Assembly (NCBI RefSeq): GCF_024494565.1 | Contig: NZ_JANHDN010000005.1 | Span: 310,001 to 374,000, forward strand | DNA: 64,000 nt | Origin: Halorubrum rutilum | GTDB lineage: Archaea > Halobacteriota > Halobacteria > Halobacteriales > Haloferacaceae | Direction: 5' to 3' | Part shown: positions 1 through 64,000 of the stretch, piece after piece | Numbering within the stretch: position 1 is the first letter of the stretch | Layout of the letters: each line of letters begins with the position of its first letter | The notes under the pieces: model-generated | The model's database searches: none | Seen by the model: only the letters and a program-made list of their open reading frames with translations | Told to the model about the DNA's origin: nothing | Program-made: the position numbers and the translations under genes

Positions 1-29
1 TTATGAGTGATACCATTGTACCACACAGT

Positions 30-305
30 ATGAGCACCGACGCGAACACCGGCGACGACCGGATGGAGAAGATCAACGTTCGCGTTCCGAAGTCCCTGCT
101 GGACCGGATCGACGAGGAGTGGGAGCGACGGGGATACGCGAGTAAGTCTGAGGCGATTCGCGACGCGTTACGTGACTGGGTGGACCCGTCGGTGACGCTC
201 TCCGAGGAAACGTTATCTGACCTGGCAGAGAGCCGCGAGCAGGCGGAGCGCGACGAGACGGTGTCGGCCGACGAGGCCCGAGAGCGACTGGGACTAGATG
301 ACTGA
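30..305 (+). CDS. Ribbon-helix-helix antitoxin (RelB/ParD-like)
   Basis: A 91-residue acidic protein. The segment just after residue 11 (EKINVRVPKSLLDRIDEE, then ASKSEAIRDALRDW) has the pattern of a ribbon-helix-helix DNA-binding domain: a short beta strand followed by two helices. The C-terminal half is charged and probably wraps the toxin. The stop codon overlaps the next gene by 8 bases, the usual arrangement of an antitoxin ahead of a RelE toxin. ATG codons lie at 3, 30 and 63. I chose 30 because TTATGAG at the window edge sits about 27 bases before it, which fits a leaderless start. Such antitoxins normally repress their own operon; that is inferred here. The promoter is cut by the window edge. 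Confidence 0.82.
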   Translation: MSTDANTGDDRMEKINVRVPKSLLDRIDEEWERRGYASKSEAIRDALRDWVDPSVTLSEETLSDLAESREQAERDETVSADEARERLGLDD

Positions 306-561
306 GGTCGAGTACACGGAACAGGCGCTCTCCCATCTCGAATCTCTCGATCCACAGTCCGCCGATCGGATGATGAACAAGATCGACGAGGCGACCGAAT
401 GGACCGAACACCGGTTGGAACCGCTCTCCGGGTATCCGTACTACAAGCTGCGAGCCGGCGACTATCGGGCCGTCGTCGCGTGGGATCGAAGTGCCGGGAT
501 CATCCGTGTCGAGGCCGTTGGCCACCGTCGGAACATATACGATCGACATCTTCCTCCCTGA
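298..561 (+). CDS. RelE/ParE-family toxin
   Basis: An 87-residue protein of typical RelE/ParE size. It opens with EVEYTEQALSHLESLD, has a central GYPYYKLRAGDYRAVVAWD and ends VEAVGHRRNIYD. This is the conserved order of RelE-type ribosome-dependent mRNA endonucleases, in which the C-terminal Arg/Tyr cluster acts on RNA. It begins inside the antitoxin gene with an 8-base overlap, so the two should be translationally coupled. Family membership is read directly from the sequence. RNase activity is expected from the family, but ParE-type gyrase poisoning cannot be excluded. Confidence 0.82.
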   Translation: MTEVEYTEQALSHLESLDPQSADRMMNKIDEATEWTEHRLEPLSGYPYYKLRAGDYRAVVAWDRSAGIIRVEAVGHRRNIYDRHLPP

Positions 562-645
562 GAGGATTCCCTTCGATCATCCTCCCCGCGATCGTCTCCT
601 TCCGCCATCCCCACGAGTTTCCGGGTGGCGCGAGATCGGTCGCCC

Positions 646-1512
646 ATGGCTTCAGACACCACTGGGCGGAGCGACACGTTCGACATCGGCGGCGACCTAA
701 CCGTCAACCGGCTCGGCTTCGGCGCGATGCGGGTAACGGGCGAGGACATCATTGGACGCCCGGCCGACGAGGAGGCGGCCAAACGGGTCATCAGGCGAGC
801 GGTCGACCTCGGCGTCGACTTCGTCGACACCGCCGACTCCTACGGGCCGGGCGTCTCGGAGCGGCTGATCGGCGAGGCGCTCGGCGACCCCGACGAGGTC
901 GTCGTCGCCTCGAAGGCCGGACTGCTCCGCAACCGCGAGGGCGACTGGCTCCCCCACGGCGACCCGGACTTCCTGAAGAATCAGGTGCTGTGTAGCCTCG
1001 ACCGGCTCGACACCGACACGATCGACCTCTATCAGTTCCACCGCCCGGACCCCGACACCGACTTCGAGGCGTCGGTCCACGCGTTCGCGGAGATGAGAGA
1101 CGCCGGCCAGGTCGCCCACGTCGGTCTCTCGAACGTCACCGTCGAGCAGCTGGAGACAGCCATGGAGATCGTCGACGTCGCCACCGTCCAGAACCGGTAC
1201 GACGTCGGCAACCGCGACGACGAGGACGTGCTCCGCGCCTGCGAGCGCGACGACATCGGCTTCATCCCGTGGGGGCCGACGTACGCCGTCGACGACGAGG
1301 GCGTCGCGGAGGTGCTCGATGAGGTCGCCGAGCGCCGCGGCGCGACGCCGCGGCAGGTCGCGCTCGCCTGGCTGCTGGAGCACTCCGACGCGACGCTTCC
1401 CATTCCGGGCACGTCGAGCGTCGAGCACCTCGAAACGAACGTCGCGGCCGCGGAGCTGTCGCTGACGGGCGAGGACGTGCGCGCGCTGGACGGGATCGAC
1501 CCGCAGGCGTAG
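646..1512 (+). CDS. Aldo/keto reductase
   Basis: A 288-residue protein with the (beta/alpha)8 pattern of aldo/keto reductases, NAD(P)H-dependent reducers of carbonyls. The catalytic tetrad is complete: Asp61 and Tyr66 in FVDTADSYG, Lys90 in VVVASKAG and His132 in DLYQFHRPD. A cofactor-binding segment (PIPGTSSVEHLETNV) lies near the C-terminus. The length matches the shorter bacterial/archaeal branch of the family. An in-frame GTG at 625 exists, but ATG at 646 begins just before the domain and is preferred. The physiological substrate cannot be told. It lies alone between the toxin-antitoxin pair and purA, convergent with purA. Confidence 0.88.
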   Translation: MASDTTGRSDTFDIGGDLTVNRLGFGAMRVTGEDIIGRPADEEAAKRVIRRAVDLGVDFVDTADSYGPGVSERLIGEALGDPDEVVVASKAGLLRNREGDWLPHGDPDFLKNQVLCSLDRLDTDTIDLYQFHRPDPDTDFEASVHAFAEMRDAGQVAHVGLSNVTVEQLETAMEIVDVATVQNRYDVGNRDDEDVLRACERDDIGFIPWGPTYAVDDEGVAEVLDEVAERRGATPRQVALAWLLEHSDATLPIPGTSSVEHLETNVAAAELSLTGEDVRALDGIDPQA

Positions 1513-1548
1513 CGACGGCCGAGCCGGAGGGAGAACCGCTCCGCCGCG

Positions 1549-2901
1549 CTACTCGTCGAACGGGTTCGTCAGCTCGACCGTCTCCTCGCGGTCGGGGCCG
1601 ACGCCGACCGCGTAGACGGGCGTGTCGGTCTCGTCGGCGAGGAACTCCAGGTACTCGCGGGCCGCCTCCGGGAGGGCGTCGTAGCCGGCCTTGGCGACCG
1701 CGGCGGAGTCGAACTCCGCCCAGGTGTCGAGCGTCTCGTACACCGGCTCGCAGCGCTCCCACCGGTCCGGCGTGGTCGGGACGGTATCCCGCTCCTCGCC
1801 GTCCAGCTCGTAGGCGGTGCACACCTTCAGCTCGTCGAGCCCGGCGAGCACGTCGACGTGGTTGACCGCGAGCCCCGTGAAGCCGGAGACCCGCGCGGCG
1901 TGGCGCAGCATCGGGAGGTCGAGCCAGCCGATCCGGCGCGGGCGACCCGTCACCGTGCCGAACTCGCCGCCCTTCTGGCGGATGTCGTCGGCGAGCGACT
2001 CCTCGTCGGCGTCGCCGTCGAGCTCGGTCGGCATCGGCCCCTCGCCGACCCGCGAGAGGTACGCCTTCACGATGCCGACGACCTCGCCCGCGCCGACGTT
2101 CGTGACGCCGAGGCCGGACCCGACCGCGGCGCCGCCGGCGGTCGGGTTCGAGGAGGTGACGAACGGGTAGTTCCCGTGGTCGACGTCGATGTGGGTGCCC
2201 TGCGCGCCCTCGAAGAGGATCTCGTCGCCCGCCTCGTGGCGTCGGTGGAGGTAGTCGGAGCAGTTGACGGTCATCTCCTCGTCGGCGAGCCGCTCGCCGA
2301 TCCCGGCGAACTCCTCGTGGAGCGCGTCGACGTCGAACGCCGCGGCGCGGTCGTCGTCGGCGAGGTCAAGCCCGTACACGTCCTCGACGAGCGCGCGCTT
2401 CTGCGGGACGGCGTACGCCAGCTTCTCGCGGAGCACGTCGGGGTCGAGCAGGTCGGCGACCCGGATCCCCCGTCGCCCGGCCTTGTCCTCGTACGTCGGG
2501 CCGATGCCGCGGCCGGTCGTGCCGACCTCGTCGCCGGCGTCGTCGTCCGCCTTGATCTCCTCCTCGATCCCGTCCAGCACGCGGTGGTACGGCATGATGA
2601 CGTGCGCGCGGCGGGCGACCCGCACGTCGGGGTCGAGCCCGCGCTCGCGGAGGTCGTCGATCTCGGTGAACAGCGTGCGCGGGTTGACGACGCAGCCGTT
2701 GCCGAGGACGCCGACCGTCCCCCGGACGGCGCCGCTCGGTACCAGCGAGAGCTTGTACTCCGCGCCCCCCTCGACGACGGTGTGGCCGGCGTTGTCGCCG
2801 CCCTGATATCGGACTACGACGTCCGCGTCCCCTCCCCACCGGTCGACGAGCGCGCCCTTGCCTTCGTCGCCCAGCTGGGAGCCGACGATGGTGAGTGTCA
2901 T
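1549..2901 (-). CDS. purA: Adenylosuccinate synthetase
   Basis: Joins IMP and aspartate using GTP to form adenylosuccinate, the first committed step to AMP, in the cytoplasm. The 450-residue length is normal. The N-terminus carries the P-loop-like GDEGKGA at residues 11-17 with catalytic Asp12, and the conserved His40 in NAGHTVV. Further motifs include TTGRGIGPTYEDK, FEGAQGTHIDVDHG(N)YPFVTSSN and TGRPRRIGW. It is divergent from a small helix-turn-helix gene. A TATA-like box (GGTTTTACC on the coding strand) lies about 29 bases before the ATG, which fits a leaderless start. purF lies 38 kb away, so the purine genes are scattered. Confidence 0.97.
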   Translation of the reverse strand: MTLTIVGSQLGDEGKGALVDRWGGDADVVVRYQGGDNAGHTVVEGGAEYKLSLVPSGAVRGTVGVLGNGCVVNPRTLFTEIDDLRERGLDPDVRVARRAHVIMPYHRVLDGIEEEIKADDDAGDEVGTTGRGIGPTYEDKAGRRGIRVADLLDPDVLREKLAYAVPQKRALVEDVYGLDLADDDRAAAFDVDALHEEFAGIGERLADEEMTVNCSDYLHRRHEAGDEILFEGAQGTHIDVDHGNYPFVTSSNPTAGGAAVGSGLGVTNVGAGEVVGIVKAYLSRVGEGPMPTELDGDADEESLADDIRQKGGEFGTVTGRPRRIGWLDLPMLRHAARVSGFTGLAVNHVDVLAGLDELKVCTAYELDGEERDTVPTTPDRWERCEPVYETLDTWAEFDSAAVAKAGYDALPEAAREYLEFLADETDTPVYAVGVGPDREETVELTNPFDE

Positions 2902-2925
2902 ACGGCCCGGAGGTTCCGGCCGGGG

Positions 2926-2934
2926 GGTAAAACC
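2926..2934 (-). promoter_or_regulatory. TATA-like box of purA
   Basis: GGTTTTACC on the minus strand, centred about 29 bases before the purA ATG, the usual spacing for a leaderless haloarchaeal promoter. The rest of the 327-base gap to the divergent gene (2902-3228) holds no other gene that I can support. Confidence 0.5.
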
Positions 2935-3190
2935 GATTACGGTCCGCGGACGCGATCACCCCACGGACGTGTATCACACCGCATCGCGTCAGTCCGAAAT
3001 ATGCCCGTTCGTGCGGTCGAAATCCGTTCGTCCGCACCGTCGACCCTCCGCACGCGCTCGCCCGCGGCGGCGCTTCGGTTCGCTTTCGGTCGGACCATAC
3101 CGGGGGCCTCACCGGCCGAACCGATCGAACGCGTTAACTACTGGCACGTCGAAGCGTGTGATCGTCCCACCCGGTCCCGCCCGCCGACAG

Positions 3191-3201
3191 CAACTTTTAA
3201 A
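3191..3201 (+). promoter_or_regulatory. TATA-like box of the small HTH gene
   Basis: An A/T-rich ACTTTTAAAC stretch centred about 32 bases before the ATG at 3229. It argues for that start over an in-frame upstream ATG at 3001. Confidence 0.5.
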
Positions 3202-3228
3202 CGGGGGCATGACGAGTTAACATGTGCC

Positions 3229-3534
3229 ATGATAGATCGACTAGAGAAGGAGGTAGACATGCTGGAACGCCACCTCCAAGTCCTGCGGATGGTCATCGAG
3301 AACGAGCCGATCGGCATCGTGAAGATGTCGAACGAGACCGGCTACCCCCACCACAAGGTCCGCTACTCGCTGCGCGTGCTCGAAGAGGAGAACCTCATCG
3401 AACCGTCCAGCCAGGGCGCGATCACCACCGAGCGGACCCACGAGTTCGTCGACGAACTCGACGAGAAGCTCGACGAGACGGTCGACAAGCTCGGCTCCAT
3501 GCGGATCGACGACGCCGCAGAACTCGAGAACTGA
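3229..3534 (+). CDS. Small winged-helix-like DNA-binding protein
   Basis: A 101-residue protein. Residues 1-25 form an amphipathic helix (MIDRLEKEVDMLERHLQVL). A helix-turn-helix follows (MVIENEPIGIVKMSNETGYPHHKVRYSLRVLEEENLIEPS), with the look of a winged helix: helix, turn, recognition helix, then a short wing (QGAITTERT). A C-terminal helix could mediate dimerisation. I recognise this as a haloarchaeal conserved regulator-like family but know no assigned role. It is divergent from purA across 327 bases, so it may act on the shared region; that is inference. The reading frame stays open upstream to an ATG at 3001, but that extension is low-complexity and lies before the likely promoter. Confidence 0.8.
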   Translation: MIDRLEKEVDMLERHLQVLRMVIENEPIGIVKMSNETGYPHHKVRYSLRVLEEENLIEPSSQGAITTERTHEFVDELDEKLDETVDKLGSMRIDDAAELEN

Positions 3535-3707
3535 ACGCCCACGTTCGTCCGCACCGCCGGCCGCGAGTCCGCGTTTTGATCTCGAGTCACCGCCCCCAGT
3601 CGCGTCGCGCGTTACGGACGGTAGCCCCGGCGCCGCTCGCTCCCCGTCTCTCGTCTCCGTCACTCGTGCCGTCTCGGTCGCCCGTGCCCCGGCGCGAACG
3701 CCCCGGG

Positions 3708-6083
3708 CTACAGGTCGGGAACGGTCATGTGGAAGCCGCCGTCGCGCGCCTCGACCAGACAGAGGTGGTACCCCCGCTTGCGCGAGAGCTTCACGAAGCT
3801 CGCGCGCTTCGACCGACTGAACAGCCCGCCGCCGACGGCGTCGCTCGCGGTCTCTAACGCGCCCGGCTCGAAGAAGCTCTCCGTCACGGCGAACGCCGCC
3901 GCGAACGAGTCGTTCGACTCGGCGATGTCGCGGCCGTTGCCCACGAGCGACTCCAGGGTCCCCTCCGCGGTCGGGTCCCGGCTGTCGTTGAGGTCGGCGA
4001 CGAACAGGGGGTTCCCCATCCGGTCGCGCAGGACGAGGTCGAACGTGCGCTGCTCGCGCGTCTCCCCGCCGTTCTCGCGGATCGCGATCGACACCGACCC
4101 CCCGATCTCCGCGCGGTCGACCTCGGGGATCGCGTCGTAGAGGTCGCGGAGGACGCCCTGGTTCCCCGTCCCGCTCACCTCGAACGGGAGGTCCTCGACG
4201 AGCCAGCGGGTGAACCCGTACTCGATCGTGTCGCGGAGGAACTCCTCGTACGGTCGCCCGTCGACCGCGAGCCCCTCGGTCTCGAAGCTCGTGTGGTGTT
4301 CGATCCGGAGGTTCTCGCGGAGGGCGTCGCGGTCCACCGCCCCGTCGTGGGCGTCCTCCAGCGTCGCGCCGCCCTTGGAGTCGTACCTGACGAAGAGGTT
4401 CGTCCCGCTCCGCGCCTCTGCGGGCGAGATCGAGCGGTCGCTCTCGGGGAGCCGGTCGCGGGCCGCGGCGAGCTCGTCGCGCAGCCGGTCGCGCTCCTCG
4501 CGGAGCGTCGAGAGCTCGGACTCCAGGCGGTCGACCTCGGACGCCAGCTCGTCGCGCTCGGCGGCCAGCTCTTCGCGCTCCCGCTCGGACTCCTCCAGCT
4601 CGGCGGCCAGCTCTTCGCGCTCCCGCTCGGACTCCTCCAGCGCGCCCTCCAGCTGTCGGAGCCGCTCCCGCGGCGACCCCTCGCCGCGCGACCCGCCGGA
4701 ATCGCGCGAGCGCTGCGACACGGCCGACCGGTTCGCGCCGCCCTCGCCGGTCGAACGCGGCTCGGGAGACGACTCGTTCGCGGTGTTCGCGGCCGGCCCG
4801 CCGCCGCGGTTCGCCGTCCCGTCCGAGCTGCCGGACCGCCGCGAGCCTCCGGACGTCATCGCGTCGCCGTCGCGGTTCTCCGGCGGGTCGCTCGCTTCCG
4901 ACGGGTCCAGCGCGGGGATGGACTTCTGCTCGCGCCACTGCTCCTCCTCGGAGAACACGTCGTCGTCGGGGCGGGCCCCGTCTCCCCCGTCGCCGTCGCG
5001 GTCCCGACCGGCGGCGTCGGCGGTCCGCGCGTCGCGGTCCCGTCCGTCGGGAGCGTCGACCGACCGCGCGTCGGCGACGTTCGCGGCGCCGTCGGCGGCG
5101 CTCGCCGTCGACGCGTCCGCGCCGACGCCGCCCTCGGTCGGTCCCTCGTCCGAACTCCGGGGTCCGCGCCCCTCGTCGCGGTCGCCCGCCGCGTCGATCT
5201 CGACGGGCGACGGGCGGTCGTCGTCGGCCGGCTCGTCGGCGCTCCGAGCGTCGGGGTCCCGGTCGCCCTCGGCCGTCCCGCGTCCGACGGCCTCCGGGTC
5301 CCGGGTCGTTCCCCCGCCGTTCGACTCGTCGCCCGTCGGGCCGCCGTCGCCGCGGTCGGCGGCCGGGTCCGCGTCGATCGCCTCGCCGTCGGGGTCTTCG
5401 TCGCCAGCCACGTCTCCTGTCGATCCGGCGCTCACCGATCCGGCGCTCGCCGGCGGGCCGGCGTCCGCGTCGTCGTCGGCCTCCCCGTCGTCGTCGGCCT
5501 CCCCGTCGTCGTCGGCCTCCCCGTCGTCGTCGGCCTCCGGACCGCCGGACGGGATCTCCCGGACGCTCAGGTCGACCTCGTAGACGGTGTAGATACCGAC
5601 CTCGTCGTCGGCCAGTGAGAACGCCTTCTCGCCGGTCTCGAGCCGTCGGGAGTTGCCGACGTACGCGGCGGCCATCGACTCGCCGGCCGTGTACGTGACG
5701 TAGTAGTCGCCCGAGAGCACGTTCTCGGAGAGCTCGACGTAGCCGGTGAACCCGCCCTGCGAGAGCTTCCGGTCCGCCTCCGAGAGCGGGGTGTCGTTCG
5801 TGTAGTACTGCGCCCGCGGCTCGCCGCCCCGCTCCTGCATCGCGAACAGGACCGGGAGGACCGGTTCCGGGGCCTCGTACAGCGTCCCCGAGGCCTCCGC
5901 GAAGTCGTCGAGGTCGCCGTCGACCGCCCCGACGACGCGGCCCTCGAACACGAACAGCCACGCCGCCCCGTCGGTCACCGCGCCGGAGAACCCGCCGTCG
6001 ACGAGGCGACCGAGCTCGGCGAACCCGCCAGAGAACTCGCGGGCGTCCCACTCGGCGATCTCCGATCGTCGCTCTGCGTCCAT
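3708..6083 (-). CDS. Large haloarchaeal protein: two-part N domain, disordered linker, coiled coil, C-terminal domain
   Basis: A 791-residue acidic protein of unknown function. Residues 1 to about 190 form a folded region holding two similar stretches: GGFSGAVTDGAAWLFVFEG and later GGFTGYVELSENVLSGDYY, each followed by an Ala/Gly-rich strand. This suggests an internal duplication. Residues about 195-480 are low-complexity Asp/Gly/Ser/Arg and probably disordered, starting with a GEADDD repeat. Residues about 485-555 form a heptad coiled coil rich in Glu/Arg, including an exact duplication of 14 residues. Residues about 565-791 form a second folded domain with FDLVLRDRMGN and LFVADLNDS, which might be a degenerate nuclease-like fold. 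No membrane segment or signal is visible. I know homologues only from haloarchaea. Confidence 0.85.
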   Translation of the reverse strand: MDAERRSEIAEWDAREFSGGFAELGRLVDGGFSGAVTDGAAWLFVFEGRVVGAVDGDLDDFAEASGTLYEAPEPVLPVLFAMQERGGEPRAQYYTNDTPLSEADRKLSQGGFTGYVELSENVLSGDYYVTYTAGESMAAAYVGNSRRLETGEKAFSLADDEVGIYTVYEVDLSVREIPSGGPEADDDGEADDDGEADDDGEADDDADAGPPASAGSVSAGSTGDVAGDEDPDGEAIDADPAADRGDGGPTGDESNGGGTTRDPEAVGRGTAEGDRDPDARSADEPADDDRPSPVEIDAAGDRDEGRGPRSSDEGPTEGGVGADASTASAADGAANVADARSVDAPDGRDRDARTADAAGRDRDGDGGDGARPDDDVFSEEEQWREQKSIPALDPSEASDPPENRDGDAMTSGGSRRSGSSDGTANRGGGPAANTANESSPEPRSTGEGGANRSAVSQRSRDSGGSRGEGSPRERLRQLEGALEESEREREELAAELEESEREREELAAERDELASEVDRLESELSTLREERDRLRDELAAARDRLPESDRSISPAEARSGTNLFVRYDSKGGATLEDAHDGAVDRDALRENLRIEHHTSFETEGLAVDGRPYEEFLRDTIEYGFTRWLVEDLPFEVSGTGNQGVLRDLYDAIPEVDRAEIGGSVSIAIRENGGETREQRTFDLVLRDRMGNPLFVADLNDSRDPTAEGTLESLVGNGRDIAESNDSFAAAFAVTESFFEPGALETASDAVGGGLFSRSKRASFVKLSRKRGYHLCLVEARDGGFHMTVPDL
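4556..4639 (-). repeat. Exact 42-bp tandem duplication in a coiled-coil segment
   Basis: Two identical adjacent 42-bp units (4556-4597 and 4598-4639) inside the 791-residue gene. Each encodes 14 residues (LEESEREREELAAE), exactly two heptads, so the duplication lengthens the coiled coil without breaking its register. Confidence 0.9.
5470..5538 (-). repeat. 18-bp tandem repeat encoding GEADDD
   Basis: Four consecutive 18-bp units, the last incomplete, encode an acidic six-residue repeat at the start of the disordered linker of the 791-residue protein. The units are in frame and nearly identical, so the array is probably recent or unstable in length. Confidence 0.9.
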
Positions 6084-6226
6084 CTTGCTTTATGTCGCCT
6101 GCAACGACCCAAATACCTTCCGGACCGTGAGACGGCCGTCTGACGCCGATCGGGCGGGGATCGCCGTCACCGGTCGACGCGCCGGCCGGCGCTTTCGGGC
6201 GAGGGGCCCGTCGCGCCGTCGACCGA

Positions 6227-6700
6227 CTACGCGTCCTCGACGGCCGCGATCGCCTCGCGGCCGAGCTCGATCACGTCCGGCTGCAGGTCGCTCGCGGCCA
6301 GCTCGGCCGGGGTGTACCAGCGCCACGCCTCCGGGTCGACCTCGTCGTCGGCGCCCGGCGCGATCTCGCGGGAGCCGACGCGGGCGTAGTAGAGGTGATC
6401 GACGTGCTGGTGACCCACCGACCCGTCCTCGTGGACGTTGATGTCGTGGAGCATCAGGTGGGCCGGCTCCGGGAGGCCGCGGGTGTTGGGCCCCTCGATC
6501 GACGACCGCGTCGCGACCAGCTCCGCCTCCAGGCCGGTCTCCTCGCGGACCTCGCGGAGCGCCGCCTCGTGCGGGAGCTCGTCGCGGTCGACGTGGCCGC
6601 CGGGCGGGAGGCGGATCCCGAGCCGGTCGTGCGCGTGGAGCGCGGTCGCGCCGTCGTTGACGACGTACGTCGTCGCGGTGAAGTGACGGGTGGTCTCCAT
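6227..6700 (-). CDS. Nudix hydrolase
   Basis: A 157-residue protein that should hydrolyse a nucleoside diphosphate linked to another group. The Nudix box is complete at residues 35-57: G35, five residues, E41, seven residues, then REVREETGL from R49 to L57. The metal-binding glutamates E53 and E54 are present. The N-terminus is ETTRHFTATTYVVND, a usual start for ADP-ribose or mutT-like members. The specific substrate cannot be read from sequence. It stands alone between the 791-residue gene and a TFB gene, all on the minus strand, with 143 bases to one and 153 to the other. Confidence 0.9.
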   Translation of the reverse strand: METTRHFTATTYVVNDGATALHAHDRLGIRLPPGGHVDRDELPHEAALREVREETGLEAELVATRSSIEGPNTRGLPEPAHLMLHDINVHEDGSVGHQHVDHLYYARVGSREIAPGADDEVDPEAWRWYTPAELAASDLQPDVIELGREAIAAVEDA

Positions 6701-6853
6701 ACGCGTCGCTCGGCCCGCGGGTGCTTGTGCGTTCGGAAAGTCGGCGTGCGTCAGGAAAGTCCGGAGCCGAAACGCGGTCGGTCGAGGAACCGGCGGAGCG
6801 TCGACGACGTCGGTCCGTCGGTCGGCGCGCGGCGGTCGGCGCGGTGCCGCCGA

Positions 6854-7825
6854 TCAGCTCAGCGCGACGCCGTCCTCGGCCTCCAACAGCTCGTGGTAGC
6901 GGTTCCGGATAGTGACCTCGCTGATGTTCGCCACGTCGCTGACCTCGCTCTGGGTCACCTTCTCGTTGACCAGCAGGGAGGCGGCGTACACCGCCGCGGC
7001 GGCGAGGCCGACCGGCGACTTGCCGGAGTGGATTCCCTGCGACTTCGCGGTGTCGAGCAGCGACCGGGCGCGGCGCTCGGCCTCGTCGGAGAGGCCGAGG
7101 TCCGAGGCGAACCGGGGGACGTAGCTCTCGGGGTCCGCGGGCTGGATCTCCAGCTTGAGCTCGCGGACGACGTAGCGGTACGTCCGGGCGATCTCGTCCT
7201 TCTCGACGCGGGAGACGGCCGCGATCTCGTCGAGGCTCCGCGGCGTGCCCGCCTGTCGGGCGGCCGCGTACAGCGAGGCCGTCGAGACGCCCTCGATCGA
7301 GCGGCCGGGCAGGAGGTCCTCGTCGAGCGCGCGGCGGTAGATGACCGAGGCGGTCTCGCGGACGTTGTCCGGGAGGCCGAGCGCCGAGGCCATCCGGTCG
7401 ATCTCGCCGAGCGCCTGTTTCAGGTTCCGCTCCTTGGAGTCGCGGGTGCGGAACCGCTCGTTCCAGGTGCGCAGCCGCTGCATCTTCTCGCGCTGGCGGC
7501 TCGACAGGGACTTCCCGTAGGCGTCCTTGTCCTGCCAGCCGATGTTGGTCGAGAGCCCCTTGTCGTGCATCATGTTCGTCGTCGGGGCGCCGACGCGCGA
7601 CTTGTTGTCCTTCTCCTTGGAGTCGAACGCGCGCCACTCCGGCCCGCGGTCGATCTCGTCCTCCTCGACGACGAGCCCGCAGTCGACACACACAGTCTCG
7701 CCGTGCTCGGTGTCGGTCGCGAGCTGGCCGCCGCACTCGGGACATCGCAGTTCCTCGTCCGACGACTCGGTCTCCTCCTCGTCGCCGACGTGCTCCGCCG
7801 TGTACGTTCGAACGTTTTCGCTCAT
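6854..7825 (-). CDS. Transcription initiation factor IIB (TFB), first copy
   Basis: Recruits RNA polymerase to TBP-bound promoters. The 323-residue protein has an N-terminal zinc ribbon (C28, C31, C46, C49), the B-finger/linker ([21 protein letters not shown]) and two cyclin-like repeats, each ending in the family pattern ([14 protein letters not shown] and KSPVGLAAAAVYAASLL). The C-terminal helix-turn-helix that reads the BRE is [25 protein letters not shown] started at the ATG at 7825; an in-frame TTG at 7837 would add four residues. The likely TATA box is about 85 bases upstream, so this gene may have a leader of about 60 bases. A second TFB lies at 23.9 kb; haloarchaea often carry several. 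Confidence 0.96.
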   Translation of the reverse strand: MSENVRTYTAEHVGDEEETESSDEELRCPECGGQLATDTEHGETVCVDCGLVVEEDEIDRGPEWRAFDSKEKDNKSRVGAPTTNMMHDKGLSTNIGWQDKDAYGKSLSSRQREKMQRLRTWNERFRTRDSKERNLKQALGEIDRMASALGLPDNVRETASVIYRRALDEDLLPGRSIEGVSTASLYAAARQAGTPRSLDEIAAVSRVEKDEIARTYRYVVRELKLEIQPADPESYVPRFASDLGLSDEAERRARSLLDTAKSQGIHSGKSPVGLAAAAVYAASLLVNEKVTQSEVSDVANISEVTIRNRYHELLEAEDGVALS

Positions 7826-8183
7826 TGGTTGGTTCAAATGGAGGGAACGAGGGGACCGAGAGACGCTTCTCGGTTGGTTTCCTCACTAACGGGTAAGGAC
7901 CGAACGTATTTAAATCCTCGCTTCGATATCGAGAACGAAAACCGACGGCAGAGCGCATCGCACACGGCGTCACGGCGATAGTAGCTGCCGGTTTCTCGTC
8001 TATCGCCGTCGCCGATCGAGTCGCGTCGATCCGTCGATCGCTACTATATAGATATTTCGTGATAGACTCCCCGCCGCACCGGCGCCGCGACGCGGGAGCG
8101 AGTGGGTGGGGACACCGCGATACCAAAGGTGGGGATACCGCGATACCAAAGACACTTATTACGCCCGCGAGTGAGTTCGACCG
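7826..8183. promoter_or_regulatory. Intergenic region with TFB promoter, inverted repeat, orphan TATA box and tandem duplication
   Basis: 358 bases without a supported gene. A strong TATTTAAAT box at 7907-7915 faces the TFB gene. A 10-bp inverted repeat has arms ACGGCGATAG (7972-7981) and CTATCGCCGT (8000-8009). A TACTATATAGATATTTC stretch at about 8041-8057 could be a second promoter with no gene at the expected distance. A 23-bp tandem duplication at 8105-8150 is followed by CTTATTA at 8155-8161, placed 27 bases before the next gene. Confidence 0.5.
8105..8150. repeat. 23-bp tandem duplication before a small membrane-protein gene
   Basis: Two adjacent 23-bp units (8105-8127 and 8128-8150) differing at one position (C versus T). 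The second unit ends five bases before the TATA-like box of the next gene, so the duplication may affect its promoter. Confidence 0.9.
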
Positions 8184-8393
8184 ATGTCCCCGATACTGCT
8201 TCAGGAGGCGCTGGCCGGCGGGATCGCCCTCCTGTTCGGTCTACTGGTACTGCTCGTACAGCTGGGTATCATCGTCTGGATCTACTCGGACGCGAAGCAG
8301 CGCAGCGACCAGCCCGCGTTCCTGTGGGCCGTCGTCGCGTTCCTCGCACCGCTGCTCGGGCTCGTGCTGTACTTCATCGTCGGCCGGCGATAA
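8184..8393 (+). CDS. Small membrane protein, PLDc_N-like
   Basis: A 69-residue protein with two predicted membrane helices, at about residues 10-33 and 45-65. The second half reads W..VA.LAPLLGLVLYFIVGRR after YSDAKQRS. This matches the pattern of the short membrane domain found at the N-terminus of cardiolipin synthases and in many small archaeal proteins (PLDc_N). No enzymatic domain is present, so it is not itself a phospholipase. A TATA-like CTTATTA centred 26 bases before the ATG supports a leaderless start. It is convergent with malQ. Function unknown. Confidence 0.8.
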   Translation: MSPILLQEALAGGIALLFGLLVLLVQLGIIVWIYSDAKQRSDQPAFLWAVVAFLAPLLGLVLYFIVGRR

Positions 8394-8428
8394 CCGCCCG
8401 CCCTCTCCTTCGTCGACGCTCGGCCCCG

Positions 8429-9937
8429 TTAGCGAATGTGCCGCCCGGCGAGCTCCCACAGCCGGTCGGCGATCTCGTCGTCGAGGTCGTCCCGGGTCAC
8501 GCGCCACTCCCAGTTGCCGTCGACGGTCCCCGGCTCGTTGAACCGCGCCTCGCTGCCGAGCCCGAGCAGGTCCTGCATCGTCGTCATCGCGATCACCGCC
8601 TCGGAGGCCCACACCTCGTCGACGATCTCCCACTCGACCGCGCGGTCGCCGTCGGCGCCGACGTTGTACCGGAAGCAGTCGCGCTGGCGCTCGGGGAGGT
8701 CCTCGTAGTAGCCGACCCACGTGTCCGTGTCGTGGGTCGACGTGTAGCCGACGACGCCCTCCGGGTAGTGCATCGGCTGGTAGGGGTTCCCCTCCTCGCA
8801 CCAGTCGGCGTACTGCGGGACGCGCATGCCCGGGAAGCCGAACTCGGCCATCAGCTCGTTCATCCTCGGCTCCTCGAAGCCGAGGTCCTCGGCGATGAAC
8901 GGGGCCCGCCCCAGCTCGCGCTCCACCGCCTCGAACAGGTCGCGCCCCGGCCCCTCGCGCCACTCGCCGGCGGCCGGGTCGTCGCGGTCGGCCGGGATCG
9001 CCCAGTACTTCACGAAGCCGAGGAAGTGGTCGAGCCGCGCCACGTCGGCGAGGTCGAACAGGCGCCGGAACCGGGCGAGCCACCAGTCGTAGCCGCGCTC
9101 GGCGAGCCGCTCCCAGTCGTAGACGGGGTTCCCCCAGCGCTGGCCGTCGTCGCCCGGATTCGGCGGGACGCCCGCCACCGCGGTGGGGCGGTTCGCCTCG
9201 TCCAGCCGGAACGCTCCGGGGTTCGCCCACACGTCGGCCGAGTCGAGCGCGACGTAGATCGGCACGTCGCCGACGATCGAGACCCCCTCGTCGGCCGCGA
9301 CCGCCCGGAGCTCGCGCCACTGCCGGTCGAACGTCCACTGGACGAACTCCCGGAAGCGGACCTCGGTCGCGCGTTCGTCGCGCGCCTCCGCGAGCGCCTC
9401 GGGGTCGCGCGTCCGGAGCGGGTCGGGCCACTCGACCCACGTCCCCTCCGGCCGGGCCTCCGAGAGCGCCCGGAACAGGGCGTAGTCGGCGAGCCACGGC
9501 TCGCGCTCGCGGAAGGCGTCGAGCTCGGCCGCCGCCTCCGCCCCGGCGTCCCCGCCGTCCTCTACGGTCTCGTCGAACCGCTCGAAGGCGGTCCGCAACA
9601 GCGGGAGCTTGTACTCCCTGACCGCCGGGTAGTCGACGCGGTCGTCCGGGAAGTCGGGGACCGGTTCGAGGTCGGACTCGTCGAGCCAGCCGTCGGCGAC
9701 GAGCCCGTCGAGGTCGATCAGGAGGGGGTTGCCGGCGAACGCCGACGGCGACTGGTACGGCGACTCCCCGGCGGCGCTCGTCGTCGGGCCGACCGGGCAG
9801 ATCTGCCAGAGGTCGACGTCGGCGTCGCCGAGGAAGGAGAGGAACGCTTCGGCGCCGTCGCCGAGGTCGCCGATCCCGTGTCGTCCCGGCAGCGAGGTGA
9901 CGTGACAGAACACGCCGGCGGAGCGGTCGAATCGCAT
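8429..9937 (-). CDS. malQ: 4-alpha-glucanotransferase (amylomaltase)
   Basis: Transfers alpha-1,4-glucan segments between chains, releasing glucose (GH77), in the cytoplasm. The 502-residue length is normal for MalQ. Family motifs are present in order: VTSLPGRHGIGDLG near the N-terminus, ANPGAFRLDEANRPTAVAGVPP, DVARLDHFLGF near residue 300 with the nucleophile Asp, FIAEDLG near residue 347 with the acid Glu, and YTSTHDTDTWVGYY with the third acid. I chose ATG at 9937 rather than an in-frame GTG at 9958. It follows the GH13 gene on the same strand after 51 bases, and the two probably form an operon for maltodextrin use. Confidence 0.95.
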   Translation of the reverse strand: MRFDRSAGVFCHVTSLPGRHGIGDLGDGAEAFLSFLGDADVDLWQICPVGPTTSAAGESPYQSPSAFAGNPLLIDLDGLVADGWLDESDLEPVPDFPDDRVDYPAVREYKLPLLRTAFERFDETVEDGGDAGAEAAAELDAFREREPWLADYALFRALSEARPEGTWVEWPDPLRTRDPEALAEARDERATEVRFREFVQWTFDRQWRELRAVAADEGVSIVGDVPIYVALDSADVWANPGAFRLDEANRPTAVAGVPPNPGDDGQRWGNPVYDWERLAERGYDWWLARFRRLFDLADVARLDHFLGFVKYWAIPADRDDPAAGEWREGPGRDLFEAVERELGRAPFIAEDLGFEEPRMNELMAEFGFPGMRVPQYADWCEEGNPYQPMHYPEGVVGYTSTHDTDTWVGYYEDLPERQRDCFRYNVGADGDRAVEWEIVDEVWASEAVIAMTTMQDLLGLGSEARFNEPGTVDGNWEWRVTRDDLDDEIADRLWELAGRHIR

Positions 9938-9988
9938 GCGTCCCCCTGTGACCCCCACCGACTCAAGCGTTGCGTCCGCGGGGACGGG

Positions 9989-12151
9989 TCACCGGCCGGT
10001 CTCCCGGACGACCGCGACCTCGTCGGCGCGGATCCGCTCGGTCCCGTCGCCGTCGACGACGACGCAGGGGTCGCCGGTGACCAGGTCGCGGTCGGCGTGG
10101 GCGGCGTCGACGGCGACGCTCGCCGTCTCGGGCGCGAAGTTGAGGACGACGATCAGCGACTCCTCGCCGTCGCTCCGGCGGAACGCCACCACGTCGTCGG
10201 GGTGCACGTTCCCGCTGGCGGCGATCGGCCGCTCGTCGAGGTCGCCGCTGGCGACGTGGTACTCCACCCGTTCGAGGTCGCCGTCGGGACCGAGCGCCCT
10301 GTGGTCGGCGCGGGTCGCGAGCAGGCGCTCGTAGCGCTCGCGGACCTCGTCGCGGGCGTGGTCCCACGCGATCGCGTCTCGGCGGCCGCGCTGGCCGATC
10401 TCCTGGCCGGCGTACACCATCGGCACGCCGGGCAGCGTCACCGTCGCCGCCCCCGCGGCGGCCGCGGCGGCGTCTCCGCACTCGACGCGGTAGCGCGTCT
10501 CGTCGTGGTTCTCGATGTACTGGAGGAAGCCGGCGTGGTCGGGGAAGCCGATCTCCGGGCGCCGGTCGATCGCGTCGAGCAGCGACGCGGCCGGCTCGGC
10601 GCCGCGCCCGACCTGCCGGAGCTGGAAGTACAGCGTCGCGTCGAAGTGGACGTCGAACATCCCCTCGTGGAAGCCGGGGATGTACGGGATCGTCTCGTCC
10701 ATCAGCAGGAACTCGCGGTCCTTCGCCTTCACCCGGTCGCGGAGCTCGCGCCAGAACGAGTCGGGCACGGCCCACGCCATGTCGCAGCGGAACCCGTCCA
10801 CGAGCGGCGCCCACTCGTCGACCACGTCGAGGAGGAAGCGGCGCACGTCGAGGTTCGCGTGGTTCAGGTTCGCGATCAGCTCCCAGTCGAAGTACGTCCC
10901 CGGCTCGCCGGACTCCTGCCACTCGTAGCGGTCGCGGTACGGCGACTCGGGATTCCGATAGGCGTCTCGGAACCACTCGTGGTCGCGCGCGGTGTGGTTG
11001 GCGACGAAGTCGAACAGCACCCGCATCCCGTGGTCGTGGGCGGTCTCCACCAGCGCCTCGTAGTCGTCGCGGTCGCCGAGGTCCTCGGCGACGTCGAAGA
11101 AGTCGACGATGTTGTAGCCGTGCGGCTTCCCGTCGTGTTCGAGCACGGGCGTGAGCCACAGCGTGTCGACGCCGAGGTCGGCGATCTCCGGGATCCGCCC
11201 TTCGATCGCCGCGAACGCCTCCCCCTCGTCGGCGTCGGCGAACGTCCGGACGTACACCTCGTAGACGGTCGCGTCAGTCGTCCACTCCGGCGGCTGGTTG
11301 AGCCGGACGGTCTCGAAGGCGTGACCGTCGGGGCCCGTCGGCGCCGTCAGCTCCGGCTCGGCGGGTTCGGGACCGTCGTCCCCGGCGAGCTCGCTCCGGT
11401 CGGTGCGCTCGACCGCGACCGCGTCGGCGACGCTCACCCGCCGTTCGCGCCCCGGCTCGCGGGCGACGGCGACGCCGTGGACGCGCAGCCGGTCCGGCAC
11501 GGCCTCGGTCGGGATCCGGAGCGTCCGGCCGTCGTCGGTCGTCCGGAGCGCGTCTCGCGGGTTCCGCCGCCCCTCCCCGACCGCCGCCTCGACGTCGCGG
11601 TCGTCCACGACGAAGGTGACGGCCAGCTCGGACGCGTCGAGGGCCGACTCGGGGTTCGGCGTCGGCGTCGCCCGGACGACGACCTCGTCTCGGCCCGCCG
11701 CGCTCTCGTCTCGGCCCGCCGTGCCCTCGTCTCGCCCCGCCGCGCCCCCGCCTTCGCCCGCCGCCTCCTCGACGGTCGCGTCCAGCCGGACGCGCGGCCG
11801 CCCGACGCCCTCGCGGGCGCGCTCGGCGCCGTAGTCGATCGCGGCCCGGTCGGCGTCGCGGTCGCGGATCGCGGTCCCGCTGCCGCCGGCGACGTCGACG
11901 CCCTCGTAGCTCGCCGGGAACGCGCGCACCGTCAGGAGGTGGTCGCCGTCGGGCGCGTCGAGCCCGAGCCGGTACCGTCCGGGGACGTCCGGCGTGAAGT
12001 CGGTCACGGACCGCTCGCCCACGGTCGCGTCGCTGTCCGGCGGCGCGTCGGCGACGCGCCACTCGTAGCTCGCCGACGGGTCCGGGTCCCGCGGCGCGAG
12101 CTGCGTCGTCTCCCCGGTCGAGAGGAATCGGGGGGGTCCAGGGTGGTGCAT
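9989..12151 (-). CDS. GH13 alpha-amylase-family enzyme with N-terminal beta domain
   Basis: A 720-residue glycoside hydrolase acting on alpha-glucans, probably a maltogenic amylase, cyclomaltodextrinase or neopullulanase-like enzyme. Residues 1 to about 290 hold a beta-sandwich-like region with an acidic insert. The GH13 barrel follows with all four regions: DFVANHT near 380, GFRCDMAW near 451 with the nucleophile Asp, LMDETI near 483 with the acid Glu, and ENHDETRY near 546. I see no signal peptide, so a cytoplasmic enzyme is likely. ATG at 12151 was chosen because the sequence upstream is not domain-like. It is divergent from the double GH15 gene across 111 bases. Confidence 0.92.
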   Translation of the reverse strand: MHHPGPPRFLSTGETTQLAPRDPDPSASYEWRVADAPPDSDATVGERSVTDFTPDVPGRYRLGLDAPDGDHLLTVRAFPASYEGVDVAGGSGTAIRDRDADRAAIDYGAERAREGVGRPRVRLDATVEEAAGEGGGAAGRDEGTAGRDESAAGRDEVVVRATPTPNPESALDASELAVTFVVDDRDVEAAVGEGRRNPRDALRTTDDGRTLRIPTEAVPDRLRVHGVAVAREPGRERRVSVADAVAVERTDRSELAGDDGPEPAEPELTAPTGPDGHAFETVRLNQPPEWTTDATVYEVYVRTFADADEGEAFAAIEGRIPEIADLGVDTLWLTPVLEHDGKPHGYNIVDFFDVAEDLGDRDDYEALVETAHDHGMRVLFDFVANHTARDHEWFRDAYRNPESPYRDRYEWQESGEPGTYFDWELIANLNHANLDVRRFLLDVVDEWAPLVDGFRCDMAWAVPDSFWRELRDRVKAKDREFLLMDETIPYIPGFHEGMFDVHFDATLYFQLRQVGRGAEPAASLLDAIDRRPEIGFPDHAGFLQYIENHDETRYRVECGDAAAAAAGAATVTLPGVPMVYAGQEIGQRGRRDAIAWDHARDEVRERYERLLATRADHRALGPDGDLERVEYHVASGDLDERPIAASGNVHPDDVVAFRRSDGEESLIVVLNFAPETASVAVDAAHADRDLVTGDPCVVVDGDGTERIRADEVAVVRETGR
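11684..11746 (-). repeat. 21-bp tandem repeat in the linker of the GH13 protein
   Basis: Three in-frame 21-bp units encoding variants of a Gly-Arg-Asp-Glu heptapeptide, in the acidic insert before the catalytic barrel. The units differ by a few substitutions. Confidence 0.8.
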
Positions 12152-12199
12152 GTGGCACCCATTGACGCCTGGGGTCTTCGGTGTTGCTCTTCGGTCGGT

Positions 12200-12216
12200 C
12201 CCCTCGGACCGAGGGG
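12200..12216. promoter_or_regulatory. 8-bp inverted repeat between the divergent starch genes
   Basis: CCCCTCGG, one base, CCGAGGGG: a perfect inverted repeat near the middle of the 111-base gap between the GH13 and GH15 genes. It sits about 20 bases before the TATA-like box of GH15. The position suits an operator controlling both genes; no regulator gene is adjacent. Confidence 0.45.
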
Positions 12217-12230
12217 TCGCCTCGTTCGTC

Positions 12231-12240
12231 AAGGCTTTTA
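12231..12240 (+). promoter_or_regulatory. TATA-like box of the double GH15 gene
   Basis: AAGGCTTTTA, with its A/T core centred about 26 bases before the ATG at 12263, consistent with a leaderless transcript. Confidence 0.45.
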
Positions 12241-12262
12241 CCCCGGAAATCGCAGGGCGACT

Positions 12263-15200
12263 ATGCGACTGCGAACCGCTCTCACGGAGCACGAACGTCG
12301 GCGCGGCGAGCGCTATCCGGCGGAGCGTCCCACGACCGCCGGCGCGTTCACGGGCGACGACGGCCGTCTGGTCCACGTCGGGCCCGACGGCGCCGTCCAC
12401 GACTGTTCGTACGCCCTGTCGGGAGTCGGCGGGGCCGACCGGCTCCGAATGGGGATCACGGCCGGCCGCGGCGTCCGCTGGTTCGACGACCTCGCGACGA
12501 CGCGCCAGCACTACGACGGCGACACCCCCCTCGTCGAGACCGAGTACGACGCGGGGCGGTACACGATCCACCAGTTCGACCTCGTGGTGAGCGACACGCA
12601 CCTGACGCACGTCGAGCTGCGCGGCGCGCCGCCGGCCGGCGCCGAGCTCGTCGCCGCCTGCGCCTTCTCGCCGGACATGGTCGAGGGCCGCGTCGGCAAC
12701 CTGGTCCACCAGGAGGCCGGGCCGGACGACGGGAGCGTCGTCGAGGTGTACCACCGCTCCGAGCACGACTTCCTCACGGCGTCGACCGGGCTCTCGGCGG
12801 CGCACGGCCAGCGGCTCCGCACGATCACGGAGCTGCTCGGCGAGGACGAGAACGGCTTCCCGCACCGCGGCGAGATCGATCAGCGCGAGGACTCGCGGCT
12901 CACCCCCGACGTCGTCGTCCGCGCCCCCTTCGAGCGCGACGGCCGGACCGAGCGCGTCACCCTGGCGAGCCGGGCGGTCGTCGACCGCCGGGAGACGCGC
13001 GAGACGGGCGACGACGCGATGGACGCGCTCTCCGACGGCCCCGACCGCCAGCGCCGGATCGAGGAGCTCTCGCGGATCGCGACCGCCTACCCCGACGCCG
13101 ACGACCTCCGCGAGGCGGCCGCGGGCCGGGGGCCGACGGTCCCCGAGGACGTCCCGCGGCGGGGCGTGATCGCGAGCGATCTCCGCGCACTCGACCTGCT
13201 GACGGCCGAGTCCGGCGCCCGGATCGCCGCCCCCGAGTTCGACCCCTTCTACTCGACGTCCGGCGGCTACGGCTACACCTGGTTCCGCGACGAGGCGGAG
13301 ACCGCGTCGGCGCTTTTGAGCGCGAGCGAGGAGCTCGGCCTCGACGCCGACGAGGAGCTGCTCGCGACCGCCTCCTTCTTCTGCCGCACGCAGGACGCGG
13401 ACGGCTCGTGGCCCCACCGCGTCTGGGCCGACTCCGGCAAGGTCGCGCCCGGCTGGGCGAACGCCCGGATCGAGGGCGCGAACGGGACCGCCGGCCCGAA
13501 CGACCAGCTCGACCAGCCCGCCTCGGTGGTCGCGTTCCTCGCCCGGCTCCGCCGGACGACCGACCTCCCCGCGGAGTGGCGCGAGCGGATCGACGCGACG
13601 ATCGCGGACGCGGTCGCCTTCCTCCGCGAGACGACCGAGGACGACGGGCTCCCCCGTCGCTGTCAGAACTGCTGGGAGAACGCCCTCGGGCGGTTCACCC
13701 ACACCGGCGCGGCGTACCTCCGCGCGTTCGCCGCGGTCGCCCGCGCGCCGGTCGACGACGAGACGCGCGTCGCGGCGGCCGCGGCGGCCGACGACGCGCT
13801 CGCCGGGCTCGACGAGCGCTGGAACCCGGACACCGGGCGGTTCCCGCAGCGCGCGAGCGCGGAGAGCCGCGACGACCGCGCCGACGCCAGCACGTTCGCG
13901 CTCGCCGGCGCCGCCGTCGAGTACGCGGCCCTGCGCGAGGAGCGCGCCCGCGTCGACGGCGCGGTCACCGACGGCTCGGGCGCGGCGGTCGCGACGGCCG
14001 ACTTCGACGCGTTCCTCGACCGGGTGGCGCGCCACGTCCGGAACTCGATCGAGGCCCTGCGCCGCGAGACGGCCGACGTCGAGGGGCTCGTCAGGTTCAC
14101 CGGCGACGACTGGCGCACGGCCGAGCAGGGCGCCGCGAAGGTGTGGTCGATCGCGACCCTGTGGGGCGCGACGGCGGCCGCCTCGCTCGGCGGGCTCGTC
14201 CGCGAGCGCGACGGCGACGGCGGCGGCGCCGACCGCGACGCCGGCGCCGACCGCGACGCCGGCGCCGACCTGTTCGGGGCGGCCCGCGACCTGTACGCCC
14301 TCTGCGGGCCCGACGGCCACTTCGTCAACGACGCCGGGCTGTTCGCCGAGCAGGCGTTCGACGACGGCGACCTCGACAGCGCGACGCCGATCGGCTGGTC
14401 CCACGCGCTCCGGATCGAGGCCACGGTGACGCTCGCCCGGCACGGCGCGCTCCCGGTCCCGCACGACCGGCCGACCGGCCCGGACGAGGCCCCGCACTGG
14501 ACGACGGGCCGGAAGTTCGGCGTCGGCACGCCCGCCGACCACGAGGCGGACGACCCGGTCCCGGTCTGGTTCACGCTGACGGAGGGGGCGCTCACCGAGG
14601 CCCGGTTCCCGCGGATCGACGTGATGAACGTCCGGACGTTCGACTTCCTCGTCGCCGACCCGGAGACGGGATACACGATCCGCACCTTCGACGAGACGAG
14701 CCACGTGACGGCCACCGAGACCGTCGAGCGCCGGACGGAACCGACGGTCGACGACGCGCTCGCGTACACGCAGACGGTCCGCGAGACCGGCGACGGCCAC
14801 GGTCACGAGTGGACGCTCACCGTCGAGTACGCGGTCGACACCGACGGCGACGCGGTCCTCGCCGACGTCGACTTCGAGGGGGGCCGCGAGTACGACGTGT
14901 ACGCCCTCGTCGACACGACGATCACGAACGTCGGCACGAACGACCGCGGCGACCGGGTCGGCGACGGCGACGGCTACCACCTGCTCGCGCGCAACGACGA
15001 CGCGGCCGACCGGGGCGCGGGCAAGCTCGTCGACGACGACGGCGACTCCTTCGAGGTCGCCCTGGCGCTCGCCGCCGACGACCGGTTCGAGTGGGCCAGC
15101 GTCCTCTCGGCCGGCGGCGAGGAGGCGGACGCCCTCTTCGGCGAGGGCGAGCGCGGCGAGGGGGCCGCCGAGGCGACCGGGAACGTCGTGCTCGCCGGGC

Positions 15201-17035
15201 TCGTCGGGAGCGGGACCGACGTCTCGGACACGGTCGCGCTCGGGTTCGCGGAGAACGCCGACACCGCGGCCGCGCTCGGCGAGGCCCGCGGCGCCATCTC
15301 GCGCGGCTTCGCCGACGTCGCCGACGCCTACGTCGGGTCGTGGCGCGACTGGCTCGCCGGCCGCGAGTTCCCCGACTCGGTGACCGGCGATCCGGAGCTC
15401 GCGACCCAGTACCGCTTCGCGCTGATGACGCTCGCCGCCGTGGAGGACAAGCGCCACGACGGCGCGGGGATCGCCAGCCCGTCGGTGCCGTGGGGCGAGA
15501 CGGAGTACGCCGCCGAGGACCGCGGCTACGGCTACAACTTCGTCTGGTCGCGCGACCTCTACCAGGTGTTCACCGCGCTGATCGAGGTCGGCGAGGTCGA
15601 GCGCGGCGCGAACGCGCTCGCGTACCTCTACAACACCCAGCAGGACGACGACGGCTTCCTCCCGCAGAACACCTACATCGACGGCCGCACCCGGTGGGGC
15701 GGCGAGCAGATGGACAACATCGCGTTCCCGTCGGTGATGGCGTGGCAGCTGTACGAGCACGGCCTGGCGCCGGCGGACGCCGACTACACCTACGATCAGG
15801 TCCGGCGCTCGCTCGGCTACATCGCCGAGAACGGCCCCGAGACGGCCCAGGAGCGCTGGGAGGAGGAGGCCGGCTTCTCGCCGTCGAGCATCGCGGCCGA
15901 GATCGCCGGGCTCGTCTGCGGCGCCGCGCTCGCGCTCGCCGAGGCCGACCGGATCGAGTCGGGCGACGGCGACGCGACCGCCGAGGAGTCCCCCGACGCG
16001 CTCCACGCCGACGCCCTCGCGTGGCTCGGCCTCGCCGACGACTGGGCCGCGCGCGTCGAGGAGTGGTGCGCGACGGCGACGGGGACCGAGCGCCACGCCC
16101 AGACGCCGTACTACCTCCGGGTCACCGCCGACGGCGACCCCGAGTCCGGGCGCCCGCGGACGATCGCCAACGACGGCCCGACCTACGACGAGCGCGAGAT
16201 CGTCGACGGCGGCTTCCTGGAGCTCGTCCGGCTCGGCGTGAAGCCGGCGGACGACGAGACGGTTCTGAACTCCGTCTCCGTCGTCGACGACTCGATCCGG
16301 GTCGACACCCCGCACGGCCCCGCGTGGTACCGGTACGTCGGCGACGCCTACGGCGAGATCGCCGCCGGCGACCCGGGCGCGCCGTGGGCCGGCACCGGCG
16401 ACGGCCGCGGGCGCCTGTGGCCGATCTTCACCGGCGAGCGCGGCGAGTACGAGTTGCGCGCCCGCGCCGACGGCCCAGACGCCTTCGGCGGCACCGACGA
16501 GGACGCGCTCGAACCGGACGCCCTCCTGGAGACGATGGCCGGCTTCGGCAACTCCGGCCGGATGCTCCCGGAGCAGGTGTGGGACCGCGAGCACCCGACC
16601 GACTACGGCTGGGAGTTCGGCGAGGGCACCGGGGGGGCGACGCCCCTCGCGTGGTCGATGGCCGGCTACATCCGGCTCGCGCACGGCGTCGACGCCGGCG
16701 AGCCGGTCGAGACCCCGACCGTCGTCCGAGACCGCTACGTCGAGCGCGACCGGCCCGCGGGCCCCGACCTCACCGCCGCCGTCGAGTACGCGGGCGAGGA
16801 CCTCGTCGTCGCCGGCGAGACCGACGGCGACGCGGTCGCGGTGTACGCCGCGGACGGCTCCGCGCTGGCGACCCCCGACGACGGCGCGTACGAGGTCCGG
16901 CTGGACGCCGACCTCGACGCCGACACGGTGGTCGTCGCGGCGGCGACCGCCGACGGTGACGGTTCGCCGGACGGCGACGACTCCCTCGCCGACTTCGCCG
17001 GCGCCGGCACGTCGGTCGAGCGACTCCGGCTGTAG
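12263..17035 (+). CDS. Double glycoside hydrolase family 15 protein (glucoamylase/glucodextranase-like)
   Basis: A 1590-residue protein with two GH15 modules in tandem. The first (to about residue 730) has GYGYTWFRDEAETASALL near 335, CWENALGRFTHTGAAYLRA near 468 with a candidate acid Glu, and FAEQAFDD then ATPIGWSHALRIE near 695-715. The second starts with a glucodextranase N-type beta domain (TTGRKFGVGTPADHEADDPVPVW from about 749). It continues with YNFVWSRDLYQVFTALIE near 1092, RWEEEAGFSPSSIA near 1197, and LPEQVWDRE then ATPLAWSMAGYIRLA near 1434-1468. A beta-rich tail closes the protein. Expected to release glucose or act on alpha-glucan ends. No signal peptide is visible. The frame is open far upstream, but the TATA-like box and domain start support 12263. 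Confidence 0.93.
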   Translation: MRLRTALTEHERRRGERYPAERPTTAGAFTGDDGRLVHVGPDGAVHDCSYALSGVGGADRLRMGITAGRGVRWFDDLATTRQHYDGDTPLVETEYDAGRYTIHQFDLVVSDTHLTHVELRGAPPAGAELVAACAFSPDMVEGRVGNLVHQEAGPDDGSVVEVYHRSEHDFLTASTGLSAAHGQRLRTITELLGEDENGFPHRGEIDQREDSRLTPDVVVRAPFERDGRTERVTLASRAVVDRRETRETGDDAMDALSDGPDRQRRIEELSRIATAYPDADDLREAAAGRGPTVPEDVPRRGVIASDLRALDLLTAESGARIAAPEFDPFYSTSGGYGYTWFRDEAETASALLSASEELGLDADEELLATASFFCRTQDADGSWPHRVWADSGKVAPGWANARIEGANGTAGPNDQLDQPASVVAFLARLRRTTDLPAEWRERIDATIADAVAFLRETTEDDGLPRRCQNCWENALGRFTHTGAAYLRAFAAVARAPVDDETRVAAAAAADDALAGLDERWNPDTGRFPQRASAESRDDRADASTFALAGAAVEYAALREERARVDGAVTDGSGAAVATADFDAFLDRVARHVRNSIEALRRETADVEGLVRFTGDDWRTAEQGAAKVWSIATLWGATAAASLGGLVRERDGDGGGADRDAGADRDAGADLFGAARDLYALCGPDGHFVNDAGLFAEQAFDDGDLDSATPIGWSHALRIEATVTLARHGALPVPHDRPTGPDEAPHWTTGRKFGVGTPADHEADDPVPVWFTLTEGALTEARFPRIDVMNVRTFDFLVADPETGYTIRTFDETSHVTATETVERRTEPTVDDALAYTQTVRETGDGHGHEWTLTVEYAVDTDGDAVLADVDFEGGREYDVYALVDTTITNVGTNDRGDRVGDGDGYHLLARNDDAADRGAGKLVDDDGDSFEVALALAADDRFEWASVLSAGGEEADALFGEGERGEGAAEATGNVVLAGLVGSGTDVSDTVALGFAENADTAAALGEARGAISRGFADVADAYVGSWRDWLAGREFPDSVTGDPELATQYRFALMTLAAVEDKRHDGAGIASPSVPWGETEYAAEDRGYGYNFVWSRDLYQVFTALIEVGEVERGANALAYLYNTQQDDDGFLPQNTYIDGRTRWGGEQMDNIAFPSVMAWQLYEHGLAPADADYTYDQVRRSLGYIAENGPETAQERWEEEAGFSPSSIAAEIAGLVCGAALALAEADRIESGDGDATAEESPDALHADALAWLGLADDWAARVEEWCATATGTERHAQTPYYLRVTADGDPESGRPRTIANDGPTYDEREIVDGGFLELVRLGVKPADDETVLNSVSVVDDSIRVDTPHGPAWYRYVGDAYGEIAAGDPGAPWAGTGDGRGRLWPIFTGERGEYELRARADGPDAFGGTDEDALEPDALLETMAGFGNSGRMLPEQVWDREHPTDYGWEFGEGTGGATPLAWSMAGYIRLAHGVDAGEPVETPTVVRDRYVERDRPAGPDLTAAVEYAGEDLVVAGETDGDAVAVYAADGSALATPDDGAYEVRLDADLDADTVVVAAATADGDGSPDGDDSLADFAGAGTSVERLRL
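14228..14263 (+). repeat. 18-bp tandem duplication in the GH15 gene
   Basis: Two identical 18-bp units encode ADRDAG twice, in a surface loop of the first GH15 module. A third unit starts but diverges. Confidence 0.85.
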
Positions 17036-17069
17036 CGGCTCCGCGGGTTCTTTTAACGATCGGCCGGCG

Positions 17070-17531
17070 TCAGCCGAGCGCGGTCACGTCGACATCGCGA
17101 GACGCCTCGTCGACCTCGATCGCGACGGATTCGACGACCGAGTCGCGGACGCGCTCGCGCCACGACTCGACGGCCTCTTCGTGGAGCCGTCGGCGGGTTT
17201 CGAGGTCCGCGTCCGGGTGGGCCGCCGCCGTCTCGTCGACCTCGGGGTACGGCGGGACCTCGGCGACGAGCTCGCGGGGATCGACGTGGATCGGGGTCGG
17301 GGGGTCGCCGTCGCGCTCGCCGCTCGCGGCCGCATCCTCGCCGGGCGGGTCGGACGCGCCCGCGTCGACCGCGTGGAGCCGGGCGCGCATCCGCCCCGAG
17401 AAGGGCGGCGTCACCCGGAGGACGACCTCGCGGTCGCTCCGGAGCGTGGCTTCGAGCGCGCTCGCGACGTCCTCGCGGTGGACCGCGATCGACCGGATCC
17501 GGTCGGGACCGCCCTCGCCGCGCTCACTCAT
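17070..17531 (-). CDS. Haloarchaeal conserved protein downstream of the MutS-like gene
   Basis: A 153-residue acidic protein that I cannot assign. The N-terminal 60 residues (SIAVHREDVASALEATLRSDREVVLRVTPPFSGRMRARLH) look like one alpha/beta domain. A disordered Gly/Asp/Pro insert follows. A conserved-looking block comes next (IHVDPRELVAEVPPYPEVDET) and a helical C-terminus (LETRRRLHEEAVESWRERVRD). It starts 8 bases inside the end of the MutS-like gene, so the two are surely cotranscribed and probably translationally coupled. A role with that ATPase is an inference from this overlap only. It is convergent with the GH15 gene, only 34 bases away. Confidence 0.8.
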   Translation of the reverse strand: MSERGEGGPDRIRSIAVHREDVASALEATLRSDREVVLRVTPPFSGRMRARLHAVDAGASDPPGEDAAASGERDGDPPTPIHVDPRELVAEVPPYPEVDETAAAHPDADLETRRRLHEEAVESWRERVRDSVVESVAIEVDEASRDVDVTALG

Positions 17532-19371
17532 CGTCGCCCGTCCACTCCGCGTCCGAGAGGGTGCGCTGGACCGCCTCCTCGCCGACGGCGCCGGCGAGGT
17601 GCTCGAAGCCGGCGCGGACGCCGCGGTCGCTCGCGTTCGCGACGAGCCGCGACACGATGAACTCCGGCGTCGACTTGCCGATCGTCCCGAAGCGCGGCTG
17701 GTAGTCGACGCGCAGCGCCAAGTCGCTCGTGAGTCCCTCCGCGAAGATCCCGTCGATCCGGGCGGCGTCGGGGAGCGGGCTCAGGTCCTCCGCGAGGTGG
17801 GTGACGTACACGCCGAGCGCGCCCCGCTCGACGGTGAGCGTCACGAGCCCGTTCAACAGGTCGGCGGCGCGGCCCGGCTCCGTGATCGCCTCGAACTCGT
17901 CGACGAGCATCAGCGTCCGACCGTCCTCGACGAGCGGCGGGACCACCGACTTCAGGGTCGACTCCAGCACGCCGGCGTTGAACGAGGCGTGCCGGCGGTG
18001 GAAGACGATCCGGTCGAACGCGCCGACCTCGGCCGCCTCGGCGGGCACCGGGAGCCCCATCGACGCGAGCAGCGCCACCGCGCATATCGTCTCCAACAGG
18101 GTCGTCTTCCCGCCCGAGTTCGCGCCCGTGAGCACGCTCACGCGGTCGCCGGTCGGCGGCGCGTCGGCGCTCGCGACGCCCGCGTCGCCCGCGAGCGAGT
18201 GGGTCCCGACCGCGTACGACACCGGCTGGACCTCGCCGGCGAGGAAGAGGTTTCGGGCGTTCCGCACCGCGATCCCGTCGTCGACGAGCGTCGGGCGGAC
18301 GAGGTCGTGGTCGGCCGCGAACCGCGCGAGCGAGAGCAGGAACGCGGCGTCGGAGACCGCGTTGACCGCGCGGGTAACGGCGCTTCCGCGTCCGTTATTC
18401 CCGTCGGCCTCGCCGGCCTCGTCCGTCTTCGCCTGCATTCCTCCGATCCGCTCCCGGATGTCGGCGGCGACCGCCGCCTCGCGCTCCGCGACCTCGGCCT
18501 CCAGCTCCGCCGCGAGGTCGCGGAGGGTCGCCGAGACGAAGTCGGCGGCGTCGAGCGCGTCGTCCGGCGCGACCGACCGCACCGTCGCCGGGTCGACGCC
18601 GGTCTCGCTCGCGACGCGGTCGACGGTCGCGGCCTCCAGCGCCTCGAAGTCGCGGAGCGATCCGTCTCGGACCGCGTCGAGCACGTCGAACGCGGAGTTC
18701 GCCAGCTCCTCGGCCGCGTCGCGCCGGTCGCGGAGGCGGTCGAGCTCCGCGTCGGCGCCGCGGGCGATCTCGATCTCGCCGCCGTCGTCGATCGCCGTCG
18801 GGTCGATCGAGCCGCGCACGTCGGCGAGGGCGTCGGCGGCGTCCCGGAGGCGCTCGGACTCCAGCTCGCCGACCGCCGCGAACGGACCGTGGTCGAGTCC
18901 CGCCTCCCGCAGGGCGAGGGCCGTCTCGACGGCCGCGAGGTCGGAGCCCTCCGCGTCGTCGTACGCGTCGAACGCCTCGACGACGCGCTCGCGGTCGGCC
19001 TCGCCGAGCCCCTCCCACGCCTCCCGCGCGGCGACGACGTCGTCCAGTCGCTCCTCGACGGCCTCGCGGTCGGCCAGCGGCGTCAACACCCGGATCCGGT
19101 CGGCGGCGTGGGCCGTCAGCGCGTGGCCCGCGGCCAGCGAGAGCAGGTCGTCGTACACCGATCGGGTGTCGCCCGTCGCGAGGACGTCCATCCCGGCCTC
19201 GCCGTTGGCCCGACGGAGGATCCGGGTCGCGCGTCCGCGGTGAAGTCCGGCGTCGACGAGCGCCCGGACGTCGGCCGACTCGATCGCCTCGATCGCCCGC
19301 GAGGTCCCCAGCGCCGAGACGAGCCGCTCGCTCGTCTTCGGGCCGATCCCCCAGTAGTCCTCGAGTCGCAT
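17524..19371 (-). CDS. MutS-like ATPase with N-terminal helix-hairpin-helix
   Basis: A 615-residue protein of the archaeal MutS-related group. Residues 1-55 (WGIGPKTSERLVSALGTSRAIEAIESADVRALVDAGL) form helix-hairpin-helix DNA-binding motifs. The middle is mostly helical, like the MutS core and clamp. The C-terminal ABC-type ATPase has Walker A TGANSGGKTT near residue 411, a signature-like segment (HASFNAGVLESTLKSV) and Walker B LMLVDEFE near 487. The mismatch-reading domain I of MutS and the Smr nuclease domain of MutS2 are both absent, so classical mismatch repair is unlikely. It may act on branched or recombining DNA. It is transcribed with the following 153-residue gene. Confidence 0.88.
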   Translation of the reverse strand: MRLEDYWGIGPKTSERLVSALGTSRAIEAIESADVRALVDAGLHRGRATRILRRANGEAGMDVLATGDTRSVYDDLLSLAAGHALTAHAADRIRVLTPLADREAVEERLDDVVAAREAWEGLGEADRERVVEAFDAYDDAEGSDLAAVETALALREAGLDHGPFAAVGELESERLRDAADALADVRGSIDPTAIDDGGEIEIARGADAELDRLRDRRDAAEELANSAFDVLDAVRDGSLRDFEALEAATVDRVASETGVDPATVRSVAPDDALDAADFVSATLRDLAAELEAEVAEREAAVAADIRERIGGMQAKTDEAGEADGNNGRGSAVTRAVNAVSDAAFLLSLARFAADHDLVRPTLVDDGIAVRNARNLFLAGEVQPVSYAVGTHSLAGDAGVASADAPPTGDRVSVLTGANSGGKTTLLETICAVALLASMGLPVPAEAAEVGAFDRIVFHRRHASFNAGVLESTLKSVVPPLVEDGRTLMLVDEFEAITEPGRAADLLNGLVTLTVERGALGVYVTHLAEDLSPLPDAARIDGIFAEGLTSDLALRVDYQPRFGTIGKSTPEFIVSRLVANASDRGVRAGFEHLAGAVGEEAVQRTLSDAEWTGDDE

Positions 19372-19494
19372 ACGCCGACGTGAGGGCGCGGCGTCTTGGC
19401 GTTTTCGTCGGCGGCGGGACGGGCGCCGGGCGCGGAGCGACCGCGGCCCCGGTCGGCCGCCAGCGTCAAATCCCGTCGGTCGCTACCGGCACCC

Positions 19495-20169
19495 ATGGCC
19501 ACCGAGCTCGCGGACGGCGTGTGGCGGTTCGAGCTGCGCGGCGTCAGCGCCTACCTCGTCGACGACGACGTCCCCGTGCTCGTCGACGCGGGGACGCCGT
19601 GGGACGAGGAGCGGGTCCGGGAGGGGCTCGAAGAGGCCGGCGTCGGCGTCGGAGACGTCGGGCGCGTGCTCCTGACGCACTACGACCTCGACCACGTCGG
19701 GACGCTCGCGGCGCTGGCGCCGGAGCTCGACGCGACCGTCTACGCCGGCGCGTTCGACGCGGCGATCCTCCGGGGGGAGCGGTCGCCGCCGCTGCGGAAC
19801 CACAAGGGCGCGTTCCAGCGGCTCGCCGGGCTCTTCGACACCCCGCCCGACCTGGACATCGAGGCGGTCGCCGACGGCGAGCGGCTCGGCTCGTTCACCG
19901 CCTACCACACCCCCGGCCACACGCCGGGCCACGTCGCGTACGTGAGCGAGGACCTCGGCGTCGCGCTCCTCGGCGACCTCGTCGCCGCGTCCGACGGCGC
20001 GCTCGAACCCTCGGAGTGGTTCGTCAGCTACGACACGGACGCGGTACTGGACAGCGTCCGCGACCTCGCCGCCCGCGCCCCGCCGTTCGAGATCGCCTGC
20101 GTCGGCCACGGCGAGCCGCTCGCTTCCGGGGGAGACGAGGCGCTCGGAGCGCTCGCGGCGCGGATTTGA
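19495..20169 (+). CDS. Metallo-beta-lactamase-fold hydrolase
   Basis: A 224-residue protein with the metal site of the family: LTHYDLDHVG at residues 61-69 (H62, D64, D66, H67), then HTPGHTPGHVAYV near 138, an Asp in LLGDLVA, and a final His in CVGHGEPL. The second histidine of the usual HxHxDH motif is an aspartate here, as in many members of this subgroup, and the other ligands are intact. The substrate is unknown; glyoxalase II-like thioester or lactone hydrolysis is typical of the fold. I chose ATG at 19495 because the upstream in-frame sequence is not domain-like. It is divergent from the MutS-like gene. Confidence 0.87.
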   Translation: MATELADGVWRFELRGVSAYLVDDDVPVLVDAGTPWDEERVREGLEEAGVGVGDVGRVLLTHYDLDHVGTLAALAPELDATVYAGAFDAAILRGERSPPLRNHKGAFQRLAGLFDTPPDLDIEAVADGERLGSFTAYHTPGHTPGHVAYVSEDLGVALLGDLVAASDGALEPSEWFVSYDTDAVLDSVRDLAARAPPFEIACVGHGEPLASGGDEALGALAARI

Positions 20170-20201
20170 GGGAATCGAACGCGCGGCCCATCCCCGCCGC
20201 C

Positions 20202-21350
20202 CTACCGTGACTGCCGGTAGATCAGGTTCCGCTGGATGTCGTTGGCGCCCTCGTAGATCACCGGGATGCGCACGTCGCGGTAGACGCGGGCGATCCGGCG
20301 GTCGGTCAGGATCGAGCGGCCGCCATGGAGCTTCATCCCCTTCTCGGCGCAGTCGGCGGCGACCTCGGTCGACTTCGTCTTCGCGAGGGCCGCCCAGTAG
20401 CCGGCGTCCTCGCCGTTCGCGACCTTCTCGCAGGCGCGCCAGTTGAGCGCCCGCGCCGACTCGAAGCCGATCCGCATGTCCGAGAGGGTGTGCTGGACCG
20501 CCTGGAACTCGTTGACCGTGCGGCCGAAGGCGTTGCGGTCGTGGACGAACTCCTCGGCCTCCTCGATGGCGGCGGCCGCGAGCCCGAGGCCGTGGCCCCC
20601 GACGATCACCCGACCGTGGTTGAAGAAGTCCGCGAGTACGTAGAAGCCCCCGCCCTCGCTGCCGACGACGTTCTCCTCGGGGACGAAGCAGTCGTCGAAG
20701 ACGATGTGGCCCTGCTTGGAGGCGCGCATGCCCATCTTCTCCGGGATGTGCTCGGCCTCGTACCCGTCCGAGTCGGTCTCGACGATGAACAGCGTGTAGT
20801 TGGAGTAGCGGTCGTCGCTCTCGCCGGTCTTGGCGTAGACGGTGAGCCAGTCGGCCTCGACCGCGTTGCCGACCCAGTACTTCTCGCCGGTGAGCTCGTA
20901 GCCGCCTTCCACCTTCTCCGCTTTCGTCGTCATCCCCGCGAGGTCGGAGCCGGTCTCGGGCTCCGAGACGGCGAGCCCCGATATCTGGTCGTTTTCGGCG
21001 ACCGGCCGCAGGTACTCCTCCTTCTGTTCGTCGGTGCCGTACTGCTCGACCATCTCGGCGCCGAAGCTCGCGAGCTGGAGCGTGAGCGCGATGCCGGCGT
21101 CGGCGCGGTAGAACTCCTCCGCGACCGCGAGCACCTGCGCGAGGTCGAACCCCCTCCCGCCGTACTCCTCGCCGATGTCCTGCGCGACGAGCCCGGCGTC
21201 CATCCCCGCCTCCAGCACCTCCCACGGGTACTCGCCCGAGTCGTAGTACGCCGCCGCGTTCGGCGCGATGTGCTCGTCCGCGAACTCCCGGGCCTCGGCC
21301 TTCACGTCGCGCGCGCGCTCCGGCACGACGCCGTCGTCGAGTAGATCCAT
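20202..21350 (-). CDS. Acyl-CoA dehydrogenase
   Basis: FAD-dependent enzyme that introduces the first double bond in acyl-CoA oxidation. The 382-residue length is standard. Visible motifs are YGGRGFDLAQ, the FAD/substrate signature LAVSEPETGSDLAGMTT, KYWVGNA, an FGRTVNEFQAVQH stretch in the C-terminal helical domain and LHGGRSILTDRRIARVYRD. The catalytic base is Glu367 in VIYEGANDIQ. ATG at 21350 was chosen at the domain start; upstream in-frame sequence is Arg/Pro-rich and not protein-like. It lies downstream of menE on the same strand (61 bases). The electron acceptor genes etfAB are not in the window. Confidence 0.94.
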   Translation of the reverse strand: MDLLDDGVVPERARDVKAEAREFADEHIAPNAAAYYDSGEYPWEVLEAGMDAGLVAQDIGEEYGGRGFDLAQVLAVAEEFYRADAGIALTLQLASFGAEMVEQYGTDEQKEEYLRPVAENDQISGLAVSEPETGSDLAGMTTKAEKVEGGYELTGEKYWVGNAVEADWLTVYAKTGESDDRYSNYTLFIVETDSDGYEAEHIPEKMGMRASKQGHIVFDDCFVPEENVVGSEGGGFYVLADFFNHGRVIVGGHGLGLAAAAIEEAEEFVHDRNAFGRTVNEFQAVQHTLSDMRIGFESARALNWRACEKVANGEDAGYWAALAKTKSTEVAADCAEKGMKLHGGRSILTDRRIARVYRDVRIPVIYEGANDIQRNLIYRQSR

Positions 21351-21411
21351 GCCCGATCCGCGGCCCCCGCGACCAAAACGTTCGTGAAACAACGAGGAAT
21401 GACGGGAGCGT

Positions 21412-23364
21412 TTACTCGTCGGCCTCCGTCTCCTCGGTGTTAGCCTCCGTCTCCTCGGTGTTAGCCTCCGTCTCCTCGGTGTCGGTCTCGTCGCCGTCCC
21501 CGGCGTCGGCCTCGCCGATTCCGTCTCCGTCCTCGTCGACATCGATGTCGCTCTCTGACCCCTCCCCGGCCGAGTCGTCCGTTTCCTCTCCGGTCGAATC
21601 GCCCGCTCCGGTCGGATCGCTCGCGCTCGCGACCGCCTCGGCGTCGGCGATGTCGACGGGCTCGCGATCGGCCGCGTCGCCCTCCCCCTCTCCGCCGTCC
21701 TCTCCGCCCCCGTCACCCTCCCGGGCATCGATTTCTCCCTCGATTCCGCCGTCCGGCGGCTCGGCCGGGTCGGCGGGCCTGAACCCGGCCGTCTCCAGCT
21801 CGGGCTCCGAGCTCCCGTTCAGGGCGTGCCCCCGCTCCCGGAGCATCTCCCGCGCGGCCGCCCGGTCGACGGTGCCCGAGACGGTCCGGGGGAGCTCGTC
21901 GACGACCGCGACCGTCTTGGGGATCTTGAACCCGCTGAGCCGCTCCCGGGCGAAGGAGTCGAGCGCCGCCTCGTCCAGCGGTTCGTCCCCGTCCTCGACC
22001 GCGAGCAGCGCGGCGACCCGCTCGCCCCACGTCTCGTCGTCGAGGCCGACGACGGTGACCGCCTCGACCGCGGGGAACCGCCCGAGCACGTCGGCGACCT
22101 CGCCGGGCTCGACGTTCTGTCCGCCGGTGATGATCCGGTCGTCGAGCCGGTTGAGCACGTAGAGGTAGCCGTCCTCGTCGATCCGTCCCACGTCGCCGGT
22201 GTGGAGCCCGTGCGGACCGAACGCGGAGCGGTCGAGCTCGGCGGCGGACTCGTCCTCGTCGGGGGCCGGCGGACGCTCCAGGTACCCCGGCGTCACCGTC
22301 GGGCCGTCCACGACGATCTCGCCCGTCTCGCCGGCTTCGACCGCCGCGCCGTCCTCGTCGACGACCGTCACGTCGGTGCCGAAGAGGGGCCGACCGACGG
22401 TGCCGAGCCGGCCCCGCGTCTGTCGGGGCGTCGCGGTCGCGATCTGCGAGGCGGACTCGGTCATGCCGTAGGTCGGGTACACCGGGATCGAGTAGTCGCG
22501 GCAGCGCTCCAGCAGCTCGTCCGGCGCCGGCGCGCCGCCGAGCAGGACCACGCGGAGCGTGTCAGAGAGCGTGCCGCGGCTGTCGAGCATCCGCTTGAGC
22601 ATCGTCGGCACGAGCGAGACGCCGGTCACGTCGTACGCGTCGATGTCGTCGGCGGTGCCGCCGGCGTCGAACCCCTCCCGGAGCACGAGCGTCGTCCCGT
22701 AGAGCGCGGAGCGGTAGACGGGCGCGAGCCCGCCCATGTGGTGGAGCGCGAGCGAGACGAGCCAGCGGTCGCCGGGGTCGACCCCGAGCCGGAACGCGGA
22801 GGCGACGGCGGAGCTGTACACGTTGCCCGCGGTGAGCGGGACCGGCTTGGGGGTCCCAGTCGTGCCGGAGGTGAAGAGGATGCAGAGGTGGTCGTCGAAC
22901 TCCCACTCGGGGGGCTCGACCGACGCCGGCTCGACGTCGTGGACGGCGGTGACGGTCGCGTCGGCCGGGTCGTCGACGGAGAACAGGGGCGTGTCGTCGA
23001 TCCCGTCGACGGCCGCCAGCGCGTCGTCCTCGGTGGGCTCCGCGCAGACGACCGCCGAGAGGTCGGCGCGCTCGATCCGCTCCGAGAGCTCCCTCGGCGT
23101 GAGCTCCTGCCCGAGCGGGACGAAGGTCGCCCCGATCCGCATCGCCGCGTGGACCAGTCCGACGGTCCCGACGTACGGCGGGGTGAGCACGCCGAGCCTG
23201 TCGCCCGCCTCGACCCCGTGAGCGACGAGGCGGCCGGCCGTCTCCGAGACGAGGCGGTCGAGGTCGGTGTACGTCCACGCCTCGCCGTCCTCCGCGCGGA
23301 CGAGCGCCTCGTCGTCCGGCGAGGCCGCGACCCGGTGGGCGAGCCAGTCTCGCACGGGCGTCAC
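21412..23364 (-). CDS. menE: o-Succinylbenzoate-CoA ligase-like protein with long acidic tail
   Basis: An AMP-forming acyl-CoA ligase, best placed as MenE of menaquinone synthesis. Residues 1 to about 510 carry the family motifs: LFTSGTTGTPKPVPLT, VYPTYGMTESASQIA, HTGDVGRIDEDGYLYVLNR, DDRIITGGQNVEPGEV and PRTVSG. At the last motif the usual catalytic lysine is replaced by threonine (T498, SGTVDR). Residues about 530-650 are a Glu/Asp-rich disordered tail ending in an 8-residue repeat, well beyond the usual length near 500. menF lies 6 kb away on the same strand, and other men genes are outside the window. Assignment to MenE rather than another acid:CoA ligase is likely, not certain. Confidence 0.8.
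   Translation of the reverse strand: MTPVRDWLAHRVAASPDDEALVRAEDGEAWTYTDLDRLVSETAGRLVAHGVEAGDRLGVLTPPYVGTVGLVHAAMRIGATFVPLGQELTPRELSERIERADLSAVVCAEPTEDDALAAVDGIDDTPLFSVDDPADATVTAVHDVEPASVEPPEWEFDDHLCILFTSGTTGTPKPVPLTAGNVYSSAVASAFRLGVDPGDRWLVSLALHHMGGLAPVYRSALYGTTLVLREGFDAGGTADDIDAYDVTGVSLVPTMLKRMLDSRGTLSDTLRVVLLGGAPAPDELLERCRDYSIPVYPTYGMTESASQIATATPRQTRGRLGTVGRPLFGTDVTVVDEDGAAVEAGETGEIVVDGPTVTPGYLERPPAPDEDESAAELDRSAFGPHGLHTGDVGRIDEDGYLYVLNRLDDRIITGGQNVEPGEVADVLGRFPAVEAVTVVGLDDETWGERVAALLAVEDGDEPLDEAALDSFARERLSGFKIPKTVAVVDELPRTVSGTVDRAAAREMLRERGHALNGSSEPELETAGFRPADPAEPPDGGIEGEIDAREGDGGGEDGGEGEGDAADREPVDIADAEAVASASDPTGAGDSTGEETDDSAGEGSESDIDVDEDGDGIGEADAGDGDETDTEETEANTEETEANTEETEADE
21422..21482 (-). 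repeat. 21-bp tandem repeat at the 3' end of menE
   Basis: Nearly three 21-bp units encode TEETEAN repeats in the acidic C-terminal tail of the MenE-like protein. The first two units are identical. Confidence 0.88.
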
Positions 23365-23382
23365 CTCCCGCGCGGCGGCGTC

Positions 23383-23817
23383 TCACTCATCGTCGGCGTG
23401 TCGGACGGTGAGGACCGGCACGTCCGAGGTCCGGACGACGCGCTCGGTGACGCTGCCGAGGAGGTACCGGTCGAGCCCCTTCCGACCGTGCGTCCCCATC
23501 ACGACCATGTCGATCGCGTGCTCGTCGACGTAGTCGCGGATCGAGCGGTAGGCGGTCCCGCTGGCGACCGTCGTCTCGCAGTCGACGCCGGCGCGCTCGG
23601 CGGCGCCCGCGACGCGTCGCGTGGCCTCCTTCCCCTCGGATTCGAGGGCGTCGACGACGACCTCGGCGCCGGCTTCGAGCGTCGAGTACGCCGCGCCGTC
23701 GACGACGTACAGCGCGTGGAGCGTGGCGTCGTACCGCCCGGCGAGATCGATCGCGTGTTCGATCGCGGCGTCCGACGCGGGACTGCCGTCGGTCGGAACG
23801 AGGATCTGCGAGTACAT
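23383..23817 (-). CDS. Universal stress protein (UspA family)
   Basis: A 144-residue single-domain UspA protein. It opens with ILVPTDGSPASDAAIEHA and closes with the ATP-binding signature VVMGTHGRKGLDRYLLGSVTERV (Gly-2-Gly-9-Gly-Ser), so an ATP-binding type is likely. A VLTVR strand ends the fold. It sits 18 bases upstream of menE on the same strand and could share its transcript, though UspA genes are usually independent in haloarchaea. A second UspA gene lies at 51.5 kb. Stress role is known for the family only. Confidence 0.93.
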   Translation of the reverse strand: MYSQILVPTDGSPASDAAIEHAIDLAGRYDATLHALYVVDGAAYSTLEAGAEVVVDALESEGKEATRRVAGAAERAGVDCETTVASGTAYRSIRDYVDEHAIDMVVMGTHGRKGLDRYLLGSVTERVVRTSDVPVLTVRHADDE

Positions 23818-23896
23818 TACGTGGCCCGCTACGCTCGGTACGGATTAAAAACCCGATCACGAGCGGTATCGTTCGAAAAACCGCACGACGACGGCG

Positions 23897-24853
23897 CTAT
23901 CGGAACCCCATCGCCTCGATCTGCTCCTGGTACCGGTTGCGGATGGTGACCTCGGTGACCTGCGCGACGTCGGCGACCTCGCGCTGGGTCTTCTTCTCGT
24001 TACAGAGCAGCGAGGCCGCGTAGATGGCGGCGGCCGCGAAGCCGGTCGGGGACTTCCCGGAGAGGAGCCCCTGCTCGGCCGAGACGTCGATGATCTCCGT
24101 CGCCTTCGACTGCACCTCCTCGGAGAGCTCCAGCGACGAGGCGAACCGCGGGACGAACTGCTTCGGATCGACGGGTTTCAGCTCCAGGCCGAGCTCCTGG
24201 GAGATGTAGCGGTACGTCCGGCCGATCTCCTTCTGCGGGACCCGCGAGACGTCGGCGACCTCGTCGAGGCTGCGGGGGATCCCCTCCTGGCGGCAGGCGG
24301 CGTAGAGCGCGGCGGTGGAGACGCCCTCGATGGAGCGCCCGCGGATCAGGTCCTCGTTGAGCGCGCGTCGGTAGATGACGGAGGCGACCTCCCGTACCGA
24401 GCGGGGCACGCCGAGCGCCGAGGCCATCCGGTCGATCTCCGAGAGCGCGAACTGGAGGTTCCGCTCGCCCGCGTCCTTCGTCCGGATCCGCTCCTGCCAC
24501 TTGCGCAGCCGGTGCATCTGCGACCGCTTCTCCGAGGAGAGCGACCGGCCGTACGCGTCCTTGTCCTTCCAGTCGATCGTCGTCGTCAGCCCCTTGTCGT
24601 GCATCGTCTCGGTGATCGGGGCGCCGACCCGCGACTTCGACTGCCGCTCCGAGTGGTTGAACGCCCGCCACTCCGGGCCGCGGTCGATGTTGCGCTCGTC
24701 CAACACCAGGCCGCAGTCCTCGCACACGAGCTCTTGGTCGGCGTCCGTGACGATCTCTTCCGAGTCGCACTCCGGGCAGGAGAGCGTCTCCGTCTCGTCC
24801 GACTCTCGCTCGGTGTTCCGCTCTTGTTGACGCTGGCGGCTCGGACGTTCCAT
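23897..24853 (-). CDS. Transcription initiation factor IIB (TFB), second copy
   Basis: A 318-residue TFB. The zinc ribbon uses C26, C29, C44 and C47. The linker reads [21 protein letters not shown], and the two cyclin repeats carry [16 protein letters not shown] and [17 protein letters not shown]. The C-terminal helix-turn-helix is [24 protein letters not shown]. The N-terminus before the ribbon is Arg/Gln/Glu-rich, unlike the acidic one of the first copy. ATG at 24853 is preferred over GTG at 24871 because an ATTTAAACC-type box lies 28 bases upstream of it. The recognition helix differs from the first TFB, so different promoter preference is possible. Confidence 0.96.
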
Positions 24854-25142
24854 TATAAGGTTTCTGGTCACTGCCGCATTTAAACCTTTGTCCCGGATCG
24901 GCGCAGGGCGCCGCCGCCCACCGTTTCGCCGTAACCGCCGTCGAACCGAACAGCCGGCGTTGAAACGGCCGTCCGCGCTGACGGGTCGCGGTCGATTCCG
25001 CGCCCTCGGCCGTCGTCGCCGCCGGGCCTCGGATACGAAACGTGACCGCCGCGGAGGGTCACATTTGCGCCTCGGTCGCCGAGAAATAATTATTACTGAG
25101 CATTTACAAAGACTTTTGTATAACTATTACATATTACTCGCC
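24854..25142. promoter_or_regulatory. Divergent promoter region between TFB and the METTL5 operon
   Basis: 289 bases without a gene. A GGTTTAAAT-type box (24878-24886) faces the TFB gene. A markedly A/T-rich run at 25086-25138 contains ACTTTTGTATAAC (25112-25124), about 25 bases before the ATG at 25143, as a leaderless promoter. Confidence 0.5.
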
Positions 25143-25544
25143 ATGAGCACGACGCAGTCCGACGCGATAGAGGGGACGCTTCGCGGCTGTCGCCCCGCCG
25201 AGATCGACCCGATCGTCATCGACGCCGACGACCTCGACAGCACCGCGCCCGAGCACCTCCGCGACCTCAAGGCCGAGCTCTCGGCCCGCGGCTACCAGCC
25301 GGCGACGCTGTCGGTCGAGGCGTGCTTCGACTGCGAGGACACGCTCGCGACCCAGCGCGAGGCCGACCGGCTCCGCGAGTTCGTCCGCGCCGCGTCGTTC
25401 CTCGGCGCCGGCCGGATCGAGGTCCGCGTCGACGAGGTCTCGGACCCGGCGGCCGCGGAGCCGGCGCTGTCGGCGCTGGCCGAGCGCGCCCGCCGCGAGG
25501 GCGTCGAACTCGTCCGGGCCGGCGGCGACGCGACGGCGGCCTGA
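25143..25544 (+). CDS. Haloarchaeal conserved protein in operon with METTL5-like enzyme
   Basis: A 133-residue acidic protein of unknown function. It has an alternating alpha/beta look: a strand (IDPIVIDADDL), a helix (PEHLRDLKAELSARG), a strand with two cysteines (LSVEACFDCEDT), a helix (READRLREFVRAASFLG), a strand (RIEVRVDEV), then a helix and a final strand (EGVELVRAGG). It resembles a small ferredoxin-like fold, but this is a guess from the pattern. Three bases separate its stop from the methyltransferase start, so the two are cotranscribed. It could be an accessory subunit. The start is supported by an A/T-rich promoter just upstream. Confidence 0.82.
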   Translation: MSTTQSDAIEGTLRGCRPAEIDPIVIDADDLDSTAPEHLRDLKAELSARGYQPATLSVEACFDCEDTLATQREADRLREFVRAASFLGAGRIEVRVDEVSDPAAAEPALSALAERARREGVELVRAGGDATAA

Positions 25545-25547
25545 CGG

Positions 25548-26171
25548 ATGGCGTCGAAGCGCTCGCTCGCGACGAAGCTCGGCGTCGTCACCGGGTTCGA
25601 CGAGCCGAGCCTCGCGCTCGAACAGTACCCCACCCCGCCGGACCTGGCCGCGCACGTCGTCCACCTCGCGGACCTCCACGGCGACGTCGACGGCCGCACC
25701 GTCTTCGACCTCGGCACCGGAACCGGGATGCTCGCGCTCGCCGCCGCCCTCCGCGGCCCCGCCCGCGTCTTCGGCGTCGAGCTCGACCGCGACGCGCTGA
25801 CCACCGCGACGGCCAATCAGCGTCGAGTGGCCGCGAGCGCGCCCGTCCACTGGATCCAAGCCGACGCGACGCGGCTCCCGCTCGACGTTCCGGACCCCGT
25901 GACGGTCGTGATGAACCCGCCGTTCGGCGCGCGAGACGGGAGTCGGAACGCCGACCGCGGATTCCTGGCGACGGCGAGCCGCGTCGCGGCCGTCTCCTAC
26001 TCGGTCCACAACGCCGGCAGCGAGGCGTTCGTGGAGGCGTTCGCGGCCGACAACGGCGGCGAGGTGACCCACGCGTTCGCCGCCGACTTCGCGGTCGACG
26101 CGCAGTTCGACCACCACACCGAGGAGTCCGAGGAGATCGACGCCGAGGTCTACCGGATCGAGTGGGTGTGA
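25548..26171 (+). CDS. METTL5-like N6-adenine RNA methyltransferase
   Basis: A 207-residue SAM-dependent methyltransferase. The SAM motif FDLGTGTGMLALAAAL spans about residues 53-68, an acidic strand end is FGVELD, and the catalytic motif NPPF is at 123-126 followed by GARDGSRNADRGFL. NPPF-type motifs methylate exocyclic amines. The N-terminus (KLGVVTGFDEPSLALEQYPTPPDLAAHVV) matches the METTL5/archaeal homologue group, which in eukaryotes makes m6A in small-subunit rRNA. An rRNA substrate in this archaeon is inferred. It follows the 133-residue gene by three bases. A C-terminal FDHHTEESEEIDAEVYRIE strand pair completes the fold. Confidence 0.9.
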   Translation: MASKRSLATKLGVVTGFDEPSLALEQYPTPPDLAAHVVHLADLHGDVDGRTVFDLGTGTGMLALAAALRGPARVFGVELDRDALTTATANQRRVAASAPVHWIQADATRLPLDVPDPVTVVMNPPFGARDGSRNADRGFLATASRVAAVSYSVHNAGSEAFVEAFAADNGGEVTHAFAADFAVDAQFDHHTEESEEIDAEVYRIEWV

Positions 26172-26189
26172 CGAAGGGTATCGGGAACA

Positions 26190-26560
26190 CACGGACAGAG
26201 ATGCGGTGAGCGCTCGGAGAGCGCGAACCGCGAGGCCGGAGAGGCGTGAGGCCGCGGTCTCGTGAGCGACCGACGGGAGCGAGCGGGAGCACGAAAGTCG
26301 CAGCCCGCGCGGCGAACGCAGTGAGCGAGCGGGAGCGACGTTCGGCGGTCCTCGCGACTGGGGCATCGGCGGTGTCCTTCGGGGGGCCGCCGGCGGCCGT
26401 TCACACACGAATTGCCGGTGGTTCGAAGGCGTGCCCCGTCGATACGCGACCGGCCATCTATTACTGAGCGGCCGAGGCTGTGGAAGTGTTCACCGCATCG
26501 GCGGCGATGTGTCAGTGAGCGGCCGTGGCCTCGGCGGCGTTCACCGCCGGCTCAGCGTCG
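26190..26560 (-). repeat. Dispersed structured repeat, partial inverted copy with two head units
   Basis: Most of the 416-base gap 26172-26587 belongs to a dispersed repeat family. On the minus strand, 26364-26323 is identical over 42 bases to 34176-34217, and a less conserved GGGCTGCGACTT block follows in both. Further on it shares a CCTCACGCCTCTCC-type block with the other copies. The 3' hairpins are not conserved, so this copy is shorter. Before the element, two related 31-bp units lie at 26466-26496 and 26517-26547. No convincing gene is present. Confidence 0.8.
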
Positions 26561-26587
26561 AGCAGCTATAAGCAACAGAGCGGTCCG

Positions 26588-27142
26588 TCACTCCACGACG
26601 GGTAGGTCCGCCCGACTTCCCTTCGGGACCACGGAGCGCAACTCGTCGTAGAGGTAGAGCCCCACGCCGATCGGCACCGACTCGCCGACGACCTCGTGAG
26701 TCGCGATCAGGTATCCCCAGTCCCCGTCCCACTCGGGGAGGTCCTGGTCCTCGCCGGCCACGAAGGTCACAGCCTGCTCGGGGTCGAGCTCGATGACGTT
26801 CCTCGTCGCGTGACGGCCGAACCGCGAGACGGCCCGGCTCGTCGGCTTCCAGTGCTCCTGTCGCGTCCGGAGGAAGGTCATCCCGATCGCCTCGACCCCG
26901 CTTGGGTCGGTCGCCTCGCCGTTGAAGATCCAGACCTTCCCGGCGCCCTTCTCCCAGAAGCTGTACCCCGCGAACACCGCCCCGTCGACCCCGAACCGTT
27001 CCTCCCACCAGTCGAGGACCTCCGCGCGGCTCGCGCGCCCCTCGACTTCGCGGTCCCCGGGGGTCTCCGGCAGTCGGTCGAACCGCTGCCCGTCGTTGGC
27101 GGGGGCGGCGTCGGCGGCATCTGCGGCGGCGTCGTCGCTCAC
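26588..27142 (-). CDS. PUA-like RNA-binding partner of the NOP2/Sun methyltransferase
   Basis: A 184-residue protein. After a short disordered N-terminus it has EVLDWWEERFGVDGAVFAGYSFWEKGAGKVWIFNG, then a strand-rich section (EAIGMTFLRTRQEHWKPTSRAVSRFG, NVIELDPEQAVTFVAG) and GYLIATHEVVGESVPIGVGLYLYDELRSVVPKG. This arrangement resembles the C-terminal PUA-like RNA-binding domain of bacterial RsmF-type methyltransferases. Its start overlaps the stop of the methyltransferase gene by four bases (ATGA). The pair looks like a two-gene version of a protein that is fused in bacteria. Function as an RNA-recognition subunit is inferred from fold resemblance and coupling. Confidence 0.82.
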   Translation of the reverse strand: MSDDAAADAADAAPANDGQRFDRLPETPGDREVEGRASRAEVLDWWEERFGVDGAVFAGYSFWEKGAGKVWIFNGEATDPSGVEAIGMTFLRTRQEHWKPTSRAVSRFGRHATRNVIELDPEQAVTFVAGEDQDLPEWDGDWGYLIATHEVVGESVPIGVGLYLYDELRSVVPKGSRADLPVVE

Positions 27143-28086
27143 GCGGCCACCTCGCCGTCGCTCGCGCTCTCGTCACCCTCCCCGCCCACGCGCAGCTTCG
27201 CGCAGAAGAACCCGCCCGTGTCGTTGTGGTGCGGGTAGACGCGGTGCGCGCGCGTCACCGACTCGTCGAACGCCTCGCCGTCCCACTCGGTCACGCCGGG
27301 GACCGTGTCGAGCGGGAGGTCGAACGCGACCAGCTCGCAGTCCTCCGCGCCGAGCACGTGGTCGAGCACCGCCTCGTTCTCCTCCGGCGCGAACGTGCAG
27401 GTGGAGTAGACGACGGTCCCGCCGGGCCGGGTCGCCTGCACCGCGCGCGCCAGGACCCCCTTCTGGATCCCGGCGACCGCGTGGACGTGGTCGAGGGTCC
27501 ACTGGTCGACGACGTCCGGGTTCTTTCGGCAGGTGCCCTCGCACGAGCAGGGGGCGTCGACGAGGGCGCGGTCGAACTCGTCGAACGCGAGCGGCTTGGT
27601 CGAGAAGTTGCGGGCGTCCTGGTTCGTGACAATCGCGTTCGTGATCCCGAGGCGCTCCGCGTTGTGCCGGAGCGCGGAGAGCCGCCCGAGGTTGTTGTCG
27701 TTGGCGACGAGGGTGCCCTCGTCGTCCATCGCGTCGGCGATCTGCGTCGTCTTGCTGCCGGGCGCCGCGCAGGCGTCCCAGACGCGCTCGCCGGGGCGGG
27801 GGTCCAAGGCGAGCCCCGGCAACACCGACACCTCCTCCTGGCCGTGGGTCCAGCCGTGGACGTACGGCCAGTTGCCGCCGGGGTTCCCGTCCGGGAGTCG
27901 AAAGAGACCGTCGTGCCACGCCACCGGCTCGTGGTCCACGCCCTCCTCGTCGAAGGCCTCGCGGACGCGAGCGGGCGAGGCCGCGAGCCGGTTCGTGCGC
28001 ACGACCGAGGGGAGGGAGCGGTCGCACGCCGCCCGGAACGCGTCGACGTCGTCGACGAGCGGCTCGTATCGGTCGAGCGGGTTCAT
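27139..28086 (-). CDS. NOP2/Sun (RsmB/RsmF)-family RNA cytosine-C5 methyltransferase
   Basis: A 315-residue enzyme that methylates C5 of cytosine in rRNA or tRNA. The SAM motif is VWDACAAPGSKTTQIAD. The two catalytic cysteines of the family are both present, in DAPCSCEGTC (near residue 179) and in YSTCTFAPEEN (near 225). An N-terminal helical region (DRYEPLVDDVDAFRAACDRSLP) matches the usual RNA-contacting part, but no PUA domain follows the catalytic core. That part appears to be encoded by the next gene, which overlaps by four bases. ATG at 28086 was chosen at the start of the helical domain. rRNA versus tRNA target cannot be told. Confidence 0.92.
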   Translation of the reverse strand: MNPLDRYEPLVDDVDAFRAACDRSLPSVVRTNRLAASPARVREAFDEEGVDHEPVAWHDGLFRLPDGNPGGNWPYVHGWTHGQEEVSVLPGLALDPRPGERVWDACAAPGSKTTQIADAMDDEGTLVANDNNLGRLSALRHNAERLGITNAIVTNQDARNFSTKPLAFDEFDRALVDAPCSCEGTCRKNPDVVDQWTLDHVHAVAGIQKGVLARAVQATRPGGTVVYSTCTFAPEENEAVLDHVLGAEDCELVAFDLPLDTVPGVTEWDGEAFDESVTRAHRVYPHHNDTGGFFCAKLRVGGEGDESASDGEVAA

Positions 28087-28183
28087 GCCCCTCCTTTCGC
28101 GGCGGGCCGTTAGACGGTTTCGGGACTCCCGCGCCGCCGCCCGGCGCCCCACCTTTAGGTCGCCGCCCCGAGTAGGCGGAGCC

Positions 28184-28924
28184 ATGGCACGCATCTCCGT
28201 CGTCGACGACGACGTCTCGCTGGACGAGCCGACGCTGGTAGAGGGGTTCCCCGGGGTCGGACTCGTCGGCAAGATCGCGACCGACCACATGATCGAGGCG
28301 CACGGGATGGACCACTACGCGAACGTCCACTGCGACGGGCTCCCGCGGGTGGCCGTCTACCGCGAGGCGAACCGGGCACTGACGACGCCCGTGCGGCTGT
28401 ACGCCGACGCGGAGAACGACCTCGTCGCGCTCCGGAGCGACGTCCCGGTGAAGCCCGGCGCCGCGACCGAGGTCGCCGGCTGCCTGGAGAGCTGGTTCGC
28501 GGAGACGGCGACGTTCCCGGTGTTCCTCTCCGGGCTCGGTCAGGAGAAGGGAGAGGCGCCGCCGGCGATCTACGGCGTCGCGACCGGCGACGGCGGCGAT
28601 CGGCTCGACCGCGCCGACGTCGAGGACCCGCCCGAGGCCGGCCTCGTCTCCGGGCCGACGGGCGCGATGCTCGCGGAGTCGCTGGAGCGCGGCCGCGACG
28701 CCGTCGGCCTCGTCGTCGAGTCGGACCCGCAGTTCCCCGATCCGGAGGCCGCGCGCGTCCTCATCAGGAGCGGGATCGACCCGATCGCGGGGACCGAGAC
28801 GACCACCGACGGGCTCGTCGAACAGGCCGAGGAGATCCGGGAGGCGAAGCGGGCCTTCGCCGAGCGGATGCAGCAGGCCACCGAGGAGAGCTCGCAGGCC
28901 GAGCCGCTGAAGATGTTCCAGTAG
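28184..28924 (+). CDS. PAC2-family protein (proteasome assembly chaperone-like)
   Basis: A 246-residue protein of the PAC2 / DUF75 family. The N-terminus has the family hallmark LVEGFPGVGLVGKIATDHMIE, followed by alternating strands and helices (VRLYADAENDLVALRSDVPV; FPVFLSGLGQE), GLVSGPTGAML and a Glu-rich helical C-terminus. Eukaryotic relatives assist 20S proteasome assembly. In archaea some act as ATP-independent chaperones or bind the proteasome, and the exact role here is unknown. It is divergent from the NOP2/Sun gene across 97 bases and convergent with menF. Confidence 0.9.
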   Translation: MARISVVDDDVSLDEPTLVEGFPGVGLVGKIATDHMIEAHGMDHYANVHCDGLPRVAVYREANRALTTPVRLYADAENDLVALRSDVPVKPGAATEVAGCLESWFAETATFPVFLSGLGQEKGEAPPAIYGVATGDGGDRLDRADVEDPPEAGLVSGPTGAMLAESLERGRDAVGLVVESDPQFPDPEAARVLIRSGIDPIAGTETTTDGLVEQAEEIREAKRAFAERMQQATEESSQAEPLKMFQ

Positions 28925-28975
28925 GCGACGGCCGCTCCGCCCGACCCCTTGATCGTCGTCCGCGACGGCGGTCCG

Positions 28976-30373
28976 TCAGTCGTCGTCCGCGACGGACGAC
29001 TCGTCCCCGGCCGCGGCGCTCGACCCGGTCCCGACCCCGCCCGTCTCCAACTCGTCGAGGATCGGGCGGTACTTGAGCTGGACCTCGTCCCACTCGCGGT
29101 CGGGGTCGGAGTCGGCGACGAGCCCGACCCCGGCGAAGAGGGTGGCCCGCCGGGGCGTCGCGACGGCCGAGCGGATCGCGACCGCGAAGGCGCCGTTGCC
29201 CGCGGCGTCGATCCAGCCCACCGGCGCGGCGTACCAGCCGCGGTCGAACGGCTCCGTCTCGTGGATCGTCTCCAGGGCGCGGTCCGGCGGAAGCCCGCCG
29301 ACGGCGGGGGTGGGATGGAGCGCCTCGACGAGTTCGAGCACGTGCCGGTCGTCGCTGAGCTCGGCCGTGATCGGCGTGTGGAGGTGCTGGACGGTCGCGA
29401 GCCGACGGACGCGGCGCTCGCCGGCGGAGACCGAGGCCGCGAACGGCTCCAGCTGATCGCGGACGGTGTCGGCGACGAGCCGGTGTTCGTGGACGTTCTT
29501 GGCGTCTTCGAGCAGCTCCTGCGCGAGCCACTCGTCCTCCGTCGGGGTCTCGCCCCGTCCCGTGGTCCCCGCGAGCGCGTCGGTCTCGACGGTCCGCCCG
29601 CGCAGCGAGACCAGCCGCTCCGGCGTCGCGCCGAAGAAGGCGCTCCCGCCCCCGTCCGGCTCGAAGCAGTAGCGGTGGCAGTCGGCGTACTTGCCCGCGA
29701 GCCGCTCCAGCGTCGCCGCGCGGGGGAACTCGGACGCCAGGTCCGCCTCCAGCGCCTGCGCCAGGACGACCTTCCGCAGCTCGCCGCCGCGGATCCGGCC
29801 GACCGCGGCCTCGACGCTCTCGCGCCACGCCTCGCGGCCCGTGGTCCGACGGGCCTCGGTGATACCGGGCCGCGGCGGGACGCCCGCGTCGCCGCCGTCG
29901 ACCGCGGCGAGTCGCTCCGCCTCCTCGGCGAGCCGGGCCTCGACCGCCTCGACCGCGGCGTCCGGCCCGGCGGCGTTCACCGTGAGCCAGGTCCCGTTGT
30001 CCGCGAACGTGAGCTGGACCCGCGGGAGCACGAAGCGCGCCTCCGGGAAGGGCCCCCAGGGGTCGCCGTCGCAGGCCCCCTCGTGGAAGGCGAAACCGCC
30101 GAACAGCCGGGGGCGAGCGGCCTCGGTCCCAGCGTGGACGTCGCCGGCGTCGAACAGGTCGTCGGCCGCGGTCCGGATCTCGGCGAACCGCTCCGGGCCG
30201 CTCGCGGTCAGCGTCGCGGCCGCGCCGCTCCCGAGCACGAGGGCGTCGTCCGGCGCGCTCCACGTCGTGCGAGGCGCCGAGAGGGCGTCGAACGCGGCCG
30301 CGAAGGGGGGCGCGTCGACCGCGGTCGTGCGGCTGACGAGGGGCGGAGCCGACGTCGAGCGCGCCCGTTCCAT
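28976..30373 (-). CDS. menF: Isochorismate synthase
   Basis: Converts chorismate to isochorismate, the entry to menaquinone synthesis. The 465-residue protein has the chorismate-binding fold. The C-terminal half includes ALAGTTGRGETPTEDEWLAQELL, KNVHEHRLV, LHPTPAVGGLPPDRAL, the FDRGWYAAPVGWIDAAGNGAFAVAIRS block and FAGVGLVADSDPDREWDEVQLKYRPIL. The general-acid Glu and Mg-binding Glu expected in these blocks are present. The Gly-Gly of the PTPAVGG block fits menF/entC rather than anthranilate synthase. An acidic tail ends the protein. It is followed at 6 kb by menE on the same strand, not in an operon. Confidence 0.92.
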   Translation of the reverse strand: MERARSTSAPPLVSRTTAVDAPPFAAAFDALSAPRTTWSAPDDALVLGSGAAATLTASGPERFAEIRTAADDLFDAGDVHAGTEAARPRLFGGFAFHEGACDGDPWGPFPEARFVLPRVQLTFADNGTWLTVNAAGPDAAVEAVEARLAEEAERLAAVDGGDAGVPPRPGITEARRTTGREAWRESVEAAVGRIRGGELRKVVLAQALEADLASEFPRAATLERLAGKYADCHRYCFEPDGGGSAFFGATPERLVSLRGRTVETDALAGTTGRGETPTEDEWLAQELLEDAKNVHEHRLVADTVRDQLEPFAASVSAGERRVRRLATVQHLHTPITAELSDDRHVLELVEALHPTPAVGGLPPDRALETIHETEPFDRGWYAAPVGWIDAAGNGAFAVAIRSAVATPRRATLFAGVGLVADSDPDREWDEVQLKYRPILDELETGGVGTGSSAAAGDESSVADDD

Positions 30374-30441
30374 TACCCCTCGTTCGGTGCCGCGGCCCCT
30401 TTACCCTGACTATCGCGGGGGGCGACGCGGACGGCCGACCG

Positions 30442-31164
30442 TCAGCCGTACCGCTCCTCGTTCCACGGGTTCGCGGAGTCGCTGTAGCCGCGCTTCTCCC
30501 AGTAGCCGAGCTCCTTCTCCGTGAGGAACTCCACGCCCGAGACCCACTTGGCCCCCTTGTACGCGTACTTGTGCGGGGTGACGACCCGGATCGGTCCCCC
30601 GTGGTCCGCCGGGAGGTCGTCGCCGTCGAGGCCGTACGCGAACAGGACGCCCTCGCGGGTGCACTCGTCGAGCGGGAGGTTCGTGGTGTAGCCGTCGAGC
30701 GCGTGGAAGAGGACGTGCTCGACGTCGTCGCCGATCCCGGCGCGGTCGGCGACCTCGCCGAACTCGACGCCGGTGAACGCGCAGTCGAACCTGCTCCAGC
30801 CCGTCACGCAGTGGAAGTCCTGTCGCTGCGTGACGGCCGGGAGCTCGCGGAACTCGGACAGCGAGTACGCGAGCGGCTCGTCGACGGCGCCCCAGACCTC
30901 GAAGGCGAACGTCTCGGGCTCTACCGAGGGCGTCCCGCCCTTCGAGAGCACCGGGAAGCGGTCGGTCTCCCGCTGGCCAGGGGGGAGTCGGTCGTCGCCG
31001 TACTCGCGGTAGAGCCCCGTGAGGTCCTGGAAATCGCCCTCGATGTCGGTGTCGCCCTCGATGTCGGTATCGCCCTCGATATCGGTGTCGCCCTCGGCGT
31101 CGGCGTCGCCTTCGGCGGTACCGTCGGTCTCGCCCGCGGCGTTCGGGGCGCCGGATCCGGTCAT
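30442..31164 (-). CDS. Molybdopterin-dependent oxidoreductase (sulfite oxidase / YedY-type)
   Basis: A 240-residue protein of the sulfite oxidase molybdopterin fold. Residues about 70-225 contain FEVWGAVDEPLAYSLSEFRELPAV, the molybdenum-binding cysteine in DFHCVTGWSRFD, VLFHALDGYTTNLPLDEC, HGGPIRVVTPHKYAYKGAKWVSGVEFL and a GYWEKRGYS ending typical of the YedY-like group. No Tat signal or membrane segment is present, so it should be cytoplasmic, unlike bacterial MsrP. The first 45 residues are low-complexity Gly/Asp/Thr with a six-residue repeat. The substrate is unknown. It ends 68 bases before the menF start on the same strand. Confidence 0.88.
   Translation of the reverse strand: MTGSGAPNAAGETDGTAEGDADAEGDTDIEGDTDIEGDTDIEGDFQDLTGLYREYGDDRLPPGQRETDRFPVLSKGGTPSVEPETFAFEVWGAVDEPLAYSLSEFRELPAVTQRQDFHCVTGWSRFDCAFTGVEFGEVADRAGIGDDVEHVLFHALDGYTTNLPLDECTREGVLFAYGLDGDDLPADHGGPIRVVTPHKYAYKGAKWVSGVEFLTEKELGYWEKRGYSDSANPWNEERYG
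31034..31105 (-). repeat. 18-bp tandem repeat in the molybdopterin oxidoreductase N-terminus
   Basis: Four in-frame 18-bp units encode an acidic repeat (EGDTDI, three times, then a diverged unit). The disordered acidic leader precedes the enzyme domain. Confidence 0.9.
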
Positions 31165-31260
31165 GAACCCCGATACGGTTCGGGGTCACCTATGCGTATC
31201 GCTCTCCGGCCCCGATGACGCCGGTAGCGGGGGAACGGATTCGGTTCGGCGAAACGTGTC

Positions 31261-31311
31261 GGTTACCAATAATATATTTTATATAGTAGAGATAAGATTC
31301 GATCGATCGAA
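31261..31311. promoter_or_regulatory. A/T-rich tract with a 14-bp perfect palindrome
   Basis: A run of almost pure A/T (31268-31286) is followed by TTCGATCGATCGAA at 31298-31311, a perfect palindrome. It lies between the divergent oxidoreductase and ribbon-helix-helix genes and could be an operator for the latter. Confidence 0.45.
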
Positions 31312-31369
31312 AGGAGAGTTTCTGAAACACCGCTGTGAGATTTCAAATATCGGTATCGGCGACGCCACA

Positions 31370-31377
31370 TTTATATA
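31370..31377 (+). promoter_or_regulatory. TATA-like box of the ribbon-helix-helix gene
   Basis: TTTATATA centred about 31 bases before the ATG at 31405, one of the clearest promoter boxes in the window. Confidence 0.6.
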
Positions 31378-31404
31378 CCCATTGCCATTACTCCCGGGCA
31401 GGAA

Positions 31405-31623
31405 ATGCCACGAGTAGAGATAACCGTGCCGGAGCATCTGGAGATGCAGATCGCTCAGATGGTCGAGCAGGGAGAGTTCCTCAACCGCGAGGAGGCGGTC
31501 GAAGAGCTCCTGTCGACGGGGATAAAGGCGTTCAAGACGAGCGGTCCGCGAGACGACGAGGAGGACTCCGGCGGATTCGAGGACGAGGGCATGATGGGCC
31601 ACGAAGACGAGTACGTGTTCTGA
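31405..31623 (+). CDS. Ribbon-helix-helix (CopG/Arc-type) protein
   Basis: A 72-residue protein. Residues 1-45 (RVEITVPEHLEMQIAQMVEQGEFLNREEAVEELLSTGI) match a ribbon-helix-helix DNA-binding domain: one beta strand, helix A, turn, helix B. The C-terminal third is acidic and flexible, ending in EDEYVF. No toxin gene follows it, so a stand-alone regulator is more likely than an antitoxin. The strong TATA-like box and upstream palindrome suit an autoregulated gene, but target and ligand are unknown. Similar proteins are widespread in haloarchaea. Confidence 0.85.
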   Translation: MPRVEITVPEHLEMQIAQMVEQGEFLNREEAVEELLSTGIKAFKTSGPRDDEEDSGGFEDEGMMGHEDEYVF

Positions 31624-31768
31624 GCGGGCCGCCGCCGCGGTTCGCCGTCGCCGCCCGTCCCGCGTCGACCGCGATTCGCTGACGGCCCTTTTCGAGTCGG
31701 TCTCCCTCTCGACCCGTGCGTATGCCCCTCAACAACGCTTAAAGGGTCTACGACCCGTATCACGCGGT

Positions 31769-32047
31769 ATGCACAAGGACGAGCTCCTCGAACTCCACGA
31801 ACAGATGGTGACGATCATGGAGCACTTCCGCTCGCACGAGACCGTGGACGGCTCGCTGTTCGACCCGTACGACGAGCTCGAGGTCGACCCCTCGCACGTC
31901 CACAAGTCGAAGAGCGAGCACAAACACGCCGTGTTCGTGCTCGGCAACGCGCTGGCGAACGCGATGAGCGAGGACGAGTTCTCTCCCGCCGGTCGCGTCG
32001 GTAAGCGCATGGAGGAGCTCGCGGACGACGCCGAGAACAAGATCTGA
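31769..32047 (+). CDS. UPF0058 family protein
   Basis: A 92-residue all-helical protein of the archaeal UPF0058 family. The conserved opening MHKDELLELHEQMVTIMEHF, the central DPYDELEVDPSHVHKSKSEHKHAVFVLGNALANAM and the end RVGKRMEELADDAE are the family pattern. The repeated His residues near the middle could bind metal, though no function has been shown that I know of. It sits alone, 145 bases after the ribbon-helix-helix gene. Length is normal. Confidence 0.93.
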   Translation: MHKDELLELHEQMVTIMEHFRSHETVDGSLFDPYDELEVDPSHVHKSKSEHKHAVFVLGNALANAMSEDEFSPAGRVGKRMEELADDAENKI

Positions 32048-32147
32048 GACCCCCGTTTCCGTCACCTCTCGACCCCCTCGTCCGCTCCGGACGCGACGTC
32101 ACCCCCGACCCGCGGATTGATATGTGACCGACCGCTCCCTTCCTCAC

Positions 32148-34037
32148 ATGGTCGCGGAGGCGCTGACGTCCGACGCCGCCCACCTCGCCGTCGGCGGCGC
32201 GCTCGTCGCCGTGGCGCTCGCCGTCGTGTATCAGACGGACCGACCGAGCGGCGCGTGGACCCGCGCGCTCCGCTCGCGCTTCCTGCTCGGGGTCCCGTGG
32301 GGAACGCTCGTCGCCGTCGCGGGCGTGACCGGGGTGTACCTCTTCGTGCAGAGCGGGCTGGGGACCCCCGACCGGCCCGTCGTGATCCCGTTCCGCTCGT
32401 GGTCGTACCTCTACCCGGAGGGGATCCTCTGGTCGAGCTTCGCGCACGCGAGCCGGGGCCACCTCACGGGGAACCTCCTCTCGGCGCTCGTCGCGGGCGG
32501 GATCGCCGAGTACGCGTACGGCCACTTCCCCGGCGGCCGCGAGGTCGACGACGAGACCGGGACGCTCCGATCGGTGCTCCCGTCGCGCGCGTCGGTGCGA
32601 CGGCTCCGCTCGAAGGGGCTCGGCGCGCTCGGACTCGGACGGGTCGGACGTTCGACGCGCGCGTCGCTCTCGACGGTCGCGTCGCGGCCGGACCTGGGCT
32701 CGCTCGCCGCGAACCCGGGCGTTCGCGCGTTCGTCGTCGTGCCCGGCGCGATGGCGGTGTTCGGCGTCGTCTCCGCGCTGTTCGCGCTCGGACCGGTGAT
32801 CGGGTTCTCGGGGGTCGTCTTCGCGCTGTGGGGGTTCGCCCTGGTCTTCCACCCGGTCGGGACGATCGCGGCGCTCACGGGCGCGACGCTCGTCGACGTC
32901 GCCTACGAGACCCTCCGGAACCCGGTCGTCACCGCCGAGGCGAGCGGGTCCTACGGCCCGCCGGGGTGGGCGAACGTCGCGATCCAGGGCCACGCGCTCG
33001 GACTCATCGCCGGGATCCTCGCCGCGGCCTGGCTCGTCCGGCGGCGACGCGGGAGCGAGGGCCGCGCCGACGCGGCGGCCGAGGGGTCGCGGACGTTGGC
33101 ATCGGCCGGCGACTCGCGGACGACCGCCCTCGTCGCGTTCGGCGCCGTCCTCCTCTTCGGCGCGTCGCGCCGGCTCTGGGCGGTGTACTGGTACCTCGGG
33201 AACCAGCGGTACGAGCTGTACCGGGCGCTCGGGGTCGGCCTGCTCGCGGTCCTCGCGGCGATCGTCGCCCTCGCGGTCGCGGGGCGAGACGAGCCGCTAC
33301 GTCCCGATCTGGCCGTCCCGGAGCCCGACACGGTCCGGGGGGCCGTCCGGTCCGCCACGCCGGCCGCGGTCGGGCTGCTGCTGCTCGCCTCGGCGCTGGC
33401 GGTCGTCGCCGGGCCGGGCGTGGTCCCGAACCTCGTCGCCGTCGACGACGGCGACCTGCCCGGCGACCCGATCGAGGTCGACGGCTACCGGCTGACGTAC
33501 GCGGAGAACGTCGAGAACCGGGCCGTGAGCGCCGTCGACGTCGAGGCGTTCGGCCGGTCGACGAGCGTCAACACCTCGGGGGTGATCGTGACGAACCCGG
33601 ACCGGGAGATCTGGACGACGGCGGTCTCGCGCGGGAACCTCGCCTTCTGGGGGTACCGCGCCGTCGACCTGGGCGGGACCGGCTGGCGCGAGACCGTCTG
33701 GGTCCATCGCGTGGGGTGGGTGGCGGCGAACGGGGGCCCGACGTACCGGGTCGACGCGGTCCGGAACGAGACGCGCTCGACGCTGTTCACGAGCGAACCG
33801 GCGCGGGCGGAGCCGCGGATCGACGGGCGAAACGTGACCGTCGCGGCGGTCGAGGGCGGATTCGAACTTCGCGTCGCTCACGGGGGCGAGACCGCGCGGG
33901 CCGGGCTCCCAGCGGCGAACGAGTCGGTGGCCCTTCAGGGGGTCGCGTTCGTCCGCGAGGCGGACGCCGTCTTCGCGGAGCGCGGAGAGACGCGGGTGCG
34001 GATCGCGACGCGAGAGCGGTACGAGGGCCGGCAGTGA
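32148..34037 (+). CDS. Rhomboid-family intramembrane protease with C-terminal extracellular domain
   Basis: A 629-residue membrane protein. Membrane helices fill residues about 5-380. The rhomboid signature is present: HASRGHLTGNLLSAL, then the catalytic serine in IGFSGVVFALWGF (near residue 220) and the catalytic histidine in IQGHALGLIAGI (near 281). Further helices run to about residue 425. The remaining 200 residues (VVPNLVAVDDGDLPGD onward) form a soluble domain, probably outside the cell. A disordered insert lies between the Asn and Ser motifs. An in-frame GTG at 32124 would add eight residues; an A/T-rich ATTGATATG about 28 bases upstream favours 32148. Confidence 0.9.
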   Translation: MVAEALTSDAAHLAVGGALVAVALAVVYQTDRPSGAWTRALRSRFLLGVPWGTLVAVAGVTGVYLFVQSGLGTPDRPVVIPFRSWSYLYPEGILWSSFAHASRGHLTGNLLSALVAGGIAEYAYGHFPGGREVDDETGTLRSVLPSRASVRRLRSKGLGALGLGRVGRSTRASLSTVASRPDLGSLAANPGVRAFVVVPGAMAVFGVVSALFALGPVIGFSGVVFALWGFALVFHPVGTIAALTGATLVDVAYETLRNPVVTAEASGSYGPPGWANVAIQGHALGLIAGILAAAWLVRRRRGSEGRADAAAEGSRTLASAGDSRTTALVAFGAVLLFGASRRLWAVYWYLGNQRYELYRALGVGLLAVLAAIVALAVAGRDEPLRPDLAVPEPDTVRGAVRSATPAAVGLLLLASALAVVAGPGVVPNLVAVDDGDLPGDPIEVDGYRLTYAENVENRAVSAVDVEAFGRSTSVNTSGVIVTNPDREIWTTAVSRGNLAFWGYRAVDLGGTGWRETVWVHRVGWVAANGGPTYRVDAVRNETRSTLFTSEPARAEPRIDGRNVTVAAVEGGFELRVAHGGETARAGLPAANESVALQGVAFVREADAVFAERGETRVRIATRERYEGRQ

Positions 34038-34160
34038 GACGGCGTTGCCCCGTCGAACGTCGCTCCATCAGACGGCGTTCCGTCGGAACCGGTCGGCGAC
34101 GCGAAGGTCATCTCCGAAGCCCCGGCCGCTCGGCGATACGGGATCGACGCCGGATCGTCG

Positions 34161-34440
34161 GTGAACGCGGCCAAAGCCCCAGTCGCGAGGACCGCCGAAC
34201 GTCGCTCCCGCTCGCTCCGCTGCACGGGCTGCGACTTCCGTGCTTCCGGTCGTTTCACTCGCGGGACTCGCGACTGCCCCTTCGAGTCCCGCCCGCACAG
34301 CGACCGCGCCTCACACCTCCCCAGCCTCGTCGCGGCCGTCTTTAAACGGCCGCGACTCCCTCGCGCGTGCCCCTCGCGGCCGCCTTCGGCGGCCACTCGG
34401 AGACACGCGCCACCGCATCGGTTTAAACACTCTCCTCCGG
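34161..34440 (+). repeat. Dispersed structured repeat, full copy A
   Basis: Nearly all of the 385-base gap 34038-34422 after the first 100 bases, and the first bases of the next gene's 3' end, belong to this element. It has a head (CCAAAGCCCCAGTCGCGAG), a distant partner (CTCGCGACTGCCCC) forming a 9-bp stem, then CCTCCCCAGCCTCGTCG. A second hairpin has arms GCGGCCGT and ACGGCCGC, and a third is GGCCGCC-TTCG-GCGGCC. Constant blocks between the hairpins are shared with the copy at 44.8 kb. Open reading frames across it are by-products of high GC. No gene is supported. Confidence 0.85.
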
Positions 34441-35949
34441 TTTCTCCCGGACGGTCCCGCCGCCGAGCCCCTCCCACTCGACGCGGTAGCCGAGCCGCGA
34501 GAGCGCGGCGCTCGCGTCGTCGATACCGTAGTCGTCGAGGACCGACTCGGCCGCCGAGAGCGCCGTCCCGGCCTCGATTTCGGCGTCGACCGCTTCCAGT
34601 ACCGCGGGCCGAACGAGCGTCCGACCGATCCGCTCGTGGTCGGGGAACGCCTTGCCCTCGATCGCCTCGACGCTCACGCCGCGCTCGGCCGCGAGGTCGT
34701 CCAGCCCGATCGCGTCGACGTCGGGCGAGAGGGCGTCCGGGAGGTCGGCGGCCGCGTCCGCGACGAACTCGGCCTCGTACTCGCGGAGCACGTCGACGAC
34801 GTCCTTCACCCGCACCGTCCCGGAGTAGGTGACGACGCGGTGGTCGCGCGCGGCGATCTCCTCGCCGACGCCGAGGCTCTCGTCGACGGCGACCAGCAGG
34901 TCCACGTCCTCCACGTCCGCGAGCTGGGAGAGCTTCTTTTCGACGTAGTCGGGCGTCCAGAAGCCCATCACCTCGAAGAACAGCCGGAAGTCGGCGTGGG
35001 CGTAGTCGAACGCGAAGTCGGGGATCATCACCCGCGTCCCGGTTTCGAGCGGTTCCGGCTCGCGGACGAGTGTCCAGTCGAGGTCGAGCCCGCGGAACCG
35101 GCCGGCGAAGTCGGCCTCGACCCCGCTGTCGAAGTCGGGCTCCGCGACCGGCTCGACGCCCGGCACGGTCACGTCGCCGTCGGAGAGGCGCATGGTGCGC
35201 TCGCGGCCGCGGTCGTCGATCGTCGCCGCGAGCTCCCACTCCGCGGACTCCGCGACGGTGCGGAGCAGCCGCGCGAACGCGGTCCCGTAGCGACGGGTGC
35301 GCGAGAACAGGGCGTCGGGGCCGGTGACGACCAGCTCGCGGCCCTCGAGGGTCCTCTCCAGCTCGTACATCAGGCGCAGGCGCTTGACGGCGGAGACGAG
35401 CCGCTTCGGGTCGTTCGACCGCACACGGACCTCGGTGGCGTCGAAGAGGGCGGTCTGTGCGAGCGAGAGGTCGTACTGCTCCAAGAGCGCGTCCGGGTCC
35501 CACCGCACGTCGGCGTCGACGAGGACCTCGTTGACGTCGCGGTCGGCGTACAGCGACGCCTCGACCGCCTCGGACTCGATCCCGAGCGCGTCGGCGGCGC
35601 GGTCGACGGCGGCCTCGCGCTCCGCCTCGCTCGCGACGCCGACCGTCTCCGCGGCCTCGAACGCGGCCCGCCGGACGCGACGCGGCGGGACCGGCGCGCG
35701 CGTCTCGAAGGCGCACTCGCGCTCGACGAGGGCGGCGAGCCCGCGGACGAGCTTGAAGTCGCCGCCGGATTCCGCGGCGTCGGCCTCCAGCGCCGCCAGC
35801 GCGTCGTCGAGGTCGCCGCGGCGCTCCCCGACGCGGGACTCGAAGGTCCCGAGGACCGTCGCGGCGAGCGGCCGGTGCTCGCGGCCCGTGAACCGCGGGC
35901 GGTAGCCCCCGCCGGCCCGCGAGACGCGCAGGAGGTCCTTGCGTAGCAC
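34423..35949 (-). CDS. Bax1-like nuclease (DUF790)
   Basis: A 508-residue protein of the DUF790 family, known in archaea as Bax1, a nuclease partner of the XPB helicase. The N-terminus MLRKDLLRVSRAGGGYRPRF is the family hallmark. The C-terminal part has the nuclease core MIPDFAFDYAHADFRLFFEVMGFWTPDYVEKK, with Asp, Glu and Lys in PD-(D/E)xK-like order, followed by VDLLVAVDESL. The protein is of normal length. XPB is usually encoded next to Bax1, but neither neighbour here is a helicase: the left side is a non-coding repeat and the right side is divergent elp3. A role in DNA repair is known for the family. Confidence 0.88.
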   Translation of the reverse strand: MLRKDLLRVSRAGGGYRPRFTGREHRPLAATVLGTFESRVGERRGDLDDALAALEADAAESGGDFKLVRGLAALVERECAFETRAPVPPRRVRRAAFEAAETVGVASEAEREAAVDRAADALGIESEAVEASLYADRDVNEVLVDADVRWDPDALLEQYDLSLAQTALFDATEVRVRSNDPKRLVSAVKRLRLMYELERTLEGRELVVTGPDALFSRTRRYGTAFARLLRTVAESAEWELAATIDDRGRERTMRLSDGDVTVPGVEPVAEPDFDSGVEADFAGRFRGLDLDWTLVREPEPLETGTRVMIPDFAFDYAHADFRLFFEVMGFWTPDYVEKKLSQLADVEDVDLLVAVDESLGVGEEIAARDHRVVTYSGTVRVKDVVDVLREYEAEFVADAAADLPDALSPDVDAIGLDDLAAERGVSVEAIEGKAFPDHERIGRTLVRPAVLEAVDAEIEAGTALSAAESVLDDYGIDDASAALSRLGYRVEWEGLGGGTVREKPEESV

Positions 35950-36036
35950 GGCGACGACTACGCGAGCGCCGGCCTAAAACCGGCGGGTTCTCCCGGTGCG
36001 ACACGCTTAACTCCGGAACCCGTCGATCGGAGCGTA

Positions 36037-37779
36037 ATGAGTACCGACGCGGCGAGTGACGCGGACGCTGCCGGTGACGGCGGCGGAGGGGAGAGTTCCG
36101 GCAGCGACGAGCCCGAGGCGTTCGTCCGGACCTGCGAACACCTCGTCGACCGGATCCTCGCGGGGGAGATCGACCGCGACGACCTGGAGTCCGCCAAACT
36201 CGACGCCTGCTCGGAGTTCTCCTCGCCGAAGGTCCCGAAGAACACCGAGATACTGGACCACGCGCCCCCGGAGGCCCGCGACGACGTGATCGAGGTCGTC
36301 CGGCGGAAGCCGGTCCGGACCGCGTCCGGCGTCTCGCCGGTCGCGATCATGACGTCGCCGAAGCTCTGCCCGCACGGGAAGTGCCTCTACTGCCCCGGCG
36401 GGCCGGCCTCCGAGTTCTCCTCGGCGCAGTCGTACACGGGCCACGAGCCCGCCGCGGCCCGCGGCGAGCAGAACGACTACGACCCGTACGGGCAGGTCAC
36501 GCTCCGGCTCGAACAGCTCCGGAAGATCGGCCACCCGGTCGACAAGGTGGAGCTCATCCTGATGGGCGGGACGATGACGGCGCGTTCGCACGACTACCAG
36601 GAGTGGTTCGTCAAGCGCGCCTTACAGGCGATGAACGACTACGACCTCGACAAGGAGCCGGAGCCGGCCGAGGAGGAGTCGTTCGCGCCCGACCCCGAGG
36701 CGAGCGAGTTCGAGTACCTCGAAGACGTGATCGCGGACAACGAGACGAACGCCATCCGCAACATCGGGACCACCTTCGAGACGAAGCCGGACTGGTGCGA
36801 CCCCGAGCAGATCGACCGCATGCTCGACCTGGGGGGGACGAAGGTCGAGGTCGGCGTCCAGACCACCTACGAGCGGATCAACCGCGAGATGCACCGCGGC
36901 CACGGCAACGAGGCCTCCCGGAACGCCAACCGCCGACTGCGCGACGCCGCGTTCAAGGTCGGCTTTCACATGATGCCGGGCCAGCCGGGGATGACGCGGG
37001 AGATGTGCGTCGAGGACTTCCGCCAGCTGTTCGAGAACCCGGACTGGCGCCCCGACTACCTCAAGATCTACCCGACCCTCGTCGTCGAGGGGACCCGGGT
37101 ATACGACCGGTGGCGCCGCGACGACTTCGAGCCGCTCTCGAACGAGGAGGCGGCCGACGTCGTCGCCGAGGCGATGGACCGGATCCCGAAGTACACCCGG
37201 CTCCAGCGCGTCCAGCGAGACATCCCCGCCGACTTCATCGAGGGCGGCGTCTGGAAGTCGAACCTCCGGCAGCTCGCCGATCAGCGGGCCGAGGAGAAGG
37301 GGATCGTCCAGCGCGACATCCGCGCCCGGGAGGTCGGCCACAACGACGCGGATCCGGACCCGGACGACGTGGAGCTCGACGTGCTGACCTACGAGGCCGG
37401 CGGCGGGACGGAACACTTCATCTCCTTCGAGGACCCCGTCCGCGACCTGCTCGTCGGCTTCTGTCGCCTCCGGTTCCCCTCGTTCGCCCCCGACCAGCCG
37501 GGGGCGCCGGGCACCGAGGACGACGCGGTCCGCCGCGAGCTGGCGGACGCCGCGCTGATCCGCGAGCTCCACGTGTACGGCAGCGAGGTCGCCATCGGCG
37601 GCGACGGCGACTGGCAACACCAGGGGTACGGGCGGAGACTGCTCGAACGCGCCGAAGCGATCGCCCGCGATGCCGGCTACCGAAAGCTGGCCGTCATCTC
37701 CGGGATCGGCGCCCGGGAGTACTACCGGAACAAGCTCGGCTACCACCAGGACGGACCGTACGTCTCGAAGCGGCTGTAG
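36037..37779 (+). CDS. elp3: Elp3, tRNA uridine-34 modification radical SAM/acetyltransferase
   Basis: Adds the cm5-type group to U34 of tRNAs. The 580-residue length is normal. The radical SAM cysteines are C111, C116 and C119 in CPHGKCLYCPGG. Downstream are ILMGGTMTARSHDYQEWFV, FETKPDWCDPEQIDRML, KVEVGVQTTYERI and FHMMPGQPGMTREM. The C-terminal acetyltransferase domain has the acetyl-CoA motif QHQGYGRRLLE near residue 527, and GAREYYRNKLGYHQDGPYVSK. It is divergent from the Bax1-like gene and followed by rqcH after 84 bases. In archaea Elp3 acts without the other Elongator subunits. Confidence 0.97.
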   Translation: MSTDAASDADAAGDGGGGESSGSDEPEAFVRTCEHLVDRILAGEIDRDDLESAKLDACSEFSSPKVPKNTEILDHAPPEARDDVIEVVRRKPVRTASGVSPVAIMTSPKLCPHGKCLYCPGGPASEFSSAQSYTGHEPAAARGEQNDYDPYGQVTLRLEQLRKIGHPVDKVELILMGGTMTARSHDYQEWFVKRALQAMNDYDLDKEPEPAEEESFAPDPEASEFEYLEDVIADNETNAIRNIGTTFETKPDWCDPEQIDRMLDLGGTKVEVGVQTTYERINREMHRGHGNEASRNANRRLRDAAFKVGFHMMPGQPGMTREMCVEDFRQLFENPDWRPDYLKIYPTLVVEGTRVYDRWRRDDFEPLSNEEAADVVAEAMDRIPKYTRLQRVQRDIPADFIEGGVWKSNLRQLADQRAEEKGIVQRDIRAREVGHNDADPDPDDVELDVLTYEAGGGTEHFISFEDPVRDLLVGFCRLRFPSFAPDQPGAPGTEDDAVRRELADAALIRELHVYGSEVAIGGDGDWQHQGYGRRLLERAEAIARDAGYRKLAVISGIGAREYYRNKLGYHQDGPYVSKRL

Positions 37780-37863
37780 CCGGCCCGGTCCCGGGACGCG
37801 ACCGCTCGGCCGCCCGTCCCCACAACGACACGCCTTTTTCCGGGCCGACGCTCTCGTTCGCGT

Positions 37864-40074
37864 ATGGACCAGAAGCGGGAGCTGTCGAGCATCGACCTCG
37901 CGGCCCTCGTCACCGAGCTCAATCGGTACGAGGGCGCGAAGGTCGACAAGGCGTACCTCTACGACGACGACCTGCTCCGGCTGAAGCTCCGCGACTTCGA
38001 CCGCGGCCGCGTCGAGCTCATGATCGAGGTGGGCGACGTCAAGCGCGCCCACGTCGCGGACGCCGACCACGTCGCGGACGCGCCCGGTCGCCCGCCGAAC
38101 TTCGCGAAGATGCTCAGAAACCGGATGTCGGGCGCCGACTTCGCGGGGGTCGAGCAGTACGAGTTCGACCGGATCCTCACCTTCGAGTTCGAGCGCGAGG
38201 ACGAGAACACGACGCTCGTCGCCGAGCTGTTCGGCCAGGGCAACGTCGCCGCGCTGGACGAGACCGGTGAGGTCGTCGGGTCGCTGTCGACGGTCCGGCT
38301 CAAGTCCCGGACGGTCGCGCCCGGCGCGCAGTACGAGTACCCCGCCTCGCGGCTCAACCCCCTCGACGTGAGCCTCGGCGGGTTCGAGCGGCACATGCGC
38401 GACTCCGACAGCGACGTGGTGCGCACCCTCGCCACGCAGCTCAACCTCGGCGGCCTCTACGCCGAGGAGGTGTGTACCCGCGCCGGCGTCCCGAAGGAGA
38501 CGCCGATCGAGGAGGCGACCGACGACCAACTCCGCGCGCTCCACGAGGCGCTCGAACGGATCGGCGACCGGCTCCGGTCCGGCGACATCGACCCCCGCGT
38601 GTACGAGGAGGAGCTGTCCGAGAGCGAGGCGGACGACCGCGAGCCGCGGGTGGTCGACGTCACGCCCTTCCCGCTCTCCGAGCACGAGGGGCTGCCGAGC
38701 GTCGGCTTCGACTCGTTCAACGCCGCCGTCGACGACTACTTCCACCGGCTCGACCGCGACGACAGCGAGGCGGGCGAGGCCCCGTCGGACGCGAGCGCCT
38801 CCCGTCCCGACTTCGAGGAGGAGATCGCCAAACAGGAGCGGATCATCGAACAGCAGAAGGGGGCGATCGAGGGGTTCGAGGAGCAGGCCGAGGCGGAGCG
38901 CGAGCGCGCCGAGCTGCTGTACGCGAACTACGACCTCGTCGACGAGGTGCTCTCGACGGTGCAGGACGCCAGAGCGGACGAGGTCCCGTGGGACGAGATC
39001 GCGGAGACGCTCGACGCGGGCGCCGAGCGCGGGATCCCAGCCGCGGAGGCCGTCGTCGACGTCGACGGCGGCGAGGGGACCGTGACGGTCGCGCTCGACC
39101 GCGAGGGCGACGAGGACGGCGAGAGCGACGGAGACGGCGACTCGGTCCGCGTCGAACTCGACGCGAGCGCGGGCGTGGAGGTCAACGCAGACCGGCTGTA
39201 TCAGGAGGCCAAGCGCATCGAGGGGAAGAAGGAGGGCGCGATGGAGGCGATCGAGTCGACCCGGACGGAGCTGGAGGCGGTCAGGGAGCGCAAGGCCGAG
39301 TGGGAGGCGAAGCGGGCGGCCGACGACGGAGACGGCGAGGGCGAGGCGGGCGACGGCGAGGACGACGGAGACGAGGCGTACGAGACGGACTGGCTCTCGC
39401 GCTCCTCGATCCCGGTCCGGAGCCCCGACGACTGGTACGACCGCTTCCGGTGGTTCCACACCTCGTCCGGCTACCTCGTCATCGGCGGGCGCAACGCCGA
39501 CCAGAACGAGGAGCTGGTGAAGAAGTACATGGGGAAACACGACCGGTTCTTCCACACGCAGGCGCACGGGGGGCCGGTGACGCTCCTGAAGGCCGCCGGG
39601 CCCTCGGAGTCGGCCGATCCGGTCGACTTCGCCGAGGAGACGCTCCGAGAGGCCGCGCAGTTCGCCGTCTCCTACTCCTCGGACTGGAAGGACGGCCGCG
39701 GCGCGGGCGACGCGTACATGGTCGAGCCGGACCAGGTGTCGAAGACGCCCGAGAGCGGCGAGTACATCGAGAAGGGGAGCTTCGTGATCCGCGGCGACCG
39801 CACCTACTTCGAGGACGTGCCCTGCCGGATCGCGGTGGGCGTGCAGTGCGAGCCCGTGACGCGGGCCATCGGCGGCCCGCCGTCCGCGATCGTCGACCGC
39901 GCGGCGACGTCGATCACGGTGGAGCCGGGGATGTACGCACAGAACGACGCCGCGATGATGGTGTACCGAGAGCTGAAAGAGCGGTTCGCGGACCAGTCGT
40001 TCGTCCGGAGGGTGGCGAGCGCGGATCAACTTCAGGAGTTCCTCCCGCCGGGCGGCTCCGACATCGTCGACTGA
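37864..40074 (+). CDS. rqcH: RqcH (NEMF/Rqc2 family) ribosome quality control protein
   Basis: Binds the large ribosomal subunit with an obstructing nascent chain; bacterial and eukaryotic relatives add C-terminal tails. The 736-residue protein has an NFACT-N domain (residues 1 to about 190) with the key DR pair at D102-R103 in EFDRILTFEF. Helix-hairpin-helix-like helices follow, then a long coiled coil (about 315-360 and 430-485). The NFACT-R domain ends it (WYDRFRWFHTSSGYLVIGGRNADQNEELVKKYM and HTQAHGGPVTLLK). The coiled coil contains an acidic Gly/Asp-rich insert. It is codirectional with elp3 and may share its transcript. Tail addition in haloarchaea is inferred. Confidence 0.94.
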   Translation: MDQKRELSSIDLAALVTELNRYEGAKVDKAYLYDDDLLRLKLRDFDRGRVELMIEVGDVKRAHVADADHVADAPGRPPNFAKMLRNRMSGADFAGVEQYEFDRILTFEFEREDENTTLVAELFGQGNVAALDETGEVVGSLSTVRLKSRTVAPGAQYEYPASRLNPLDVSLGGFERHMRDSDSDVVRTLATQLNLGGLYAEEVCTRAGVPKETPIEEATDDQLRALHEALERIGDRLRSGDIDPRVYEEELSESEADDREPRVVDVTPFPLSEHEGLPSVGFDSFNAAVDDYFHRLDRDDSEAGEAPSDASASRPDFEEEIAKQERIIEQQKGAIEGFEEQAEAERERAELLYANYDLVDEVLSTVQDARADEVPWDEIAETLDAGAERGIPAAEAVVDVDGGEGTVTVALDREGDEDGESDGDGDSVRVELDASAGVEVNADRLYQEAKRIEGKKEGAMEAIESTRTELEAVRERKAEWEAKRAADDGDGEGEAGDGEDDGDEAYETDWLSRSSIPVRSPDDWYDRFRWFHTSSGYLVIGGRNADQNEELVKKYMGKHDRFFHTQAHGGPVTLLKAAGPSESADPVDFAEETLREAAQFAVSYSSDWKDGRGAGDAYMVEPDQVSKTPESGEYIEKGSFVIRGDRTYFEDVPCRIAVGVQCEPVTRAIGGPPSAIVDRAATSITVEPGMYAQNDAAMMVYRELKERFADQSFVRRVASADQLQEFLPPGGSDIVD

Positions 40075-40192
40075 AGACCGACCGAAGGTCGCCTGAGCGG
40101 TCGAGGATCGCCGAGGGCGGACGGCGGGTGGAAACGCCCCGGCGCCTCCGCCGGAGCGCGACCCTTTCAAGCCTCCGCCCCCGACTCCGCCC

Positions 40193-40576
40193 ATGAGCTT
40201 CGAGGCGCTGCCGGACGGCTGGCGCGTGTGGAACGAGGAGCCGAGCGGTCGCGCCATCCTCGTCTACCGGCCCGACGTGTTCGACGGCGACGACCTGCCG
40301 GCCGAGTGTCTCCCGACGATCTACCTGACGAACGGCGCGCGCAACGCCCGCCCCGGATCCGGTCAGTACGCGACCGACGAGTGGCACGTCGTCCTCTTCT
40401 TGGAGCCCGAGGTCGAGGCGGTCTCGGAGACGCGCGAGAGCCGCGAGGCCGGCGCGGCCGCCGCCGTCGACGTCGCGACGCGGTTCGCCGCCGGCGACGT
40501 GGACTACCGGGCGGCCTACCAGGTGCCGAGAGAGGCGTACTTCGAGCGGTTGGACGGGCTGATCGAGCGGAAGTGA
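40193..40576 (+). CDS. Small haloarchaeal conserved protein (DUF5820-like)
   Basis: A 127-residue protein with an alpha/beta pattern: LPDGWRVWNEEPSGRAILVYRPDVFDGDDLPAECLPTIYLTNGARNARPG, then WHVVLFLEPEVEAV, a helix with Ala-rich face, and YQVPREAYFERLDGLIERK. I believe it belongs to the haloarchaeal family named DUF5820, but cannot confirm the number. No function is known. It follows rqcH by 118 bases in the same direction and precedes purF, whose own promoter is clear. Confidence 0.82.
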   Translation: MSFEALPDGWRVWNEEPSGRAILVYRPDVFDGDDLPAECLPTIYLTNGARNARPGSGQYATDEWHVVLFLEPEVEAVSETRESREAGAAAAVDVATRFAAGDVDYRAAYQVPREAYFERLDGLIERK

Positions 40577-40670
40577 ACGAGACGGAGCGACCGGCGGGGT
40601 CGCCCGGTTCGATCCGCGTTCGTGGATATATATTCTGTCATAAATCCCGATCGCACCACGAACACGAGGA

Positions 40671-40678
40671 TTTTTATC
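40671..40678 (+). promoter_or_regulatory. TATA-like box of purF
   Basis: TTTTTATC centred about 29 bases before the purF ATG, consistent with a leaderless start. A further A/T-rich stretch (GGATATATATTCTG) lies at 40624-40637. Confidence 0.5.
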
Positions 40679-40702
40679 GCCTCCCGCCTCACCCTCGCGT
40701 AC

Positions 40703-42202
40703 ATGAACGCCGGTGGGGACCACACCGCTGACGGGCCGCGAGAGAAGTGCGGCGTCGTCGGCGTCTCGCTCGCTGACCGCGAGGCCGCGCGGCCGCTGTA
40801 CTACGCGCTGTACGCGCTCCAACACCGGGGACAGGAGTCCGCGGGGATCGTCACGCACGACGGGTTCCAACAGCACAGCCACGTCGAGCGGGGGCTCGTC
40901 GGCGACGCGTTCGAGGAGGGGGACCTGGCGTCGCTGTCCGGCGGGACCGGTATCGGCCACGTCCGGTACCCGACCGCCGGCAGCCTCGACAAGAGCTGCG
41001 CGCAGCCGTTCTCCGTCTCGTTCAAGTCCGGCTCGCTCGGGCTCTCGCACAACGGGAACCTCGTCAACGCCGACGAGGTGCGCGAGGAGCTCGCGGCGGC
41101 GGGCCACGCGTTCACCTCCGACGGCGACACCGAGGTGATCGCCCACGACCTCGCGCGCAACCTCCTCGAAGAGGACCTCGTGCGCGCCGTCAAACACACG
41201 ATGAACCGCATCCACGGCTCCTACTCGCTAGCGATCACCCACGACGACACGGTGCTTGGCGTGCGCGACCCGCTCGGGAACCGCCCCCTCTGTCTCGGGA
41301 AGATCGACGGCGGCTACGTCCTCGCCAGCGAGTCGGCCGCCATCGACACCCTCGACGGAGAGCTGATCCGGGACGTGCGCCCGGGCGAGCTGGTCGTCCT
41401 CGACCCCGACGGGAGCGGCTACGACACGTACCAGCTCGTCGAGCGCGAGTCGACCGCGCACTGCTTCTTCGAGCACGTCTACTTCGCGCGCCCCGACTCG
41501 GTCATCGACGAGAACCTCGTCTACGAGGTGCGGCGCAAGCTCGGTCGCAAGCTCTGGGCGGAGTCCGGCACCGAGTCGGACGTGGTGATGCCAGTCCCCG
41601 ACTCCGGGCGCGCGTTCGCCTCCGGCTACGCCGACGCGGCCGGCGAGACGACCGCGGACGGGGAGCCCCGCCCGGAGGGGGACGCCGGCATCGAGTTCGC
41701 CGAGGGGCTGATGAAGAACCGCTACGTCGGTCGGACGTTCATCATGCCGACGCAGGACGAGCGCGAGCGCGCGGTCCGGCTGAAGCTCAACCCCATCCGG
41801 TCGACCGTCGAGGGGAAGTCGGTCACCATCATCGACGACTCGATCGTCCGGGGGACGACGTCGACCCAGCTCGTCGACCTCGTCCGCGAGGCGGGCGCCG
41901 AGGAGGTCCACCTCCGGATCGGCGCGCCGGCGATCGTCGCGCCCTGCTACTTCGGGATCGACATGGCGACCCGCGAGGAGCTGATCGCCGCCGACGCCTC
42001 CACCGAGGAGATCCGCCAGCAGGTCGGCGCCGACTCCCTCTCGTACCTCTCGATCGACGCCGTCGCCGAGGCCCTCGGCGAGAGCCGCGCCGACCTCTGT
42101 CTCGGCTGCGTCACCGGGGAGTACCCCTTCGACGTCGAGGGCGAGGAGACCGACCGCGACCTCGATACCGCCGCGCCCGACCCCACGCCGGCGGACGACT
42201 GA
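40703..42202 (+). CDS. purF: Amidophosphoribosyltransferase
   Basis: First step of de novo purine synthesis: glutamine plus PRPP gives phosphoribosylamine. The 499-residue protein has a 15-residue propeptide before the nucleophile Cys16 in REKCGVVGVSL, which should be exposed by self-cleavage. The glutaminase domain shows ALYALQHRGQESAGI, GIGHVRYPTAGS and LSHNGNLVN. The phosphoribosyltransferase domain has the PRPP motif VTIIDDSIVRGTTSTQLVDLV. C-terminal cysteines (DLCLGCVTGEYPF) and one at about residue 255 (AHCFFEHVYF) could hold an iron-sulfur cluster, as in Bacillus PurF. It stands as its own unit with a clear TATA-like box. Confidence 0.97.
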   Translation: MNAGGDHTADGPREKCGVVGVSLADREAARPLYYALYALQHRGQESAGIVTHDGFQQHSHVERGLVGDAFEEGDLASLSGGTGIGHVRYPTAGSLDKSCAQPFSVSFKSGSLGLSHNGNLVNADEVREELAAAGHAFTSDGDTEVIAHDLARNLLEEDLVRAVKHTMNRIHGSYSLAITHDDTVLGVRDPLGNRPLCLGKIDGGYVLASESAAIDTLDGELIRDVRPGELVVLDPDGSGYDTYQLVERESTAHCFFEHVYFARPDSVIDENLVYEVRRKLGRKLWAESGTESDVVMPVPDSGRAFASGYADAAGETTADGEPRPEGDAGIEFAEGLMKNRYVGRTFIMPTQDERERAVRLKLNPIRSTVEGKSVTIIDDSIVRGTTSTQLVDLVREAGAEEVHLRIGAPAIVAPCYFGIDMATREELIAADASTEEIRQQVGADSLSYLSIDAVAEALGESRADLCLGCVTGEYPFDVEGEETDRDLDTAAPDPTPADD

Positions 42203-42356
42203 TCGGGTCGTCGTCGGCCGGTCGGACCCGTTCTCCGGTGCCGGCGAACCCCCTTCGTCCCCGCCGCCACGCCCCCGGCGGCCCCGCCGTCTCGGGTTCT
42301 CGCGACGCGAGCCCGGAATCGGGAATTTAAATACGCCCACGCCGGGAGGTACGCGT

Positions 42357-43064
42357 ATGACATCCGACGCCGACGACGCGACGATGAGTCGCCGCGGGCT
42401 GTTCAGGGCCGGCGCCGCCGGCGCCGCCGTCGCGACCGGTCTCGCCGCCGGGTCCGGGACCGCGGCCGCCCAGTACGGCGGGTACCTGGACGACGTCGAC
42501 AACTACGAGGGCACCGTCGACTACACCGGGCGGGACGAGGTCACGGTCAGCGTCGGCGCGGTCAACGGGCTCCGGTTCGACCCCGCGGCGATCCTGATCG
42601 ACCCCGGGACGACCGTCGTCTGGGAGTGGACCGGCGAGGGCGGCGCGCACAACGTCGTCGCCGAGGACGAGACGTTCGACAGCGGCGAGACGGTCTCCGA
42701 GGCGGGGACCACCTTCGAGTACACCTTCGAGGACGCCGGGGACGGGGACACGTTCAACTACTACTGCACGCCGCACAGGGCGGCCGGAATGAAAGGGGCC
42801 GTCGCGGTCGGCTCCGTCGACGACGACCTCATCGAGCCGGACGCCGGCGGGGACGGCGGCGACGGCGGGAGCGGTGGCGGAGACGGCGGAAGCGGCGGCG
42901 AAGACGGCGGAAGCGGTGGAGGCGGCGACGGCGGGGACGGCGGCGGGAGCGGCGGCCGCGCCCTCACTGCGGGCGACATCGGCGCGCTCGCGCTCGGCTT
43001 CGGCTTCGCCGGCGCGCTGCTCGTCCCGCTCTTCTACGCGGCCCACCAGATGGCGAACGACTGA
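42357..43064 (+). CDS. Halocyanin-like blue copper protein with C-terminal membrane anchor
   Basis: A 235-residue exported electron carrier. The N-terminus has a twin-arginine signal (SRRGLFRAGAAGAAVATGLAAG, cleavage near AAAQY). The plastocyanin-like domain (about residues 45-160) has the copper ligands in order: His in GGAHNVV, then Cys, His and Met in YYCTPHRAAGM. A Gly/Asp/Ser-rich flexible linker of about 45 residues follows, then a membrane helix (DIGALALGFGFAGALLVPLFYAA). The protein would face outward, tethered by its C-terminus, shuttling electrons in the respiratory chain. ATG at 42357 is kept; another at 42384 would start at the twin arginines. It is a single gene. Confidence 0.93.
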   Translation: MTSDADDATMSRRGLFRAGAAGAAVATGLAAGSGTAAAQYGGYLDDVDNYEGTVDYTGRDEVTVSVGAVNGLRFDPAAILIDPGTTVVWEWTGEGGAHNVVAEDETFDSGETVSEAGTTFEYTFEDAGDGDTFNYYCTPHRAAGMKGAVAVGSVDDDLIEPDAGGDGGDGGSGGGDGGSGGEDGGSGGGGDGGDGGGSGGRALTAGDIGALALGFGFAGALLVPLFYAAHQMAND

Positions 43065-43121
43065 CGGTAACGCGACCGGACCGCGGCGTACCCCTCGGTC
43101 CGCGCCGACGCCGACCGCGGG

Positions 43122-43664
43122 TCAGCCGTCGGTCCGCCGGTCCGCGCCGACGCCGAACCGCGACCGCAACCCGACGAGGACCGCCGCGGTCCAGATCACC
43201 GCTTCGAGGTAAAACGACGGCGTCCCGACGTAGAAGGCCGCGAAATCTCCCGGCGGGATGCCCAGGGGCTCGGGCTGTTCGAGCACCGGCCACAGCAGCG
43301 ACACCGCGTTCTCGGCCCGTCCGTTCACGACGATATGGAGCGTGTCGAGCGCGAGGTGGGATCCCCAGCCGACCGCCGCCGCGAGCCCGCGTCGGTGCCG
43401 CGCGGCGACGGCGACCGCGAGGGGAGCGAGCAGCGCGGAGTGGCCGACGGAGTGGTAGACGTCGACGACGCCCAGCGCGCCGAGCGGCTTGTCGACGGCG
43501 TCCGGCAGCGTCGCGCCGACGACGAGCCACCCGACCGAGAGCGTCGGCGTCCCCGGGAGGCGCTCCCGGACGCGGGGGCGGCCGGACAGCCACCCGATCC
43601 AGCCGGCGACGAGGAGGTGGGTCGGGAACAGCACGGCGGCCCGTACGGGCGACGACGGCTTCAA
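43122..43664 (-). CDS. YdjM-like (DUF457) membrane-bound hydrolase-like protein
   Basis: A 180-residue membrane protein with about four helices. The conserved His/Asp pattern of the YdjM/DUF457 group is visible: FPTHLLVAGWIGWL at the start, GATLPDAVDKPLG, VDVYHSVGHSALLAPL and GWGSHLALDTLHI. Members are called metal-dependent hydrolases by sequence, but a reaction has not been shown. It is 69 bases upstream of the DUF420 gene on the same strand facing away; both are minus. No functional link to neighbours is evident. Confidence 0.83.
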   Translation of the reverse strand: MKPSSPVRAAVLFPTHLLVAGWIGWLSGRPRVRERLPGTPTLSVGWLVVGATLPDAVDKPLGALGVVDVYHSVGHSALLAPLAVAVAARHRRGLAAAVGWGSHLALDTLHIVVNGRAENAVSLLWPVLEQPEPLGIPPGDFAAFYVGTPSFYLEAVIWTAAVLVGLRSRFGVGADRRTDG

Positions 43665-43733
43665 CCTTCGTCGTCGATCTCGGCGGTCGGGGGCCCGAAT
43701 TCGGATCGATCGGTGCCGGACGGATCGCCCGGA

Positions 43734-44294
43734 TCAGAAGGCGTGGTACAGCATGACGTACACGCCGATCCCCATCGTGAACGAGATCAGCCAGAGGACG
43801 GCGCCGACGAGACCGACCTGCGCGTGCCGGGTGTGGTACAGCTCCTCGTGCGAGCGCGTCGCGGCGAGCAGGAGCGCGTGGAAGACGAACGGGAGACAGG
43901 CGATCGCGAGCAGGACGTGGATCCCGAGGAAGGGGAGGTAGAGGTACGTGTAGACGGGCTCGGGACCGGGAAACGGCGTCGTCCCGACGTGGATGAGCCG
44001 GTAGAGGTACGCGACGAGGAAGGCGGTAAAGAGGCCGAACGAGGCGATCATGAAGTTCCGGTGCCGCTGGACGTTCCCGCGCGAGATCGCCCGCCACCCG
44101 AGGAGGATGGTGACGATGGCGGTCGCGGAGACGGCGGCGTTGAAGTGCGGGATCGCGGCGAGGACGGCGTCGCTCGCGCGCGGCAGGAGGGAACTCGGGA
44201 TCGCGCCGCCGACGGCACCGAACACCACGGCGAGCGCGGCGACGGAGGCGACGGCGGTCAGGACGGGGACGTTCTCGCGGGCCCAGTCGGACAT
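43734..44294 (-). CDS. DUF420 membrane protein (possible cytochrome oxidase assembly factor)
   Basis: A 186-residue protein with about five membrane helices. The DUF420 pattern is clear: HFNAAVSATAIVTILLGWRAISRGNVQRHRNFM, YLYRLIHVGTTPFPG, IHVLLAIACLPFVFHALLLA and a His-rich loop with EELYHTRHAQVG. Conserved histidines could bind heme or metal. Bacterial relatives such as CtaM help mature heme-copper oxidases, so a similar job is plausible but inferred. No oxidase genes lie in the window. ATG at 44294 begins the hydrophobic domain; an upstream in-frame GTG would add nine residues. Confidence 0.86.
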   Translation of the reverse strand: MSDWARENVPVLTAVASVAALAVVFGAVGGAIPSSLLPRASDAVLAAIPHFNAAVSATAIVTILLGWRAISRGNVQRHRNFMIASFGLFTAFLVAYLYRLIHVGTTPFPGPEPVYTYLYLPFLGIHVLLAIACLPFVFHALLLAATRSHEELYHTRHAQVGLVGAVLWLISFTMGIGVYVMLYHAF

Positions 44295-44430
44295 GCTCGT
44301 GAGGTGGGACGCGACCCCCAAACGCGTGCCGGTTGCGGTCGGCGCGTTCCGGTCGCGGTCGCCGAGTCACGGCCGGCTCCGCCGCCCGGCCGTCTGCGAA
44401 ACCCCGGCACGGTACTCCCGAATGGAAGGG

Positions 44431-44440
44431 CTTTTAATTA
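44431..44440 (+). promoter_or_regulatory. TATA-like box of tRNA-Leu
   Basis: CTTTTAATTA centred about 42 bases before the mature tRNA 5' end. This would place transcription start about 15 bases ahead of the tRNA, leaving a short leader for RNase P. Confidence 0.55.
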
Positions 44441-44477
44441 GGGGAAAGGTAGGTGAGTACGCGACAGAACACCGCGA

Positions 44478-44562
44478 GCGTGGGTAGCCAAGCCAGGCCA
44501 ACGGCGCAGCGTTGAGGGCGCTGTCCTGTAGAGGTCCGCCGGTTCAAATCCGGTCCCACGCA
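44478..44562 (+). tRNA. tRNA-Leu (anticodon GAG)
   Basis: 85 bases folding as a type II tRNA. The acceptor stem is GCGTGGG with CCCACGC (all seven pairs). The D stem is GCC/GGC. The anticodon stem is CAGCG/CGCTG with loop TTGAGGG, giving anticodon GAG, which reads CUC and CUU. A long variable arm (bases 44524-44537) is typical of leucine tRNAs. The T stem GCCGG/CCGGT holds loop TTCAAAT. Discriminator A73 is present and CCA is not encoded. No intron. Confidence 0.96.
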
Positions 44563-44687
44563 TCGCTCGGCGGCACACCCGCCACACCGATGCACGGTGT
44601 TGTCTCTACGACAGCACCCACGCACAACTCCTTTCGAACGTTACGCGCCGAGTGGCTACTCTGTGGTGGGTACCGACTAGCGACATC

Positions 44688-45010
44688 GTGAGCACCGCCA
44701 AAGCCCCACCCGCTCGGTCATAAATTGCTGTTGGCGGATCGACGGCGGACACCTCCAAAGCCCCAGCCGCGAAACCGCAGTACGCTCGTTGCGCTCCTCG
44801 CTCGCTACGCTCGCTGCGGTGCTTACGTCGCCTACTGCGGTTTCGCGGCTGCCCCTTTGAGTCCCGCCCCGCACAGCACGGCACCTCACGCCTCCCCAGC
44901 CTCGTCGGCCTCCCTCCGCTTCGCTCCGGTCGGCCGACTCCCTCGCGCGTGCTGTCTCGCGGCCACCGGCGGCGGCCGCTCGCAGGCACGCGCCACCTCC
45001 CAGTCATTTA
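44688..45010 (+). repeat. Dispersed structured repeat, full copy B, with a second head unit
   Basis: The 529-base gap 44563-45091 between tRNA-Leu and gatE holds no supported gene. From 44755 it matches the copy at 34.2 kb. The first stem is a perfect 18-bp inverted repeat whose arms are AGCCGCGAAACCGCAGTA and TACTGCGGTTTCGCGGCT. Constant blocks TGAGTCCCGCCC and CCTCCCCAGCCTCGTCG follow, then hairpins with GTCGGCC/GGCCGAC and GCGGCC/GGCCGC arms. A further partial head (CCAAAGCCCCA at 44698) lies 57 bases before the main head. The first 120 bases after the tRNA show nothing I can name. Confidence 0.85.
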
Positions 45011-45091
45011 TGAGCACTCTCAGTAATCACGATTCTCGTCGCTCGCGCGAACTGCCACCCTTTTAGTCGCGCGCCGCCGGAGTGTGGCGTA

Positions 45092-46975
45092 ATGAGTACG
45101 GACGCGACCCCCGAGTACGACTACGAGGAGCTGGGGCTCGTCGCCGGGCTGGAGATCCACCAGCAGCTCGACACGGAGACGAAGCTGTTCTGCGACTCCC
45201 CCACCGTCGAGCGCGACCCCGAGGAGTCCGACCGGTCGATCACCCGGCGGCTCCACCCGACGAAGAGCGAGCTGGGCGAGCTCGACGACGCCGCGGTGGA
45301 GGAGAGCCGCGTCGACCGCGAGTTCACCTACCTCGCGTACGACACCACCTGCCTCGTCGAGGAGGACGACGAGCCGCCGCGCCGCGTCGACGACGAGGCC
45401 CTCTCCGTGGCGCTGCAGATCGCCGACCTGCTCGACGTGTCGGTCGTCGACCAGGCGCACGTGATGCGGAAGCTCGTCATCGACGGATCGAACACCTCCG
45501 GCTTCCAGCGCTCGATCCTGCTCGGCCAGAGCGGGGAGATCGAGACGAGCGAGGGCCGGGTGTCGATCGTCGACCTCATGCTGGAGGAGGAGTCGGCCAA
45601 GCGCGTCGAGGAGAAGGAGGACGGGGTCGTCTACTCCCTCGACCGCCTCGGCGTCCCCCTCGTCGAGATCGGGACCGGCCCCGACATCCGGAGCCCCGAG
45701 GGCGCCCGCGAGGCCGCCGAGCGGATCGGGATGCTGCTGCGCTCGACGGGCGCGGTCAAGCGCGGGCTCGGGACGATCCGGCAGGACGTGAACGTCTCCA
45801 TCGCCGACGGCGCCCGCGTCGAGGTGAAGGGGGTTCAGGACCTCCGGGGGATCGAGGAGATCGTCCGCGGCGAGGTCGGGCGGCAGGCCGAACTCCTGGC
45901 GATCCGCGACGAACTCCGCGACCGCGACGCGAGCGTGGGCGACGTCGCGGACGTCACCGACGTCTTCGCCGACACCGAGTCGGGCGTCATCCGGGGCGCG
46001 CTCGACGCGGGCGGGAAGGTCACCGCGGTCCCCCTCTTCGGCTTCGACGGGCTCGTCGGCCGCGAGATCCAGCCCGACCGCCGGCTCGGCACGGAGCTCT
46101 CCGACCACGCGAAGCGCCACGGCGCGGGCGGGATCTTCCACACCGACGAGCTGCCGGCCTACGGCGTGACGGACGAAGAGGTCGACGCCCTCCGCGACGC
46201 GGTCGGCGCGGGCGAGGGCGACGCGGTCGCCATCGTCGCCGCCGACCCGGAGACGGCCGACCTCGCGATCGAGGCCGCCGCCGACCGCGCCGCCGCCGCG
46301 ATCGAGGGCGTCCCCGAGGAGACCCGCGGCGCCAACGACGACGGGACCACGCGCTACCTCCGGCCGCTGCCGGGCGCCGCGCGGATGTACCCCGAGACGG
46401 ACGTACCGCCGGTCGAGCCCGACCCGTCCGACGTGGACCGCCCGGAGCTCCTCGACGAGAAGACCGACCGCTACGTCGAGGAGTTCGGGCTCGACCGCGG
46501 ACTCGCCGAGCAGGTCGCGTTCGGCCGGCGCTTCCCGCTGTTCGAGACCGCGGTCGACCGCGGCGTCGACCCCACCTTCGCCGCGTCGACGCTGGAGTCG
46601 ACGACGACGGAGATCCGTCGGGACGGCGCGCCCGTCGAGAACCTGACGGACGACCACTTCCTCGACCTGTTCGCGCTCGTCGAGGACGGCGACCTCGCGA
46701 AGGAGGGGGTGCCGGAGGTGCTGGCGACGCTCGCCGAGGACCCCGAACTCACGGCCGCGGCGGCCGTCGAGGAGGCGGGCCTCTCGGGCGTGAGCGAGGC
46801 CGAGGTGCGCGAGGCGGTCGTCGAGGTCGTCGAGCGCAACGCCGACCAAGTCGAGGCCGAGGGGATGGGCGCGTTCTCCGGCCTGATGGGCGAGGCCATG
46901 GGGGCGCTCCGCGGGAAGGCCGACGGCGAGGTCGTCTCCGACGTGCTCCGCGAGGAGATCGCCGAGCGGTCGTAG
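45092..46975 (+). CDS. gatE: Glu-tRNA(Gln) amidotransferase subunit E
   Basis: With GatD it converts Glu-tRNA(Gln) to Gln-tRNA(Gln), the archaeal route to glutaminyl-tRNA. The 627-residue length is normal. GatB/E motifs are present: GLVAGLEIHQQLDTETKLFCDSP, TGPDIRSPEGAREAAERIGMLLRSTGAVKRGLGTIRQDVNVSI and VEVKGVQDLRGIEEIVRGEV. An AspRS-like insert domain sits near residues 285-410 (GFDGLVGREIQPDRRLGTELSD, GIFHTDELPAYG). A YqeY-like tail ends it (FSGLMGEAMGALRGKADGEVVSDVL). gatD is not in the window. It starts about 80 bases after the structured repeat. Confidence 0.97.
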   Translation: MSTDATPEYDYEELGLVAGLEIHQQLDTETKLFCDSPTVERDPEESDRSITRRLHPTKSELGELDDAAVEESRVDREFTYLAYDTTCLVEEDDEPPRRVDDEALSVALQIADLLDVSVVDQAHVMRKLVIDGSNTSGFQRSILLGQSGEIETSEGRVSIVDLMLEEESAKRVEEKEDGVVYSLDRLGVPLVEIGTGPDIRSPEGAREAAERIGMLLRSTGAVKRGLGTIRQDVNVSIADGARVEVKGVQDLRGIEEIVRGEVGRQAELLAIRDELRDRDASVGDVADVTDVFADTESGVIRGALDAGGKVTAVPLFGFDGLVGREIQPDRRLGTELSDHAKRHGAGGIFHTDELPAYGVTDEEVDALRDAVGAGEGDAVAIVAADPETADLAIEAAADRAAAAIEGVPEETRGANDDGTTRYLRPLPGAARMYPETDVPPVEPDPSDVDRPELLDEKTDRYVEEFGLDRGLAEQVAFGRRFPLFETAVDRGVDPTFAASTLESTTTEIRRDGAPVENLTDDHFLDLFALVEDGDLAKEGVPEVLATLAEDPELTAAAAVEEAGLSGVSEAEVREAVVEVVERNADQVEAEGMGAFSGLMGEAMGALRGKADGEVVSDVLREEIAERS

Positions 46976-47061
46976 CGCCCGACGGTCGCACATTCCGCCC
47001 CCGGTCGTCCCCGTCACTTACTTGTCGCCGGCCCGTATCCCGATCCGAGAGGTAACACTCG

Positions 47062-47589
47062 ATGGACGATCCGCCACCGACCGACGACGACACGTCACGG
47101 ACCGACGGATCCGGTCCCGCACCCGATCCGGCAGTCGCACACACCCGCGGCGACCGCGTCTCGGAGGTGACAAACCAGTTCGTTCACGGCGTCGAGTTGG
47201 CCGCCGCGGCGCTTTTCGCGCTCCTGTTCGGCATCGGTGTCGTCGACCTCGCGATCCAGATCGCGGAGTCGGTCCCCACCGGCGAGATCACGGACCCGAA
47301 CACCGTCATCAGCTTCATCGAGACGGGACTCCTCCTGCTCATCATCGTCGAGGTGTACGAGACGGTCGTCGCGTACATCGAACAGAGCGACACCCGTCGC
47401 ATCGTCAGGCTGGTAATCTACACCGGCGTCATCGCGATGGTCCGGAAGGTGATCATCTTCCGCACCACCGAGTACGCGACGACGCAGGACGCGCTGTTCG
47501 CCGCGCTCTCGTACACGCTGGTCGTTCTGGGGCTCGTCGCGCTCCTGTTCGTCGAGCGGTCCATCGGGCCGTCGATCACCACTGACTGA
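47062..47589 (+). CDS. PsiE-like membrane protein
   Basis: A 175-residue protein with four membrane helices after a disordered acidic N-terminus of about 35 residues. Helix regions are about 42-65, 83-105, 118-135 and 148-165. The pattern FIETGLLLLIIVEVYETVVAYIEQ, then RRIVRLVIYTGVIAMVRKVIIF, matches the phosphate-starvation-inducible E (PsiE) family, found in bacteria and many haloarchaea. The function is not known even in E. coli. It lies 86 bases after gatE and is convergent with the Lrp gene. The disordered N-terminus is an oddity relative to bacterial members. Confidence 0.85.
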   Translation: MDDPPPTDDDTSRTDGSGPAPDPAVAHTRGDRVSEVTNQFVHGVELAAAALFALLFGIGVVDLAIQIAESVPTGEITDPNTVISFIETGLLLLIIVEVYETVVAYIEQSDTRRIVRLVIYTGVIAMVRKVIIFRTTEYATTQDALFAALSYTLVVLGLVALLFVERSIGPSITTD

Positions 47590-47618
47590 TTCGCGCTGCT
47601 CGGTGGTCGGGCGCCGTC

Positions 47619-48101
47619 TCACTCCGTCAACTCCGCCAGCAGCGTGTCGAGGTCGTACGTCGCCGGCGCGCGCGGCTCGTCGCGGAGGGTCGCGATCGTG
47701 AACGTCGAGTTCGTGCGCTCGACCTCCGGGATCGCCTCGAAGTCGCTGATCAGCCGCTCGACGGTGTCGGACGAGGAGAGCCGCGCGAGCACGACGAAGT
47801 CGGTCTCGCCCATCGTGAAGAACGCCTCCGTGACCCCCTCGACCGCGAGCAGTTCGTCTGCGAACGCCTCGTACGGCCCCTCGTAGTCGGCGAGCACCTC
47901 GACGATCACGGTGACGCCGAGCCCGAGCGCCTCGTGGTCGAGGTCGTACAGGTCGTTCTCGATCACGCCGTCGTCGCGCAGGTTGTTCAGCCGGTAGTGG
48001 ATCGTCGACACCGGGATCCCGGTCTCCTCGTGGAGCCGCTCGGGACTCCCGGTGCCGAGGTCCGAGATCGCCTTCAACAGCCGCACGTCGCGCTCGTCCA
48101 T
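47619..48101 (-). CDS. Lrp/AsnC-family transcription regulator
   Basis: A 160-residue regulator with an N-terminal helix-turn-helix (DVRLLKAISDLGTGSPERLHEETGIPVSTIHYRLNNLRDDGVIENDLYDL) and a C-terminal ligand-sensing RAM-type domain (VTVIVEVLADYEGPYEAFADELLAVEGVTEAFFTMGETDFVVLARLSS). Lrp proteins usually bind amino acids and control transport or synthesis genes. It is divergent from a DMT exporter across 182 bases. This suggests control of that exporter and of itself. An A/T-rich TATA-like box (about 48128-48137) lies 27-36 bases before the ATG. Confidence 0.94.
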   Translation of the reverse strand: MDERDVRLLKAISDLGTGSPERLHEETGIPVSTIHYRLNNLRDDGVIENDLYDLDHEALGLGVTVIVEVLADYEGPYEAFADELLAVEGVTEAFFTMGETDFVVLARLSSSDTVERLISDFEAIPEVERTNSTFTIATLRDEPRAPATYDLDTLLAELTE

Positions 48102-48233
48102 ACCCCGCCTTCGCGTGAGAGACTGTTGTATATTCCGACCGACAGGCTTGTACTCGACTCCAAGAACGGTGCTCGATCCGGGACCGTATTGCAGTTCGTT
48201 CGTATGTGTGATTGTTCATTCTAAATACCTCCA

Positions 48234-48246
48234 ATTCTAAGAGAAT
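48234..48246. promoter_or_regulatory. Candidate Lrp operator
   Basis: ATTCTAAGAGAAT, a 5-bp inverted repeat with a 3-base spacer, lies just upstream of the GTTTAACC box (48248-48255) of the exporter gene. A related ATTCTAAAT occurs about 17 bases before it. The position is suited to a regulator blocking or aiding TFB/TBP binding. Confidence 0.4.
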
Positions 48247-48283
48247 AGTTTAACCACGTCGAGAATCTTCGATCTGACACTCA

Positions 48284-49240
48284 ATGAAGTCACGGACGTT
48301 CCTCTCTACTTCGGAATCGGTCGTCGCCGCGTTCGTCCTCCTCGCGGTCCTGTGGGGCACCTCCTTCGTCGCGATCGAGGCCGGGCTGCACTACTTCCCG
48401 CCGCTGCTGTTCGCCGGCGTCCGGTACGCGATCGCCGGGGCGATCGTGCTGGGGATCGCCGCGGTCGCGTCCGGCCGGACGGTGCCGCGGGGCCGCGACG
48501 AGTGGCTGGGCGTCGCCGTCGCGGCGACCTTCGTGATCGCCGCCTACCACGGCCTGTTGTACGTCGGCGAGCTGTACGTCTCCGGCGCGGTCGCCGCCGT
48601 CGTCGTGAGCCTCGCGCCGGTGTTGACCGCGGTGTTCGCCGCCCTCCTCCTCCCGAACGAGCGCCTCGGCCCCGTCGAGATCGGCGGCTTCGCGCTCGGG
48701 ATCCTCGGGGTGGTGGTGATCGCCGATCCCGCGGCGGCCGGCGTCGACGGTTCCGCCCTGCTCGGCGTCGGGCTCGCGTTCGCCGGCGCCGTCGCCTTCT
48801 CGCTGGGCGCGGTGCTGCTCCGGCCGCTCCGGACCGACCTCCCGATCGCCGCCCTGCAGGGCTGGGCGATGGTCATCGGCGCCGGGCTCCTGTTCGTCGG
48901 CGCCGCCGCGCTCGGCGAGTCGCCGGCCGCGATCGAGTGGACCCGGACCGCGATCGCCTCGCTCGCGTACCTCACGCTGCTGTCGGGCGTCCTCGCGTTC
49001 CTGATCTACTTCGCGCTGCTCGACGCGGTCGGGCCGGCGCAGCTCCACCTCGTCGGGTACGCCGAGCCCGTCGTCGCCGCGGCCGGGAGCTGGCTCCTGC
49101 TCGGCAGCCTGATCGAGGCGGAGGCCGTCGTCGGGTTCGTCGCGATCCTCGCCGGCTTCCTCGCGCTGGAACGCCGCGAGATCGCCGCGTACGTCGGGTT
49201 CGACGCGTACCACTGGCCCGCGCTGATCGGTCGGAAGTGA
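48284..49240 (+). CDS. DMT-superfamily (EamA) transporter
   Basis: A 318-residue protein with ten membrane helices in two EamA repeats of five. The repeats start at LLAVLWGTSFVAIEAGL and at LLGVGLAFAGAVAFSLGAVLLRPL, and each ends with a Gly/Pro-containing helix such as SLAPVLTAVFAALLLPNERLG and LVGYAEPVVAAAGSWLLLGSLI. Members export amino acids, metabolites or nucleotide sugars. The divergent Lrp gene makes amino acid export plausible, but the substrate is not readable. The N-terminal cytoplasmic segment is short. The start is supported by a TATA-like box about 33 bases before it. Confidence 0.92.
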   Translation: MKSRTFLSTSESVVAAFVLLAVLWGTSFVAIEAGLHYFPPLLFAGVRYAIAGAIVLGIAAVASGRTVPRGRDEWLGVAVAATFVIAAYHGLLYVGELYVSGAVAAVVVSLAPVLTAVFAALLLPNERLGPVEIGGFALGILGVVVIADPAAAGVDGSALLGVGLAFAGAVAFSLGAVLLRPLRTDLPIAALQGWAMVIGAGLLFVGAAALGESPAAIEWTRTAIASLAYLTLLSGVLAFLIYFALLDAVGPAQLHLVGYAEPVVAAAGSWLLLGSLIEAEAVVGFVAILAGFLALERREIAAYVGFDAYHWPALIGRK

Positions 49241-49266
49241 CGGGGCCGCGCGAGCGACCGCCGGCG

Positions 49267-49312
49267 GTCGGGACGATCCGCCCTCAGCCGTCGGGGCGAT
49301 CCGCCCTCAGCC
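49267..49312. repeat. 23-bp tandem duplication overlapping a stop codon
   Basis: Two adjacent 23-bp units (49267-49289 and 49290-49312), differing at one base (A versus G). The second contains the stop codon and last codons of the DUF456 gene; the first repeats them downstream of its end. Confidence 0.9.
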
Positions 49313-49879
49313 GTCGATGTCCGCGGTCAGCCCGGCCCGGAGGTCGCGCCCGAGGTAGTGACCGAGGAGCGCGACGACGAGCCCGAGCCCGCCGCCGACC
49401 GCGAGCAGGGGAAGCCCCCACTGCCGGAGGTAGTCGATCCCGATCGGGAGGAAGCCGACGCCGAGGACGTTCGTCACCGCGACGAGCGCTCCGGCCGCGC
49501 CGCCGGCGAGCCCGGTCTCGACGTACCGGCGGGCGGAGAGGACCAGCCCGACCAGGAACGCGGCGAGGAAGACCCCTCCGGCCGACCCGATCGTCCCGCC
49601 GATGAAGGGGATCGCGCCGCCGACGAAGACGCCGACCGCGACGGCCGCGGCCGAGAGCGCGAACGCCTTCGCCGAGAACCACCCACCGCTCGTCCCGAGG
49701 CGACCGCCGTCGTCGCTCGCCGCGGTCGCCCGCCCGGACGACTCGCTCGGCGCGGCGTCGGTCCCGGCGCCGTCCGACGACGCGGTCGAGCCGCCCTCGG
49801 CGAGGTCGTCGTCGAGGAGGTCGTCGAGGTCGTCCATCGGGTCGCCGTCGGACGACTCCTCCTCCTTGGAGGGTTGCAT
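49307..49879 (-). CDS. DUF456 family membrane protein
   Basis: A 190-residue protein. The first 70 residues are acidic and disordered (Asp/Ser/Gly-rich). The rest holds four or five short Gly-rich membrane helices: FALSAAAVAVGVFVGGAIPFIGGTIGSAGGVFLAAFLVG, GLAGGAAGALVAVTNVLGVG and LPLLAVGGGLGLVVALLGHYLG. The GxxxG-type glycine zipper and family layout fit DUF456. No function is known. The gene's end falls in a 23-bp duplication. It converges with the exporter gene. Confidence 0.82.
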   Translation of the reverse strand: MQPSKEEESSDGDPMDDLDDLLDDDLAEGGSTASSDGAGTDAAPSESSGRATAASDDGGRLGTSGGWFSAKAFALSAAAVAVGVFVGGAIPFIGGTIGSAGGVFLAAFLVGLVLSARRYVETGLAGGAAGALVAVTNVLGVGFLPIGIDYLRQWGLPLLAVGGGLGLVVALLGHYLGRDLRAGLTADIDG

Positions 49880-50056
49880 ACCGGAGCGTTCGCCCGTGAG
49901 ACCTTGTGTCTTGTGCCCGGAGTCGGATCCCGTCCGACCGTCTGACCGGCCGTTTTCACCGGAAACGGGGTATCTCGCGGGCGAGCGACGGCGACGCGGA
50001 GAGCGCGGCCGCGGCCGATCCCGTTCGCGGTCGGTCCCGACTCCCCGTCCCGGACC

Positions 50057-50404
50057 TCAGCCCTCACCGTCCGGCTCGCGCGACCCCCACACGCGCTTGT
50101 CGACGAGCTCGACCGTCGTCGGCCCGTCGACGGTCACCTGACAGGAGAGCCGCGGGTAGCCGAACCGGGCCGCGAGCCGGTCGTGCCAGTGGTCCGCCGG
50201 CGGCCCCTCGCGGACTCGCACGCCACAGGTGGCGCAGATCCCGCGCCCGCCGCAGTTCAGCCGCCGCGTCGCGGCCGCATACGGCGACAGATCGGCGTCG
50301 AGGAGGACGCGTCGCAGGTTCCGGCCGACCTCGACCGACAGCTCGGTGCGCTCGTCGCCGTCGACGACGGTCAGGGGAACGGTCTCGGCCTCGGCATCGG
50401 TCAT
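50057..50404 (-). CDS. 2Fe-2S ferredoxin-like protein
   Basis: A 115-residue small electron carrier of the plant-type [2Fe-2S] fold. The cluster ligands are LNCGGRGICATCG (Cys-5-Cys-2-Cys) and a fourth Cys in LSCQV about 28 residues on. The ubiquitin-like strands before it (VPLTVVDGDERTELSVEVGRNLRRVLLDADLSPY) fit the fold. It is shorter than classical halophilic ferredoxins, which carry an extra acidic N-terminal domain, so it is a distinct type. Its partner is unknown. It is divergent from birA across 116 bases. Confidence 0.9.
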   Translation of the reverse strand: MTDAEAETVPLTVVDGDERTELSVEVGRNLRRVLLDADLSPYAAATRRLNCGGRGICATCGVRVREGPPADHWHDRLAARFGYPRLSCQVTVDGPTTVELVDKRVWGSREPDGEG

Positions 50405-50520
50405 GCGACGCCCGTGATTACGTCCGCGGCCACATAGGTGAGCGGGTCCCGCGCCGGCGACGCGGCGCCCCGCGCGAGCGACCCGGAACGACTTTCGGCG
50501 CCCGCCCCGACCCGGTCGAC

Positions 50521-51513
50521 ATGGACACGCGCCGCGCGCTGCTCGACGCCCTGGCGGACGGACCGGTCTCGGGTCCGGCGCTCGCCGCGGAGCTCGACGT
50601 CTCGCGGACCGCGGTGTGGAAGGCGGTCGAGGCGCTCCGCGAGGAGGGGTTCGCCGTCGAGTCGACGCCGGACGGCTACGTCGCGCCCGCGGATCCCCCC
50701 TACTGCGCGGCCGGGATCGAGTTCGGGCTCGACGCGCCGTACGCGGTCGAGTACCACGAGAGCCTCCCGTCGACGAACGACCGCGCCCGCGAGCTGGCGG
50801 CCGAGGGCGCCGCCGACGTCGCCGTCGTCGCCGACGAGCAGACCGGCGGTCGCGGGCGGCTGGACCGCGAGTGGGTCGCGCCGAGCGGCGGCGTCTGGCT
50901 CTCGCTCGTCGCGCGGCCGACGGTCCCGCCGGCCCGGGCGCCCCTGTTCACCCTCGTCGCGGCGGTCGCGACGGTCGACGCCTGCCGCGAGGCCGGCGTC
51001 GACGCGCACATCAAGTGGCCGAACGATGTGCTCGTCGGGGGCGACGAGGGAACCGAGAGTGGGACCGGAGACGCGAGCGCGCGCTCCGGACGCGGCGGGC
51101 GCAAGCTCGCGGGAATACTCACGGAGATGGAGGGGGAGGCCGACCGGGTGTCGTGGCTCGTCGTCGGGGTCGGGGTCAACGCGAACCTCGACCCCGAGGC
51201 GCTGCCCGCGGACGCGACCTCGCTGCGTGCCGAGGCCGGCGGCGACGTCGACAGGCGCCGGTTCGCGGCGACGCTCCTCGAACGGTTCGCGTCGCTCGCG
51301 GGGGCGGTTGACGAGCCCGACCGGATCCTCTCGGCGTGGCGCGACCGGGCGAGCACGCTCGGGCGGCGGGTGCGGGTGGAGACGCCGACCGGGTCCGTGA
51401 CCGGGACCGCTGTCGACGTCGAGTCCCCGGGCGCGCTCGTGATCGACACCGGCGAGGGGACGCGACGGGTCCACGCGGGCGACTGCGAGCACCTCCGCGA
51501 CGCCGGGGACTGA
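50521..51513 (+). CDS. birA: Biotin-protein ligase with N-terminal winged helix (BirA)
   Basis: A 330-residue bifunctional protein. Residues 1-60 form a winged helix (ALLDALADGPVSGPALAAELDVSRTAVWKAVEALREEG), which in BirA represses biotin genes. The ligase domain activates biotin and attaches it to a biotin carrier. It shows STNDRAREL, the glycine-rich biotin loop GGRGRLDREW near residue 109, IKWPNDVLVGG near 164 with an Asp/Ser-rich insert after it, GRKLAGILTEM, and GVGVNAN. A C-terminal SH3-like domain (GRRVRVETPTGSVTGTAVDVESPGALVIDT) is present. The full two-domain structure suggests repressor activity. No biotin biosynthesis genes are in the window. Confidence 0.95.
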   Translation: MDTRRALLDALADGPVSGPALAAELDVSRTAVWKAVEALREEGFAVESTPDGYVAPADPPYCAAGIEFGLDAPYAVEYHESLPSTNDRARELAAEGAADVAVVADEQTGGRGRLDREWVAPSGGVWLSLVARPTVPPARAPLFTLVAAVATVDACREAGVDAHIKWPNDVLVGGDEGTESGTGDASARSGRGGRKLAGILTEMEGEADRVSWLVVGVGVNANLDPEALPADATSLRAEAGGDVDRRRFAATLLERFASLAGAVDEPDRILSAWRDRASTLGRRVRVETPTGSVTGTAVDVESPGALVIDTGEGTRRVHAGDCEHLRDAGD

Positions 51514-51522
51514 CCCCGCGGA

Positions 51523-52080
51523 CTACGTCCGCCCCGACGCTCCCGACTCGGTTTCGTCTGCCGGCTCCCCGTCGGTCGCCGCCCCTTCGTCGGTCGTCCC
51601 CTCGCTCGCGCCCTCTGCGACGCCCGGCTCGGAGGGGACGTCGCCGTCGATCCGGACCGTCAGGACGGGCACGGCCGACCCCCGGACGACCTTCTCGGCG
51701 ACGCTCCCGAGGAGGAGGCGGTCGATCCCGCCGCGACCGTGGGTCCCCATCACGACGAGGTCGAAGTCGTTGCCCTCGGCGTATCGGACGATCTCCCGGC
51801 TCGGCGACCCCTCGACGACCGCCGTCTCCACGTCGACGTCGGTCCCCGCCGCGAGCTCCTCGACCGCGCCTACGGCCTCGTCGGCGTCGCCTCGCAGGAG
51901 CTCGCCGACCCCCTCCCACGAGGCCTCCATCGGCATCCCCGCGTACCGCGCCGAGTCGACCACGTGGATCGCGTGGACCGTCGCGTCGTGGACCGCGGCG
52001 AGGTCCACGGCGTGCGCGACCGCTCGCTCCCCCTCGGCGGACCCGTCGGTCGGAACCAGGATTCGGTCGTATAGTGACAT
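51523..52080 (-). CDS. Universal stress protein (UspA family), second copy
   Basis: A 185-residue UspA protein with a normal fold over residues 1-145 and a 40-residue acidic disordered tail. It begins ILVPTDGSAEGERAVAHAVDLAA and has the ATP signature VVMGTHGRGGIDRLLLGSVAEKVV (Gly-2-Gly-9-Gly-Ser). The tail distinguishes it from the copy at 23.4 kb. It is convergent with birA at 9 bases. The neighbour NarK lies 134 bases upstream on the same strand and is probably transcribed separately. Confidence 0.93.
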   Translation of the reverse strand: MSLYDRILVPTDGSAEGERAVAHAVDLAAVHDATVHAIHVVDSARYAGMPMEASWEGVGELLRGDADEAVGAVEELAAGTDVDVETAVVEGSPSREIVRYAEGNDFDLVVMGTHGRGGIDRLLLGSVAEKVVRGSAVPVLTVRIDGDVPSEPGVAEGASEGTTDEGAATDGEPADETESGASGRT

Positions 52081-52214
52081 GTGATCACACAGTACGTGAT
52101 TTCGCCGACGGGCTTACGCTTTGCCCCGACCCCGCGAGGCGGTCTCGGGGCGAATCCGGACCGGTTCGGACCCGCTTCGTCCCTCGTTTGTCCCCACAGA
52201 ATCGTCACCGACCG

Positions 52215-53540
52215 TCAGTCGTCGCCGGGCGTGACCGACCCCGTCTCCGGACCGGCGTCGGTGAGTCCGGCGGTGTTCGCGACCGTCGCGATCTCGGGGC
52301 GGAACACCCACGCCGCGAGCAGGACGATCGGGACCATCGTGGCGGCCGTTATCGAGTACCCCACGTGGAGGTTGGCGAGCCACGGCGCGGAGTAGATCAG
52401 CGGGTAGACGATCCCGCCGACGGTGCCGACGCCGCCGACGACCCCGGCCACGGCGCCGGAGCTGTCCGGGAACATCGCCGGCACCTGTGCGAAGATCGCC
52501 CCCTCGGCCCACGCACAGCCCGCGCCGACGAGGAACCCGACTATCACGGCGTTCATCACGACGCCGGAGAGCCCGGCGAGCGTCATCGCGACCATCGTCA
52601 CCACGATGAAACAGAGCCCGAGGAACGTCCACTGCTCGCGGTAGTGGCCCTCGAACACCGGGAGGATGTTCGTCTCCGTGCGGGCGAGCACGTCGCTGAT
52701 GTACCCGCCGAACGGGCGGAGCAGCCCGGCCGCCACGGAGAACGTCGCCGCGAAGGTACTGGCGAGCACGAGGTTCTGCGTGTCGAACCCCTCGCGGTAG
52801 TAGGTGGCCAGCCAGCCGTTCATCGACAGCTCCAGTCCGAACGACATGACGTAGGCGGCCGCGAGCACGACCGTCCCGTATCGGGTGGCCGTGTGGAGCC
52901 AGCCCCGCAGCGTCGCGTTCTCCCTGGTCGCCTGCCGCTTCTCGTCGCTCTTCGCGGCCTCGCCGAAGACGAGGTAGACGCCCGCGAGGAGGATGGAGAC
53001 GATCCCGGTGTAGAAGAAGGCGGCCCGCCAGTTGGTCTGGAACAGCGGGCCGCTCCAGTCGGCGCCGAACACTCGCGGGAGCACGAGCGCGCCGCCCGCC
53101 GCTCCGGCGTTGCCGACGCCGGCGTAGATCCCCTCGGCCAGTCCGAGGTTCTCCTCCTCGAACCACTCGGCGACGTGCTGGATGCCGATGACGAACGTGA
53201 TCCCCGCCGTGGCGACGATCAGCCGCGTCGCGAAGAACACGCCGTATCCCTGCGCGAACGCGCTGGCGATGGAGAACACGCCGACGTACGCGAGCACGAT
53301 GGAGAAGATGACCGGCGCGCCGAACCGGTCGGAGAGCCACCCGGTGAGGATGCGACCGAACGGCGCCATCCAGATCGCCGAGCTGGCGAGGATACCGATC
53401 TCGGCCGTCGTGAGGGAGAACTCCTCGGCCATCCCGCCCGTGAACGGCGCGAACGAGAACCAGATCAGAAACGAGAAGTTGAATCCGACGGTCGCCAGGA
53501 GCAGCGTCCGGTACTTCGTCATCCGGATCGGACTCTTCAC
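52215..53540 (-). CDS. NarK-type nitrate/nitrite transporter (MFS)
   Basis: A 441-residue major facilitator with twelve membrane helices. The nitrate/nitrite porter signatures are visible in helix 5 ([20 protein letters not shown]) and in helix 11 ([18 protein letters not shown]), plus the MFS loop motif [13 protein letters not shown]. It should take up nitrate or exchange nitrate and nitrite. No nitrate or nitrite reductase lies nearby. The GTG start at 53540 overlaps the stop of a 33-codon ORF by four bases (GTGA), so translation may be coupled; ATG at 53522 is an alternative. A promoter box lies ahead of that small ORF, not directly before narK. Confidence 0.9.
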
Positions 53541-53638
53541 GCGCCGGTCACCTCGAAGTCGGCCGCGAGGGCGGTCGGATCGCTGCGAACGGAGACGGTA
53601 CGCGCCTGCGTGTTTCCGGTAAACATCTGGTCGAACAT
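53537..53638 (-). CDS. 33-residue micro-ORF coupled to narK
   Basis: A 33-residue open frame, [20 protein letters not shown] and 13 more residues, starting 10-12 bases after the expected transcription start. Its stop overlaps the GTG of narK by four bases. It is too short for a known domain, and I recognise no relative. The peptide is neither hydrophobic nor very basic. The frame is supported by position, promoter and GTGA coupling, not by homology. It could be a small protein, a leader that couples translation of narK, or a remnant of a larger gene. Confidence 0.5.
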
Positions 53639-54050
53639 GGCTTCTTTCACGTCTCATAGGCACACTCGGGCGTTTAATAAGGAAATCGGTGAGTGTACAC
53701 ACGATAATACGGCATTTCGTTAGTCGTTTCGCGAACGCAGTTCGGCGCCGAGTAGTATTCCTGCTATGAAAATCGAATTTAAAACACCGGGTCGAATAAC
53801 GGATAGAAATTTACACTCGCTACTACTGAGGCCGACTTAGTGTAGTTATTTACCGTGATATAGCCGCCTCGTGGCCTGAGACGGCGGATGCGCCGGAGTC
53901 TACCGACTTTCGAAACGTCCACCGGCGGATCGAACGCTCCCGAAGGGGGCCGCGATCGCTCTCGCAGCCGCGCGGGCCGCGCCGGCCGCACCGGGCGCAC
54001 CGGCCACGCCGGAGCGCGCGTTTAAGCCCCCGGCGCGCTAACGTGGTGGC
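53639..54050. promoter_or_regulatory. A/T-rich intergenic region upstream of narK
   Basis: 412 bases without a supported gene. Facing narK: a TTATTAAAC box (53672-53680 on the plus strand as GTTTAATAA), about 38 bases before the micro-ORF, and a GTGTACAC palindrome at 53693-53700 just upstream of it. Another A/T-rich stretch runs 53763-53865. Facing the next gene: CGTTTAAGCC at 54019-54027, 28 bases before its ATG. Confidence 0.5.
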
Positions 54051-54308
54051 ATGACTCACGAAGTGCACCTGTCACGCGTCGAAGGCGAACTCCGCGAGCG
54101 GTCGTACCCGACGAGCCGCGAGACGCTCGTCGACGAGTGCGCCGGAACGACCGTGCTGTTCGCCGACGGCGACGCCGACCTCGGCGACCTCGTCGCCGAG
54201 ATCGACCAACCGCGGTTCGAGAGCGCCGAAGACGCGTTCACCGCGCTGCAGAACGTCCTCCCCGTCGAGGCGGTCGGGGAGCCCGGCCAGTCCGACGGCG
54301 ACGCCTGA
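54051..54308 (+). CDS. Small haloarchaeal protein (DUF5789-like)
   Basis: An 85-residue acidic protein of a haloarchaea-only family, probably DUF5789. The pattern LSRVEGELRERSYPTSRETLVDECAGTTVLFADGDADLGDLVAEI, then FESAEDAFTALQNVLPVEAVGEPGQSDG, is typical. It looks like a compact helical domain with a strand pair. No function is known. The start is supported by a TATA-like box about 28 bases upstream. It lies 120 bases before ychF in the same direction and could share regulation with it, which is inference. Confidence 0.83.
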   Translation: MTHEVHLSRVEGELRERSYPTSRETLVDECAGTTVLFADGDADLGDLVAEIDQPRFESAEDAFTALQNVLPVEAVGEPGQSDGDA

Positions 54309-54428
54309 TCGGACCCGTCGGTCGCGTCGGATCCGTCGCCGTCGGTCACGCCCGCCGTCCGCGTCACCCGTACACACGTCACGGAGCGTCTCGCATCGCT
54401 TTTCACCGCGGGTCGCGCACTGGCGGTA

Positions 54429-55631
54429 ATGAGCTATCGGATCGGCCTCGTCGGCAAGCCCTCGGTGGGGAAGTCGACGTTCTTCAACGCCGCGACGATG
54501 AACGACGTGCCCGAGGGTGCGTACCCGTTCACCACGATCGACCCGACCGTCGGCGAGGCGTACGTCCGCGTCGACTGCGCCGCCCCCGAGTTCGGCGAGA
54601 CCTGTACGCCGAGCGTGGGGGTCTGCCGCGAGGGGACGCGGTTCGTCCCCGTGAAGCTCGTCGACGTGGCCGGGCTCGTCCCGGGCGCCCACGAGGGCCG
54701 CGGGCTCGGGAACCAGTTCCTCACCGACCTCAACGAGACCGACGTGCTGATCCACGTCGTCGACTTCTCCGGGAAGACGGACATCGAGGGCGAGGCGACC
54801 GAGGGCCACGACCCGCGCGAGGACATCGACTTCCTGGAGGAGGAGCTGGACGCGTGGTACCTCGACGTGTTGGAGAAAGGACTGGAGAAGTTCGAGACGC
54901 GCTACCACGGTGCGGACGCCGCGATCGAGGCGGAGCTCGCCGACCAGATGTCCGCGTTCGGCATCGACAAGGACCGGATGAAGCGGGTGATCCTCGCCGA
55001 GGGGTTAGAGCTCGACCCGGAGACGTGGGACGAGACCGACAAGACCGACCTCGCCCGCGAGATCCGCAAGCGGACGAAGCCGATGGTCGTCGCCGCCAAC
55101 AAGATGGACACGCCCGAGGCGCAGGCGAACTGGGAGGAGATCACGGCCGACCCGGACTACGACCACCTCTCGTTCGTCCCCGCGAGCGCCCACGCGGAGA
55201 AGGCCCTCAAAACCGCGGACGAGGCGGGCGTCGTCGACTACGCGCCCGGCGAGCGCGACTTCGACGTCGTCGGCGACGTCTCCGGCGAGCAGGAAGCGGG
55301 CCTCGACAAGATCGCCGAGTTCGTCGCCGAGTACGAGGGTACTGGGGTTCAGGGCGCGCTCGAAGCCGCCGTCTTCGACGTGCTCGGCTGTATCGCGGTC
55401 TTCCCCGGTTCCGCGAACGGGAGTAAAGACGAGAAGGGCGTCTTCCGCGACTGCTTCGTCCTCCCCGAGGGGTCGACGACGGAGGACTTCGCGTACCACA
55501 TCCACTCGGACATCGGCGAGGGGCTGCTCCACGGCACCGACTGTCGGAGCGGGCGCCAGGTCGGGGCCGACCGCGAGCTCTCCCACCGCGACGTGATCGA
55601 GCTCGTCTCCACGAAGCAGGCTGCGCCGTAG
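54429..55631 (+). CDS. ychF: Obg-family GTPase/ATPase YchF
   Basis: A 400-residue ribosome-associated P-loop nucleotidase. G1 is GKPSVGKST at residues 9-17, G2 the GAYPFTTIDPTVG stretch, G3 DVAGLVPGAHEG, and the G4 position is NKMD. The coiled-coil middle runs about residues 130-200, and the C-terminal TGS domain includes DCFVLPEGSTTEDFAYHIHSDIGEGLLHGTD. YchF proteins of this type prefer ATP over GTP and affect translation and stress. Length is close to the archaeal usual. It is followed by ptsH after 79 bases in the same direction. Confidence 0.95.
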   Translation: MSYRIGLVGKPSVGKSTFFNAATMNDVPEGAYPFTTIDPTVGEAYVRVDCAAPEFGETCTPSVGVCREGTRFVPVKLVDVAGLVPGAHEGRGLGNQFLTDLNETDVLIHVVDFSGKTDIEGEATEGHDPREDIDFLEEELDAWYLDVLEKGLEKFETRYHGADAAIEAELADQMSAFGIDKDRMKRVILAEGLELDPETWDETDKTDLAREIRKRTKPMVVAANKMDTPEAQANWEEITADPDYDHLSFVPASAHAEKALKTADEAGVVDYAPGERDFDVVGDVSGEQEAGLDKIAEFVAEYEGTGVQGALEAAVFDVLGCIAVFPGSANGSKDEKGVFRDCFVLPEGSTTEDFAYHIHSDIGEGLLHGTDCRSGRQVGADRELSHRDVIELVSTKQAAP

Positions 55632-55710
55632 CCGCCCCGAACGCGACGCCGGCCCGGCGACCGCCGTGAACTCCGATCAGCTATTACCCGCCGGGGTCCA
55701 ACCCGACCCC

Positions 55711-56028
55711 ATGGAACGGACCGTCACGGTCGAACCCGAGGCCGGGCTCCACGCGCGCCCCGCCTCGAAGCTGGTACAGACGGCGAACCGATTCGACGCC
55801 GACGTGTCGATCGGCCGCGCCGACGACGGCGACGACGGCCTCGTCCGTGCCGACAGCATGCTCTCCGTCAGCGGGCTCAACGTCGAGCACGGCGAGTCGG
55901 TCCGCGTGGTCGCCGAGGGCCCCGACGCCGAGGCGGCGCTGGACGCGGTCTGCGACCTGCTCGCGAGTCCGGTCGAGGGGGAATCCGAGGCCGGAGGGAG
56001 CGGCGGCGACGCCGGGGACGCGCCGTGA
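55711..56028 (+). CDS. ptsH: Phosphocarrier protein HPr
   Basis: A 105-residue HPr that receives phosphate from EI on His14 (EAGLHARPAS) and passes it to EII-type proteins. The second conserved stretch near residues 48-58 (ADSMLSVSGLNVEHGE) differs slightly from bacterial HPr, where a regulatory serine lies, but a serine is present. The last 20 residues are a Gly/Glu-rich tail. Its stop overlaps the GTG of EI by four bases. With DhaM at 57.8 kb as the only visible acceptor, it likely serves dihydroxyacetone phosphorylation. ATG at 55711 was chosen at the fold start. Confidence 0.92.
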   Translation: MERTVTVEPEAGLHARPASKLVQTANRFDADVSIGRADDGDDGLVRADSMLSVSGLNVEHGESVRVVAEGPDAEAALDAVCDLLASPVEGESEAGGSGGDAGDAP

Positions 56029-57752
56029 GGACGCTCGACGGCGTCGGCAGCACGCCGCGCTCTGGCGTCGGCGCGGCGCGCTGGTACCGGCCGGACGCCG
56101 ACCTGACGCTCCCCGACCGCCCCGACCCGGCCGCGGTCGACGCCGAGGCGGAACTGGAGCGGTACGATTCGGCCCGGGACGCCGCCCGGGAGGCCCTGCG
56201 CGACGCCCGCGACCGGACGGCCGAGCGCGTCGGGGAGGAAGAGGCGGCGGTGTTCGAGGCCCACGAGGGGTTCCTCGACGACCCGACGATAGTCGAGGAC
56301 GTCGAGGCCGAGATCCGCGACGGGACCCCCGCGGCGCACGCCGTCGCGGACCGGTTCGACGAGGCGGTCGCGCAGTTCGAGGGGATGGAGGGGCGGATGG
56401 CCGAGCGCGCCGACGACCTGCGCGACGTGCGCGACCGGCTGCTCCGCGCGCTCCTCGACGCCGAGGGAGACGGACCGACCGGCGCCGCGGACCTCGCCGC
56501 GCTCCCCGAGGGCACGGTCCTGCTGGCGGAGCGGCTCACGCCGAGCGACACCGCCGCGCTCGACCCCGGGGCGGTCGCGGGAATCGCGACCGTCGAGGGC
56601 GGCCGCACCTCCCACGCCGCGATCATCGCGCGGTCGCTCGCGATCCCCGCGGTCGTCGGCGTCGGCGAGGCGCTCGAATCGGTCGCGGACGGGGAGACCG
56701 TCCTCGTCGACGGCGAGGCCGGCGAGGTCGTCGTCGACCCGGACGGGGCGCGCCGCGAAGCGGCGCGGGAGGCGGGCCCGGACGCGATCCGAGGGCGCGT
56801 CGAGACGGCCGACGGCCGGCCGGTCGAGGTCGCGGCCAACGTCGGCGGCGAGGCCGAGCTGGGGCCGGCCGCCGAGCGCGGCGCCGACGGCGTCGGGCTG
56901 TTCCGCACGGAGTTCCTCTTCGTCGATCGCGAGTCGCCGCCGACCGAGGACGAGCAGTACGAGGCGGTCGCGGCCGCGCTGTCGGCGTTCGACGACCCGG
57001 ACGACCGCGTCGTCGTACGCACCCTCGACGTCGGCGGCGACAAGCCGGTTCCCTACCTGGACCTCCCCGACGAGCCGAACCCGTTCCTCGGGCGGCGCGG
57101 GATCCGGCTGTCGCTCGACGAGCACGCGGACCTCTTCGAGACGCAGCTCCGGGCGCTGCTCCGCGCCGCGGCGACCGAGGCGGGCGACGGGCTCGCCGTG
57201 ATGTTCCCCCTCGTGACGCGGGTCGAGGAGGTCGAGCGCGCGGTCGCGACCGTCGAGTCGGTCGCCGACGACCTCGCGAGCGAGGGCGTCGACCACGCGG
57301 TCCCGGAGCTGGGCGCGATGGTGGAGACGCCGGCGGCGGCGTTCCTCGCCGACGCGCTCGCGGAGCGGCTGGACTTCCTGAGCGTCGGGACGAACGACCT
57401 CGCTCAGTACGTGATGGCGGCCGACCGCGGCAGCGACGCCGTCGCGGAGTACCACGACCCGCTCCACCCGGCGGTGCTGCGTGCTCTCGACCGCACGACG
57501 GCGGCCGCCGAGGGGAGCGACGCCTGGGTCGGGATCTGCGGCGAGATGGCCGGCGACCCGGCGCTGACGGAGCTGCTCGTCGGGCTCGGCTTCGACGAGC
57601 TCAGCATGAGCGCCGTGACGGCGCCCGAGGTGAAGGCGCGGGTGCGCGAGGTCGACGCCGACGCCGCGGCGTCCCTCGCGAGCGACGCGCTCGCCTGCGA
57701 GACGCGCCGCGAGGTCCTCGACGTGCTGGGGCTCGACGACCGCGGGCCGTAG
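56025..57752 (+). CDS. ptsI: Phosphoenolpyruvate-protein phosphotransferase (enzyme I)
   Basis: Autophosphorylates with PEP and passes phosphate to HPr. The 575-residue length is normal. The phosphorylated histidine is His197 in GGRTSHAAIIARSLAIPAVVG. The PEP-binding barrel has the patterns ADGVGLFRTEFLFVDRESPPTEDEQYE, VVVRTLDVGGDKPVPYL, NPFLGRRGIRLSL, MVETPAAAFLADALAERLDFLSVGTNDLAQYVMAADRG and the active-site cysteine in VGICGEMAGDP. The GTG start lies in a GTGA overlap with the HPr stop, indicating translational coupling. It converges with the dhaKLM operon, the presumed endpoint of the phosphate. Confidence 0.96.
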   Translation: MRTLDGVGSTPRSGVGAARWYRPDADLTLPDRPDPAAVDAEAELERYDSARDAAREALRDARDRTAERVGEEEAAVFEAHEGFLDDPTIVEDVEAEIRDGTPAAHAVADRFDEAVAQFEGMEGRMAERADDLRDVRDRLLRALLDAEGDGPTGAADLAALPEGTVLLAERLTPSDTAALDPGAVAGIATVEGGRTSHAAIIARSLAIPAVVGVGEALESVADGETVLVDGEAGEVVVDPDGARREAAREAGPDAIRGRVETADGRPVEVAANVGGEAELGPAAERGADGVGLFRTEFLFVDRESPPTEDEQYEAVAAALSAFDDPDDRVVVRTLDVGGDKPVPYLDLPDEPNPFLGRRGIRLSLDEHADLFETQLRALLRAAATEAGDGLAVMFPLVTRVEEVERAVATVESVADDLASEGVDHAVPELGAMVETPAAAFLADALAERLDFLSVGTNDLAQYVMAADRGSDAVAEYHDPLHPAVLRALDRTTAAAEGSDAWVGICGEMAGDPALTELLVGLGFDELSMSAVTAPEVKARVREVDADAAASLASDALACETRREVLDVLGLDDRGP

Positions 57753-57785
57753 CCCGAACCGAGAGGAGAGAGGGACGGCCCCGCC

Positions 57786-58193
57786 TCAGAGCTTCTCGAC
57801 GTCGCGCGCCGCCTCCGCCTGCTCGCGGACGGACGCTATCGTGGCCGACGGGTCGGTGGCCGCGACCGCCGCGTTGACCGCGCCCTCGAGGACGGGGGCG
57901 TCGGCGATGACCGCCTCGGCGTCGCTCAGTTCGACGGCGACGTCCGCGTTCATCACCGCGCTGCCGAGGTCGACGAGGACGACGACGCCGTCGGACTCCT
58001 CTCCCCCGGCTTCGCCGCCCGCGCCGGCCGCCGCGTCGATGGCGTCCTCGATCGCGTCCGGGACGGTGCCGATCCCGCCGTTCCCGTCGCCGCCGACCGG
58101 CTCGATCCGGGTGTCGCCGGCCATCTCGGCGGCGATCTCCGCGATCCCCTCGGCGGCGCGCTCGCTGTGCGAGACGACGACGATCCCGACCAT
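57786..58193 (-). CDS. dhaM: DhaM, phosphoryl carrier of dihydroxyacetone kinase
   Basis: A 135-residue EIIA-Man-like domain that takes phosphate from HPr on His9 (VGIVVVSHSERAAEG) and rephosphorylates ADP bound to DhaL. The central VVVLVDLGSAVMNADVAVEL is the family pattern, and PVLEGAVNAAVAAT closes the fold. It has only the EIIA domain, not the longer form fused to HPr and EI. Its start shares one base with the DhaL stop. HPr and EI are encoded just across the convergent junction, 34 bases away, so the relay is complete here. Confidence 0.95.
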   Translation of the reverse strand: MVGIVVVSHSERAAEGIAEIAAEMAGDTRIEPVGGDGNGGIGTVPDAIEDAIDAAAGAGGEAGGEESDGVVVLVDLGSAVMNADVAVELSDAEAVIADAPVLEGAVNAAVAATDPSATIASVREQAEAARDVEKL

Positions 58194-58972
58194 CAGTCGC
58201 CCTCCAAGTCGGCCCCTCCGGCGGGGCCGTCCTCCGCGGCCTCGTCAGGATCGTCGTCCGGGATCGTCGGTGACGCGGCGTCCGTCTCGGGGACGTCGAC
58301 GCCGAGCCGGTCGGCGGCGACGACGAGCAGCTCTTCGAGGATGAACAGCGCGCTCGTCGCCCCCGGGTCCTGGTGGCCGACCGAGCGCCAGCCGAGGTAG
58401 GAGGCCCGGCCCTTTCGGGCGCGGATCGGGACGGTGAACGCCACGCCGCGCTCGGCGGCGGCGACCGCCTTCGCCAGCGCCTCGATCGGCGGGAGGTCGT
58501 CGACCTCGATCGACTTCTTGAAGGTGTGGACCGCGGGCGTCAGCGCGTCCACCACCGTCTGGTCGCCGACGCGCGCGTCGCCCCGGTCCTCGACCTTCTC
58601 TAGGTACGTCTCCGCGAACGCGACCGCGCTCTCGGGGGTGATCCCGTCGCCGAGCTCGCCCGCCGCGAACACGAGCGACCCGCCGAACAGCGGGCCTGAG
58701 GCGCCGCCGACCTCCCCCATCAGCGTCTTGCCGACCGTCTTCGCGACGGTCTCCGGGTCGGGGTCGTCGAGGTCGCGCGCGGCGTCGGCGGCCGCGGCCC
58801 AGCCGCGCGCCATGTTCCCGCCGTGGTCGGCGTCGCCGATGGCGGAGTCCAGCTGGGTCAGGTGGTCGCGCTCGTCCTCGATGCGCTCGGCGACCGCCTC
58901 GACCGCCGCGACGACCGCCGCGCCGTCGTCGGTCGCCGGGTCGTCTCCGGTCGCAGCGCCGTCGTCGCTCAT
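58193..58972 (-). CDS. dhaL: DhaL, ADP-binding subunit of dihydroxyacetone kinase
   Basis: A 259-residue protein that carries ADP/ATP and moves phosphate to dihydroxyacetone bound on DhaK. The Mg/nucleotide motif is LDSAIGDADHGGNMARG, and later motifs are GGASGPLFGGSLVFAAG, DQTVVDALTPAV and ARKGRASYLGWRSVGHQDPGATS. Both ends are extended by acidic disordered segments (about 20 and 45 residues), a haloarchaeal feature. It overlaps DhaK by four bases (ATGA) and DhaM by one. Three genes in tight order support one operon. Confidence 0.95.
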   Translation of the reverse strand: MSDDGAATGDDPATDDGAAVVAAVEAVAERIEDERDHLTQLDSAIGDADHGGNMARGWAAAADAARDLDDPDPETVAKTVGKTLMGEVGGASGPLFGGSLVFAAGELGDGITPESAVAFAETYLEKVEDRGDARVGDQTVVDALTPAVHTFKKSIEVDDLPPIEALAKAVAAAERGVAFTVPIRARKGRASYLGWRSVGHQDPGATSALFILEELLVVAADRLGVDVPETDAASPTIPDDDPDEAAEDGPAGGADLEGD

Positions 58973-59961
58973 TTCGTCGTCAGCGCCGGGGTGTCGGCCG
59001 GCGCGTCGAACAGCTCCTTCAGCTCGTCGTCGACCGCGCACACCGTGATCGACGCGCCGGCCATGTCGAGCGAGGTCATGTAGTCGCCGACCCACGCGTC
59101 GTACGTCTCCAGGCCGCGCTCGCCGAGCAGCTCCTGGAGCCGACGGTTGACGACGAACAGCTCCATCTGCGGGGTCGCGCCCATCCCGTTGACGACCGTG
59201 AGCACCTCTTGCCCCTCGTCGAGGTCGTCGAGGACCGCCTCCGTCAGGTGCTCGGTGACCTCGTCGGCGGGCATCGCCTCGGTGCGCTCGGTGCCCGGCT
59301 CGCCGTGGATCCCGATCCCGAGCTCGATCTCGTCGTCGCCCAGGTCGAAGGTGGGCTCGCCCTTCTCGGGGGTGACGCAGGAGGTGAGCGCGGTGCCCAT
59401 CGTGCCGACGTTGTCGATCACCTTCTCCGCGACGCGCTTAACCTCCGAGAGGTCGGCGCCCTGCGCCGCCTTCGCGCCCGCGGCCTTGTGGACGAGGATC
59501 GTCCCGCAGACGCCGCGCCGCCCGGACGTGTACAGCGAGTCCTCGACCGCCACGTCGTCGTTCACCACGACGCTCTCGACCTCGATCCCCTCCATCTCCG
59601 CGAGCTCGATGGCGGTCTCGAAGTTCATCACGTCGCCCTCGTAGTTCTTGATGATCGCGAGGACGCCGTCGCCCGCGTCGCAGGCCCCGATCAGCTCCTC
59701 GAACTCGTCCGCGGTCGGCGAGGAGAACACGTCGCCCGCGGCCGCCCCGTCTAACATTCCGTCGCCGATGTACCCCGCATGGGTCGGCTCGTGGCCGCTG
59801 CCGCCGCCGGTCACAAGCGCCACCTTGTCGTCGACCGGCGCGTCGTCGCGGACGAGTACCTGCGTCTCCGGGAGCCGGCGGAGGCGGTCCGGGTGCGCCG
59901 CGGTCATCCCGTCGAGCATCTCGTCGACGACGTCGTCCGGGTCGTTGATCAGCTTCTTCAT
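58969..59961 (-). CDS. dhaK: DhaK, dihydroxyacetone-binding subunit
   Basis: A 330-residue protein that holds dihydroxyacetone covalently as a hemiaminal on His219 (ELGIGIHGEPG). The N-terminus MKKLINDPDDVVDEML is the family hallmark, and GGGSGHEPTHAGYIG and DMLDGAAAGDVFSSP-like stretches follow. Its product, dihydroxyacetone phosphate, enters glycolysis; in haloarchaea DHA from glycerol-using neighbours is a known carbon source. An ATG at 59976 lies 15 bases upstream, but a GGTTAAACG box at 59989-59997 favours 59961. First gene of the dhaKLM operon. Confidence 0.96.
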   Translation of the reverse strand: MKKLINDPDDVVDEMLDGMTAAHPDRLRRLPETQVLVRDDAPVDDKVALVTGGGSGHEPTHAGYIGDGMLDGAAAGDVFSSPTADEFEELIGACDAGDGVLAIIKNYEGDVMNFETAIELAEMEGIEVESVVVNDDVAVEDSLYTSGRRGVCGTILVHKAAGAKAAQGADLSEVKRVAEKVIDNVGTMGTALTSCVTPEKGEPTFDLGDDEIELGIGIHGEPGTERTEAMPADEVTEHLTEAVLDDLDEGQEVLTVVNGMGATPQMELFVVNRRLQELLGERGLETYDAWVGDYMTSLDMAGASITVCAVDDELKELFDAPADTPALTTK

Positions 59962-59988
59962 GATCGTTGGTAACATCTCGTCCGGACC

Positions 59989-59997
59989 GGTTAAACG
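59989..59997 (-). promoter_or_regulatory. TATA-like box of dhaKLM
   Basis: CGTTTAACC on the minus strand, placing transcription start at about 59966, five bases before the chosen dhaK ATG. Confidence 0.5.
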
Positions 59998-60078
59998 TAG
60001 TGGGGCCCTCGGCGACCGCCGGAGGAACGCGACCGCGATCGCACGGACCGCGGCGACCGCGGAGCGCGCCGCCGCGCC

Positions 60079-60285
60079 TCAGAGCACCCAGCTGGCGAGG
60101 ACGCCGATCACCGCCGCCGCGCCGAGGACCGTCAGCGCGCCGCCGAAGAGCGGCGAGTCGGCGAGCAGCGGGACGCCGATCGCCACCGCCACGAGACCGG
60201 CGAGCAAGAGGACGATTTTGAGGACGACGGTGGGGACCAACTCCAGGATAACGTCGAAGACGATCTCGAATATCTCGTCGAGCAT
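60079..60285 (-). CDS. Small hydrophobic protein
   Basis: A 68-residue protein with an amphipathic N-terminus (MLDEIFEIVFDVILELVPTVV) and two membrane helices (VLKIVLLLAGLVAVAIGVPLL and FGGALTVLGAAAVIGVLASWVL). I recognise no family. Acidic hydrophobic start and glycine-rich second helix are typical of short haloarchaeal membrane proteins. An A/T-rich stretch (AATATTTGTAC) lies about 40 bases before the ATG. It sits alone between dhaK and the threonine synthase-like gene, all on the minus strand. Confidence 0.7.
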   Translation of the reverse strand: MLDEIFEIVFDVILELVPTVVLKIVLLLAGLVAVAIGVPLLADSPLFGGALTVLGAAAVIGVLASWVL

Positions 60286-60550
60286 GGTTTCGAGGGCGTC
60301 CGTGGATGACTGCTGACTGGTACAAATATTCGGTGGTCGGAGGTCCCGACGTCCACGCCGCCGGCTCAACCCGCTCAGCGCCCCCGTCTCGGTGTACGCG
60401 TTCGTCGCCGCGTATCCCCGGCGACCCCTCCCGAGCCGGCCTCGCCGGAGCGGTTTCGATGGGACCGCAGTTCCGGTACGTCGGCGCGCTGGTCCGGCGA
60501 GACGACGCCGCCGACCGACGGAAGGACCGACAGCGGCCGGTTGCGGCGGC

Positions 60551-61750
60551 TCACGACACCGCGTCGCGGACCGCGGCGGGGACGTCCGTCCGGTCGACCT
60601 CCCGAACCGACGCGGTGTCGGGATCCGACGGCCCGTACTTGTACCCCGACCCGGTCAGTATCACGGCGACGTCGTCCGCGGCGTCGAACTCCCCGGCCGT
60701 GGCGAGCTCCCGCACGGCGGCTGTGGCCACGGCGCAGGACGGCTCGACGGAGACCCCGGCGTCGGCCGCGAGGCGGTCCGTCTCGTCGATCATCGCCTCC
60801 TCGGCGACGGAGACGACGCCCCCGTCCGTCTCCGCGACCGCGGCCAGCGCCCGGTTCCCGCTCGGCGGGTCGGCGTTGTTGATCGAGACGGCCGCCGTCG
60901 GCTCCCCCTCGACCGGCTCGACGCGCGACCTCCCGCGTCGGTACGCCCGCGCGATCGGATCGCACCGCGCGGCCTGCGCGAGGTAGATCCGCGGTACCGA
61001 CGGGAGCAGTCCGGCGGCGTCCAGCTCTCGGAGCGCTTTCCAGACCCCGCTCGCCTGCCCGCCGCTGCTGACCGGCAGGACGATCGCGTCGGGGGCGTCG
61101 GGGGCGAACGCCTCGCAGATCTCGTACGCGACCGTCTTCTGTCCGGCCACGCGGAGCGGGGCGTCCGAGTTGAGGAACGCGGCGCCGAGGTCGCCGTCGA
61201 CGGTGTCGCGGTAGAGCCGCCCGTAGTCCCCGCGGACCCGGAACAGGTGCGGGTCGTGTTGGGCGATCATCGCGAGCCGGGAGTCGGGGGTGTCCTCGGC
61301 CACGAGGATGACCGCTTCGCGGTCCGCCGCGGCGGCGTGAGCGGCGACGCTCAGCGCCATGTTGCCGTGCGAGACCGTTCCGATCGGGCCGTCCGCTCGG
61401 CAGACACCGACGGCCGTTCCCCGGTCCTTGAAGCTCCCCGTCGGGTTGACGCCCTCGACCTTGAGATGGATCCGGGGGCCGTCCGTCGGTTCGATAGACG
61501 GCGCCCGAAACAGCGGCGTCCCCCCGGCAGCGGCGGCGAATCCGGTCGGCGCCGCCGCGGGGAGCACGGAGTCGTAACGCCAGAGGGTGTCCCGTCCGAG
61601 CGTCGCGTCGCCCCCCGTCGTTCCGCTCGCGTCGGACCAGTCGAACGACGCGGTGTCGGGCTCGAACCAGAGCGGCTCGCCGCAGCGACAGCGGACCGCG
61701 TCGCCGAACGCGTACGTCTCGCCGCAGTCGTAACAGGCCAATCGGTCCAT
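60551..61750 (-). CDS. Threonine synthase-like PLP enzyme
   Basis: A 399-residue fold-II PLP enzyme. The first 25 residues form a cysteine pair motif (CYDCGETYAFGDAVRCRCGEPL) typical of archaeal threonine synthases. The PLP lysine is Lys108 in NPTGSFKDRG, and the phosphate loop PVSSGGQASG lies near the middle. The usual order for threonine synthase is kept, including ILTGSGYKYG near the end. Threonine synthase takes O-phosphohomoserine; a related role such as cysteate or diaminopropionate synthesis cannot be ruled out. ATG at 61750 begins the cysteine motif. No threonine pathway neighbours are present. Confidence 0.86.
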   Translation of the reverse strand: MDRLACYDCGETYAFGDAVRCRCGEPLWFEPDTASFDWSDASGTTGGDATLGRDTLWRYDSVLPAAAPTGFAAAAGGTPLFRAPSIEPTDGPRIHLKVEGVNPTGSFKDRGTAVGVCRADGPIGTVSHGNMALSVAAHAAAADREAVILVAEDTPDSRLAMIAQHDPHLFRVRGDYGRLYRDTVDGDLGAAFLNSDAPLRVAGQKTVAYEICEAFAPDAPDAIVLPVSSGGQASGVWKALRELDAAGLLPSVPRIYLAQAARCDPIARAYRRGRSRVEPVEGEPTAAVSINNADPPSGNRALAAVAETDGGVVSVAEEAMIDETDRLAADAGVSVEPSCAVATAAVRELATAGEFDAADDVAVILTGSGYKYGPSDPDTASVREVDRTDVPAAVRDAVS

Positions 61751-61937
61751 ACCACCCCCTCGCGCGCGGCCTACAAATGACTGGTCACGGGAGAACGGGA
61801 CCGTTTCGACCGAGCACGCCTCGAACGCGCTCTCGACGATGTAGCGGCGTCGCTGGAGGATTAGAACGACGAAATTGGGTGGCTGGGGAGTCCCAGCCCA
61901 CCAATCCCGAGCGGCCGAAGGCCGCCCGCGAAGCAGG

Positions 61938-62011
61938 TGGGCCAACACGGATTTGAACCGTGGACCTCCCGGTTATCAGCCGAGCGCTCAACCTGACTGA
62001 GCTATTGGCCC
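61938..62011 (-). tRNA. tRNA-Ile (anticodon GAT)
   Basis: 74 bases on the minus strand. The acceptor arms are GGGCCAA and TTGGCCC, all paired, with discriminator A. The anticodon stem is CTCGG/CCGGG (one G-T pair) with loop CTGATAA, giving GAT, which reads AUC and AUU. The T arm has the TTCAAAT loop. CCA is not encoded and there is no intron. A TATA-like CCTTAAAATCC box lies about 36 bases upstream (62042-62052). Confidence 0.96.
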
Positions 62012-62041
62012 AGGTGAGCGCATTCGGTCGTTGCGCGGGTA

Positions 62042-62052
62042 GGATTTTAAGG
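62042..62052 (-). promoter_or_regulatory. TATA-like box of tRNA-Ile
   Basis: CCTTAAAATCC on the minus strand, about 36 bases before the tRNA 5' end, matching the arrangement seen at tRNA-Leu. Confidence 0.5.
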
Positions 62053-62117
62053 GTTTCCTTTCGACAGTCCGCCGCCGTCTCGCGGTTTTAACGTCCCGCG
62101 CCGCGATCCTCTCGCGG

Positions 62118-62792
62118 TCAGTCGGTTCGCTCGGACTCCTCGTCTTCGACCGTGAAGTCGACGTCGACCACGTCGTCGGCGCGGTCCGGGTCGTCGAAAC
62201 GGTCGCCGCCGTCGCCGCTCCCGCCGCTTCCCCCGTCCGTCGCTCCACCGGACCCACCGGCGCCGCCCGCACCGGGGAAGTCGTCGGGGTCGTCGCCGGC
62301 GGGGCCGTCGAACCCGTCGCCGCCGAATCCCCCGCCGCCCATCGTGAAGCCGGCCCCGCCGCCGTCGCCGCCGGGGAAGCCGCCGATGTACACGTTGCCG
62401 GAGGCGAAGCCCCCGCTCTCGCCGTCGAGGTACGGCACCACGACGTACTTCTTGAGCGCCATGCGGATCGGGACTCGCGAGAGCGGGAGCGCGAGCAGGA
62501 AGCCGACCGCGTCGGTGACGAGCCCGGGCGTGAGCAGGAACGCGCCGGCGGCGATCAGGAGGCCGCCGTCGAGCAGCTCGTCGGTCGGGGGCTCGCCGCG
62601 GGCCAGCTTGCGCTGGACGCGCGCGAGCGTCGCCCGCCCCTCGGCGCGCAGGAGGAGCATCCCGAGCACGGCGGTCAACACGACCAGCGCGACCGTGACC
62701 GCCCACCCCAGCCGCGTCGCGACCACGATCAGGAACAGCGCGTCCACGAGGGGGACGACGAGCAGCAGCGCGAGCAGCGTGCGCGGGCGCAT
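62118..62792 (-). CDS. FxsA family membrane protein
   Basis: A 224-residue protein. Residues 1-125 are the FxsA domain: four membrane-spanning stretches, with LLALLLVVPLVDALFLIVVATRLGWAVTVALVVLTAVLGMLLLRAEG, then the typical GGLLIAAGAFLLTPGLVTDAVGFLLALP and a basic RVPIRMALKK. The final 95 residues are a Gly/Asp-rich cytoplasmic tail (FGGDGFDGPAGDD), longer than bacterial FxsA. In E. coli FxsA modulates phage exclusion by F plasmid, but no function is known here. It is the only visible gene between tRNA-Ile and the DUF1405 gene, which is divergent. Confidence 0.9.
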   Translation of the reverse strand: MRPRTLLALLLVVPLVDALFLIVVATRLGWAVTVALVVLTAVLGMLLLRAEGRATLARVQRKLARGEPPTDELLDGGLLIAAGAFLLTPGLVTDAVGFLLALPLSRVPIRMALKKYVVVPYLDGESGGFASGNVYIGGFPGGDGGGAGFTMGGGGFGGDGFDGPAGDDPDDFPGAGGAGGSGGATDGGSGGSGDGGDRFDDPDRADDVVDVDFTVEDEESERTD

Positions 62793-62933
62793 ACCACGAG
62801 CGTTCCGGCCGGGGACTCATAGCCCTTTTCGTCCGGCCGGGGGCCGACCCGACCGCCGGCGACGCCCGACCGCGCTCGCGTCGGGGCGATCCGCGACCGC
62901 CACGGCTTTGAGCGACGGGGCCGACCCGAGCGT

Positions 62934-63674
62934 ATGGACATCGTCGGCGCGCTCGGACGCGACCCCCCGGAGCGCGAGCCGCTGCCGCGGTGGGTCGCGC
63001 CCCTGCCGGAGGCGCTGGAGGACGTCGCCTTCCGGTTCGCGTGGGTCATCGTCGCGATCAACCTCGTCGGCACCGCGTTCGGCTTCTGGTACTACCGGTT
63101 CCAGTTCCGGGAAGTGCCCGTCGAGATGTGGGCGTTCGTCCCGGACAGCCCGGGCGCGACGCTGCTCATCGCGCTCGCGCTCGCGGCGTGGGCGGTCGGG
63201 CGGTCGAGCGACACCCTCGCGACGCTCGCCTTCTTCGGCAACGTCAAGCTCGGGCTGTGGACCCCCTACGTGCTCGTCGTCTTCGCGCCGCGGTTCGTCG
63301 AGACGTCGGGGCCGCCGCTGTACGCGTTCCTCCTCGTGAGCCACCTCGGAATGGTCGTGCAGGCGTTCGTGCTCTACCGGATCACGGACTTCCCGCCGGG
63401 GGCGGTCGCCGTCGCGACCGCGTGGTACACGGTCGACCTCCTGATGGACTACTTCGTCCCCGTGACCGGCGGCGTGACCCACACCTCGCTGCCGTACGCC
63501 GACGCGACGCCGTGGTTCACCACGACGGTGCTGCAGGTCGCGGCCGCGGGCGCGGTCGTGCTCACCGTGATCCCGCTGTTCTGGACGCTCGGAACCCACG
63601 TCGAGAAGCTCCGGACGCGGTACGGACCCGGGGGCGACGGAGCGAGTCCCGACGGCGGCCGCCCGCGTCCCTGA
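62934..63674 (+). CDS. DUF1405 family membrane protein
   Basis: A 246-residue protein with six or seven membrane helices. The DUF1405 pattern is visible: VAINLVGTAFGFWYYRFQF, WAFVPDSPGATLLIALALAAW, LAFFGNVKLGLWTPYVLVVFA, LVSHLGMVVQAFVLYRI, TAWYTVDLLMDYFVP and HTSLPYADATPW. A polar motif in most helices (Asp, Glu, His) suggests a channel or enzyme rather than a simple anchor, but nothing is known. The Gly/Pro-rich tail is disordered. It is 30 bases before the partial gene at the window edge, in the same direction. Confidence 0.86.
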   Translation: MDIVGALGRDPPEREPLPRWVAPLPEALEDVAFRFAWVIVAINLVGTAFGFWYYRFQFREVPVEMWAFVPDSPGATLLIALALAAWAVGRSSDTLATLAFFGNVKLGLWTPYVLVVFAPRFVETSGPPLYAFLLVSHLGMVVQAFVLYRITDFPPGAVAVATAWYTVDLLMDYFVPVTGGVTHTSLPYADATPWFTTTVLQVAAAGAVVLTVIPLFWTLGTHVEKLRTRYGPGGDGASPDGGRPRP

Positions 63675-63680
63675 TTTAAG
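63673..63680 (+). promoter_or_regulatory. TATA-like box of the gene at the window edge
   Basis: GATTTAAG overlapping the end of the DUF1405 gene and centred about 28 bases before the ATG at 63705, suggesting an independent leaderless transcript. Confidence 0.4.
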
Positions 63681-63704
63681 TTCACCGAGGGCGTCGGACG
63701 ATCC

Positions 63705-64000
63705 ATGAGCGTCTACGAGCGTATCGCGGAGCTGTCCGTGACCATCGAGTCCGTCGACCGGCGTCGGTACACCGGCGCGACCACCAGCGGCTTCGAGCGC
63801 ACCACCACCGAGTTCCGGCTCGCCGGCGACGGCGTCGTCGGACGCGGCGAGGACGTGACCTACGAGACCGAGGACCATGACGCGCTCGCGGGGACCGACC
63901 CGATCGACATCGAGGGGGAGTGGACGATCGACGAGCTGTCGGCGCGGCTCGACAACGAGGATCTGTTCGCGCACGAGGCGCCGGAACGCGAGTACTCGCG
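63705..64000 (+). CDS. Enolase-superfamily-like protein, N-terminal part (cut by the window edge)
   Basis: 98 complete codons and part of the next, running off the window with no stop. The start MSVYERIAELSVTIESVDRRR, then FERTTTEFRLAGDGVVGRGEDVTYETEDHDAL and GEWTIDELSARLDNEDLF, resembles the N-terminal capping domain of haloarchaeal muconate-cycloisomerase/enolase-like proteins. The catalytic barrel would lie outside the window. The assignment rests on memory of that family's N-terminal pattern, not on catalytic residues, so it is tentative. The open frame and promoter support a real gene. Confidence 0.65.
   Translation, partial: MSVYERIAELSVTIESVDRRRYTGATTSGFERTTTEFRLAGDGVVGRGEDVTYETEDHDALAGTDPIDIEGEWTIDELSARLDNEDLFAHEAPEREYS

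What the first reader, a model, noticed from the sequence alone, without database searches (positions are those of the whole stretch)
34161..34440. Structured dispersed repeat with hairpin arms that change together between copies
Copy A (34.2 kb) and copy B (44.8 kb) share constant blocks (CCAAAGCCCCAG, GAGTCCCGCCC, CCTCCCCAGCCTCGTCG, CTCCCTCGCGCGTG and CGCGCCACC). The intervening stems differ in sequence but still pair. Stem 1 is AGTCGCGAG/CTCGCGACT in A and AGCCGCGAAACCGCAGTA/TACTGCGGTTTCGCGGCT in B, with a T-A pair replaced by C-G. Hairpins 2 and 3 also keep pairing with different bases. Compensatory change is the mark of selection on structure, such as a non-coding RNA, an RNA processing or termination element, or a mobile palindromic element needing folding. 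I know of no description of this element; haloarchaeal GC-rich intergenic repeats may be known under other names.
Basis: partly seen in the sequence, partly recalled or inferred. Interest (0 to 1): 0.8.

Follow-up and report, generated by a model that had tools for sequence, protein, structure and literature searches.

The report
Haloarchaeal repeat with swapped hairpins
Two copies in this window belong to a large, apparently undescribed family of non-coding hairpin repeats scattered through Halorubrum chromosomes, in which short joining blocks stay constant while whole hairpins are replaced, so that both arms of a stem tend to change together.

Summary
In detail: both copies are there, with constant blocks and differing hairpins that still pair. 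Copies lie between genes, convergent gaps being over-represented. Across three syntenic genomes, position and orientation are largely inherited (34 of 35 occupied comparisons keep orientation), yet hairpin 2 keeps almost no memory of its locus: its arms pair 92.5% within a copy, 57% when swapped between orthologues, 60% between unrelated loci. Two-sided changes prevail (90 against 39 other stem changes between orthologues) and G-U pairs are rare. The covariation is real, but it looks more like whole-hairpin replacement (exchange between copies, template switching, or both) than stepwise compensation, and does not by itself prove a selected RNA. Same-genome donors were looked for and not shown. 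A minority long form has inserted recently. Closest known kind: REPIN/BIME-type mosaics, but without a linked Y1 transposase. No transcript data were available; function is unproven. New variant of a known kind, interest about 0.6.

The parts
34114..34170 (+). copy A, upstream 57-bp unit (CCGAAGCCCCGGCCGCTCG...); no clear TATA-like box (GCGATACGG at that place)
   Evidence: in 400 kb of each of two genomes 67 occurrences of the block (those of hairpin 1 included) lie within 700 nt of a core; of 10 others one is a variant element and the rest look like chance
34171..34286 (+). copy A, hairpin 1: CAAA/TTCG foot, CCCC/CCCC internal loop, stem AGTCGCGAG/CTCGCGACT (34181-34189 / 34267-34275)
34287..34328 (+). 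copy A, linker; its end CCTCACACCTCCCCAGCCTC is the constant block
   Evidence: CCTCCCCAGCC is kept in 9 of 10 aligned loci of more distant genomes
34329..34356 (+). copy A, hairpin 2 (GTCGCGGCCGT...ACGGCCGCGAC)
34357..34362 (+). copy A, linker TCCCTC
34363..34410 (+). copy A, hairpin 3: outer GCGCGTG/CACGCGC, middle stem, internal loop, inner stem
34411..34427 (+). copy A, right end CACCGC plus AT box TTTAAA, which overlaps the stop codon of the convergent DUF790 gene
44698..44754 (+). copy B, upstream 57-bp unit with TATA-like TCATAAAT
44755..44861 (+). copy B, hairpin 1 (stem 44765-44782 / 44833-44850)
44862..44903 (+). copy B, linker ending CCTCACGCCTCCCCAGCCTC
44904..44938 (+). copy B, hairpin 2
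44939..44944 (+). copy B, linker TCCCTC
44945..44993 (+). copy B, hairpin 3
44994..45013 (+). copy B, right end CACC plus AT box ATTTATGA
44478..44562 (+). tRNA-Leu(GAG) upstream of copy B; with gatE it anchors the orthologous site
45092..46975 (+). gatE-type amidotransferase gene (GatB_N, GAD, GatB_Yqey) downstream of copy B
34423..35949 (-). DUF790 protein gene, convergent, right of copy A
32124..34037 (+). gene left of copy A (no Pfam match)

Best explanation
This is a REPIN/BIME-like family of chromosomal non-coding mosaic elements. SHOWN: constant blocks alternate with hairpins; cores of hairpins 2 and 3 with the same blocks also occur in more distant genomes; most copies compared keep position and orientation across species while their hairpins differ; the two arms of a hairpin mostly change together. 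INFERRED: whole hairpins are replaced in single events. The likeliest routes are recombination between dispersed copies anchored in the constant blocks (moving a ready-made hairpin from locus to locus) and template-switch copying of one arm onto the other (which restores pairing and can invert the loop). The blocks and the ability to fold are kept by selection on a DNA or RNA hairpin; hairpin sequence is largely free. SPECULATIVE: the folded form marks or insulates gene ends, since copies concentrate in convergent gaps; it is tolerated or serves as a 3'-end structure rather than being a specific regulatory RNA.
For: Copy number at least 150 in one chromosome (capped). In three syntenic 400-kb regions 12 of 14 G013 elements are in G152 and 11 in G120 (3 not mappable); 34 of 35 occupied comparisons have the same orientation. 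At the tRNA-Leu/gatE site 34 of 43 loci carry it, all 34 on the gatE strand as I read the rows (4 of the 34 score below 50 bits). Hairpin 2 arms (40 of 41 copies parsed, 32 comparisons): own 92.5%, swapped between orthologues 57.1%, between loci 60.3%; 90 two-sided against 39 other changes. Hairpin 1 (39 copies, 30 comparisons): 98.3 / 84.6 / 80.5%; 49 against 11. Identical hairpin 2 at non-orthologous loci: a 50-nt one in G152 and G120, a 31-nt and a 34-nt one within G152. The most frequent hairpin 2 is found with 20 hairpin 3 alleles. Inverted interior in 3 of 246 distinct hairpin 1 sequences, and by eye in L128 and L132. Template switching as a source of two-sided stem changes and loop inversion is described in PMC8794818 (abstract and passages).
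Against: No exchange breakpoint was mapped. In the three-genome sample identical hairpin 2 alleles are not more frequent within a genome (3 of 350 pairs, one of them the two recent long-form duplicates) than between genomes at different loci (5 of 657); orthologous loci share 1 of 28. The within-genome excess (57 of 1,896 vs 284 of 24,210) is probably a sampling artefact: about 28 of the 48 G152 copies came from loci picked by model score. Hairpin 3 shows no excess (2 of 1,304 vs 26 of 16,841). Hairpins 1 and 3 keep a weak memory of locus in one comparison. One-sided or unpaired states do occur (39 of 129 hairpin 2 changes). In one search the number of further pair types is no higher than in shuffles (308 of 500 as high). 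Unlimited palindrome perfecting would not leave the conserved internal loop and bulge of hairpin 3. No role was demonstrated.
Confidence: 0.5

Rival explanations
1. A multi-copy structured non-coding RNA gene with its own promoter: transcription starts in the upstream unit, the hairpins fold in the RNA, and stems evolve by ordinary compensatory mutation.
For: Strong covariation; folding z -4.4 and -5.3. A TATA-like motif starts exactly 39 nt before hairpin 1 in 92 cases among 216 distinct left flanks (132 flanks have any such motif within 80 nt), archaeal promoter spacing for a + strand start about 10 nt before hairpin 1 (spacing rule recalled). Core blocks are kept in distant genomes.
Against: Few G-U or other one-sided standard pairs (2 of 532 and 10 of 1,187 cells). 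Isolated mismatches lean to A.C rather than G.T on the + strand (hairpin 1 53 vs 16, hairpin 2 17 vs 4; hairpin 3 middle stem 11 vs 1, about 127 of 198 parsed), which points to the - strand and conflicts with the + strand promoter. This lean is not firm: by distinct contexts 16:12, 32:17 or 41:18 with context width (one-sided p 0.29, 0.022, 0.0019); a cruder parse gave 11:11 for hairpin 2, and 26 hairpin 3 sequences gave 0 A.C vs 2 G.T. No Rfam family. Loops can be inverted.
Confidence: 0.22
2. A non-autonomous transposon (MITE or IS200/IS605-derived PATE) that is still moving; orthologous occupation is old insertion.
For: A long form with outer arms is recent: two G152 copies 30 kb apart are 99.7% identical over 301 nt and 95% over 547. 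At one of these sites G152 has about 670 bp where G120 has 22-52 bp and G013 28 bp; at the other about 540 bp where G013 has 5 bp and G120 a flipped copy. Some short-form sites also differ: 2 shared by G152 and G120 are absent in G013 (gaps of about 170-230 bp) and one G120 element has no counterpart.
Against: The common short form is mostly shared in position and orientation. No terminal repeat or target duplication could be defined for it. No exact pattern match in viral contigs; no match of one 117-bp query in plasmids or phages (weak tests, because only short blocks are shared). Y1 transposase loci are not linked: 1 of 29 has an element within about 1.5 kb, and G040 has no Y1 match but at least 25 elements.
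Confidence: 0.17
3. A bidirectional transcription terminator or 3'-end stabiliser of convergent genes.
For: Convergent gaps hold 42 of 94 flank-resolved copies against 20 of 302 element-free gaps of 100 bp or more, and 20 of 36 copies in two syntenic regions.
Against: Of 121 convergent gaps of at least 20 bp in those regions 101 have no element. T5 tracts within 80 nt after stop codons are not rarer where an element is present (4 of 40 ends vs 7 of 202). 11 of 36 copies there lie between divergent genes. Enrichment can equally mean that insertions are tolerated there.
Confidence: 0.11

Closest known systems
REPINs (REP doublets forming hairpins, Pseudomonas; PMC3116915, abstract and passages seen)
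   Same: High copy number, extragenic; conserved blocks flank an interior that varies but keeps pairing, with compensatory changes reported as common; seen as hairpins in ssDNA or mRNA.
   Different: Here usually three hairpins joined by constant blocks; about 250 bp from hairpin 1 to the right end (median of 157 copies); archaeal; no linked Y1 gene found; positions mostly shared between species.
BIMEs (bacterial interspersed mosaic elements; PMC2817692, search listing with start of abstract only; details recalled)
   Same: Mosaic of palindromic units and short constant motifs in intergenic regions, often at gene ends.
   Different: In BIMEs the palindromic units are the conserved part (recalled); here short linker blocks are conserved and the palindromes vary.
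GTAG- and CGTC-tagged REPs (PMC3733652, abstract and passages seen)
   Same: Short palindromes in many copies; CGTC REPs lack a dedicated transposase.
   Different: No fixed tag: the base of hairpin 2 is CGTC, CGCC, CGCG, CGTT, CGGC or CATC and differs in some distant genomes.
PATEs and SMR-A elements of Haloquadratum walsbyi (PMC3119063, passages seen)
   Same: Haloarchaeal transposase-free repeats with palindromes; SMRs inserted inside palindromes resemble the nested two-hairpin inserts seen here.
   Different: PATEs have IS605-like near-terminal palindromes and strain-specific insertions; here no link to Y1 genes was found and positions are mostly shared. No sequence comparison with PATEs was made.

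Membership tests
REP/REPIN with RAYT | conserved tag tetranucleotide at the hairpin foot | tested here: not met
   foot of hairpin 2 varies among copies
REP/REPIN with RAYT | linked Y1 (RAYT) transposase | tested here: not met
   element within about 1.5 kb of 1 of 29 Y1 loci from 12 of 13 genomes; G040 has no Y1 match yet at least 25 elements
REP/REPIN with RAYT | many extragenic copies; variable interior that keeps pairing | tested here: met
BIME | mosaic of palindromic units and motifs in varied combinations | tested here: met
   optional upstream units, optional CCGGAAGACG module (12 of 125), nested inserts, hairpin 2 with many hairpin 3 alleles
BIME | palindromic unit sequence conserved | tested here: not met
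BIME | binds gyrase, IHF or Pol I (recalled) | not testable with these tools
   no binding data
MITE | terminal inverted repeats and clean insertion | tested here: inconclusive
   long form: recent insertions with near-empty sites; inverted end motifs CGGGAGT.../...ACTCCCG and GTTGAAAC.../...GTTTCAAC only by eye; short form: none defined
PATE / IS200-IS605 derivative | near-terminal palindromes matching IS605-type elements | not tested
   only Y1 linkage was tested
Structured ncRNA family in Rfam | match above gathering score | tested here: not met
   window 33900-45300: only the tRNA passes; none in L001, L121, L125, L151
Structured ncRNA | discrete transcript | not testable with these tools
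   no RNA-seq available

The most novel reading that the evidence does not exclude
Haloarchaea carry a dispersed chromosomal system in which hairpins behave as exchangeable cassettes between constant docking blocks, replaced as units by a dedicated or recruited recombination activity acting on one folded strand, so that structure is kept while sequence turns over completely within a genus.
Probability: 0.15. Interest if true: 0.85.

Novelty: new variant of a known kind. Interest (0 to 1): 0.6.

Why it matters
Covariation is routinely taken as proof of a functional RNA. This family is a natural test case, with over a hundred copies in several genomes and many species, where two-sided changes prevail over intermediates, so it can separate selection on structure from templated or cassette-like replacement. 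It is also a common, apparently undescribed component of Halorubrum chromosomes that assembly, annotation and ncRNA searches will meet.

Tried and rejected
Rfam: only the tRNA matched above its cut-off. Regular spacing or strand bias along the chromosome: not seen among the 150 listed copies of G152 (75 plus, 75 minus; gap CV 0.88, random 95% range 0.85-1.15). T-tract terminators: no difference. Folding energy of the two strands: minus more stable in 181 of 198, 185 of 203 and 187 of 202 hairpins, but no control was made, so it is not used. My first parse of hairpin 3 mispaired it and a second recovered 26 hairpins; the explicit middle-stem parse replaced them. Alignment A1 held mis-oriented loci and was not used. 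Empty sites of the short form could not be aligned cleanly. Within-genome hairpin sharing looked enriched and vanished in the sample.

Literature: seven searches, one of them for five sequence blocks of the element (0 papers), gave no description in the rows listed. Passages only were seen of PMC5018182, PMC7002113 and PMC12306157 ('Halorubrum' and 'halo' do not occur in its text). Subscription papers and supplements were not searched.

Full report
CHECK. The two copies are as described and fold better than all 200 shuffles. A covariance model built from other genomes finds no further copy in the window at E <= 0.001.

FAMILY. A model of hairpins 2 and 3 was built from 19 copies picked from 54 eligible ones, one per distinct 35-nt hairpin 2. 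It matches all 27 genomes tested: 10 to 139 matches each, 139 being the scoring cap, reached in 4 of 27. In one 3.02-Mb chromosome all 150 scored candidates match. In a family-wide draw 49 of 148 genomes match at 1e-4: 30 with best E below 1e-15 and 19 weakly (at most 25 candidates scored per genome). From seven of the weak genomes 20 loci were fetched and 10 aligned: 9 have CCUCCCCAGCC exactly, followed by a paired hairpin and the UCCCUCGC block or nearly so. In the 8 whose surroundings I printed I saw no hairpin 1. So the core is older than Halorubrum, or has passed between genera, and hairpin 1 looks like an addition (inference).

ANATOMY (+ strand): a TATA-like box, with none to three further recognisable 54-57-bp upstream units; hairpin 1 with a CAAA/TTTG foot (CGAA goes with TTCG: 69 and 16 of 86 parsed copies, 1 mixed) and a CCCC/CCCC internal loop; a C-rich linker; hairpin 2; TCCCTC; hairpin 3 with a bulge, an internal loop and a covarying 3-bp middle stem; CACCGC; then often an AT box (97 hits at 5-8 nt; 131 of 208 flanks have any hit within 60 nt). 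The linker as a whole is not constant: between hairpins 1 and 2 it is 0.71 identical between orthologues and 0.75 between unrelated loci, because its first part and optional modules vary; its end CCTCAC.CCTCCCCAGCC is the constant block. Optional modules: a CCGGAAGACG segment in 12 of 125 copies, a nested two-hairpin insert in hairpin 3 in 6 of 125 and in hairpin 1 in 11 of 246 distinct sequences, another insert in 8 of 246.

COVARIATION. Arms of hairpin 1 pair 93.7% over 10 bp in their own copy and 76.5% when dealt out at random among 86 distinct copies. The hairpin 2/3 structure has 96.8% paired cells against 82.4% shuffled and 32-42% slid; two-sided cells 73, one-sided standard 2, unpaired 17; further pair types no higher than shuffled. 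An alignment of 49 model matches, most at the gatE site, others from elsewhere in the same loci and window copy A, and fitted to the model, has 94.4% paired cells, 184 two-sided, 10 one-sided standard and 67 unpaired.

WHAT CHANGES. G152, G120 and G013 are syntenic, G013 at about 89% to the other two and those at about 92% to each other. Elements found by the model: 19 in G152 and 17 in G120, 14 in G013; I added one G152 element seen by its block. Of 14 in G013, G152 has 12 and lacks 2; G120 has 11, 3 not mappable. Of 20 in G152, G120 has 12, lacks 4, 4 unknown; G013 has 12 and lacks 8. Orientation is the same in 34 of 35 occupied comparisons. At the gatE site 34 of 43 loci have the element; not found by the model in L142-L146, L275, L280, L281, L285, though L145 shows remains by eye. 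Left out of that call: L147 and L148-L150 (fragments or other hits) and six loci of distant genomes (L289-L293, L295), where no block was seen at the site. Hairpin 2 arms taken from orthologues pair no better (57%) than from unrelated loci (60%), while own arms pair 92.5% (16 loci listed, the flipped one left out). An identity comparison agrees: hairpin 2 0.650 orthologous vs 0.656 not, with weak memory in hairpin 1 (0.79 vs 0.73) and hairpin 3 (0.78 vs 0.73); only 8 of 11 pairs and 15 gatE loci could be parsed, the latter showing no memory in any part. In pairwise alignments (output partly cut) constant blocks stand beside wholly different hairpins, once next to an identical hairpin 1; one pair has an identical hairpin 2.

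MECHANISM. This suggests that both arms often change in single events. Identical hairpins at other loci and free combination of hairpin 2 with hairpin 3 favour exchange between copies; inverted loops and well-paired arms favour template switching (PMC8794818). I could not show same-genome donors: 3 of 350 vs 5 of 657. The conserved mismatched loops of hairpin 3 suggest that something still selects the fold. Which strand folds is unsettled: the mismatch pattern leans to the - strand (weaker or opposite in cruder counts), the upstream TATA box to a + strand transcript.

PLACE. Of 125 copies, 31 lie too near a locus edge; of 94 others 42 are between convergent, 43 between co-directional (27 along, 16 against the element) and 9 between divergent genes. 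Element-free gaps of 100 bp or more: 20, 164, 118. In the two syntenic regions: 20 convergent, 11 divergent, 5 co-directional. Genes were called with my own codon-bias script. Convergent enrichment is common to both samples; the rest differs.

MOBILITY. A minority long form has extra arms; two G152 copies are nearly identical. One of the two sites is nearly empty in both other genomes, the other nearly empty in G013 and occupied by a flipped copy in G120. At a third long-form place G120 has 20 bp where G152 has about 2.4 kb with the element and a gene. The short form, to which both window copies seem to belong, is mostly shared, but gain or loss occurs: two sites shared by G152 and G120 are empty in G013, two shared by G120 and G013 hold other sequence in G152, and one G120 element has no counterpart.

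VERDICT. Real, large, apparently undescribed family; closest to REPINs/BIMEs in behaviour, failing the tag and transposase tests.

Noticed in passing
G152:C1 about 1,736,260-1,736,800 and 1,766,420-1,767,090 (in L307, L309): Long-form copies with outer arms; the arm end CGGGAGTGAGTATCGCAGATCG occurs 22, 19, 0, 66 and 6 times in G152, G120, G013, G009 and G026 (up to 3 mismatches), so it may be a repeat family of its own.
   Followed up: partly
G152:C1 about 1,826,800-1,827,450: Around another long-form copy lie GTTGAAAC at the left and GTTTCAAC at the right, reminiscent of insertion-sequence ends; no transposase partner was sought.
   Followed up: no
L096, L106, L108, L091, L124, L127: Small two-hairpin inserts nested inside the hairpins or linkers of the element, like SMR elements inside palindromes in Haloquadratum.
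   Followed up: partly
L122, L124, L125, L133, L134, L138, L280, L286, L287: A further match of the model lies on the downstream side of gatE.
   Followed up: no
L142: In Halorubrum aquaticum the tRNA-Leu/gatE gap has no element but about 1.3 kb of other sequence.
   Followed up: no
window 43737-44294: Beside the tRNA-Leu, a DUF420 membrane protein gene on the minus strand; the longer overlapping ORF 42964-44370 has no Pfam match.
   Followed up: no
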